From Frankia alni (GTDB lineage Bacteria > Actinomycetota > Actinomycetes > Frankiales > Frankiaceae): a DNA stretch of 32,293 nt. Under the pieces are notes generated by a model. The model made no database searches, was not told the DNA's origin, and saw only the letters and a program-made list of their open reading frames with translations. Positions 1-32,293 of this stretch are shown here, piece after piece (within the stretch, counting starts at the first letter, position 1; the number at the start of each line of letters is the position of its first letter). The position numbers and the translations under genes were made by a program. The stretch is from the NCBI GenBank assembly GCA_026225295.1, contig JAMFSN010000016.1:1-32293 (forward strand), read 5' to 3'.

Positions 1-267
1 AGGCTCATCGACCGCCTCGAAGCGGCCGACCAGGTGATCCGCGGGCGTGACCCCGCTGACCGGCGCCGTCACGTCCTGTCCTTGACGCCGGCGGGCGCGA
101 TGGCGTTGCAACGTGGCGAGCAGATCATCGGGCGGGTGACCGACGAAGTGCTCTCGAGTCTCACGACCGACGAGCGCCGCACCCTGCACCGGCTGACCTT
201 GCGGGCGCTCGGTGAACCCACCGACATCGCCGACCGGGCCTCCACCGCCGCTTCGCAGATCATCTAG
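1..267 (+). CDS. MarR-family transcriptional regulator, C-terminal part (5' end outside window)
   Basis: The frame is open from base 1, so only the last 88 residues are visible. They contain the second half of a MarR winged helix: a recognition-helix end (RLIDRLEAADQV), the wing signature DPADRRRHVLSLTPAG, and a C-terminal dimerisation helix. MarR proteins are dimeric DNA-binding repressors that usually respond to phenolic or other small ligands. The target cannot be told because the upstream neighbours are outside the window. The next gene follows after about 180 bp on the same strand and has its own ribosome binding site. Confidence 0.85.
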   Translation, partial: RLIDRLEAADQVIRGRDPADRRRHVLSLTPAGAMALQRGEQIIGRVTDEVLSSLTTDERRTLHRLTLRALGEPTDIADRASTAASQII

Positions 268-449
268 GCCCGGAGGAATTCGACGGCATCGTGGATGCGT
301 CGGCTTCCGCCCGAGCCTCCACCACGAGCCCCAGTACGTCGGGCGACCGAGGAAGGCGCGGACCGGTCCCCGGGGAGTCGCTGCATAGTCAGATGGGATT
401 GGTCAGGTGTCAATCGACCGCCTATAGCGTTCCCGGCCGGGAGGTCGAG

Positions 450-1562
450 ATGCCTGGGGTGGACGGTGCGGGCGCGGCTCTGCCCAGGTCGGACCGGCTC
501 GATGCGACCGAACGCAGGCCAGTTGTCCGGTATGCGGCACTCGGCGACTCGATCACCGCCGGGTTGGGTGACGGGGTGAGCATGGGGACCCGTCGACCGC
601 CACCTTCGATTCGGGGGTTCGCGGGAATCCTCGCGGCAAGTCTCGGGCCGCCGGGTCAGGTCCGCTACGCCAACTTCGCCGCTACCGGCGCGACCGCCGC
701 TGACGTGCAGGCCACGCAGCTCCCCGCCGCGCTGGCCTGGCGCCCGACCCTCGCATCACTGGTCGTCGGGATGAACGACGTTCTGAATCCCCGCTTTGAC
801 GCCGATCGAAGCGGAGGACAGGTGGAGCAGTGCGTGAAACAGCTGCGCGCCGCGAGCGCTCTCGTTCTGACGGTCCGCTTCGCGGACCCCGCGCCCTTGT
901 TCCGGATGCCGGGCCGGCTGCGACGGCTGCTCTCGCGGCGTACCGATCTGCTCAACGACCGGATCGCCACCATCGCCGCCGGCGATCCCGGGGTGCTGGT
1001 GCTCGACCTGACCGCCTGGTCGGAGATGTACAACCGGTGCTGCTGGGATGTGGATCGTGTCCACCCCGGATCCCGGGGGCACGCGCTGCTGGCGCGACGA
1101 TTCGCCGAGCTGATGTTCGCGGCCGGTGCCGACGTCGCGCGCAGGACCGGGACAGGAGCATCCGAAGAAGACACGCCCGCCAGGTCGCTACGGGCCTGGC
1201 CGCCGATCACTCTGCCGCCGGTGCCGCCGATGACGGTCGGGCCGGGGACGCTGCGGCACGTCTGGTGGCTGGCCAGGGCCGGACTCCCGTGGCTCGCGGT
1301 CCGAGGCGGATCGGTGGTGCCGGCGACCGCGATGGCAGCGCTGCGCCACCGCGCCGGGCTGGTCAGTTTGAGCGACCACAGACGCGCGTCGAACCCATTG
1401 CCCCCGCAAGCTCTCCCGGCCGGGTCGGCCCCGCCGTCGGCGGCCGACCACAACTGCGGGCCGCGTTCGACGTCAGGGAACGCTCGGGATGGCTCAGCGC
1501 TTCCTGACAGCGGCGGCTCGCCCGCGCGACATCGCGTCCAGCCGGTCCAAGCCGGCCGGTAG
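450..1562 (+). CDS. SGNH/GDSL-family hydrolase (esterase/lipase-like)
   Basis: A 370-aa protein with all SGNH blocks. Block I is ALGDSITAG (nucleophile Ser34), block II is NFAATGAT with Gly80, block III is GMND with Asn109, and block V is DRVHP with Asp202 and His205. Enzymes of this fold hydrolyse esters or thioesters through a Ser-His-Asp triad plus an oxyanion hole. No signal peptide is visible, so a cytoplasmic location is inferred. The open frame begins at 291, but the first 53 codons are low in conserved content. The ATG at 450 is preceded by GGGAGG at 439-444, so I chose that start. The last 150 residues lie outside the catalytic domain and are proline/arginine-rich; their role is unknown. 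The substrate is unknown. Confidence 0.85.
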   Translation: MPGVDGAGAALPRSDRLDATERRPVVRYAALGDSITAGLGDGVSMGTRRPPPSIRGFAGILAASLGPPGQVRYANFAATGATAADVQATQLPAALAWRPTLASLVVGMNDVLNPRFDADRSGGQVEQCVKQLRAASALVLTVRFADPAPLFRMPGRLRRLLSRRTDLLNDRIATIAAGDPGVLVLDLTAWSEMYNRCCWDVDRVHPGSRGHALLARRFAELMFAAGADVARRTGTGASEEDTPARSLRAWPPITLPPVPPMTVGPGTLRHVWWLARAGLPWLAVRGGSVVPATAMAALRHRAGLVSLSDHRRASNPLPPQALPAGSAPPSAADHNCGPRSTSGNARDGSALPDSGGSPARHRVQPVQAGR

Positions 1563-1715
1563 CGCCGGCGGCAGATATTTCCGCTACCGACGCACCCGGT
1601 GGGGCGGCGGGCGGTATCGGCGACGAAAGCGAAAACTCCGATCGGGCGATCATCATTCTGAATCACCCGCACCGTGCTGTCGAGACAGAATTAGTTGCCC
1701 GGCTCGGGCCAGCTC

Positions 1716-1976
1716 CTACCGGGAAGCCTGGGCGGGGCGACTCATCCACGTCAGATCGTCAGCGCGGACATGGAGATGGTCGGCGATCTCACCGGCTGAT
1801 CGGCCCTGGTTGATCGCATCGCGGATCGCTTCACCCCGGGCCCGCAGGAGGCGTTGGGTATTCGGATAGCCATCCCACAACAAATCGTTGGCGGCTTCGG
1901 CCCGCGCTACCGGGTCCGCAATGATCGACAGATCCGCAAGATGAGTCACGCCGGCAGTATCGAACCGGGATGACAA
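1716..1976 (-). CDS. Small conserved-looking protein with an HTH-like C-terminal half
   Basis: An 86-aa protein starting at TTG (or an internal GTG). The C-terminal half (EAIRDAINQGRSAGEIADHL) looks like a short helix-turn-helix of the kind in small actinobacterial proteins. I do not recognise the family. It follows the 2017-2313 gene by 40 bp on the same strand, so the two probably share a transcript. The ribosome binding site is weak, so the start is uncertain. It could be a regulator or an accessory protein. Confidence 0.5.
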   Translation of the reverse strand: MSSRFDTAGVTHLADLSIIADPVARAEAANDLLWDGYPNTQRLLRARGEAIRDAINQGRSAGEIADHLHVRADDLTWMSRPAQASR

Positions 1977-2016
1977 CCCGGCAAGCGCGTTGTGACGTTC
2001 GTTATCCGCGATACAC

Positions 2017-2313
2017 CTATCGCCACCCGGTCGGCGCTGTGGGCAGGGGCAGCCGCCGCTGGGCCTCGAGGCGGTGCGCGGCGCTCCCGTGGAGAGGGGA
2101 ACCGGCCGGGACGCCCGGCTCAGCCTTGCCGTAGAGGTCCAGGATCAACGCGAAGGGCCGGTCGGGTTCGCTGCGGGCCATGGCCCGTTCCACCTCAGCC
2201 AGAAGATCACTGACGCCGTCGGCGTGCAGCGCTGTTCCGGAGGGCACCGCCGCCCACCAGCTGGCGGACCGGCCACTCGGCCCGAACCTCACGACCGAGG
2301 GATGTGTTGCCAT
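2017..2313 (-). CDS. Hypothetical protein upstream of the HTH-like small protein
   Basis: A 98-aa protein from the ATG at 2313, which has AGGA about 10 bases upstream; two further in-frame ATGs at 2334-2337 are possible starts. It has a tryptophan-containing N-terminal segment (SASWWAAVPSG), a helical middle and the hydrophobic strand FALILDLYG. No known domain is recognised. Codon use is typical of real genes in the window, and the opposite strand shows no better candidate. It probably forms a two-gene unit with the 1716-1976 gene. Confidence 0.45.
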   Translation of the reverse strand: MATHPSVVRFGPSGRSASWWAAVPSGTALHADGVSDLLAEVERAMARSEPDRPFALILDLYGKAEPGVPAGSPLHGSAAHRLEAQRRLPLPTAPTGWR

Positions 2314-2364
2314 CACCCCATCCTGGCCATCCATCACTGCCCACAGGCGGCCCGGCGATGAACA

Positions 2365-2388
2365 GTCGGTGACACCTCGCTCACCGAC
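2365..2388 (-). terminator. Hairpin downstream of the P450 gene
   Basis: Perfect 8-bp inverted repeat GTCGGTGA / TCACCGAC with an 8-base loop, lying 18 bp beyond the P450 stop codon on the minus strand and before the next minus-strand gene. No T-tract is present, as is common in high-GC actinobacterial terminators. Confidence 0.55.
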
Positions 2389-2406
2389 CCGGCGGTCTTC
2401 CGGTAC

Positions 2407-3678
2407 CTATCCGGGCCCCCGGTCCCGGGTGGTGAGGCGAACAGGGAGGGTTCCCAGCCCACGGATGATGCTCTGGTTCAGATACGTCGGCGGGCTGCCG
2501 ATCAGGGTGAGCTCGCCGGTGCGCTCGACGAGCAGGCGAAAGATGATCGCGGCTTCCAGGCGGGCCAGGGGCGCGCCGAGGCAGTAGTGGATGCCGAGCC
2601 CGAAGGAGAAGTGCCGGACGGCCGGAGGAGATCCGGCGTAGCGGGTGACGACGAACCGGTCGGGTTGATCGAACACCTCCGGATCGCGGTTCGCCGAGCC
2701 GACGAGCACCAGCGCTCCCTCGCCGCGGCTGAACCCCCGCCCGGCGATCTCGGTGTCACGCAGCACCGTGCGCGGGATGAACTGGACGGGGGAATCGTGG
2801 CGCAGCATCTCCTCCACGGCCGAGGGGACAAGGGCGGGGTCCGCGCGCAGGAGGGCCAGCTGGTCGGGGTGCCGCGCGAGAGCGAGGATCCCGCCGCTGA
2901 TCAGGTTGACCGTTGTCTCAAGCCCGGCCACCAGCAATACGGAGCACAGCGCGAGGACCTCGCTTTGAGTCAGGGCGTCATCGGTGAGGTGGACCGCGAC
3001 AAGCTGGCTGACGAGATCGGTACCCGGCCGGGCCCGGACGCGCACGATCAGGTCCCGGAAGTAGGCGTCCAACTCCCGCGCCGCGCGACGCCGGCCGGCG
3101 ACCTGATCGGGAGTCAGGAGAAAGTCCGGGTCGATGCCGCGAATCAGCACCTGCGCCCATTCGCCGAATATCGTCTCGTCTGCGGCCGGCACTCCCAGCA
3201 GCCGACAAATCATACGCAGCGGCACCGGTCGGGCCAGTGCCTTGACCGCGTCGACCTCGCCGGCCTCCAGCGCCACGTCCAGCAGCCCGGTGACCAGGGA
3301 GGCGATGTCGGGAGCGAGCGCGGCGACGGTGCCGGCCGTGAACGTCCGGCTGACGAGCCGGCGAAGCCGCGTGTGATCGGGTGGATCGGTCCGCAGAAGC
3401 GATTCCAGCCCGTCGTCGGCGTCACCGTCGGGCCGGAAGGGGCTGATGTTCGGCTGGTAGCCGTGCCCGAAGGCCGGGTCCTGGAGCACGGCAGCGGTGT
3501 CGCCGTGGCGGGCGACCAGGGTCAGCCGGCGACCCGCCAGCTCGTACCCGGCCAACGGGTCGGCCTCTCGAATGGCCCGGTAAATGGGGTACGGATCGGC
3601 CTGGCGCGCGGCGTCGAAGGCCACCAGCAGCGGCGGGCGCCGGTCGCTGGTCGGGTCGGAGGTCGGGGCAGTGGGCAT
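2407..3678 (-). CDS. Cytochrome P450 (bacterial class I type)
   Basis: A 423-aa soluble P450 of standard bacterial length. The I-helix oxygen-activation motif is AGLETT (around residue 250), the K-helix ExxR is EEMLR, and the heme-binding loop FSFGLGIHYCLG has the axial ligand Cys366. The overall pattern resembles CYP105/107-type enzymes that hydroxylate secondary metabolites or xenobiotics with electrons from a ferredoxin and reductase. Neither partner is encoded nearby, so it must use partners from elsewhere. AAGGAG precedes the ATG at 3678 by about 8 bases. A hairpin follows the stop, so it is probably monocistronic. The long plus-strand frame across it (2587-3765) is a codon-bias shadow. 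The substrate cannot be predicted. Confidence 0.95.
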   Translation of the reverse strand: MPTAPTSDPTSDRRPPLLVAFDAARQADPYPIYRAIREADPLAGYELAGRRLTLVARHGDTAAVLQDPAFGHGYQPNISPFRPDGDADDGLESLLRTDPPDHTRLRRLVSRTFTAGTVAALAPDIASLVTGLLDVALEAGEVDAVKALARPVPLRMICRLLGVPAADETIFGEWAQVLIRGIDPDFLLTPDQVAGRRRAARELDAYFRDLIVRVRARPGTDLVSQLVAVHLTDDALTQSEVLALCSVLLVAGLETTVNLISGGILALARHPDQLALLRADPALVPSAVEEMLRHDSPVQFIPRTVLRDTEIAGRGFSRGEGALVLVGSANRDPEVFDQPDRFVVTRYAGSPPAVRHFSFGLGIHYCLGAPLARLEAAIIFRLLVERTGELTLIGSPPTYLNQSIIRGLGTLPVRLTTRDRGPG

Positions 3679-4113
3679 CGGCGACTCCTTCAGTTCCCAG
3701 GCCGCGCTCGCCCACCTCGGTCGCGGGGACGGGCGCGGGGCGAGCGTTGCGGCACGTCAACCTGAACGTGGACACGGGCCAGATCCGCCAGCCCGATCAG
3801 CCAGACGGCTTGAGGCTTGAGGCTGGAGGGGCACAGCACTGCGAAACATCGGACTGACGCGTATCACGATCATGGTCGGCCGGGTGCACAAAGGGGGGAA
3901 ATCGCATAGCAGCCGCAGGCGCGGCCACCTTCACACCTTACTTCCCGAAACACTTCCCGAAACGGATGTCGCAAGATTATGCCGAAGAACACCGGGAGCC
4001 ACAACCGCGACGATCACCGTGAGGTGAACATTCCTTGAACCGATCTGGTCATGATGCCAACGAAGCGGCGACGTAAACTCTCCCACGCAGGTCGGCATTG
4101 AATCAACAATCAC
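3679..4113. other. Intergenic region upstream of the P450, comparatively AT-rich, no gene seen
   Basis: This holds the P450 promoter region and a stretch of lower GC (about 3840-4140) than the surrounding genes. It includes a perfect 12-bp tandem repeat at 3940-3963. The minus ORF at 3931-4113 has no recognisable product and no good ribosome binding site. Confidence 0.5.
3940..3963. repeat. Perfect 12-bp tandem direct repeat (ACTTCCCGAAAC x2)
   Basis: The unit at 3940-3951 is repeated without change at 3952-3963. It lies about 260 bp upstream of the P450 start in an AT-richer patch, so it could be a pair of regulator sites or simple slippage. Confidence 0.6.
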
Positions 4114-4419
4114 TCAATAGAAAAATCGAATTGCTTGGGGTATGAGCAACCGGGCGAAACCGCGGTAAAATCCCGATCCGGACCCACGTGGACGCCGGAT
4201 GATGGCGAGGGTGAGTTCGGTGAAGGCTTCCGTGAGCCGGTGGTGGGGTTCGGTGTCGAGGCCGAGTTCGTAGTGGCCGCGGCGAATGTTCCGAACGAAG
4301 GAGGGTGGGCGGCGGGAAGTTGCTCGGCCCGGCGAGCTGGATGTCCACGTGTTGGCCGGGCGATCGCCGATGTGCGAGGGCGTCTCGTGTCTGGGCGGGC
4401 CGTGCCGGCCGTGCCACAC
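4114..4419 (-). pseudogene. Possible transposase C-terminal remnant
   Basis: A 101-aa frame whose middle part (FVRNIRRGHYELGL...LTEAFTELTLAI) resembles the C-terminal tail of some actinobacterial transposases and has good third-position GC. The N-terminal 40 residues look like random out-of-frame sequence, and the C-terminal end runs into the AT-rich patch. No catalytic motif is present. If the resemblance is right, this is a leftover of an inserted element. I cannot assign the IS family, and the call is weak. Confidence 0.25.
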
Positions 4420-4430
4420 CCTGGTCCGCC

Positions 4431-4524
4431 TTCACGGATTTCTTATGAATGGGCTGGCACTCGCTACGGAGCCGGCTAAGGTGGATTTCACGGGCCTCTT
4501 ATGAACGACTGGCACTCTCTCTAC
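4431..4524 (+). promoter_or_regulatory. Imperfect ~37-bp direct repeat in the promoter region of the 4553 gene
   Basis: The segment 4431-4467 recurs at 4487-4524 with a spacing of 56 bp. Shared blocks are TTCACGG, CTTATGAA and CTGGCACTC, followed by a CTAC. The second copy ends only 29 bp before the start codon. Two copies of one compound element upstream of a gene suggest tandem operator or promoter sites. CTGGCACTC equals half of a CIRCE element, but no inverted partner is present, so HrcA control is not supported. Confidence 0.55.
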
Positions 4525-4552
4525 ATAGCACCTGAATGAGAGGAGCGCCATC

Positions 4553-5449
4553 GTGAACGACTACGGCTCAAAAAGTTCCCACGAGACCTTTCCCGTTCGT
4601 CCCGTTTCGAGCACGGCGTCAGGGCCGGCGGATACTGGAGTTTCAGGCGGCGCCAGCGCTGGGCCGGCTCCCCCGCACGCGTCTTCGCCGGACTCGGCAA
4701 CGTCGGTGACTATGGCCGAGCAGCCACGCCGGCCAGGGGTCCGGCGATTGGTGCCGAACCGAAGAAATGGATGGATTCTGGCCGCGGCGCTGTGTGCGGT
4801 GATCGGAGTTTCCGCCGGTTGCGCCGCGTCTTCCTCGTCACCAGCGGCGTCGCCCTCGGCACCAGCCACATCCCCGTCGGCAGCAGGAGCGGGCGGCGGG
4901 GGATCCAACGCTCGGTCTGGACCGGCCTCAGGGGGAGCATCCGGCACGGTCGACGCCGTGTCCACCACGAGCTTCACCATGTCGACATCAGCGGGTCAGA
5001 AGGTGACCGTCGATGAAGCGTCCTCGACGACGTACCAGAAGGGGGCGAGCTCGACCTCGGCGAATGCCGTGACCGTAGGCGGGAGTGCCCTCGTGCTGGG
5101 GACGACCAGCGGAACGACCATCACGGCCACGCAGGTCGTCGTGCAGCCGACGGGCGGCGGATCCGTGACCTCCGCGGCGGCGGGGGTGGCCCCGTTCCAG
5201 CGCGGTGCGCCGACCACGTCAAAGCAGGTCGGTCAGATCCCGGCGAACTACAGCGAGGGGTCGGGCACGATCGTCAGCGGAACGGCGGCGAACACGGCGA
5301 CGGAAGCCGCGCTGGCCGCCTACCCGGGAGGCGTCGTCGACCGCGTCGTGAAGCTGAGCAACGGCGAGTACGAGGTCCACTACATCGGGGTCAACTGGCC
5401 GCACCACATCTTCGTCAACCAGAACTTCAAGGTCGTCGGCGCCGACTAA
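4553..5449 (+). CDS. Exported or membrane-anchored protein with Ser/Gly-rich linker and PepSY-like C-terminus
   Basis: A 298-aa protein from a GTG start with GAGAGGAG 8-15 bases upstream. Residues 1-53 are a polar low-complexity extension, 57-71 are basic, and about 73-90 are a single hydrophobic helix ending at VSAGC. That Cys fits a lipobox poorly because Ser stands at -3. A Ser/Pro/Gly-rich linker follows. Residues about 125-195 form a beta-rich DUF5666-like segment (GTVDAVSTTSFTMS). The last 50 residues resemble a PepSY-type unit (ATEAALAAYPGGVVDRVVKL). PepSY domains are extracellular and are thought to modulate proteases or bind ligands. A shorter start at 4712 is possible but lacks a ribosome binding site. 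The function is unknown. Confidence 0.75.
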   Translation: MNDYGSKSSHETFPVRPVSSTASGPADTGVSGGASAGPAPPHASSPDSATSVTMAEQPRRPGVRRLVPNRRNGWILAAALCAVIGVSAGCAASSSSPAASPSAPATSPSAAGAGGGGSNARSGPASGGASGTVDAVSTTSFTMSTSAGQKVTVDEASSTTYQKGASSTSANAVTVGGSALVLGTTSGTTITATQVVVQPTGGGSVTSAAAGVAPFQRGAPTTSKQVGQIPANYSEGSGTIVSGTAANTATEAALAAYPGGVVDRVVKLSNGEYEVHYIGVNWPHHIFVNQNFKVVGAD

Positions 5450-5993
5450 CCGCCGCGGCGAACGGAGACTTCGAAAACCCGGAGGCCGAGCAGCAACGCC
5501 TCCAACCGCCGGTGCGTCAACCCGAGAGTCGGGGACTCGGTGGGCAGGGGCGGTCGGCGGACGTGCTCGGCCGGAGAGGTATCCGCGCCTGGCTGTGCCG
5601 CTCGCGCCTGGCGTTCTCGACGACCTGCGCCGCGCACGGGTGGTGACCGTGTTCGCCCAGTGGACCTACGCCGGGTTGCATCACCGGTGGAATGGAGACA
5701 ATGCTGTCGGGTATCGGCGAGACGAGCATCGTGACTCCCCAGGTCGCCGGGTGGCGCGACGCTGGGGTGTGGACGGGACGGCCGGACGCACAGCGACGTG
5801 GCCGCGTGACCTCATTTTCGGTGGACAGGACCCAGCCTGGTGACCATCCTCGGGAGCGTGCCCCGGGCCACCGCCGTCGGGTTCACCTCGGCGTCGCCGC
5901 AATCGGGTTCGGCGTCGGTCAGCTTTCCCGTCGAGCGCCCCGAACACCTGCCGCGTCTGATCGCCGATCATCTTGTGAGCAAAGGAGGAGATC
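5450..5993. other. Intergenic/degenerate region before the dehydrogenase operon
   Basis: No gene can be supported here. Several short frames exist on both strands but none has a recognisable domain. From about 5873 the sequence is part of a segment duplicated at 14084 onwards. In both copies one plus frame reads RPEHLPRLI just before the dehydrogenase ribosome binding site, which may be the tail of a lost upstream gene. Confidence 0.5.
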
Positions 5994-6130
5994 GTGAAGG
6001 TCGCCATTCTGGGTGCGGGAGGCATGGGCTGCGCCATGGCCGCCCGTCTCGTCGACACCGGCCACCAGGTGATGATCTGGGATCGCGACCCGGAGGGGGC
6101 CTCTCGGTCCAATGGCAGCGCCATCGCGGT
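5873..6130 (+). repeat. Segmental duplication, copy 1 (intact dehydrogenase 5' end)
   Basis: Matches 14084-14338. The match starts in the leader at GCCGTCGGGTTC, is patchy for about 60 bp, then is nearly exact from AACACCTGCCGCGTCTGAT through the ribosome binding site and the first 31 codons (two base differences). Small indels appear after that. Confidence 0.85.
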
Positions 6131-6830
6131 CACCGCTGACCTGTCGGCCGCGGTCGGCGACGCCTCCGTCGTCATCACGATGGTCACCAATGGTGAAGCG
6201 GTGCAGGCTGTCGCGGAACGGATGGTGCCGGCCATGCGTCCCGACGCGGTGTGGGTGCAGGCCTCCACGGTCGGGGCGGACTGGGCTGACCGGCTCGGGG
6301 TACTCGCCACGACCCACGGCCGGACGATGCTCGACGCGCCGGTGTCCGGTAGCACCGGACCGGCCCGCAACGGGACGCTGACCTGGCTCATCGCGGGCCC
6401 GCCAGCGGCCGTCGCGACCGCCCGGGCCGTACTCGACTCGCTCGGTGAGCGGGTCCTCGTCGTCGGGACGGGGCAGGAGGCGAGCCGGGTCAAGCTCGTC
6501 GTCAACACGTGGATGACCGCCGCCACCGTCGCCATGGCCGACGCGCTCACGGCCGCCGACCGGCTCGGCATTTCGCGCGCGACGTTGCTCGAGGTGATCT
6601 CCGGCGGCCCGCTCGCGATGCCTTACGCGCTGCAAAAAGCACAGCTGATGACCGACCGGAACTACACCGCCGGGTTCCCGGTTGAGCTCGCGCTCAAGGA
6701 CGTCCAGCTCACCGAACAAGCGGAGGGTCGCCAACCTCCGCTGGTACGAGCGGTCGAGGAGCGGCTCGCCCGCGCCGTGGCCGCCGGTCACGGCCGCGAC
6801 GACGTCGCCGCCGTCGCGGCCGTCGACTAG
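5994..6830 (+). CDS. NAD(P)-dependent oxidoreductase, 3-hydroxyisobutyrate/6-phosphogluconate dehydrogenase-like
   Basis: A 278-aa beta-hydroxyacid dehydrogenase. The N-terminal Rossmann fold has GAGGMG at residues 7-12, the substrate-binding signature DAPVSGS is at 114-120, and the conserved catalytic lysine is Lys167 (VKLVVNT). The C-terminal all-helical domain is complete. The family reversibly oxidises beta-hydroxy acids such as 3-hydroxyisobutyrate, tartronate semialdehyde or glyoxylate-type substrates with NAD(P). The GTG start has a strong AAAGGAGGAG three bases upstream. It is followed after 21 bp by an aldo-keto reductase, so the two probably form a carbonyl-reducing operon. Its first 45 codons are duplicated as a truncated copy at 14203. 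The substrate is unknown. Confidence 0.9.
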   Translation: MKVAILGAGGMGCAMAARLVDTGHQVMIWDRDPEGASRSNGSAIAVTADLSAAVGDASVVITMVTNGEAVQAVAERMVPAMRPDAVWVQASTVGADWADRLGVLATTHGRTMLDAPVSGSTGPARNGTLTWLIAGPPAAVATARAVLDSLGERVLVVGTGQEASRVKLVVNTWMTAATVAMADALTAADRLGISRATLLEVISGGPLAMPYALQKAQLMTDRNYTAGFPVELALKDVQLTEQAEGRQPPLVRAVEERLARAVAAGHGRDDVAAVAAVD

Positions 6831-6851
6831 CAACGGGAAAGGGGCAGCGCC

Positions 6852-7925
6852 ATGGACACCACCCCAACGTTCGTCGCCGACGGCGGCCGTTACGACACGA
6901 TGGCCTACCGCCGCGCGGGACGCAGCGGGGTCGAGTTGCCGACGGTCTCGCTGGGGTTCTGGCAGAACTTCGGCGACGACCGTCCGCTGGAGACCCAGCG
7001 CGCGACCATGCGCCGCGCGTTCGACCTCGGCGTCACGCATTTCGACCTGGCCAACAACTACGGTCCGCCCTACGGCGCGGCCGAACAGAACGCGGGACGG
7101 CTGCTCGCCCAGGACTTCGCGCCCTACCGGGACGAGCTGATCATCAGCACCAAAGCGGGCTGGGATATGTGGCCGGGGCCGTACGGCGACCGTGGCTCCC
7201 GCAAATACCTCCGCGCCAGCCTTGACCAGTCGCTGCGGCGGCTCGGGCTCGACTACGTCGATATCTTCTATTCCCATCGTCCGGATCCGGGCACGCCGCT
7301 GGAGGAGACGATGGGCGCACTGCATTCCGCCGTGCAACAGGGCAAGGCGCTCTACGTCGGCATCTCCTCTTATGGCCCGCAACGAACCCGACAGGCGGCG
7401 ACCATCCTGCGTGAGCTCGGCACACCGCTGTTGATCCACCAGCCGTCGTACTCGATGTTCAACCGGTGGGTGGAGAAAGGCCTTCTTGACACCCTGGACG
7501 AGGTCGGCGCCGGAATGATCGCGTTCACCGCCCTGGCGCAGGGCCTGCTGACGAACAAATACCTGGACCGGCTGCCGGAGGATTCCCGCGCGGCGCGCGG
7601 CGGCACGTTTTCCCGAGATCTGTTGACCGGGAAACGGCTCGGCGCCCTGCGCGCGCTCAACCAGATCGCGGCTGGCCGGAGCCAGTCACTCGCGCAGCTG
7701 GCCTTGTCCTGGATCCTGCGCGATCCGCGGGTCACGTCAGTCGTCGTCGGCGCCAGCTCCGTGCGGCAGCTCGAGGACAACGTCGCCGCGATTACGCACC
7801 CGCGATTCAGCCCGGACGAGATCGCCGCCATCGACGCGGTCGCCATCGACGACCCCGAGATCGACCTGTGGCGCGAACAATCGAACATCGGACCCGAGGA
7901 CGGTGCCGGCCGCTGTGGAGATTGA
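6852..7925 (+). CDS. gpr: Aldo/keto reductase, YghZ/Gpr type (L-glyceraldehyde 3-phosphate reductase-like)
   Basis: A 357-aa AKR closely resembling E. coli YghZ over its whole length, including AFDLGVTHFDLANNYGPP, DELIISTKAG, YGDRGSRKYL, YVDIFYSHR and LLIHQPSYS. The catalytic tetrad is Asp65, Tyr70, Lys101 and His142. YghZ-type enzymes reduce L-glyceraldehyde 3-phosphate and methylglyoxal-like aldehydes with NADPH; the conserved residues make the same chemistry likely here. GAAAGGGG precedes the ATG by about 8 bases. Its stop overlaps the start of the DUF1275 gene, so the three genes 5994-8697 look like one operon. A role in aldehyde detoxification is inferred. Confidence 0.9.
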   Translation: MDTTPTFVADGGRYDTMAYRRAGRSGVELPTVSLGFWQNFGDDRPLETQRATMRRAFDLGVTHFDLANNYGPPYGAAEQNAGRLLAQDFAPYRDELIISTKAGWDMWPGPYGDRGSRKYLRASLDQSLRRLGLDYVDIFYSHRPDPGTPLEETMGALHSAVQQGKALYVGISSYGPQRTRQAATILRELGTPLLIHQPSYSMFNRWVEKGLLDTLDEVGAGMIAFTALAQGLLTNKYLDRLPEDSRAARGGTFSRDLLTGKRLGALRALNQIAAGRSQSLAQLALSWILRDPRVTSVVVGASSVRQLEDNVAAITHPRFSPDEIAAIDAVAIDDPEIDLWREQSNIGPEDGAGRCGD

Positions 7926-8697
7926 CCGGACACCAGCCACGACCCACACCAATGTCGGCGTTCGTCCGAGGCTGTCGCGGCTAGCGGCGGAGGAACGCGA
8001 GCAATGGTTCGACCACCCGCGGCACGGTCCGCTCCCTGGGCTGCTGCTTGTTCTCACGATAGCGACCGGCGTCGTCGATGCGGTGAGCATCCTGGCCCTC
8101 GGCCGGGTATTCATCGCCAACATGACCGGCAACGTCGTGTTCATCGGCTTCGCTCTCGTCGGCGCACCCGGATTCTCCCTCGCCGCCTCCCTGCTCGCGG
8201 TGGCCGGTTTCCTCATCGGCGCGGCAGCCTGCGGACCAGTCATCGCCCGGTGGCGAGCGGCCCGAGGCCGGCTGCTAATCACCGTGACGACCATCGAACT
8301 GGTGCTGATGTGCGGCGCGCTAGCGATCGCCGCCGGGTCAGGCGCGCCGTTCGGATACACCGCACGCAACCTCATCGCCGTCGTCGCCGCCACCGCCCTC
8401 GGTATGCAAAACGCCGCGGCCCGCGAGCTCGCCGTCCCCGACGCCACCACGACCGTGCTGACCATGACTCTCACCGGGTTCGCCGCCGACCTCCGCGAAC
8501 GCAACGCTCACCTGCTCCTTCGGCGACTGCTCGCCGTCGGAGCCATGCTCACCGGGGCACTGGTCGGGGCCGAACTGGTGCTACGGCAAAGCGCGACCTG
8601 GGCGCTGACGCTGGCCGTCGCGCTGATCGCGGTCGTGGTCGCCGGCGCCTGGACTCTTGGACGGCGGCCCGGAAACTGGCAGACCCCAACCCACTGA
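7903..8697 (+). CDS. DUF1275 (YoaK-type) membrane protein
   Basis: A 264-aa integral membrane protein with about six hydrophobic helices. The DUF1275 signature TGVVDAVSILALGRVFIANMTGNVV is spread over residues about 56-80, with the MTGN motif at its end. The family is widespread, and its function is unproven; a transporter role is often assumed. The GTG at 7903 overlaps the end of the aldo-keto reductase by 23 bp; a second GTG at 7915 is also possible, and the ribosome binding site is weak, which suggests translational coupling. Its last 149 bases are overlapped on the other strand by the formal open frame of the ABM gene. Confidence 0.85.
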   Translation: MPAAVEIDRTPATTHTNVGVRPRLSRLAAEEREQWFDHPRHGPLPGLLLVLTIATGVVDAVSILALGRVFIANMTGNVVFIGFALVGAPGFSLAASLLAVAGFLIGAAACGPVIARWRAARGRLLITVTTIELVLMCGALAIAAGSGAPFGYTARNLIAVVAATALGMQNAAARELAVPDATTTVLTMTLTGFAADLRERNAHLLLRRLLAVGAMLTGALVGAELVLRQSATWALTLAVALIAVVVAGAWTLGRRPGNWQTPTH

Positions 8698-9121
8698 CCC
8701 GCACCCCCGCACAATGCGTCAGCCCTAACGGACTGTCACCAAAGATCGCCGCACCAGCTGCATGAGCGCGTCGGTACTGTGCTGGCTCTTCCCGGGGAGC
8801 GTCGGGCGATGCCACGGATCGCGCCGCCTCGGCGTAGTTGTTCTGCGTGATCGTGACCCCGAGCTCCGTGAAGAGGCTGGCCATATCCGGCAGCTCGTCG
8901 CCGGTGGCCGCCAGCCCGGCGGCGAGCTGTTCGGGGCTGTCCCAGCGGGCGACGTTGATGAACTGGAAGGGCCCGTCGGGATCGATGCTGCGATGGAAGA
9001 TCCCGTCGATCAGCCCGGGTTGCCGGCCGACCGCGTCCTTGATGTGGTCCTGCCAGTAGGCGAGGAACCGGTCCGCGCTCCCGGCTGGCATCTCGAAGTG
9101 GACGATCGTGGTGATGGGCAT
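8549..9121 (-). CDS. Antibiotic biosynthesis monooxygenase (ABM)-like protein with an unusual C-terminal tail
   Basis: The first ~100 residues (MPITTIVHFEMPAGSADRFL... WQDHIKDAVGRQPGLIDGIF... FQFINVARWDSPEQL) form a dimeric alpha+beta ABM domain, as in small heme-free monooxygenases acting on aromatic polyketides or quinols. Usual members stop near 100-110 residues. Here the frame continues to 191 aa through Arg/Pro-rich sequence that is antisense to the end of the DUF1275 gene, so a natural stop may have been lost. The ATG overlaps the stop of the upstream SnoaL gene by one base (TGATG), which indicates translational coupling. With the SnoaL-like partner it probably acts on one small aromatic substrate (inference). 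Confidence 0.75.
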   Translation of the reverse strand: MPITTIVHFEMPAGSADRFLAYWQDHIKDAVGRQPGLIDGIFHRSIDPDGPFQFINVARWDSPEQLAAGLAATGDELPDMASLFTELGVTITQNNYAEAARSVASPDAPREEPAQYRRAHAAGAAIFGDSPLGLTHCAGVRVSGLGSASFRAAVQESRRRRPRPRSARRPASAPRSRFAVAPVRPRPVPR

Positions 9122-9579
9122 CAGGCGAGACCGATCTGGCGGGCCTGGAGGGCCGCGTCCCAGAAGGCGGCGATCTCGATGGCCAGGTCGCCGTCCCACT
9201 TGACGGTCTGGGCGAACTCGACATCGAACGCCTTGCCGGTGGGGGCGACCGCGGTGCCGTCGGGCAGCACCATCTCACCGGTGAACGTCCCGGTGGTGCG
9301 GCTGACCACGGTGATCCGGTCACCGTGTCCGAACCGGACCGGGTACGGGTCGTTCTCGACGTGGACGTCGGGGAAGCTGCGGAAGAACTGCTCCATCGCC
9401 CCGGCGTGGGCCGCCCGTCCGTAGAGCGGCTGCGCGTTCCCGGTGACGTGCGCCGTCATGTCGGGGTGGTGGACCGCGTTCATCGCCGCGCGGTCACGCG
9501 CGTTGAAGGCGTCGTCCCCCTGCTTCATGAGCGCGAGGAGGTGGGCGGTCCGGTTCGGGGTGTCGGTCGAGGTCGCCAT
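9121..9579 (-). CDS. SnoaL-like / NTF2-fold ester cyclase-type protein
   Basis: A 152-aa protein with the SnoaL pattern: N-terminal helix (LLALMKQGDDAFNARD), HPDMTAHVTG, then FFRSFPDVHVENDPYPVRFGHGDRITVVSRTTGTFTGEM split over strands. Family members include polyketide cyclases and many small-molecule-binding proteins. AGGAAGGA lies about 9 bases upstream of the ATG. It is the first gene of a coupled pair with the ABM protein and is divergent from the TetR gene, which probably regulated it. The exact reaction is unknown. Confidence 0.85.
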   Translation of the reverse strand: MATSTDTPNRTAHLLALMKQGDDAFNARDRAAMNAVHHPDMTAHVTGNAQPLYGRAAHAGAMEQFFRSFPDVHVENDPYPVRFGHGDRITVVSRTTGTFTGEMVLPDGTAVAPTGKAFDVEFAQTVKWDGDLAIEIAAFWDAALQARQIGLA

Positions 9580-9653
9580 GGCGGCGTCCTTCCTGGTCAG
9601 TCGCGGACACGGCGGCCCGCCTGTTCGCCGAGTATGGCTACGAGCAGGTAGCG

Positions 9654-10193
9654 GTGAGCGACGTGGCGCGGGCGGCGCAGGTCGCCGAGCAGACGGTCTA
9701 CAACTACTTCCCCGCCAAGGAGCAACTGGTCACCGACCGCGATCAGGCCGTTCAGGACCGGCTCTGCGACCTGATCCGGTCCCGGCCCCCGGCCACCACC
9801 CCGGCGGCCGCTGTCCGCGACTTCGTCCTCCAGTTCGTCGCCTCGATCCGCGACATTCCGCCCGAGAACTGGCGCGGGGAACTCGGCTACCTCGCGGCGA
9901 TCAGCCCTGCTGTCCACCGCCTCGCCCTCGAGATGACCGACCGCCAGGCCGCCGCCCTCGCCGCCGCCATCCGCGAGAGCAGTACCGTCGCGCCGGAAGT
10001 CGCCACGCTGCAAGGGATCGCGCTCGCCGCCGTGTTCCAGATCATCATCAGCGAAGCCGGGCAACGCACCCTCAAGGGCCACAACCAGACGGAAATCGCC
10101 GACCAGCTACTCCCCATCGTGACCAACATCATCGACGAACTCGACCGCTGGCTCACGGTCTCGGAATCGCCACCACCGACCCGCCAGCCGTAG
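9654..10193 (+). CDS. TetR/AcrR-family regulator, apparently without a proper start
   Basis: The TetR HTH is clear: DTAARLFAEYGYEQ, then VAVSDVARAAQ, then VAEQTVYNYFPAKEQLV. A ligand-binding helical domain follows to residue 180. However, homology begins already at about 9606, whereas the first usable start codon in this frame is the GTG at 9654, which would cut off helix 1 and half of helix 2. Upstream of 9606 the frame runs into the leader of the divergent SnoaL gene without ATG, GTG or TTG. The gene is therefore either 5'-truncated by a deletion that fused it to its neighbour's leader, or uses a non-standard start. It would be the local regulator of the SnoaL/ABM pair. Confidence 0.7.
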   Translation: MSDVARAAQVAEQTVYNYFPAKEQLVTDRDQAVQDRLCDLIRSRPPATTPAAAVRDFVLQFVASIRDIPPENWRGELGYLAAISPAVHRLALEMTDRQAAALAAAIRESSTVAPEVATLQGIALAAVFQIIISEAGQRTLKGHNQTEIADQLLPIVTNIIDELDRWLTVSESPPPTRQP

Positions 10194-10848
10194 TCCACAG
10201 ATCCGACAGACGTCCGCTGGTTCGTGCCGGTGCAACCTTCAAAAGAGCCAGCAACGGTTTTGCAGGCCGGGATTTTCGGGTGTCGCCGCCAGCGAAGGAA
10301 CTTCCCGACGCGACCAGAGCCAGCCACCGGCACTCCGACCGCCGACAACGGCGCCACCCAGAGACCGGCGCGGATGCACCACCACCGGCTCCCCGAGTTC
10401 TTCTGGCGACCCTCAGACCGTCCCGCACCGCCTCACAACCGCGCAATGCGGATACCCGGCGAGCCGCCGGCAACCTACAGGCGGGCCATGCACGACCGCG
10501 GCCGCCTCCGCGCTGGGCGCGACGACCCGTTCGGGATCGACATCGTCCGGATCGACGGCCCCGCCCTGGACAACGGTCGATTCCAGGACACAATCGTCGT
10601 CGGTGAAGCGGTGCCGAGTGTGGCGACACCGAGAGGGGCTCCGCCGGTGGCGACGGCGACCGCGTCGAGCGACCCTTCGACAGTTCCGAGGTCGCGCCGA
10701 GAGCACCGAGGTCGCGCCGTGGGCGACGGCGTCGCGCCCCTCGCCGGGCCGACGGTCGCGCGCCCTTTGGTGAACAGGGCGGTCTCGCGGGTGTTGAGGC
10801 ACCTGGGCCGACGACTTGCGCGTCAAGCACCGCAGCACATATCGTTTC
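10194..10848. other. Non-coding or degenerate stretch between TetR and the ino1 leader
   Basis: Long frames on both strands here lack domains and look like GC-bias artefacts. The one part with good codon bias is 10488-10640 on the plus strand (residues DDPFGIDIVRIDGPALDNGRF), which may be a piece of a lost gene; I cannot name it. A 14-bp direct repeat CCGAGGTCGCGCCG occurs at 10686 and 10706. Confidence 0.4.
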
Positions 10849-10869
10849 GGTGTATCAAGTCGATACATC
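10849..10869. promoter_or_regulatory. Putative PadR operator upstream of ino1
   Basis: Inverted repeat GGTGTATC - N5 (AAGTC) - GATACATC. It differs from the palindrome just upstream of the PadR gene at 13524-13544 by a single arm base, apart from the spacer. It lies about 180 bp before the ino1 start. I infer that the PadR protein binds both. Confidence 0.7.
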
Positions 10870-11046
10870 GGGCTGGTGGCCTAGGTGGGCTGTTGGATCG
10901 GGGATCGTGGTGTGGCGCAGCGGTTGCGCCTACGCCGCAACACAGTCGGGCACTGCGCCGCTACCGTCTGTACCGAGGCGCAGAGTGGGCAGAATTCGCT
11001 GACGTTGGTGCGTCGGCGCGACATCGTTCTGGAGGCTAGACATATC

Positions 11047-12360
11047 GTGGAGACACCGAAGAAGCGGCACATTGAGCCGGCCACCGGCCGGTTGGGAGTT
11101 CTGACAGTAGGCCTCGGCGCGGTCGCGTCGACCGCGATCGCCGGCGTCGAACTGATCAAGCGTGGTCTCGCGGAGCCTATCGGTTCGCTCAGCCAAATGG
11201 GAACCATTCGCCTCGGAGAGCGAACCGAGGGCCGAGCGCCCCTCATCCGCGACTTGGTGCCTCTGGCCGGCCTCGACCAGTTGGTCTTCGGCGCCTGGGA
11301 TCCAATCTCGGATACGGCCTACGAATCTGCGTTGAAGTGCGGAGTGCTCGATCGGCACGAACATATCGAGCCGATTGCGGCCGCGCTCAAGGAGATCGAG
11401 CCCATGCCGGCCGTCTTCGATCAGAACTACGTTCGGCGGCTCGACGGCAGCAATGTCAAGTCCAAGGCGACCAAGCGAGAGCTTGCGGAAGCCGTGCGCG
11501 AGGACATCCGCAACTTCAAGGTGAAGCATTCCTGCGACCGGTTGGTCGTGATCTGGTGCGCATCCACCGAGATCCTCATCGAGCCTGGCTCGGTCCACGA
11601 GAGCATCGACGCGCTCGAAGCCGCGATGGACGTGAACGACGTGAACATTCCGCCGTCGGTGATTTACGCGTACGCGGCTCTCAAGGAGGGCGTGCCGTTC
11701 ATCAATGGGTCGCCCAATCTCGCTACTGACGTGCCGGCGATGACGCAACTCGCCGAGCAGGCTGGCGTGCCCATCTGTGGCAAGGACTTCAAGTCCGGAC
11801 AGACCTTGCTGAAGACCGTGCTGGCGCCGATGTTGAAGGCGCGCATGTTGGGGCTCCGGGGCTGGTATTCGACCAACATTCTCGGCAATCGTGACGGTGA
11901 GGTACTGGAGGACCCGGACAGCTTCCGCAGCAAGGAGGTGACGAAACTCGGCGTGCTCGAGAACATTCTGCAGCCGGGCCTCTATCCCGAGCTCTACGGC
12001 CACTTCGACCACAAGGTGTGTATCAACTACTACCCGCCGCGCGGTGACAACAAGGAGGGCTGGGACAACATCGACATCTTCGGTTGGCTCGGCTATCCGA
12101 TGCAGATCAAGGTCGATTTCCTGTGTCGTGACTCGATCTTGGCCGCACCCTTGATGCTTGACCTGGTGCTTTTTACGGACTTGGCTCAGCGCGCGGGACT
12201 CGTAGGTATCCAAGAGTGGCTATCGTTCTACTTTAAGGGCCCGCAGCACGCTCCCGACGTCAATCCCGAGCATGATCTGTTCATTCAGCAGACCAAGCTG
12301 AAGAACACGCTCCGCTGGCTGATGGGCGAGGAACAGGTCACCCACCTGGACCTGGAATAA
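11047..12360 (+). CDS. ino1: myo-Inositol-3-phosphate synthase, long (Bacteroidetes/eukaryote-like) type
   Basis: A 437-aa NAD-dependent isomerase that converts glucose 6-phosphate to 1D-myo-inositol 3-phosphate, the entry to phosphatidylinositol and mycothiol. The dinucleotide-binding loop is VGLGAVAST (residues 21-29), the catalytic region is GKDFKSGQT (about 245), then NILGNRDGE (about 277), a RGDNKEGWDNIDIFGWLG block (about 331-348) and CRDSILAAP. From memory these blocks match the ~430-aa Bacteroides-like form, not the ~360-aa enzyme usual in Mycobacterium and Streptomyces. Start: GTG at 11047 with GGAGG 11 bases upstream; the open frame extends to 10885 but that part is unconserved. Its codon use is slightly less GC-extreme than that of its neighbours. 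A shared palindrome ties it to the PadR gene at 13501. Confidence 0.93.
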   Translation: METPKKRHIEPATGRLGVLTVGLGAVASTAIAGVELIKRGLAEPIGSLSQMGTIRLGERTEGRAPLIRDLVPLAGLDQLVFGAWDPISDTAYESALKCGVLDRHEHIEPIAAALKEIEPMPAVFDQNYVRRLDGSNVKSKATKRELAEAVREDIRNFKVKHSCDRLVVIWCASTEILIEPGSVHESIDALEAAMDVNDVNIPPSVIYAYAALKEGVPFINGSPNLATDVPAMTQLAEQAGVPICGKDFKSGQTLLKTVLAPMLKARMLGLRGWYSTNILGNRDGEVLEDPDSFRSKEVTKLGVLENILQPGLYPELYGHFDHKVCINYYPPRGDNKEGWDNIDIFGWLGYPMQIKVDFLCRDSILAAPLMLDLVLFTDLAQRAGLVGIQEWLSFYFKGPQHAPDVNPEHDLFIQQTKLKNTLRWLMGEEQVTHLDLE

Positions 12361-12384
12361 CACCGGGACTTAGTCGGGCAGGAC

Positions 12385-12445
12385 ACCAACGTCGGCGTAG
12401 TCACGGTCCGTCGGATTCGTCGGCGGGCCGTGACGAGGCGTTGGT
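12385..12445 (+). terminator. Nested inverted repeat downstream of ino1
   Basis: An outer stem ACCAACG / CGTTGGT (12385-12391 with 12439-12445) encloses an inner stem GTCACGG / CCGTGAC (12400-12406 with 12428-12434). It begins 24 bp after the ino1 stop. A terminator or stabilising 3' structure is likely; no T-tract is seen. Confidence 0.5.
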
Positions 12446-12943
12446 CCACCGGAAAAGCAATGGGGACCCCGGTGGCAATCGGCGCGCATGCGCTCCTGGT
12501 TGAACAGCGCCAGTGATTCTGCATACTTGACCCTTGCTGATCTGGAGCACCTTTCAGTCGGTCACCGTGAAAGCACCGGGCTAACCAGACAGATTGCCCC
12601 AGCGAGGCGGACGACCGGTTTCCAGGACATAGCGGATCTCCTCGGCGACCCGTCGCCGTTGGCTCATTTCGACTGCCCCGACAGAAACTGTGCCGTGCCC
12701 GCGGCCGAGTCGGCGCCGAGATCGAAGAAGCAGAGGTCGCGATCGATGTCCTCGACACCCAAGATCGTCGACCACACCCTGACGACGACCACACCCTGAC
12801 GACGTAGTCCTCGACGTCGCCCGGCTCGCCGGCCGGATGCTCCTGCGCGAGCTGGTCGGTGAGGTGATCTGGATGCCGGCCGGCGTCACCCTAGCCTGGA
12901 GCTACAGCCGGGAGGTAACGTTCCGGCCGAGCGGGGACGAGGA
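12446..12943. other. Gene-poor stretch between ino1 and the PadR gene
   Basis: No complete gene is supported. The plus frame around 12807-12955 (VLDVARLAGRMLLRELVGEV) has coding-like third positions and may be a degenerate fragment of unknown identity. A perfect 17-bp tandem repeat lies at 12770-12803 and would shift any reading frame across it. Confidence 0.45.
12770..12803. repeat. Perfect 17-bp tandem duplication
   Basis: The unit GACCACACCCTGACGAC occupies 12770-12786 and again 12787-12803. The unit length is not a multiple of three, as expected for a recent frame-breaking duplication in non-coding or decayed sequence. Confidence 0.85.
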
Positions 12944-13501
12944 TCATTCGCGCTGGGCGTCTTCGGTCCTGATCAGCTCGTTGAGCCAACGGACCTCGCG
13001 TTCGACCGACTCCAGGCCGTGACGCTGCAACTCGAGCGTGTAGTCGTCGAGCCGGGTGCGGGTTCTGGAAAACGCGGCGCGAACCGCGTCGAGCCGTTCC
13101 TCAAGCCGAGACCGGCGACCCTGCAGGATCCGCATGCGCACGTCCGCGTCGGTACGGCCGAAGAACGCGAAATGGACGCCGAAGCTCTCGTCCTCCCACG
13201 CCGACGGTCCTGCGTCGGCGAGCAGGTCCTGGAAACGCTCCTTGCCCTCGGCTGTCAGCTTGTAGACGATCTTGGAACGGCGGTTCGTCTCAGCCCCGCG
13301 CAACTCGACGTCAGGCCTGTCCTCCACGATCATGCCCGCCGCCACCAGCTGCTTCAGGCAGGGGTACAGCGACCCGTACGAGAACGCGCGAAAGGAACCG
13401 AGCAACAAATTCAGGCGTTTGCGAAGCTCGTAGCCGTGCAACGGAGACTCGTGAAGCAGCCCGAGCACGGAAAGTTCCAGCACCCCAGAGGACTTCGCCA
13501 C
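12944..13501 (-). CDS. PadR-family transcriptional regulator of the inositol-phosphate-synthase-linked type
   Basis: A 186-aa PadR protein. The N-terminal winged helix reads SGVLELSVLGLLHESPLHGY, then ELRKRLNLLLGSFRAFSYGS and LYPCLKQLVAAGMI. The C-terminal coiled helix ends ELQRHGLESVEREVRWLNEL. Close relatives in Streptomyces and Mycobacterium (Rv0047c type) sit beside ino1, so a role in controlling inositol-phosphate synthesis is likely. I chose the GTG at 13501 because homologues begin at this point and a G-run precedes it; the ATG at 13519 is the alternative. The longest frame (13576) would have to read through the palindrome at 13524-13544. Here the gene is convergent with ino1, with 580 bp between them. 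Confidence 0.88.
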   Translation of the reverse strand: MAKSSGVLELSVLGLLHESPLHGYELRKRLNLLLGSFRAFSYGSLYPCLKQLVAAGMIVEDRPDVELRGAETNRRSKIVYKLTAEGKERFQDLLADAGPSAWEDESFGVHFAFFGRTDADVRMRILQGRRSRLEERLDAVRAAFSRTRTRLDDYTLELQRHGLESVEREVRWLNELIRTEDAQRE

Positions 13502-13523
13502 CGACCCCCCGCAGCTCATCGTT

Positions 13524-13544
13524 GATGTATCCCAGCGATACATC
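13524..13544. promoter_or_regulatory. Putative autoregulatory PadR operator
   Basis: Perfect palindrome GATGTATC - N5 (CCAGC) - GATACATC, 22 bp upstream of the chosen PadR start, placed to block its promoter or leader. The same element, with one arm change, lies upstream of ino1 at 10849-10869. Confidence 0.75.
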
Positions 13545-13615
13545 ACGACCTTAAACCGGACGCTATGAACCGTCAACCGCGTGACCTCGCGGCGAGGCTC
13601 CGCCGCGTGATCTCA

Positions 13616-13900
13616 TCAACCGGCGTCGATCCGCACCGCAGCCACCGCGACGGTGGCGTAGGGCAGGCTGAAACTGCCGCCCATCCGGTCGATCACTCTT
13701 CCGACCGCAGCTAGTTTCTCGGCCAGCTTGTCCGGCCGAAGTTTGACGAGAGCACCCTGCGTCGGGAGCAACGTCAGCCACTCGTCTTTCGAGTACGTCA
13801 ACTCCCAGTCGAAGCGCCATTGCTCGGGCTCACTGAACGTGCCCGCCGGCCGGAGCCCGTCGGCCATTCTGTCGAACAGCGGCTGATAGAGACCCGGAGG
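13616..13900 (-). pseudogene. C-terminal fragment of a class I SAM-dependent methyltransferase
   Basis: The minus frame reads GLYQPLFDRMADGLRPAG, then TFSEPEQWRFDWELTYSKDE, then WLTLLPTQGALVKLRPDKLA and GGSFSLPYATVAVAA. These are the conserved last ~90 residues of a family of ~270-aa actinobacterial methyltransferases. The S-adenosylmethionine-binding half is missing. Upstream, the frame continues without stop into a 14-bp inverted repeat (13922-13957). An internal ATG at 13867 gives an 83-aa frame, but a functional product is unlikely. It is part of a mosaic of fragments. Confidence 0.65.
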
Positions 13901-13921
13901 CGACGTCCGTTGGCCGCCGAG

Positions 13922-13957
13922 GCCTATCGGCGAGTCACGCGCTACTCGCCGATAGGC
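13922..13957. repeat. Perfect 14-bp inverted repeat (strong hairpin)
   Basis: GCCTATCGGCGAGT (13922-13935) faces ACTCGCCGATAGGC (13944-13957) across an 8-base loop. It may be a terminator or a recombination site. It sits exactly between the methyltransferase fragment and the duplicated dehydrogenase fragment. A second, weaker inverted repeat CCGGTAGC / GCTACCGG follows at 13981-14014. Confidence 0.8.
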
Positions 13958-14083
13958 AACTACAGAGCGAGTTGTCCAACCCGGTAGCGCCGTGCCGGCC
14001 GCGTCGGCTACCGGCGGCAGCTCTCCGACTGTGCTGCTGGCCGCCGGGTGGCCGCCGCGATCACCGAGGCCGCCTCGACGGGC

Positions 14084-14338
14084 GCCGTCGGGTTCGCCTC
14101 GGCGTCACGCTGGGCGCGCGTTGGTGGATGCTCGTCGTCCGGAACACCTGCCGCGTCTGATCACCGGCATCTTGTGAGCAAAGGAGGGCAAAGGAGGAGA
14201 TCGTGAAGGTCACCATTCTGGGTGCGGGAGGCATGGGCTGCGCCATGGCCGCCCGTCTCCTCGACACCGGCCACCAGGTGATGATCTGGGATCGCGCCCG
14301 CGAGGGGCCTCTCGGTCCAGCGGCAGCGCCGTCGCGGT
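14084..14338 (+). repeat. Segmental duplication, copy 2 (truncated)
   Basis: Copy of 5873-6130: part of the leader, the ribosome binding site and the start of the dehydrogenase gene. Homology ends abruptly near 14338. The Shine-Dalgarno segment carries an extra 10-bp unit: GCAAAGGAGG occurs twice in tandem at 14178-14197 but once in copy 1. Confidence 0.85.
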
Positions 14339-14346
14339 GGCACTGA
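14203..14346 (+). pseudogene. Truncated copy of the 5994 dehydrogenase (NAD-binding N-terminus only)
   Basis: It starts with GTG after a doubled ribosome binding site and encodes the same Rossmann start (ILGAGGMGCAMAARL) as the gene at 5994, with two base changes in the first 31 codons. Indels after codon 31 change the frame and a stop follows at codon 48. Only the first beta-alpha-beta unit would be made, so no activity is expected. The following sequence (plus frame RRYALIATGVGVGVDIEH, about 14345-14410) is unrelated to the original gene. Confidence 0.9.
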
Positions 14347-14407
14347 CCCGCCGATACGCGCTCATCGCCACCGGCGTCGGGGTCGGGGTGGACATCGAGC
14401 ACGCGTT

Positions 14408-14956
14408 CTACCCGTCCTCGCCGAAGTCCTTGACCAGGACGGCAAAGGCAAGGTCGGGGCGCAGCGGGCGGCCGAAGCGCTCGTCGCCGTAGGGGAATGG
14501 TTCAGTCTCGCCGGTGCGCAGGTAACCGCGCCGCTCGTACCAGGCGATCAGCTCGACCCGGGCGTCGATGACCAGCATCCGCATCCGGCAGGCCCCCCAC
14601 TCGGCGCCGACCCGGCGCTCAGCCTCAGCCAGTAACGCGTCGCCGAGGCCTTGGCCCTGGCGCGTCGGACTCACCGCGAACATCCCGAAGTACGCCGCGT
14701 CGCCCCGGCGCTCGAGCTGGCAGCAGCCGACGGTCGTCCCGACGGCGTCGACGGCGAGCAGCACCCAACCGCCCGCGAGCGCGACGGCCACCCCCTCGGG
14801 GTCGGTGCGCTGACCGGCGAGCAGGTCGGCCTCCGTCGTCCACCCGGCGCGGCTGCGCTCGCCACGGTAGGCGGACTCGACCAGGTCGAGCACGACGCCC
14901 GCGTCGGCAGCGCGAGCGCGGCGGAAGGTCAGGGCGGCGGGATGGCTGGTCTGCAC
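14408..14956 (-). CDS. GNAT-family N-acetyltransferase
   Basis: A 182-aa GNAT protein. The N-terminal FRRARAADAGVVLDLVESAY is typical. The acetyl-CoA pyrophosphate loop is RQGQGLG (residues 100-106) after the strand AAYFGMFAVSP, and the C-terminal AWYERRGYLRTGETEPFPYG is the usual motif B end. GNATs transfer an acetyl group to amines of small molecules or proteins. GTG at 14956 is chosen because family homology starts there; the frame continues upstream to 15667 across unrelated sequence. It is divergent from the SRPBCC gene. The substrate is unknown. Confidence 0.85.
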   Translation of the reverse strand: MQTSHPAALTFRRARAADAGVVLDLVESAYRGERSRAGWTTEADLLAGQRTDPEGVAVALAGGWVLLAVDAVGTTVGCCQLERRGDAAYFGMFAVSPTRQGQGLGDALLAEAERRVGAEWGACRMRMLVIDARVELIAWYERRGYLRTGETEPFPYGDERFGRPLRPDLAFAVLVKDFGEDG

Positions 14957-15128
14957 CAACCCATCTTGACGCCGGCCGGCTACTCGGGCGGTGGCCGACC
15001 GCCTTCGGCGGGGTCGCCGTCCGGGTCCCGCATCAGGCACCGCGGCGACGACCTCGTGCCTGGTTCGACGTGACCGGCCTGCGGCCAGTGGCGCTGAGGG
15101 CGGCGAAGCCGGCATCGGTAGCCGGCGT

Positions 15129-15150
15129 GTTACGGTAACCCGACTGTTAC
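15129..15150. promoter_or_regulatory. GTTAC-based palindrome in the GNAT/SRPBCC divergent region
   Basis: GTTACGGTAAC (15129-15139) is a perfect palindrome, and GTTAC recurs 17 bp later at 15146-15150, just before the SRPBCC start at 15167. It may be an operator for the ArsR-type regulator that should follow in the same operon. Confidence 0.4.
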
Positions 15151-15166
15151 TAATGCTGGGGGTCGG

Positions 15167-15592
15167 ATGCGGTTCTATGAAGCGACGTCGGTGATCGCCG
15201 CAGGTCCGGAGGCGGTGTGGGCGGTCCTGGCCGACGGGGCCGGCTGGGCGGGGTGGGATTCGGGCGTCGAGGCGGTTGAGGGACGGCTCGCGGCGGGCGA
15301 GACGATCAAGATCCGCACGAAGGCAGCGCCGGGTCGCGTCTTTCCGGTCACGGTGACGACGTTCGAACCGCCCGTACGGCTGCGGTTCGACGGTGGGATG
15401 CCGCTCGGGTTGTTCCGGGGTGTGCGGACCTATGGGTTGTCCGCGAACCCGGACGGCGGCACCACCTTTCATGTCCGGGAGCAGTACACGGGCCCGTTGC
15501 TGAGGCTGATCTGGCGGTCCATGCCCGACCTGGGTCCGTCGTTCGACCGGTTCGCGGCCGGGCTCAAGGTCCGCGTCGAGTTGGGCGGGTAG
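15167..15592 (+). CDS. SRPBCC-family (START/Bet v1-like) protein
   Basis: A 141-aa polyketide-cyclase/SRPBCC fold: N-terminal strand RFYEATSVIAAGPEAVWAVL, then GWDSGVEAVEG, internal strands FPVTVTTFEPPVRLRFDGG and HVREQYTGPLL, and a long C-terminal helix. Such proteins bind hydrophobic ligands in a central cavity. The ATG at 15167 is preceded by GGGGGT. An ArsR-like gene follows after 4 bp, the common SRPBCC/ArsR pairing, so the two were probably co-transcribed. The ligand is unknown. Confidence 0.85.
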   Translation: MRFYEATSVIAAGPEAVWAVLADGAGWAGWDSGVEAVEGRLAAGETIKIRTKAAPGRVFPVTVTTFEPPVRLRFDGGMPLGLFRGVRTYGLSANPDGGTTFHVREQYTGPLLRLIWRSMPDLGPSFDRFAAGLKVRVELGG

Positions 15593-15596
15593 GCCG

Positions 15597-16001
15597 ATGG
15601 TCCCAGCCGGCGCCGTGGGTGATCCGAACCGGCGGGAGATTTTGCGCCTGCTCAGTGACGGTGACAAGCAGGCGGACCCGGCCGGCCGCCCTCATCTGCC
15701 AAATGGGTTCCACTACCTTGTCCTACCGGCTGGAGGCCATCGAGGACCTGCACGGCTGCTGGTCGAGTCCGGCGACTGGATCCTCCTTCGCGCCGCCGCC
15801 GGGAAGAAACCCGCCGCGCCGGGCACCGTCGAGGCGTGGGGACGATCACCGTACAACCCGGCCGGCGGCTGGTACGGCCTGCGTAAAGGCTACCGGGGCC
15901 GGTTCGGGATGTACCTCCCGCCGCTCCTGGAAGCCCTCTGCCTCGCAGAGGTCACCCACGACCCGCGCAACAACCGGATGCATGCAATTACACCCGGGTA
16001 A
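15597..16001 (+). pseudogene. ArsR-like HTH regulator with two frame shifts
   Basis: The ATG frame opens with a typical ArsR start (VGDPNRREILRLLSDGDKQ). The third-position GC pattern then jumps to the +1 frame for about 15670-15755, where it reads STTLSYRLEAIEDLHG, a plausible recognition helix. It returns to the first frame at LLVESGDWILLRAAAGKK, running on to 16001. The formal 134-aa frame is therefore read out of phase through the HTH core. Either two compensating indels inactivated or altered the protein, or the consensus has sequence errors. It lies 4 bp after the SRPBCC gene and would be its regulator. The C-terminal half is of unknown type. Confidence 0.5.
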
Positions 16002-16074
16002 ACACCGGGACACCCTTCCGAAAGCGGCGCCGACCCAGGCCGGCGTAGAGGCCAATCGACAGGCGGAGATACCT

Positions 16075-16380
16075 ATGGCAGTCACCAAAATAATCCGGTA
16101 CACGACAAAACCGGAACATGCCAACGAGAACGAGCGTCTGATCCGGGGGGTATTCACCGAACTGGCCGAACAAAACCCCGCCGGTTTGCGGTATACGGCG
16201 TTCCGCCTCGATGACGGAGTCAGCTTCGTTCACATCGCCGTACTCGACGGAGACCACAACCCGCTGACCGCGTCGACCGCGTTCGCCGCGTTCCAATCGG
16301 GCATAACAGAACGATGCAGCCAGGGACCAACCCCCGCCGACGCCACCACCCTTGGCTCCTACCAACCCCCACCCGCATAG
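16075..16380 (+). CDS. Small ABM-like (dimeric alpha/beta barrel) protein, function unknown
   Basis: A 101-aa protein beginning MAVTKIIRYTTKPEHANENE and continuing LRYTAFRLDDGVSFVHIAVL. The beta-alpha-beta pattern is that of dimeric ferredoxin-like barrels; similar proteins are common in Streptomyces as unknowns. GGCGGAG lies about 6 bases before the ATG. The longer open frame from 15619 is an artefact in the ArsR region. No motif reveals a substrate. Confidence 0.75.
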   Translation: MAVTKIIRYTTKPEHANENERLIRGVFTELAEQNPAGLRYTAFRLDDGVSFVHIAVLDGDHNPLTASTAFAAFQSGITERCSQGPTPADATTLGSYQPPPA

Positions 16381-16584
16381 ACAAGCCGGGTACGGCGCGC
16401 CGTCGGTGAGACGGTGGAGGCGGCCCGGGGTGGCCACGCCGGTGACGGTCCCAACTCGGCCGGGTCCCACCACCGGTCATCGTCGGGGTCCGCCAACAAG
16501 ACAACATTGATAAGTGCTCGGCCTTCATCGTTGTGATGTCGACAGAGTCTGGACGATCACACTGGGTAGAGGTCGAATATCGAT

Positions 16585-16701
16585 CTACCAGACCAGCTCC
16601 CGACCATTGGCGGCGGCGACCTTACGGAACAACCGCCGGGCGGCAGAAGCGGTCGTTCGCGACGGCGACTGATAGGACGTGGTGGTCGAACGATTGGTCA
16701 T
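16585..16701 (-). CDS. Possible 38-aa peptide coupled to the methyltransferase
   Basis: An ATG at 16701 overlaps the methyltransferase stop (ATGA) and opens a 38-codon frame ending ARRLFRKVAAANGRELVW. The overlap is the usual sign of translational coupling and the last part has good codon bias. No family is recognised, so it may be chance. Confidence 0.3.
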   Translation of the reverse strand: MTNRSTTTSYQSPSRTTASAARRLFRKVAAANGRELVW

Positions 16702-17468
16702 GCGCGGCGGGCGAGGACGTTGAGTCGCACGAACGTGATGCTCGGCTCGCCGAGCCGCTCGGCGACGGTATCGGCGAGCTCGCGCTGCTCGCCCGTCGGT
16801 CGGTCGGCGACGTACGGCGCGAGCACGCCGCCGAGCAGGTACTCGGCCGTCGCCTCGCGGTCGTCGAAATCGACCGGCTCGGGCGCCAGCCACGCCCACA
16901 CGTCACAGAAGCCAGCGTCGCGCAGCCAGCCGACCGTCTCCACCGCGCCCGCATAACGGTTGAAACGCCGCCAGTCGATCCCAAGCTCGTCGACGATCGC
17001 GCGGACCTCCGCGACGCTGCCGTCACCACCGCACTGCGCAACCAGCGCACCGCCCGAGCGCAGCACAGCCACCAGACGCCGGTACATCGCGGCGTGGTCG
17101 CGGACCCAGTGGAACGTCCCGGTCGAAAGCACCGCGTCGAACGGCCGACCGTCGTTCACGGTGAGCAGCGCGTCATCCTCAAGATCGAGCGGGACGACCC
17201 GCACGCGGTCGCCGTATCGCACCAGCCGTTCCCGCGTCTGTTCGCGCATGCTCCGCGAAACGTCGCCGGCGATCACCGTCGCGTCCGGGAAGCGATCGAG
17301 CACCACCTGGGTCACCCGACCAGACCCGCAACCGGCGTCGAGAATGACCGCCGGCCCGGCACAGGCGTCGGGCGGCAACCTCCATACCACCTCCTCGCCC
17401 CAGGTCAGCTGCGGCCCGGCGACCACGTCATACAACTGGCCGTCCCACGCGTTCATGCGATCACCCAT
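16698..17468 (-). CDS. Class I SAM-dependent methyltransferase, trans-aconitate methyltransferase-like
   Basis: A 256-aa methyltransferase. The SAM-binding motif I is VILDAGCGSG (residues 41-50), with acidic loops at GDVSRSM and LDLEDDA. Motif IV is FDAVLSTGTFHWV, where the post-IV FHWV...HAAMYRRL is typical of the Tam subgroup that methylates carboxylates. The C-terminal lid (AEYLLGGVLAPYVADRP) is complete. Starts at 17468 and 17456 are both possible. The substrate is not determinable from sequence. A tiny ORF overlaps its end. Confidence 0.88.
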   Translation of the reverse strand: MGDRMNAWDGQLYDVVAGPQLTWGEEVVWRLPPDACAGPAVILDAGCGSGRVTQVVLDRFPDATVIAGDVSRSMREQTRERLVRYGDRVRVVPLDLEDDALLTVNDGRPFDAVLSTGTFHWVRDHAAMYRRLVAVLRSGGALVAQCGGDGSVAEVRAIVDELGIDWRRFNRYAGAVETVGWLRDAGFCDVWAWLAPEPVDFDDREATAEYLLGGVLAPYVADRPTGEQRELADTVAERLGEPSITFVRLNVLARRA

Positions 17469-17882
17469 CCCACACCATCGAAGATTGACCCGAACTCACG
17501 GCGTCCCGGAGGATTTGCCAACCATCTCATTCACGCGACAACAGGTCGCTCGGCCAGGCGGGACGGGGCCTTTACTTTGTCCGACGCCGTGGTGGCGGGG
17601 GACATCAGGTGGCGGTAAAAGTGATTCGGCCTGCCTGGCATTGCGGCCTGAGTTCCAGACCGTTTCTCCGCGAGGCCCACGCCAGCCTCGCAGTTGGGCG
17701 CCGAGGTCGCCGTTCTGTTCGACCGAGCCGGGCCGAGGCTCTGACACGTCATCCCACTCCGAGCGTACGCATCGTCGCGACGGGACCCCCGCACCCGTCG
17801 CGACGACGTTTACGCCCGCAGCTGGAGCTCAGACCTTGGATAGCATCCGACCCCGGCTCTCTACGGCCGCGTCATCAATTCA
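17469..17882. other. Intergenic stretch, no gene supported
   Basis: Formal frames on both strands here (for example minus 17531-17794) have no recognisable domain. The region includes the methyltransferase leader. I see no RNA gene. Confidence 0.4.
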
Positions 17883-17934
17883 AGCACCGAATATCCACCC
17901 GGAGTGGGCAAGATCCGGACGTATTCCGGGTGCT
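17883..17934 (-). terminator. Hairpin at the end of the RES toxin operon
   Basis: On the minus strand AGCACCCGGAATA pairs with TATTCGGTGCT, leaving a two-base bulge. It starts 8 bp after the toxin stop codon, in the position expected for the operon terminator. Confidence 0.55.
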
Positions 17935-17941
17935 TTCAGCC

Positions 17942-18619
17942 TTAGGCGGGGAGCGCCACGGATCGAGCGGGCTCGACACAGGCCCGGTAGGGCTTCAGGG
18001 TCGCGTTCAGCCAGGCCAGGCCGGCCGGCTCGGCGAAGTCCACCGGTTGGTAGCCGGCCGGGACGAGCGGACGGGGCCCCGGCCCGAGTCGGTCGGCGAA
18101 CAGCACCACGGCCTCGTTCGGGCGGTCCCGCCGCGACTGCCACACCAGCCCGGCGGCGGCCGGGTCCTCGCGACGGAGCCGATGGGCCCACCGACGGGTC
18201 CGCCCATACTCCGGTTCGTCGGCCTGGACGAGCCAGTCGTCCTGGTAGACCGCCGCCAGGTCGGTCGCGCTCACCAGCGTGATCAGACGCAGCTCACGGG
18301 TCGTCTCCAGCGCCGAAAGCACCCGGTCCCGCACGCTGGACCGTTCGATCATCCGCCGCTGCCCACCGCCGAACTGCCGTCCGCGCAGGAGGCGCTCGGC
18401 GACCGCGGTCGACCGCTGGACGGCAGCGTAGAGATAGGGATAGGGATCGTCCGGCGTGCCGTCGAACCGACCTCCACCGAAATGGCGGTCGGCGGCTGTC
18501 GGATTGAACTCGCACGGTCCGTATTGCCGGTGGTGGATGCGCCAGAGCACCGTACCGGCCGGCAGAAGCGTCGCGCGCGGTGGCGACTCGAAGACTTTCG
18601 GCGGAGCCTCACCCGGCAT
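17942..18619 (-). CDS. RES-domain toxin (NAD+-degrading type)
   Basis: A 225-aa RES-domain protein. It shows the family's spaced residues: Arg27 in LWRIHHRQYG, the NP pair at 39-40, Arg51 in GGGRFDGT, tyrosines in YPYLYAA (60-66) and Glu75 in TAVAERLL. RES toxins such as Mycobacterium MbcT break down NAD+ and arrest growth. The start ATG lies two bases after the stop of the antitoxin gene, so translation is coupled. A hairpin follows. Because the conserved residues are present I expect it to be active; the sequence alone does not prove toxicity. Confidence 0.85.
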   Translation of the reverse strand: MPGEAPPKVFESPPRATLLPAGTVLWRIHHRQYGPCEFNPTAADRHFGGGRFDGTPDDPYPYLYAAVQRSTAVAERLLRGRQFGGGQRRMIERSSVRDRVLSALETTRELRLITLVSATDLAAVYQDDWLVQADEPEYGRTRRWAHRLRREDPAAAGLVWQSRRDRPNEAVVLFADRLGPGPRPLVPAGYQPVDFAEPAGLAWLNATLKPYRACVEPARSVALPA

Positions 18620-18621
18620 GT

Positions 18622-18951
18622 TCAGTCCACATCCAGGTCGGCCCGGGCAGCGGCCACGAGTTCGCCGTCCGGGACCCGGCCGATCAGCTCGGCGGCCACG
18701 CCCCCGAGCCAGGCGTTGCGATCCAGCCACCACGACGCCACGCCCCACGGATCGTCGTCCGCCCCCAGCTCGCGGTTGACCTCGACGACCACCGGGTGAG
18801 GACGGCCGGATCCGTCGAACTGGAATGCGGGCAGGGTCACGGAACCGTGCTGATCGACGAACCGGATGAGTCCGGGCGCGGCCGGATCCTGACCGGCCGC
18901 CCGCAACCACTCCGCGGACCGTCCTGGTGCGGTGGACAGATCCCGCCGCAC
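18622..18951 (-). CDS. Antitoxin of the Xre/MbcA/ParS toxin-binding type, without obvious HTH
   Basis: A 109-aa protein. LPAFQFDGSGRPHPVVVEVN, then DPWGVASWWLDRNAWLGG and PDGELVAAARADLD match the C-terminal toxin-binding domain of antitoxins that pair with RES toxins. That domain covers nearly the whole protein: the N-terminal 30 residues (STAPGRSAEWLRAAGQDP) are too short for the usual HTH. DNA binding may therefore be done by another protein, perhaps the upstream gene product. The GTG start directly follows the TAG of that gene. Confidence 0.75.
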   Translation of the reverse strand: MRRDLSTAPGRSAEWLRAAGQDPAAPGLIRFVDQHGSVTLPAFQFDGSGRPHPVVVEVNRELGADDDPWGVASWWLDRNAWLGGVAAELIGRVPDGELVAAARADLDVD

Positions 18952-19335
18952 CTACGTGAGGACCGAGGGCGGAGCCGGGTTCAGCTCGACGGCCTGCTCG
19001 GTACGGGCCAGCTCGGTCCGGAAGGTCGCGACGGCCGCGTCGAGCTCCGCGCCCCGGCCGGGCCCGGGGCGCCGACCGCCGCCCCCGTGGCCACCATCCG
19101 CCGACCCGTCCGACGGCGGCGCGAGCGCCATGGCTCGCTGGACGGGATGGTCCGGGGGCAGCCGTTCGGTCAGGAAGATCACCAGGCGCAGAGCCCGGGC
19201 CGGGCGCGACACCGGATCAGCCTCGGCCAGATCCCGCAGGAGCGCCTCGAAACGCGGCCATTGCCCCGCGCCGAGCAGGGCGGCGATCTCCCGCAGATGT
19301 GGACCGACCTGGCGGACCGCGTCGTCGACCGCCAT
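18952..19335 (-). CDS. Unknown first gene of the RES toxin-antitoxin operon
   Basis: A 127-aa protein (ATG 19335; a GTG at 19338 directly precedes it). Residues 1-68 are predicted helical (HLREIAALLGAGQWPRFEAL, RALRLVIFLTERL). A Gly/Arg-rich, probably disordered linker follows, then a short helix (DAAVATFRTELARTEQAVEL). I do not recognise the family. It is the promoter-proximal gene, and its stop codon abuts the antitoxin start, so it is co-expressed with the toxin pair. It could be a DNA-binding or chaperone-like third component; this is inference. A tandem 14-bp repeat lies immediately upstream. Confidence 0.6.
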   Translation of the reverse strand: MAVDDAVRQVGPHLREIAALLGAGQWPRFEALLRDLAEADPVSRPARALRLVIFLTERLPPDHPVQRAMALAPPSDGSADGGHGGGGRRPGPGRGAELDAAVATFRTELARTEQAVELNPAPPSVLT

Positions 19336-19339
19336 CACT

Positions 19340-19367
19340 GAATCACCGTCATCGAATCGCCGTCATT
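19340..19367. promoter_or_regulatory. Tandem 14-bp repeats at the RES operon start
   Basis: GAATCACCGTCATC (19340-19353) is followed directly by GAATCGCCGTCATT (19354-19367), 12 of 14 bases alike. They sit just before the first start codon of the operon, as expected for an autoregulatory operator. Confidence 0.6.
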
Positions 19368-19609
19368 GGGGGCTCCAACCCGGCCGGACGGAGGCCGCCG
19401 GACGCGGGCCGGCGTGAACCGAAGAACATTGCGGTGGATTCCGTCCCCTGAGGAGTGAAAACGCGCCAATTTCACTGGTCCGGGAGTGTTCATCGCCCGG
19501 TGGTTGCCTTCCGCTCCTAATCCATGGGGTGTGGCGAGCGCCCCGGGCCCGGCCAGGCTGATCGCGTCGGACGGCGCGGCAATGGCTGCCGTGTCGCAGT
19601 AGTCGCTGA

Positions 19610-20101
19610 AACGCGTGTCCCCGCCCGGGACTGGGAATCGACGCCAGCACGACCGGAACCTGTCGTGCTCCCTCCACCACCAGCGCCCGCGGCGACTCCC
19701 TACGCTGCACCGGGGCGGACCGCGGAACCTACGATCCATGCTGGCGTCCGGCGCTCCCCGACACCGCGATCGCGACGGTGGTGTGCGGCCATTCCGGTGG
19801 GTCGTCCATGGAACAGATCCGCCTCACCACCTCACTTCCCCCCCGGCCGGCCCACCCGCCAACGGTGGTGACCGATGGCTACCCCGTCTCGTTGGTGCTG
19901 TCCGACGGCGAGGACTGTGTCCAGCAGCCGGATACCGCGTCGACCCCCGGAAACGTCGATCCCGATCGGCCCATCTACACCTGTGGGGCCGGCACGCTCT
20001 ACGGCCCGCCGGACCGGGCCCGACCGACCTGGACCGCGACGTTCACCGCGGCCGGGTCGACGACGCGCACCCAGGTCGCCATTGCTTCGGCGAGCTTCTG
20101 A
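19610..20101 (+). pseudogene. 5'-truncated exported protein with six cysteines
   Basis: In one continuous frame after a TGA at 19607 the sequence reads GTCRAPST, RGDSLRCTGADRGTYDPCW, VVCGHSGGSS, LSDGEDCVQQP and PIYTCGAGTLYGPPD to a stop at 20101. The pattern of six spaced cysteines and DPCW/YTCG motifs is that of secreted actinobacterial proteins with a lipoprotein or membrane anchor. No start codon precedes the conserved part (first GTG at 19778) and no signal peptide remains, so the 5' end is lost. Its stop is followed at once by the MocR fragment. Function unknown. Confidence 0.6.
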
Positions 20102-20630
20102 AGAAGTGCCACCGCGACGGGGCGCCCGGACGTCTCGGAGTTGCCGCGGGCCGCGAGGCTGCGCTCACTGAAGCAGGCGCTCGCGACGATCACCGACGCC
20201 GAACTCGGTTACGGCGACCCGCGCGAGGTCGATGCGCTGCGCTCCGCCCTGGCCGACTACCTCGGTCGGTTCCGGGGCGTGGTGTCTGCGGCGCATGCGG
20301 GCCCGCTACCGGAACCGGCGCGACGCCTTGGTGACGACGCTCACCGAGATGCTCCCGGAAGCCGCCGTCGCTGGTGCTGCCGCCGGCCTGCGCGTGACCC
20401 TGCAGCTACCCGGGACCAACAACGAGCAGGCGATCGGCAAAGAAGCCCCCGACCGCGGTGTCGAGCCGGAAACGCTCAGCGACTATCGACCCGGTCCTGG
20501 AAACCACCGGCCGACTCTCCTGCTCGACTACGGGCAGATCCGCGAAACCGCGATCCGGGATGGCGTCCGCGAACTCGCCACTGCGGTAGACGAAGCCCGA
20601 TCCCGCGCCAACCGGACCGGCCGGTCCTGA
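20102..20630 (+). pseudogene. MocR/PdxR-type GntR regulator with its central part deleted
   Basis: The plus frame from 20102 reads GRPDVSELPRAARLRSLKQ, ITDAELGYGDPREVDALRSA and LADYLGRFRGVV, the start of the aminotransferase-like domain of MocR regulators. At about 20280 the frame changes and continues directly with LRRMRARYRNRRDALVTTL, LPEAAVAGAAAGLRVTLQLP and IRDGVRELATAVDEA, the C-terminus of the same family. The GntR DNA-binding domain, and about 200 residues including the PLP lysine, are missing. It cannot function as a regulator. Confidence 0.8.
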
Positions 20631-20853
20631 GCCAGAGATCCGGACCGGATTCCCACGCCCGCCCGCTCGCACCGGCACGGCTCGGTCGACGGGAGACGAT
20701 TCCCTGGGTGCGATGAGGACGATGACCTACAGCGAGTCCCACGCGTCACGCCGAGACTGCTGCTCCCCTGGGATAATTTTCTAAATCGGCAAAACCAGTG
20801 AAGGTCCCGGGCAGGGACGGTGAAGCGCGCCCGCCTGGCCTGGAGAGGGCGGG

Positions 20854-21246
20854 ATGATGGACGGTGACGGCCGGGTCAGGGCCAAGATCATCGAGCATTG
20901 GCGGGCCTCCGAGCAGAGAGACACCGCGGCCGAGCACGCCATCTACGCGGCTGACGCGATCCTGGACTACCCGCAGTCCGGGGAGCGGTTCCGCGGCCGG
21001 GCGACCATCGCGGCGCAACGCGGCGGCCATCCGGCGGACCGGCACTTCACCGTCCGCCGGATCAGCGGCAACGGCGACCTCTGGGTGAGCGAGTGCGTGA
21101 TCAGCTACGACGGCGTGCCCACCCACTCGGTCAGCATCATGGAGTTCTCCGGCGGCCTCGTCGCCCACGAGACCCAGTACTTTGCCGACCCCTTCGACCC
21201 GCCCCCGTGGCGGACAGCGCTGGCCGAGCCGACGCCGGACCACTGA
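20854..21246 (+). CDS. SnoaL/NTF2-like small protein
   Basis: A 130-aa NTF2-fold protein: helix IIEHWRASEQRDTAAEHAIY, then AADAILDYPQSGERFRGR, VRRISGNGDLWVSECVISYD and a final strand MEFSGGLVAHETQYFADPF. This is the common single-domain type that binds or isomerises small molecules. GGAGAGGGCGGG precedes two consecutive ATG codons (20854 and 20857). The next gene on the strand begins 54 bp later. No substrate can be assigned. Confidence 0.8.
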   Translation: MMDGDGRVRAKIIEHWRASEQRDTAAEHAIYAADAILDYPQSGERFRGRATIAAQRGGHPADRHFTVRRISGNGDLWVSECVISYDGVPTHSVSIMEFSGGLVAHETQYFADPFDPPPWRTALAEPTPDH

Positions 21247-21299
21247 GGTGGATGCGGCCGAACTCGGACTATCGAAGAGGCCACAGCACCTGGCCCCTC

Positions 21300-21743
21300 A
21301 TGTCTATGGTGATCACTGTGGAGGCTCTCATCGGACTGGCCGGCGCGATCGTCGGAGGCATCCTGGTGGTTGCCGGCGATGCTTTCGCTCGTCGCAGTGA
21401 CCGTCGGGCCGCCAACGCCGAACGGGTGCGCCTGGCGGCCGCCGATGTCATCGCTACATATCTGCAGGGCCGGAGCCATTCGATCGCGCAAAAGAGCGAC
21501 GGTCGACCGTTGAATCTGGACGAGGTCTGGCCCCATGATCGCCAGTTGGCGCTGGCGCGACTTTTCACGCTGCCGGGAAGCGAGAGACTCCAGGGAAGCC
21601 TGAGCGCGCTGAGTGACACGACAGTCCAGCTCTTCGACGCCCGGGACAGTCCCGAGGTGGATGATCATTTCGACCGTCAATTCAGCGCCGTCCGGAAACT
21701 CGAAGGCGACGTTCGGAAGCTCCTGGCCATTCGCGTTCTGTAG
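21300..21743 (+). CDS. Single-pass membrane-anchored protein of unknown function
   Basis: A 147-aa protein. One N-terminal hydrophobic helix (VEALIGLAGAIVGGILVVAG, residues 6-25) is followed by a basic, helical cytoplasmic part (FARRSDRRAANAERVRLAAA) and two further helices, suggesting a coiled-coil. Starts at 21300 or 21306 are possible; GTG codons follow. Proteins with this layout are frequent in actinobacteria and uncharacterised. Confidence 0.6.
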   Translation: MSMVITVEALIGLAGAIVGGILVVAGDAFARRSDRRAANAERVRLAAADVIATYLQGRSHSIAQKSDGRPLNLDEVWPHDRQLALARLFTLPGSERLQGSLSALSDTTVQLFDARDSPEVDDHFDRQFSAVRKLEGDVRKLLAIRVL

Positions 21744-21944
21744 CTTTCGCGGGGTCCGCACGCCCAAACGGAACGCTCGGCCGGGTCGGGCTGGGAGGTG
21801 GGCGCGGGAGTGCCTCGCCCTGTCCAGAATCCGGCCCGAAATCGGGTGCGGGCCAGGTCGCGATGTTCGGAGGCAGGCACATTGATGGCCTGGCGAGATC
21901 GCCCCGGAGCGCCGGATCACACCCGTTCTTCTTCGCCGACTTCG

Positions 21945-22240
21945 GGCTCCGACGAGATGCGCCGCCGCTTCCCGGCCGTCGACCTGCGGCCCGACGTGTT
22001 GTTCGTCGAGGACGGGCCGATCCTCACCTCGGCCGGGCTGGCCGCCGGCTTCGATCTGTGCATTCACCTGATCCGGCGCGACCACGGCGCTGTGGTCGCG
22101 GGCGCCGTCGCCCGGCTCGCGGTGGTCGCGCCGGTCCGTCCCGGCGGCCAGGCTCAGTTCATTGAGACGCCGCTCCCGCCGGAGAGCGGCACGTCCCTGG
22201 CCGGTACCCGGACCTGGGCGTTGCGACAAGCGTTGGAGGC
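21945..22240 (+). pseudogene. Fragment of a GlxA-family (DJ-1/PfpI + AraC) regulator
   Basis: The plus frame reads EMRRRFPAVDLRPDVLFVED, then GPILTSAGLAAGFDLCIHLI, RRDHGAVVAGAVARLAVVAP and GGQAQFIETPLP. This is the conserved second half of the amidase-like domain of GlxA regulators, which are normally about 320 aa. The start of that domain and the whole AraC DNA-binding domain are absent. The frame runs on against the neighbouring methyltransferase gene without meaning. It is a relic. Confidence 0.75.
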
Positions 22241-22265
22241 TCGGCGCCTGGAGGCCCGCACTCTG

Positions 22266-23087
22266 CTAGCGCAGAGTGAGTACGGTCTCCAGATAAGTGG
22301 CCGGAATGGAGATACTGTCGCTGTCGTTGCGGTTCCATCGGCGGGCCAGGCCGGCGAGATCAGCCGCGAGCGCGGTGCGACCCGCGTCGTCGAGGGCCTC
22401 GAAGGCCTTGAGGGTCGGCCCGTACCAGCGGCGGAAGAACGCGACGAAATCGTCGGGCGAAGCGAACCGCCACGTGCAGGTGCGCGGCTGGGACCGCGCG
22501 TCGACGACCGCCGCGCCGAACAGATCCGACAGGTGTTCCTCGGTTCCCCACAGCATCGGGGACAGGAGACCGGACGGTCCGGGCACATGTTTGCCGACGA
22601 CGCGGAACATCTCGCCGATGAAACCGTCCGGCGTCCAGGAAGCGAGACCGACGGTGCCGCCCCGCCGGGTGACCCGGATGATTTCCTCGGCCGCCCGTCG
22701 ATGATCAGGCGCGAACATGGCGCCGAAGACCGTCAGTACCGCGTCGAACGACCCGTCGCCGACCGGCAGGTCCTCCGCGTCACCAAGCCGGAATTCGACA
22801 TCGAGGCCCTCGGTCACCGCCCGCGCCCGCGCGTCCTCCAGCAACTCGGGAACGTAGTCGATACCGAGAACCCCGGTACCGGACCGGGCGGCCGCCAAGG
22901 CGGCATTGCCGCTCCCGCACGCCACATCGAGCACCTTCCAGCCCGCGTGAAGGTCAGCCGCGTCCGCGAGCAGTTCGCTCACCAGCACGAGCCGTGACGC
23001 GACGACCGCGAAGTCACCACTCGCCCAGGTCCGCCGTTGCCGGGCCTTGACCGTCGACAGGTCCGCACGGGCCGACGCAACGTTCAT
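22266..23087 (-). CDS. Class I SAM-dependent methyltransferase (UbiE/MenG-like)
   Basis: A 273-aa methyltransferase. Motif I is VLDVACGSG (residues 52-60), the SAM-binding acidic residue is in GIDYVPELL, motif II is FRLGDAEDLPVGDGSFDAVL and a UbiE-type post-motif is EIIRVTRRGGTVGLASWTPD. The C-terminal domain reads WRFASPDDFVAFFRRWYGP. AAAGGAGAG sits 3 bases before the ATG at 23087. It is divergent from the HxlR gene, the usual arrangement of a regulator and its target. The acceptor is unknown; a small aromatic or lipid is likely. Confidence 0.88.
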   Translation of the reverse strand: MNVASARADLSTVKARQRRTWASGDFAVVASRLVLVSELLADAADLHAGWKVLDVACGSGNAALAAARSGTGVLGIDYVPELLEDARARAVTEGLDVEFRLGDAEDLPVGDGSFDAVLTVFGAMFAPDHRRAAEEIIRVTRRGGTVGLASWTPDGFIGEMFRVVGKHVPGPSGLLSPMLWGTEEHLSDLFGAAVVDARSQPRTCTWRFASPDDFVAFFRRWYGPTLKAFEALDDAGRTALAADLAGLARRWNRNDSDSISIPATYLETVLTLR

Positions 23088-23304
23088 GATCTCTCCTTTG
23101 TTCTGGCCCGTCGTCCGGGCCGGCATGAAAGAGAGCGTGCGTCCGCGGGGGCACCCCGAACGAGTGACGAGCTCGTACCGGTCCCGGCGGTCCGACAAAA
23201 GCACCAGAACATGCTGAAACCCCCGGCCGGACCACCGCCACAACGCCAGGCGCGGTCCACAATGTGTACTACCCCAGGGTCGGTCGAACGGTCATCATGG
23301 AACC

Positions 23305-24015
23305 ATGGCGATCCACTCGGACTACTGCCCGATCTCAGCCGGAGTTGAGATCCTCGGCGATCGCTGGACACCGCTGGTCATCCGCGAACTCATGGTCGGG
23401 GCCAGTGGCTTCAACGAGATCCACCGGGGGATCCCCCGGATCAGCCGCACGCTGCTTTCGCAGCGCCTGCGCTTCCTCGAACGGCACGGGATCGTCCACC
23501 GGGCCGGCGGTACCCCCGGCCGGTCCGGCAGTTACACGCTGACCGCGGCCGGCACGTCCCTGACGCCGATCGTCTGGGCGATCGGGCACTGGGCGGCCGA
23601 GTGGTTCTTTGAGGACCCCGACGACGAAGACTGCGACGGCCTGTCGCTCATCTGGCGCCTGCACCAGCACGCCATCCCGGCGAAACTTCCGCCGCGACGC
23701 ACCGTGGTCCAGCTGAGGCTGACCGGCGCCGGCGCCGCTGACGGATGGCTCATCATCGACCAGGCAACCGCCAGCGTCTGTAAGGACGATCCTGGATACG
23801 ACGTGGACCTCGCGATCGAGGCCGACACCCGCCACCTGCAGCGCTGGCTGCTCGGCCGGGCGCCCTTTCGCGAACTCGTCACCAACGGTCACGCCCGCCT
23901 GCTCGGACCCAGCCGCCTCGCCCGAGCATTCCCGACCTGGTTCGACACCTCAACCTTCACCGCGAGCATGAAGCGGGCCGAACAACACCTCACCCGCGAA
24001 ACCGTGCCCGCCTGA
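23305..24015 (+). CDS. HxlR-family regulator with SCP2-like C-terminal domain
   Basis: A 236-aa protein. The HxlR winged helix covers residues 1-105: CPISAGVEILGDRWTPLVIR, FNEIHRGIPRISRTLLSQRL and the wing GSYTLTAAGTSL. A C-terminal half (VVQLRLTGAGAADGWLIIDQ ... YDVDLAIEADTRHLQRWLLG) resembles a sterol-carrier/SCP2-like ligand-binding domain found fused to HxlR proteins in actinobacteria. HxlR regulators respond to aldehydes, quinones and redox stress. Divergence from the 23087 methyltransferase suggests that it controls that gene and itself. Confidence 0.88.
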   Translation: MAIHSDYCPISAGVEILGDRWTPLVIRELMVGASGFNEIHRGIPRISRTLLSQRLRFLERHGIVHRAGGTPGRSGSYTLTAAGTSLTPIVWAIGHWAAEWFFEDPDDEDCDGLSLIWRLHQHAIPAKLPPRRTVVQLRLTGAGAADGWLIIDQATASVCKDDPGYDVDLAIEADTRHLQRWLLGRAPFRELVTNGHARLLGPSRLARAFPTWFDTSTFTASMKRAEQHLTRETVPA

Positions 24016-24113
24016 CCCAACCTGCCCGGAATCCGCCGCACACGTCGGCATCCCCAGTGCCGCTCAACACCCCGGGTACCCGCGCCCCGCCAATCCGTGC
24101 CCCGACAGCGGCG

Positions 24114-25022
24114 TCAGACGGGCACTCCGCCGTAGGTCCGCCGCCATCTCGCCTCGAAGAAGGAAAACACACCGAAAGCAATCAGTCCGGCCGCGACGAG
24201 AACCAGCAGCCACGGTCCGACCGGCGAGGTCGCGAACGAACGCAGCACCCCGTCCAGACCTCGGGCCCGGGACGGGTGATACGTGGCCGCGGCGTAAAAA
24301 GTGGCCAGTCCGAGCGCCACGCAGATCGCGCCGCGCGCCACGTAGCCGAATTGCCCCAGCCGCACGACCGTGTCCTGCGTGTCGCGGCTCATCCAGCCCA
24401 TGCGCAGGTGGCGGGTGAAATGGCCGTCCACCCCCCACATGACCATGACCACTCCCGCACACACGATGCCGAGGCCGACCAGCACGACCAGCGCCCGTCC
24501 ACCGGGGTGGGACATGACCCGGGCGGTCAGGTCACGCGAGGTGCTGTCGCTCGAGGCGGGAGCCCGCCCGTGCATCACAAAGGTCAGGGTCGTGATGAAC
24601 GCCAAGGTGTAGGCGACCGCGCAGGCCGCCGCGTTCAGTCGATGACCGCCGGTCGGGTTCAGGCGCGCATCAGCCGCCTGAATGATCCGCCACACCGCGA
24701 GCCCGGCGAAGCCGATCGTAAGAAGCCACAACAGTAGGTAACCGAAAGGCTTGGCCGCGATCACCTCCAAGGCGCCGGAGCGGTCCGGGTCGTGGTGGGC
24801 GGACCCGAAGGCCATCATGAGTGCGATCGCGCCGATGACGAGGTAGAGAATCCCCCGCGTCACGAACCCGACCCGCGCGAACGTTTCGACTGCTCCCGAG
24901 CCGCCGGGCGTTCGACCCGACCGGCTTCGATAATTCGGCCGCTGGTAGCGACGGCGCCCCGTCCGCCGATTCGACCGCACCCGCACCGACGCGCGTTGCC
25001 TGGACCGGCCAAGCGTTGGCAT
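24114..25022 (-). CDS. DUF1206-family integral membrane protein
   Basis: A 302-aa protein with a basic N-terminal tail (residues 1-45) and six hydrophobic segments arranged as an internal repeat: GFVTRGILYLVIGAIAL in the first part and FGYVARGAICVALGLATF in the last. The R-G-x-x-Y/C repeat is characteristic of DUF1206, an actinobacterial membrane family of unknown function. GGAGGTGG precedes the ATG at 25022. The extended Arg-rich N-terminus is unusual but not exceptional. Confidence 0.88.
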   Translation of the reverse strand: MPTLGRSRQRASVRVRSNRRTGRRRYQRPNYRSRSGRTPGGSGAVETFARVGFVTRGILYLVIGAIALMMAFGSAHHDPDRSGALEVIAAKPFGYLLLWLLTIGFAGLAVWRIIQAADARLNPTGGHRLNAAACAVAYTLAFITTLTFVMHGRAPASSDSTSRDLTARVMSHPGGRALVVLVGLGIVCAGVVMVMWGVDGHFTRHLRMGWMSRDTQDTVVRLGQFGYVARGAICVALGLATFYAAATYHPSRARGLDGVLRSFATSPVGPWLLVLVAAGLIAFGVFSFFEARWRRTYGGVPV

Positions 25023-25806
<784 letters not shown>

Positions 25807-25971
25807 GGCGATCCTTCCGGGGCAGCCGTGCGCCGTCGCACTGCGTCGACAACGACTATGAAGATGGGCGGGCGGTCGCGTCGGGTCGGCAGTCTCAGCG
25901 GAGGTTAGAGCGCGCCGGGACGATGACCCCAACCGGGGACTTGGCCACCGGCCACCGCCGCCCCACCGGCC

Positions 25972-26196
25972 ATGGCCACGGATATCTATGACAGATGGGT
26001 AGCGCTCGGCGGTCCGGACGGTCCGCTGGGTAATCCGACGAGCGACAACTTCGCCCTCTACGGTGGATCGCACCGGACTGATTTCCAGAACGGCTGCATG
26101 GTAATTTCCGATGAGCGCACCGGAGTACGTGCGTGGTGCCCGAACCGCAGTGGTCCCGGCTACGTCCAAATCCTCCGGCCGTCGGCTTCCGGGTAG
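25972..26196 (+). CDS. Small LGFP-repeat protein
   Basis: A 74-aa protein containing one to one-and-a-half LGFP-type repeats: IYDRWVALGGPDGPLGNPTS, then GGSHRTDFQNGCMVIS. LGFP repeats occur in cell-wall-associated actinobacterial proteins and are thought to aid envelope attachment. No signal peptide is seen, so this may be the tail of a larger secreted protein whose front part is lost. A strong hairpin overlaps its stop codon, which marks a real transcript end. Confidence 0.55.
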   Translation: MATDIYDRWVALGGPDGPLGNPTSDNFALYGGSHRTDFQNGCMVISDERTGVRAWCPNRSGPGYVQILRPSASG

Positions 26197-26217
26197 GGCA
26201 GACCACCCTGCCCTACC
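26192..26217 (+). terminator. Strong hairpin at the end of the LGFP gene
   Basis: Perfect 10-bp arms GGTAGGGCAG / CTGCCCTACC with a 6-base loop. The stop codon of the LGFP gene lies inside the first arm. Confidence 0.75.
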
Positions 26218-26551
26218 GTCCCGGTCGGGCTCCGGAGTCGGGAAATCCCCTCGCCGCACGGATGGCGGGGAGCTTTCCCGGCCGGTGGTTGGCCGCGCCG
26301 TCCCAGTCGACGGGATCCGAATTTTGCGTCGTGGTCGGGTCGGCACGGGTGACACGGCTCCAGCCGACCAGCACCCGTAAAACAAGGTGACCTAAAAAGG
26401 AGTCACGCGCCCACGGTGAACGGCTTTCCAGTCCCTGAGCAGCTCCGCGGATCCGGTAGTCAGGGAGATGCTCCATCGCTATCACGGACGGGAAGTAGAG
26501 CGTAGCCGGCCGTCGCCCGTCGGTCTCATCGCCGTCGACCGCGAGCCGCAC
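26218..26551. other. Non-coding stretch next to the IS630 relic
   Basis: No gene is supported. The frames present are short and without domains. The IS630 remnant begins at its right border. Confidence 0.45.
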
Positions 26552-27134
26552 CTAGTGTCGCGTGAATGAAGTTGTCTTACTTTGGGGTTTCGGGGTGACG
26601 TGGGGTAGGAGGTCGTCGGCGGTCTTGGTCCAGATGAAACGTGATCCGGGGGTTACGGGCCAGCCAGGCGCGGACGGCGGGGTGTTTGTGGGTGGCGTAG
26701 TTGTCGACCACGATGTGCAGCGTGACGCGGGGGTTGGCTTTCGCGACCTGTTTGAGGAGTCGGAGGAACTCCTGGTTGCGGTGGCGGGGGTACCACTGTC
26801 CCTGGATCTGGCCGGTGGCCACGGTGAGGGCGGCGAACAGCGTCGTCGTGCCGTGCCGGACGTAGTCGTGGGTGGCCTTCTCCGGCAGACCGGGCCGCAT
26901 CGGGAAGATCGGCGCCGTCCGGTCCAAGGCTTGGACTTGGGATTTTTCATCGATCGAGAGGACGACGGCGTTCTCGGGCGGGTTCAGATAGAGCCCGACA
27001 ACGTCGCGGATCTTCGCCTCCAGGGCGGGGTCGGTGGAGAACTTGAACGTCTCCCGGCGCCAGGGCTGCAGCCCGAACCGGCGCCACACCTTCGCCACCG
27101 TCACCAGGCTCGCCTCGCGGCGGCCCCGAGTCAC
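26552..27134 (-). mobile_element. IS630-family transposase relic, N-terminally truncated and core-deleted
   Basis: The minus strand encodes TVAKVWRRFGLQPWRRETFK, then LYLNPPENAVVLSIDEKSQV with the first catalytic Asp, then HGTTTLFAALTVATGQIQGQ and VVDNYATHKHPAVRAWLARN with the second Asp. Right after NPRITFH the sequence jumps, in another frame, to the true C-terminus WTKTADDLLPHVTPKPQS ending at 26552. The third acidic residue and about 80-100 residues are missing. The N-terminal HTH half is also gone. CTAGTGTCGCGTGAATGAAG at the right border could be the surviving terminal repeat with its TA target. No left terminal repeat was found near 27134-27180. The element cannot transpose by itself. 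Confidence 0.88.
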
Positions 27135-27243
27135 GAACAGTCTCGCTCCCGGCTATTCCTCCGCCTGACTTCAGTCAACCGACCGGAATAATGAGGATGC
27201 TCGCGGCGCTCCCCTTGGCGCGTACCGACGAAGGAGGATGACC

Positions 27244-28128
27244 GTGTCCCAGACGGCGAGCACCATCTATGCCAGCCCGACCGACGTCGCCACCTACGGC
27301 GAGTACACGATCAAGCAGGATCCGGCGGACCCACGGCCGTTGTACCGGTTCACCGGCCGGATCACCGCGGACGGGTCGAGTGGCTACCGCGCCGAGCCAG
27401 GGCGCTACCACCTCTACTCGGGCTGGTTCTGCCCGTGGGCCCAGCGGGTCACGCTCCAACGCGCCCTCAACGGCCTGGAGGACGTGATCAGCGTGTCCTA
27501 TGTCGACAACAGTCGCGACGCCCGCGGTTGGGCGTTCCGCGAAACCTACGGTCCCGACCCGGTGAACGGATTCACCCTGCTCCGGGACGCCTACGAGGTG
27601 ACCGAGCCCGGGTTCGACGGCCACGTCTCGGTGCCGACGCTGTGGGACCGCGAGACCGGCAAGGTCGTGTCCAACGACTTCATCACCCTGGGCATCGATC
27701 TCGCCACCCAGTTCGGGAAGTGGTCCAACGGCGCCGACCTCTACCCCGGGCACCTTCGCGCCGAGATCGCCGAACTCGACTCCTGGATCGGACCCGCGGT
27801 CAACCGCGGCGCACACGGAGCGGCCCGGAACGAGACGGCTCGCGCGGCGCTGCTCGATGCCTTCGCCACGCTCGACGCCCGCCTCGCCGACTCCAGCTAC
27901 CTGGCCGGCGGCCAGCTGACCGAGGCCGACGTGCGGCTGTGGGTGTCTCTGGTCCGCTACCGCGGTCACACCGGCGATCTCGCCGTCCTTCCACCCCTGT
28001 CCGACTACCCCCACCTGTGGTCCTACGCCCGCGCCCTTTACCAACTCCCGGCGTTCCGCGCTACGACCGACTTCGCGACCTTCTCCGACCCCACCGCCGT
28101 CCTGGCTGGCTGGGACAGCGAGCCGTAG
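27244..28128 (+). CDS. Xi-class glutathione S-transferase / glutathionyl-hydroquinone reductase-like protein
   Basis: A 294-aa protein resembling E. coli YqjG and yeast Ecm4: YHLYSGWFCPWAQRVTLQRA has the catalytic Cys63 in a CPWA motif, then VSVPTLWDRETGKVVSNDF and the helical C-terminal domain with LTEADVRLWVSLVRYRG. The family reduces glutathionyl-hydroquinones. Actinobacteria generally make mycothiol rather than glutathione, so a mycothiol-linked or thioredoxin-like role is inferred. AAGGAGG at 27231-27237 is spaced correctly for the GTG at 27244, not for the ATG at 27238. It is monocistronic as far as can be seen. Confidence 0.9.
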   Translation: MSQTASTIYASPTDVATYGEYTIKQDPADPRPLYRFTGRITADGSSGYRAEPGRYHLYSGWFCPWAQRVTLQRALNGLEDVISVSYVDNSRDARGWAFRETYGPDPVNGFTLLRDAYEVTEPGFDGHVSVPTLWDRETGKVVSNDFITLGIDLATQFGKWSNGADLYPGHLRAEIAELDSWIGPAVNRGAHGAARNETARAALLDAFATLDARLADSSYLAGGQLTEADVRLWVSLVRYRGHTGDLAVLPPLSDYPHLWSYARALYQLPAFRATTDFATFSDPTAVLAGWDSEP

Positions 28129-28261
28129 ACCCACCGCCCGAAACGTCGCGCCCATCGGACAACAGCGGGCTGGGCGCCCCACCGCAACGGTCGCGGGAGC
28201 GCCTCGATCGGGCGACGGTGTGGTGCCGGCCACCCGATCGCTGTCCTGGCAAGATGGCGGG

Positions 28262-28615
28262 ATGGAACGTGTGCTTGGAATCGGTGGATACTTCATCAGG
28301 GCTGCCGACCCGGCAGCCCTGAGCGCGTGGTACCGCGATTGCCTGGGCCTGGACGCCGATGAGCACGGCCTGTGGCGTCAGGAAACCGGGCCGACGGTGT
28401 TCGCGACGTTCGAGTCCGAGACCGAATACTTCGGGTCCCGCGACCAGCAGACCATGATCAACTTCCGGGTCGGCGACCTGGAGGCGATGCTCGCGCAATT
28501 GCGCGCCAAGGGCGCGGACGTGGCCAAAGAAACGCAGGATATGGAGGGGGTCGGTCGATTCGGCTGGGTGACCGATCCGGCGGGCAATCGGGTCGAGCTG
28601 TGGCAGGCCGCCTGA
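28262..28615 (+). CDS. VOC-superfamily (glyoxalase/bleomycin-resistance-like) protein
   Basis: A 117-aa VOC protein: GGYFIRAADPAALSAWYRDC, then MINFRVGDLEAMLAQLRAKG and the C-terminal GWVTDPAGNRVELWQ. The final Glu of VELW is the usual metal-ligand position, and YFIRAADP marks the first beta-alpha unit. Members act as glyoxalases, dioxygenases or drug-binding proteins. The start at 28262 is set by homology; the ribosome binding site (GATGGCGGG) is modest. A decayed second VOC gene faces it on the other strand. Confidence 0.85.
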   Translation: MERVLGIGGYFIRAADPAALSAWYRDCLGLDADEHGLWRQETGPTVFATFESETEYFGSRDQQTMINFRVGDLEAMLAQLRAKGADVAKETQDMEGVGRFGWVTDPAGNRVELWQAA

Positions 28616-28667
28616 CCCGCCTTGGCGCGAGCGGTGACGTTCCGGTGGCCCCCACCGGCTCAGGCCG

Positions 28668-29113
28668 TCAGTTGACGTCGAACTCGTTGCCCCCCGGGTC
28701 TTTCATCGCGACCGCGTAGTGGTCGAGGCTCTCCGTACTCAGGACCGCGACGAGGTGTGCGTCGAGGCCGGCCAGCCGGGCGCCCCCTCCGCGTCGACGC
28801 GCTGCCGGCGGGTCTCGATCGGCACCGCGCGGCCGCCACCGGCCCCGATATCGAGGTGCAGCCGGTTCTTGACCGCTTTGTGCTCCGGGACCACCTGGAA
28901 CCAGATCCGCGGGCCCCGCCCGTCGGGATCGACGATGCAGTCCGTGCCAGCGCCCAACTCGTCCTCGGGTACCCCGAGGTCTCGCCAGTAGGCATCCCAA
29001 CTGGCGGAGCCGGCGGGAGGCTGTTCAAGCTCGTATCCCAGCGCGGCGGCCCAGAAGCGCGCGAGCGGTTAAGGGTCGGCGCAATCGATCACCAGCTGGA
29101 AGCTCGCGGCCAT
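28668..29113 (-). pseudogene. VOC-family gene with an in-frame stop and a frameshift
   Basis: The ATG at 29113, after GAGGAGAG, opens MAASFQLVIDCADP and is then cut by TAA (codon 15). The same frame continues as PLARFWAAALGYELEQPPAG, GTDCIVDPDGRGPRIWFQVV and LHLDIGAGGGRAVPIETRRQ. After RVDAE the homology moves to another frame (RLAGLDAHLVAVLSTESLDH) and ends YAVAMKDPGGNEFDVN at 28668. The family match is clear across both lesions, so the ancestral protein was about 145 aa. The TAA replaces a codon in a conserved loop. Two independent lesions make sequencing error less likely. Confidence 0.85.
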
Positions 29114-29212
29114 CGGTCTCTCCTCGGCGTCGACGCTACGTCGTCGACAGTGTGCCGGGAACCGCGGACATTTCTCCGGCCTCCCTCTCGGCGGCTGAGG
29201 CGGTCCAGGTGG

Positions 29213-30514
29213 TTACTGCATGGCGAGGAAGTGGAGTACCTGGGTGTGGGCCTCACCGTTCGCCGCCGCGTCGGCCGCGATCGTGCCGCCGAAGTCTGTG
29301 GCCTCTCGGGTGGCGGTGGTCACCGTGCTGGTGGTGATGGGGAAGTAGCCGGCGGCCCCGCCGACGCTGTGACCGGCGGCCGGGTAGCTCAGCGCGACAT
29401 CGGTGAACGGTACGTGGTGAGCGGTCCGGCGGGTGGTGATGGCCTGGGCGAACCGACACGACGACCACAGGTTGTCCTGGCCTCCGCAGATCGTCACGAC
29501 GGGACCGTTGATCTGTTCGACCGGGATGACCGAGTCCGGCGCGTCGGGCACGGCTACGCCGTGCTGGGTCCAGGCCGGTTGGTCGCTGTCGGGGTATCCC
29601 CCGGAGACGTGGTTGGACGGTGAACCGGCGATCACACCGTGGACCAGGTGGGGGTAGTCGGCGCCGAGCGGCAGCGCGGCCTCGCTGCCGTGGGAGGTGC
29701 CCCAGACCAGCACATGGGCCGGGTCGACACTGGGCTGCCGGGCCAGCAGGGTCGCGGCCCGGGCGAAGTACTCCAGCGGAATTGCTCGCAGGGTCGACGG
29801 GAGACCCGGTTCGTCGAAGTAGGCCAGCGCGAGGGTCGGGTAGCCGTGGGCGGTCAGGCTTCGGGCGAGGAACGCCGTAGACAGGCCGCCTTCCGAACCG
29901 CCGATGACGAGGACGGCGGGCCGGCGGACGGTGGTGCGGGCGGGTAGGTAGAGGTCACCGTAGATCCCCGTCGTGGCGGGCCGTTCATCGTGCTCGACCA
30001 GCCCGGCGGTGTCCGGGGTGTGGCGCACCACGGTCGTGGCGGCGACCGCCGCACCGGCGACGACGGCGCGCAGGGTCACCGTGGCCCCATGGGTGGAGAA
30101 GATGAAGGAGCTGGCCGTGGTGGGCCGGGCCGGGGTCATCAGGTCGAACAGACCCATCGGGTCGACCCCGCGATAGCTGCCCCCCGACGAGGGGTCCGCC
30201 AGCGTCACAACCCCGGCCCGGTTCGCGGTGAACTGGGCGTGGGCGGACCACTGCACACCGTAGGCGTCGACCGCCTGCGCGGTAACGGTCGTCTCCGCAC
30301 CTGGAGATAGGCCGCTGACCGTAGCGGCCACCGGCACGTCAAACAGCGCGGTCGAGGGAACCACGGTGATCGTCGGATGTGACCGCTAGCGCCCCGTGGA
30401 CCCACAGCCCACCACCGCGAGGATCACCACCAGCAGCAGCGATCCGACGGCCGGAAGGCTCCGGGTCCGGATCGGACCCGGCCTCCGACGGCTGGTTGGG
30501 CCGGGAGTTTCCAT
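29213..30514 (-). pseudogene. Lipoprotein-type acyl-CoA thioesterase/BAAT hydrolase interrupted by an amber codon
   Basis: The ATG at 30514, after GGATGGGGG, encodes a basic start, a hydrophobic stretch (LPAVGSLLLVVILAVVG) and the lipobox VVGC with Cys37. Codon 43 is TAG (30386-30388). The same frame then continues without change into a BAAT N-terminal beta domain (TALFDVPVAATVSGLSPG) and an alpha/beta hydrolase with nucleophile motif GTSHGS, GGQDNLW (Asp) and AAGHSVGG (His). Internal initiation at GTG 30364 could make a cytoplasmic 383-aa protein, but it lacks a ribosome binding site. The intact gene would make an envelope-anchored thioesterase-like hydrolase. Confidence 0.8.
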
Positions 30515-30601
30515 TGCCCCCATCCAACCGGTGAACGACCCGGCCGGCGGCCGGGTCGACGACCTCGTTACCGCGCCGAAATGCCTTACCCACCACGCCG
30601 G

Positions 30602-31255
30602 CTACGTCGATCTGGTGGAGCCGCCGCGATTGCCCAGTGACGCGAACCGGCTCTCGGTGTCGTCGAGCATCTGCTGGCGCTGCTGGGCGGATTTGTCGGT
30701 GACGCTGGCGTAGTTGATCCAGCGGAGTTTCTTGACACCGATCTTGGCGAAGGTGCCCTTGAACAGGATCTTGGTCAGCGGGTCCCGGTACCACCAACGG
30801 TAGGCCTGGTCGGGAGTCGTCATGATCGACATGACCGTGACCCCGCCGAGTCGGGTCATGCGGTTACGGAAGGGGTTGCCTTTGGCGCCGGTCAGCTCCT
30901 CGTACATGATCCCCTTGGTCAGAACCCGGTCGAGAAATCCCTTGGTCGCCGCCGGCATCGCCTCCCACCAGACCGGGAAGACGAAGGCCAGGTGATCGGC
31001 GGCGAACAGCCGTTGTTGATAGTCCCGGACCTGCGGATCGGTCGCGCTGCCCTGCCGCCAGGCCAGCAGGTCCTCGCGTGTCATAGCGGGCTGGAAGCCG
31101 TCGGCGGCCAGGTCGATCAGATCGATCTCATGCCCACCGGTTCGGGCGCCGCGGATCGCGGCGGCCGCGACCGCCGCCGAAAAACTGCGACGGTGCGGGA
31201 CATTCTCGGCCGAGGCGATCGTATACGGGTGGTCGAGCACCACCAGAACTCTCAT
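30602..31255 (-). CDS. NAD(P)H-dependent flavodoxin-fold oxidoreductase (quinone reductase type)
   Basis: A 217-aa protein: MRVLVVLDHPYTIASAENVP is the FMN/FAD-binding start, FVFPVWWEAMPAATKGFLDR is the quinone-reductase signature, and GIMYEELTGAKGNPFRNRMT and YRWWYRDPLTKILFKGTF follow. Enzymes of this fold reduce quinones or azo compounds by two electrons. The ATG at 31255 has AGGA about 9 bases upstream. It is divergent from a MarR gene with two similar palindromic sites between them, so MarR control is very likely. Confidence 0.88.
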   Translation of the reverse strand: MRVLVVLDHPYTIASAENVPHRRSFSAAVAAAAIRGARTGGHEIDLIDLAADGFQPAMTREDLLAWRQGSATDPQVRDYQQRLFAADHLAFVFPVWWEAMPAATKGFLDRVLTKGIMYEELTGAKGNPFRNRMTRLGGVTVMSIMTTPDQAYRWWYRDPLTKILFKGTFAKIGVKKLRWINYASVTDKSAQQRQQMLDDTESRFASLGNRGGSTRST

Positions 31256-31280
31256 GAATGGGTCCTGTCGGAACGGGGAC

Positions 31281-31326
31281 AGTTTCGACATCAACCGTTG
31301 CATGGGCGACGGTTGAATGTCAAACG
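31281..31326. promoter_or_regulatory. Two related operator-like sites in the quinone-reductase/MarR divergent region
   Basis: Site 1 (31281-31299) reads GTTTCGACATCAACCGTT. Site 2 (31310-31326), read on the minus strand, is CGTTTGACATTCAACCG and is itself a near-perfect palindrome centred on TTGA-ATG-TCAA. The two lie in the 91 bp between the start codons. Confidence 0.6.
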
Positions 31327-31346
31327 CTTACGGTAGGATCGGCCCC

Positions 31347-31817
31347 ATGGAGCACGGCGACCTGTCCGACCGGCTACCAGCCGACCTGCCGGACGACCTG
31401 GCGACCCTCTGGTACCTCATTCGCCGGGTCGCCGGCCTGATGGACCGTCAGGGAGACGCGTTGTTCCGCCACGAACTGGGCGTCTCCCTCGCCCAGTTCC
31501 TCGTGCTCTCCGTGGTGGACGCCTACCCCGGACGCCTCAGCCAGCAGGCCGTCGCCGACCGGCTCGGGCTGACCAAGGGCACGGTCAGCCGACAGATCGA
31601 CGCCGCCGTCGCCGCCGAGCTCATGACCGTCGAGGTCGCCCGGCACACCCGCCGCGAGAACGCCATCGCCCTCACGAAAGCCGGCACCGCCCTGGTCCGC
31701 GAAGGCGACGTGCTCCTGCAACACTCCCGCGACGCCCTGCTGGACGCGGTGACACCGACCGAACTCCCCGCCGCCCGGCACGTCCTGCAGGCGCTGTTGC
31801 AGGCCCTCGAGGCCTGA
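31347..31817 (+). CDS. MarR-family transcriptional regulator
   Basis: A 156-aa MarR protein with the full winged helix: FLVLSVVDAYPGRLSQQAVA, DRLGLTKGTVSRQIDAAVAA and wing MTVEVARHTRRENAIALTKA, then a C-terminal dimerisation helix. The ATG at 31347 has TAGGAT upstream; an in-frame ATG at 31317 lies inside the operator and is less likely. It probably represses the divergent quinone reductase and itself and is relieved by quinones or related compounds (inference from the pairing). Confidence 0.9.
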   Translation: MEHGDLSDRLPADLPDDLATLWYLIRRVAGLMDRQGDALFRHELGVSLAQFLVLSVVDAYPGRLSQQAVADRLGLTKGTVSRQIDAAVAAELMTVEVARHTRRENAIALTKAGTALVREGDVLLQHSRDALLDAVTPTELPAARHVLQALLQALEA

Positions 31818-31881
31818 CCGGAGAGTCGGACCTCGCCCGGAGGGCCGGCGATGCGATGACGGCGACTCGGTCAGCCGCGGG

Positions 31882-32130
31882 TCAGGCGGACTCCCGGAGC
31901 TCCAGGAGCAGGTCGGGAAGCTGCTGGCGGCGGGTGATCCCCAGCTTGCGGTAGGCCCGGGTCAGGTGTTGCTCGACGGTGCTCACGGTGACGACCAGTC
32001 GGGTCACGATCTGGCGGTTGCTGAATCCGCGGCCGGCGAGCGTCGCCAACCACCGCTCCGATTCGCTCAGCATCTTCGCTCCCGGCGCCGCCGTCAGCAG
32101 CCGGTCCGCGAACTTCGGTGCGGCGCTCAT
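31882..32130 (-). CDS. Small LuxR-type HTH protein
   Basis: An 82-aa protein consisting almost only of a LuxR/GerE HTH: LSESERWLATLAGRGFSNRQ, then IVTRLVVTVSTVEQHLTRAY and RKLGITRRQQLPDLL. The sequence is close to the C-terminal HTH of large LAL (MalT-like) regulators. GAAGAGGC precedes the ATG at 32130, so it may be a real stand-alone DNA-binding protein; it could also be the tail of a lost large regulator. It is divergent from the SOS-box ORF. Confidence 0.7.
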   Translation of the reverse strand: MSAAPKFADRLLTAAPGAKMLSESERWLATLAGRGFSNRQIVTRLVVTVSTVEQHLTRAYRKLGITRRQQLPDLLLELRESA

Positions 32131-32185
32131 GTCGTGCCTCTTCGGTGGTTGTGGTTGCTGGCGGGTAGGCGACATCCTGATAGTA

Positions 32186-32201
32186 TCGAACACATGTTCG
32201 A
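32186..32201 (+). promoter_or_regulatory. Perfect LexA (SOS) box overlapping a start codon
   Basis: TCGAAC-ACAT-GTTCGA exactly fits the actinobacterial LexA consensus TCGAAC-N4-GTTCGA. The ATG of the next ORF (32194-32196) lies inside it. Confidence 0.85.
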
Positions 32202-32293
32202 GACGCGAGTGGCCCTTGACCCTGACCACCACACCATCCACCCGGAGGTGACCGACCCCCTCGACCTGGTTGAACTGACTGGTTACGACCGAC
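32194..32293 (+). CDS. Start of an SOS-controlled ORF, possibly DUF222/HNH (13E12-type), truncated by window end
   Basis: The first 33 codons are visible (MFETRVALDPDHHTIH ... DPLDLVELTGYDR). ATG-TTC-GA is formed by the LexA box itself, the arrangement I recall for 13E12-repeat/DUF222 HNH-endonuclease genes in actinobacteria, and DPLDLVELTGYDR would fit the start of their DUF222 domain. The visible part is too short to prove this. No separate ribosome binding site is seen, so a leaderless transcript is possible. Confidence 0.55.
   Translation, partial: MFETRVALDPDHHTIHPEVTDPLDLVELTGYDR

Follow-up and report, generated by a model that had tools for sequence, protein, structure and literature searches.

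An amber codon between a lipoprotein signal peptide and its BAAT-type hydrolase in Frankia alni, probably a recent nonsense mutation

Layout of the interrupted reading frame

The window, that is, the whole stretch of 32,293 nucleotides of Frankia alni DNA that was analyzed, carries on its minus strand a lipoprotein signal and a 390-codon hydrolase of the BAAT/acyl-CoA thioesterase type in one reading frame, split only by a TAG codon at positions 30386 to 30388. Conceptual translation of 29213-30514 on this strand gives METPGPTSRRRPGPIRTRSLPAVGSLLLVVILAVVGCGSTGR, a stop, and then RSHPTITVV and so on to a TAA at 29213-29215. The TAG (30388-30386) is the sole internal stop in this translation, which reproduces the original prediction of a lipobox signal (ATG 30514, Cys37) that shares the frame of the hydrolase and is separated from it by nothing but this codon. 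The signal peptide segment (30389 to 30514), recognized from the translation and from homologues, consists of an n-region with Arg, a hydrophobic core (SLLLVVILAVVGC), and the lipobox VVGC, whose Cys is codon 37 counted from ATG 30514, followed by five linker codons. An alternative in-frame ATG for the signal is located at 30523, and further upstream the frame is free of stops as far as the TAG at 30604-30602 that terminates an intact flavodoxin-fold oxidoreductase-type gene (PF02525; 30602 to 31303, same strand). The amber codon is the sixth after the lipobox Cys, and the first start that follows it is an internal GTG (30362 to 30364), 21 bases past the stop, which corresponds to residue 8 of the hydrolase body. 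Of two features expected in a bacterial lipoprotein, a signal peptide with a lipobox ending in Cys is found ahead of the TAG (as a match to a relaxed lipobox pattern), and a single unbroken frame for the signal and the mature protein is missing, as the TAG intervenes.

The hydrolase body (29213 to 30385, ending in the TAA) contains the Bile_Hydr_Trans (PF04775; 66.7 bits, cut-off 27) and BAAT_C (PF08840; 72.6 bits, cut-off 20.9) domains, both exceeding the curated cut-offs, and its sequence matches those of human ACOT4 (3k2i; 5.8e-30) and ACOT2 (3hlk; 2.6e-25). Ser231, Asp304, and His339, which we take to be the nucleophile, the Asp, and the His of the catalytic triad, are invariant in all 26 aligned sequences, the window's copy included. 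The window's body keeps all 23 invariant columns of this alignment, of which it is itself a member, and departs from the consensus at 10 of the 71 strongly conserved columns, the fifth highest count of the 26, which is within the range of the open copies and gives no clear sign of relaxed selection. Such conservation implies that the lesion is recent, that some of the protein is still made, or that the TAG is an error. An AlphaFold2 model of the body, built with the 26 sequences as input, is confident (mean pLDDT of 88.4) and has residues 5-9 as its first predicted beta-strand. Apart from the TAG, the body is open over its 390 codons and retains its codon bias, with a GC content of 0.69/0.57/0.87 at the three codon positions, and the signal stretch at 30389-30457 is similar (0.78/0.52/0.87). 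The enzyme is a BAAT/type-I acyl-CoA thioesterase-like alpha/beta hydrolase, its activity being predicted from sequence. Like the BAAT and type-I acyl-CoA thioesterases (PF04775 plus PF08840, as in ACOT4 and ACOT2), it has both domains and the Ser/Asp/His triad; in contrast to them, it adds a bacterial lipoprotein signal, as do most of its actinomycete relatives, and the in-frame TAG.

The signal peptide and its loss in homologues

The homologue set comprised 80 loci, 73 of which align at the N-terminus (all but L161, L164, L167, L169, L171, L172, and L175), with the phylum of each homologue taken from the record titles; the set of 82 N-terminal regions used in some of the counts below double-counts three loci (L113/L019, L117/L018, and L139/L021). 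The lipobox patterns were drawn from background knowledge of the motif or devised for the present analysis. With the relaxed pattern, an in-frame lipobox was detected in 42 of the 48 homologues from Actinomycetota and in 1 of the 25 from other phyla. Six Actinomycetota fall outside the pattern: L109, in which a lipobox is visible by eye; L121 and L122, which have a hydrophobic N-terminus without a Cys; L123, whose start is unclear; L141, whose signal lies in a different frame; and L165, where no signal was seen. The distance from the Cys to the first body residue ranges from 2 to 29 in the homologues, with a median of 6, and is 6 in the window if the TAG is counted. This arrangement is not due to chance, since the homologues have the signal at the same distance and the relaxed pattern matches only about 0.3% (325 of 106,128) of random stop-free stretches of equal length from the window. 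A stricter pattern recovered only 37 of the 82 N-terminal regions because it misses evident lipoboxes; it matched 339 of 105,504 random stop-free 42-codon stretches of the window, again ∼0.3%.

To judge from these comparisons, one ancestral lipoprotein gene comprised both the signal peptide and the hydrolase. Orthologues lacking the signal peptide had been named in advance as grounds for abandoning the original prediction, and the lipobox counts in Actinomycetota point the other way. Its claim that the export signal would be overlooked if the gene were annotated from the internal GTG gains support as well, since the signal and the hydrolase make up a single ancestral gene. If the gene were called from GTG 30364, it would be classed as a cytoplasmic thioesterase, even though in Actinomycetota the family consists mostly of surface lipoproteins. 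The BAAT lipoproteins of other actinomycetes, such as Embleya scabrispora (L096), Kitasatospora (L097), Paractinoplanes (L100), and Streptomyces sp. NBC_00715 (L045), have a similar lipobox spacing and are at most 47% identical to the window's copy over the whole body; they run open from the signal to the body, whereas the window's copy is broken by the TAG. These proteins seem to be little studied: a literature search, judged by title, returned no paper on the present gene or on actinomycete BAAT lipoproteins, and we know of no extracellular substrate assigned to them.

No in-frame stop between the lipobox and the body was found in any of the 73 homologues with an aligned N-terminus. Moreover, 74 of the 82 homologues are open in one frame across most of the query (from residue 20 or less to residue 340 or more), so the frame of the window is disrupted where those of its relatives are open. 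Of the remaining eight, L020 and L141 are split between frames, and in the other six the alignment breaks off at residues 316-323 without a stop. In the taxonomic family to which the window belongs, a match was detected in 2 of 35 genomes, namely, the window's own genome and that of a member of another genus, G028; a first search of the genome contigs with a single protein as the query gave no match. The G028 copy is a multi-lesion pseudogene, spread over several frames and missing residues from about 169 to 336. The L020 copy is interrupted by a stop and a change of frame, and in L141, which comes from a Streptosporangiaceae metagenome genome, the signal and the hydrolase lie in different frames (around 2400-2510) and the frame changes once more within the body (2947-2962). 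The BAAT lipoprotein family is thus one that is easily lost.

Decoding of the TAG and initiation at the internal GTG

TAG terminates 11 of the 26 open reading frames listed for the window (not all 26 of which are certainly genes), including the gene just upstream of the signal. Among the 54 tRNAs of the genome (53 Rfam matches and 1 detected by ARAGORN), none has the UAG-reading anticodon CUA; the genome is estimated to be 97.55% complete, which would allow for one missed tRNA. A change of the genetic code that makes TAG a sense codon was rejected on these two grounds. The RNA around the stop (30290-30415) has a folding z-score of -0.25, with 75 of 200 shuffles folding at least as well, and a stimulatory structure at the stop was therefore also rejected.

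In-frame stops are widespread in bacterial genes, and many of the sequences that contain them hold dN/dS below 1, according to PMC7918605. That paper takes as evidence a stop that is common to two or more species; the present stop was found in no relative and falls outside that definition. It resembles the nonsense pseudogenes and other in-frame stops of bacteria described there in being a single in-frame stop within a conserved coding frame, and it differs from them in its location exactly in the linker between an export signal and an enzyme. Readthrough of the TAG, either programmed or at a low level, would yield a small amount of full-length lipoprotein and would be consistent with the intact body and with the low dN/dS of many such sequences. 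However, neither a stop conserved in relatives (0 of 73 homologues, all of them from outside the window's own species) nor a decoding tRNA or stimulatory structure was found, RNA at the stop folds like its shuffled versions, and TAG serves as an ordinary terminator in the window, all of which makes readthrough very improbable.

Another possibility is that the TAG closes a short leader and that ribosomes reinitiate at GTG 30364, producing a cytoplasmic hydrolase that lacks the signal. The triad and the remaining frame are intact, which is compatible with such reinitiation as well as with an assembly error (see below). The GTG is in frame a mere 21 bases behind the stop and has nearly the whole body downstream, and the Bile_Hydr_Trans profile begins past it. 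Besides, the homologues L130, L137, and L170, all from outside Actinomycetota, have few residues ahead of the body, which suggests that the family includes an unexported form. Still, such a localization switch is unlikely, given that the anti-Shine-Dalgarno pairing at this GTG is weak (-2.7 kcal/mol, with a background median of -3.7; ATG 30514 has -7.8 but at a short spacing), that a start at body residue 8 would fall inside the first predicted beta-strand of the AlphaFold2 model (residues 5-9) and cut it, and that the arrangement was seen in none of the relatives found. In a combined scheme, the stop would be kept as an address switch: reinitiation at GTG 30364 would deliver most of the product as a cytoplasmic hydrolase, occasional readthrough would supply an anchored form, and one gene would serve two compartments. 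Such a scheme appears extremely improbable. Under that scheme, the Streptosporangiaceae copy L141, in which a frame change within the same linker separates the signal from the body, might represent a second case of uncoupling, a conjecture that we hold to be just as faint.

Gene decay around the locus

The next gene on the strand encodes a glyoxalase-family protein (PF18029; 28668 to 29113, minus strand) and is also broken: it has an internal TAA (29069-29071) at a position occupied by a sense codon in a relative, and its frame shifts further on. Open relatives of this gene were found in three other genomes, with 88%, 80%, and 71% identity, the 88% one being from another family of the class. 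Farther along on the minus strand, the pyruvate phosphate dikinase N-terminal domain (PF01326) is represented by a remnant (25470 to 25755), two short pieces in two frames with most of the domain lost, and a 185-aa piece of a DDE_3 transposase (26577 to 27134, minus strand) lies between this remnant and a glutathione S-transferase-type gene. Inverted repeats revealed no clear insertion-sequence ends, and in the four regions compared, the relatives' copies were not flanked by the neighboring genes of the window. Other genes here appear whole by their Pfam matches, and in many of them the frame stays open across nearly the entire domain.

The genome, probably assembled from a metagenome, is a draft in 412 contigs whose contamination is estimated at 4.01%, and the TAG could be an assembly or sequencing error that conceals a sense codon in an ordinary lipoprotein hydrolase. 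The otherwise intact body would fit such an error, as would the two lesions in the well-conserved glyoxalase-family neighbor, which are of the kind that a locally poor consensus would produce. Given that a lone substitution is not a typical assembly error, that base errors would not remove most of the pyruvate phosphate dikinase domain, and that so many of the window's genes show no break across nearly complete domains, we assign this explanation a small, though not negligible, probability.

A recent nonsense mutation that inactivated a surface lipoprotein hydrolase is probably the best reading of the locus, with the TAG known from one genome. The absence of the TAG in the 73 homologues, the broken neighbors, the broken copies in relatives, and the lack of a CUA tRNA all point to a young pseudogene. 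In its ancestral state, the gene would have encoded an ordinary actinomycete surface lipoprotein, exported and lipidated on Cys37, with the hydrolase outside the membrane. The TAG would then have arisen by a recent nonsense substitution in the non-conserved linker, at the sixth codon past the Cys, and translation from ATG 30514 (or 30523) would now end for the most part in a lipidated stub, with anchored enzyme made in small amounts if at all, leaving a young pseudogene within a patch of decaying neighbors. That the organism truly carries the TAG, and that this stop is recent and inactivates the gene, is our inference. The original prediction had left the choice between a recent nonsense mutation and programmed readthrough; the former fits best, and the latter is disfavored by the search for a UAG-reading tRNA, the RNA fold, the homologues, and the broken neighbors. 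The gene was likely switched off by a recent mutation, like its neighbor, which makes it an ordinary dying gene rather than an example of a new decoding trick.

Elsewhere in the window, the flavodoxin-type protein has no close relative among the 58 genomes searched, and the myo-inositol-1-phosphate synthase (10885-12360, plus strand) is unlike the copies of relatives, the best match in 58 genomes being 43%. On the minus strand, at 17942-19362, an open reading frame for a RES-domain protein is preceded directly upstream on the strand by a 136-codon open frame, and the two could form a RES-type toxin-antitoxin pair.
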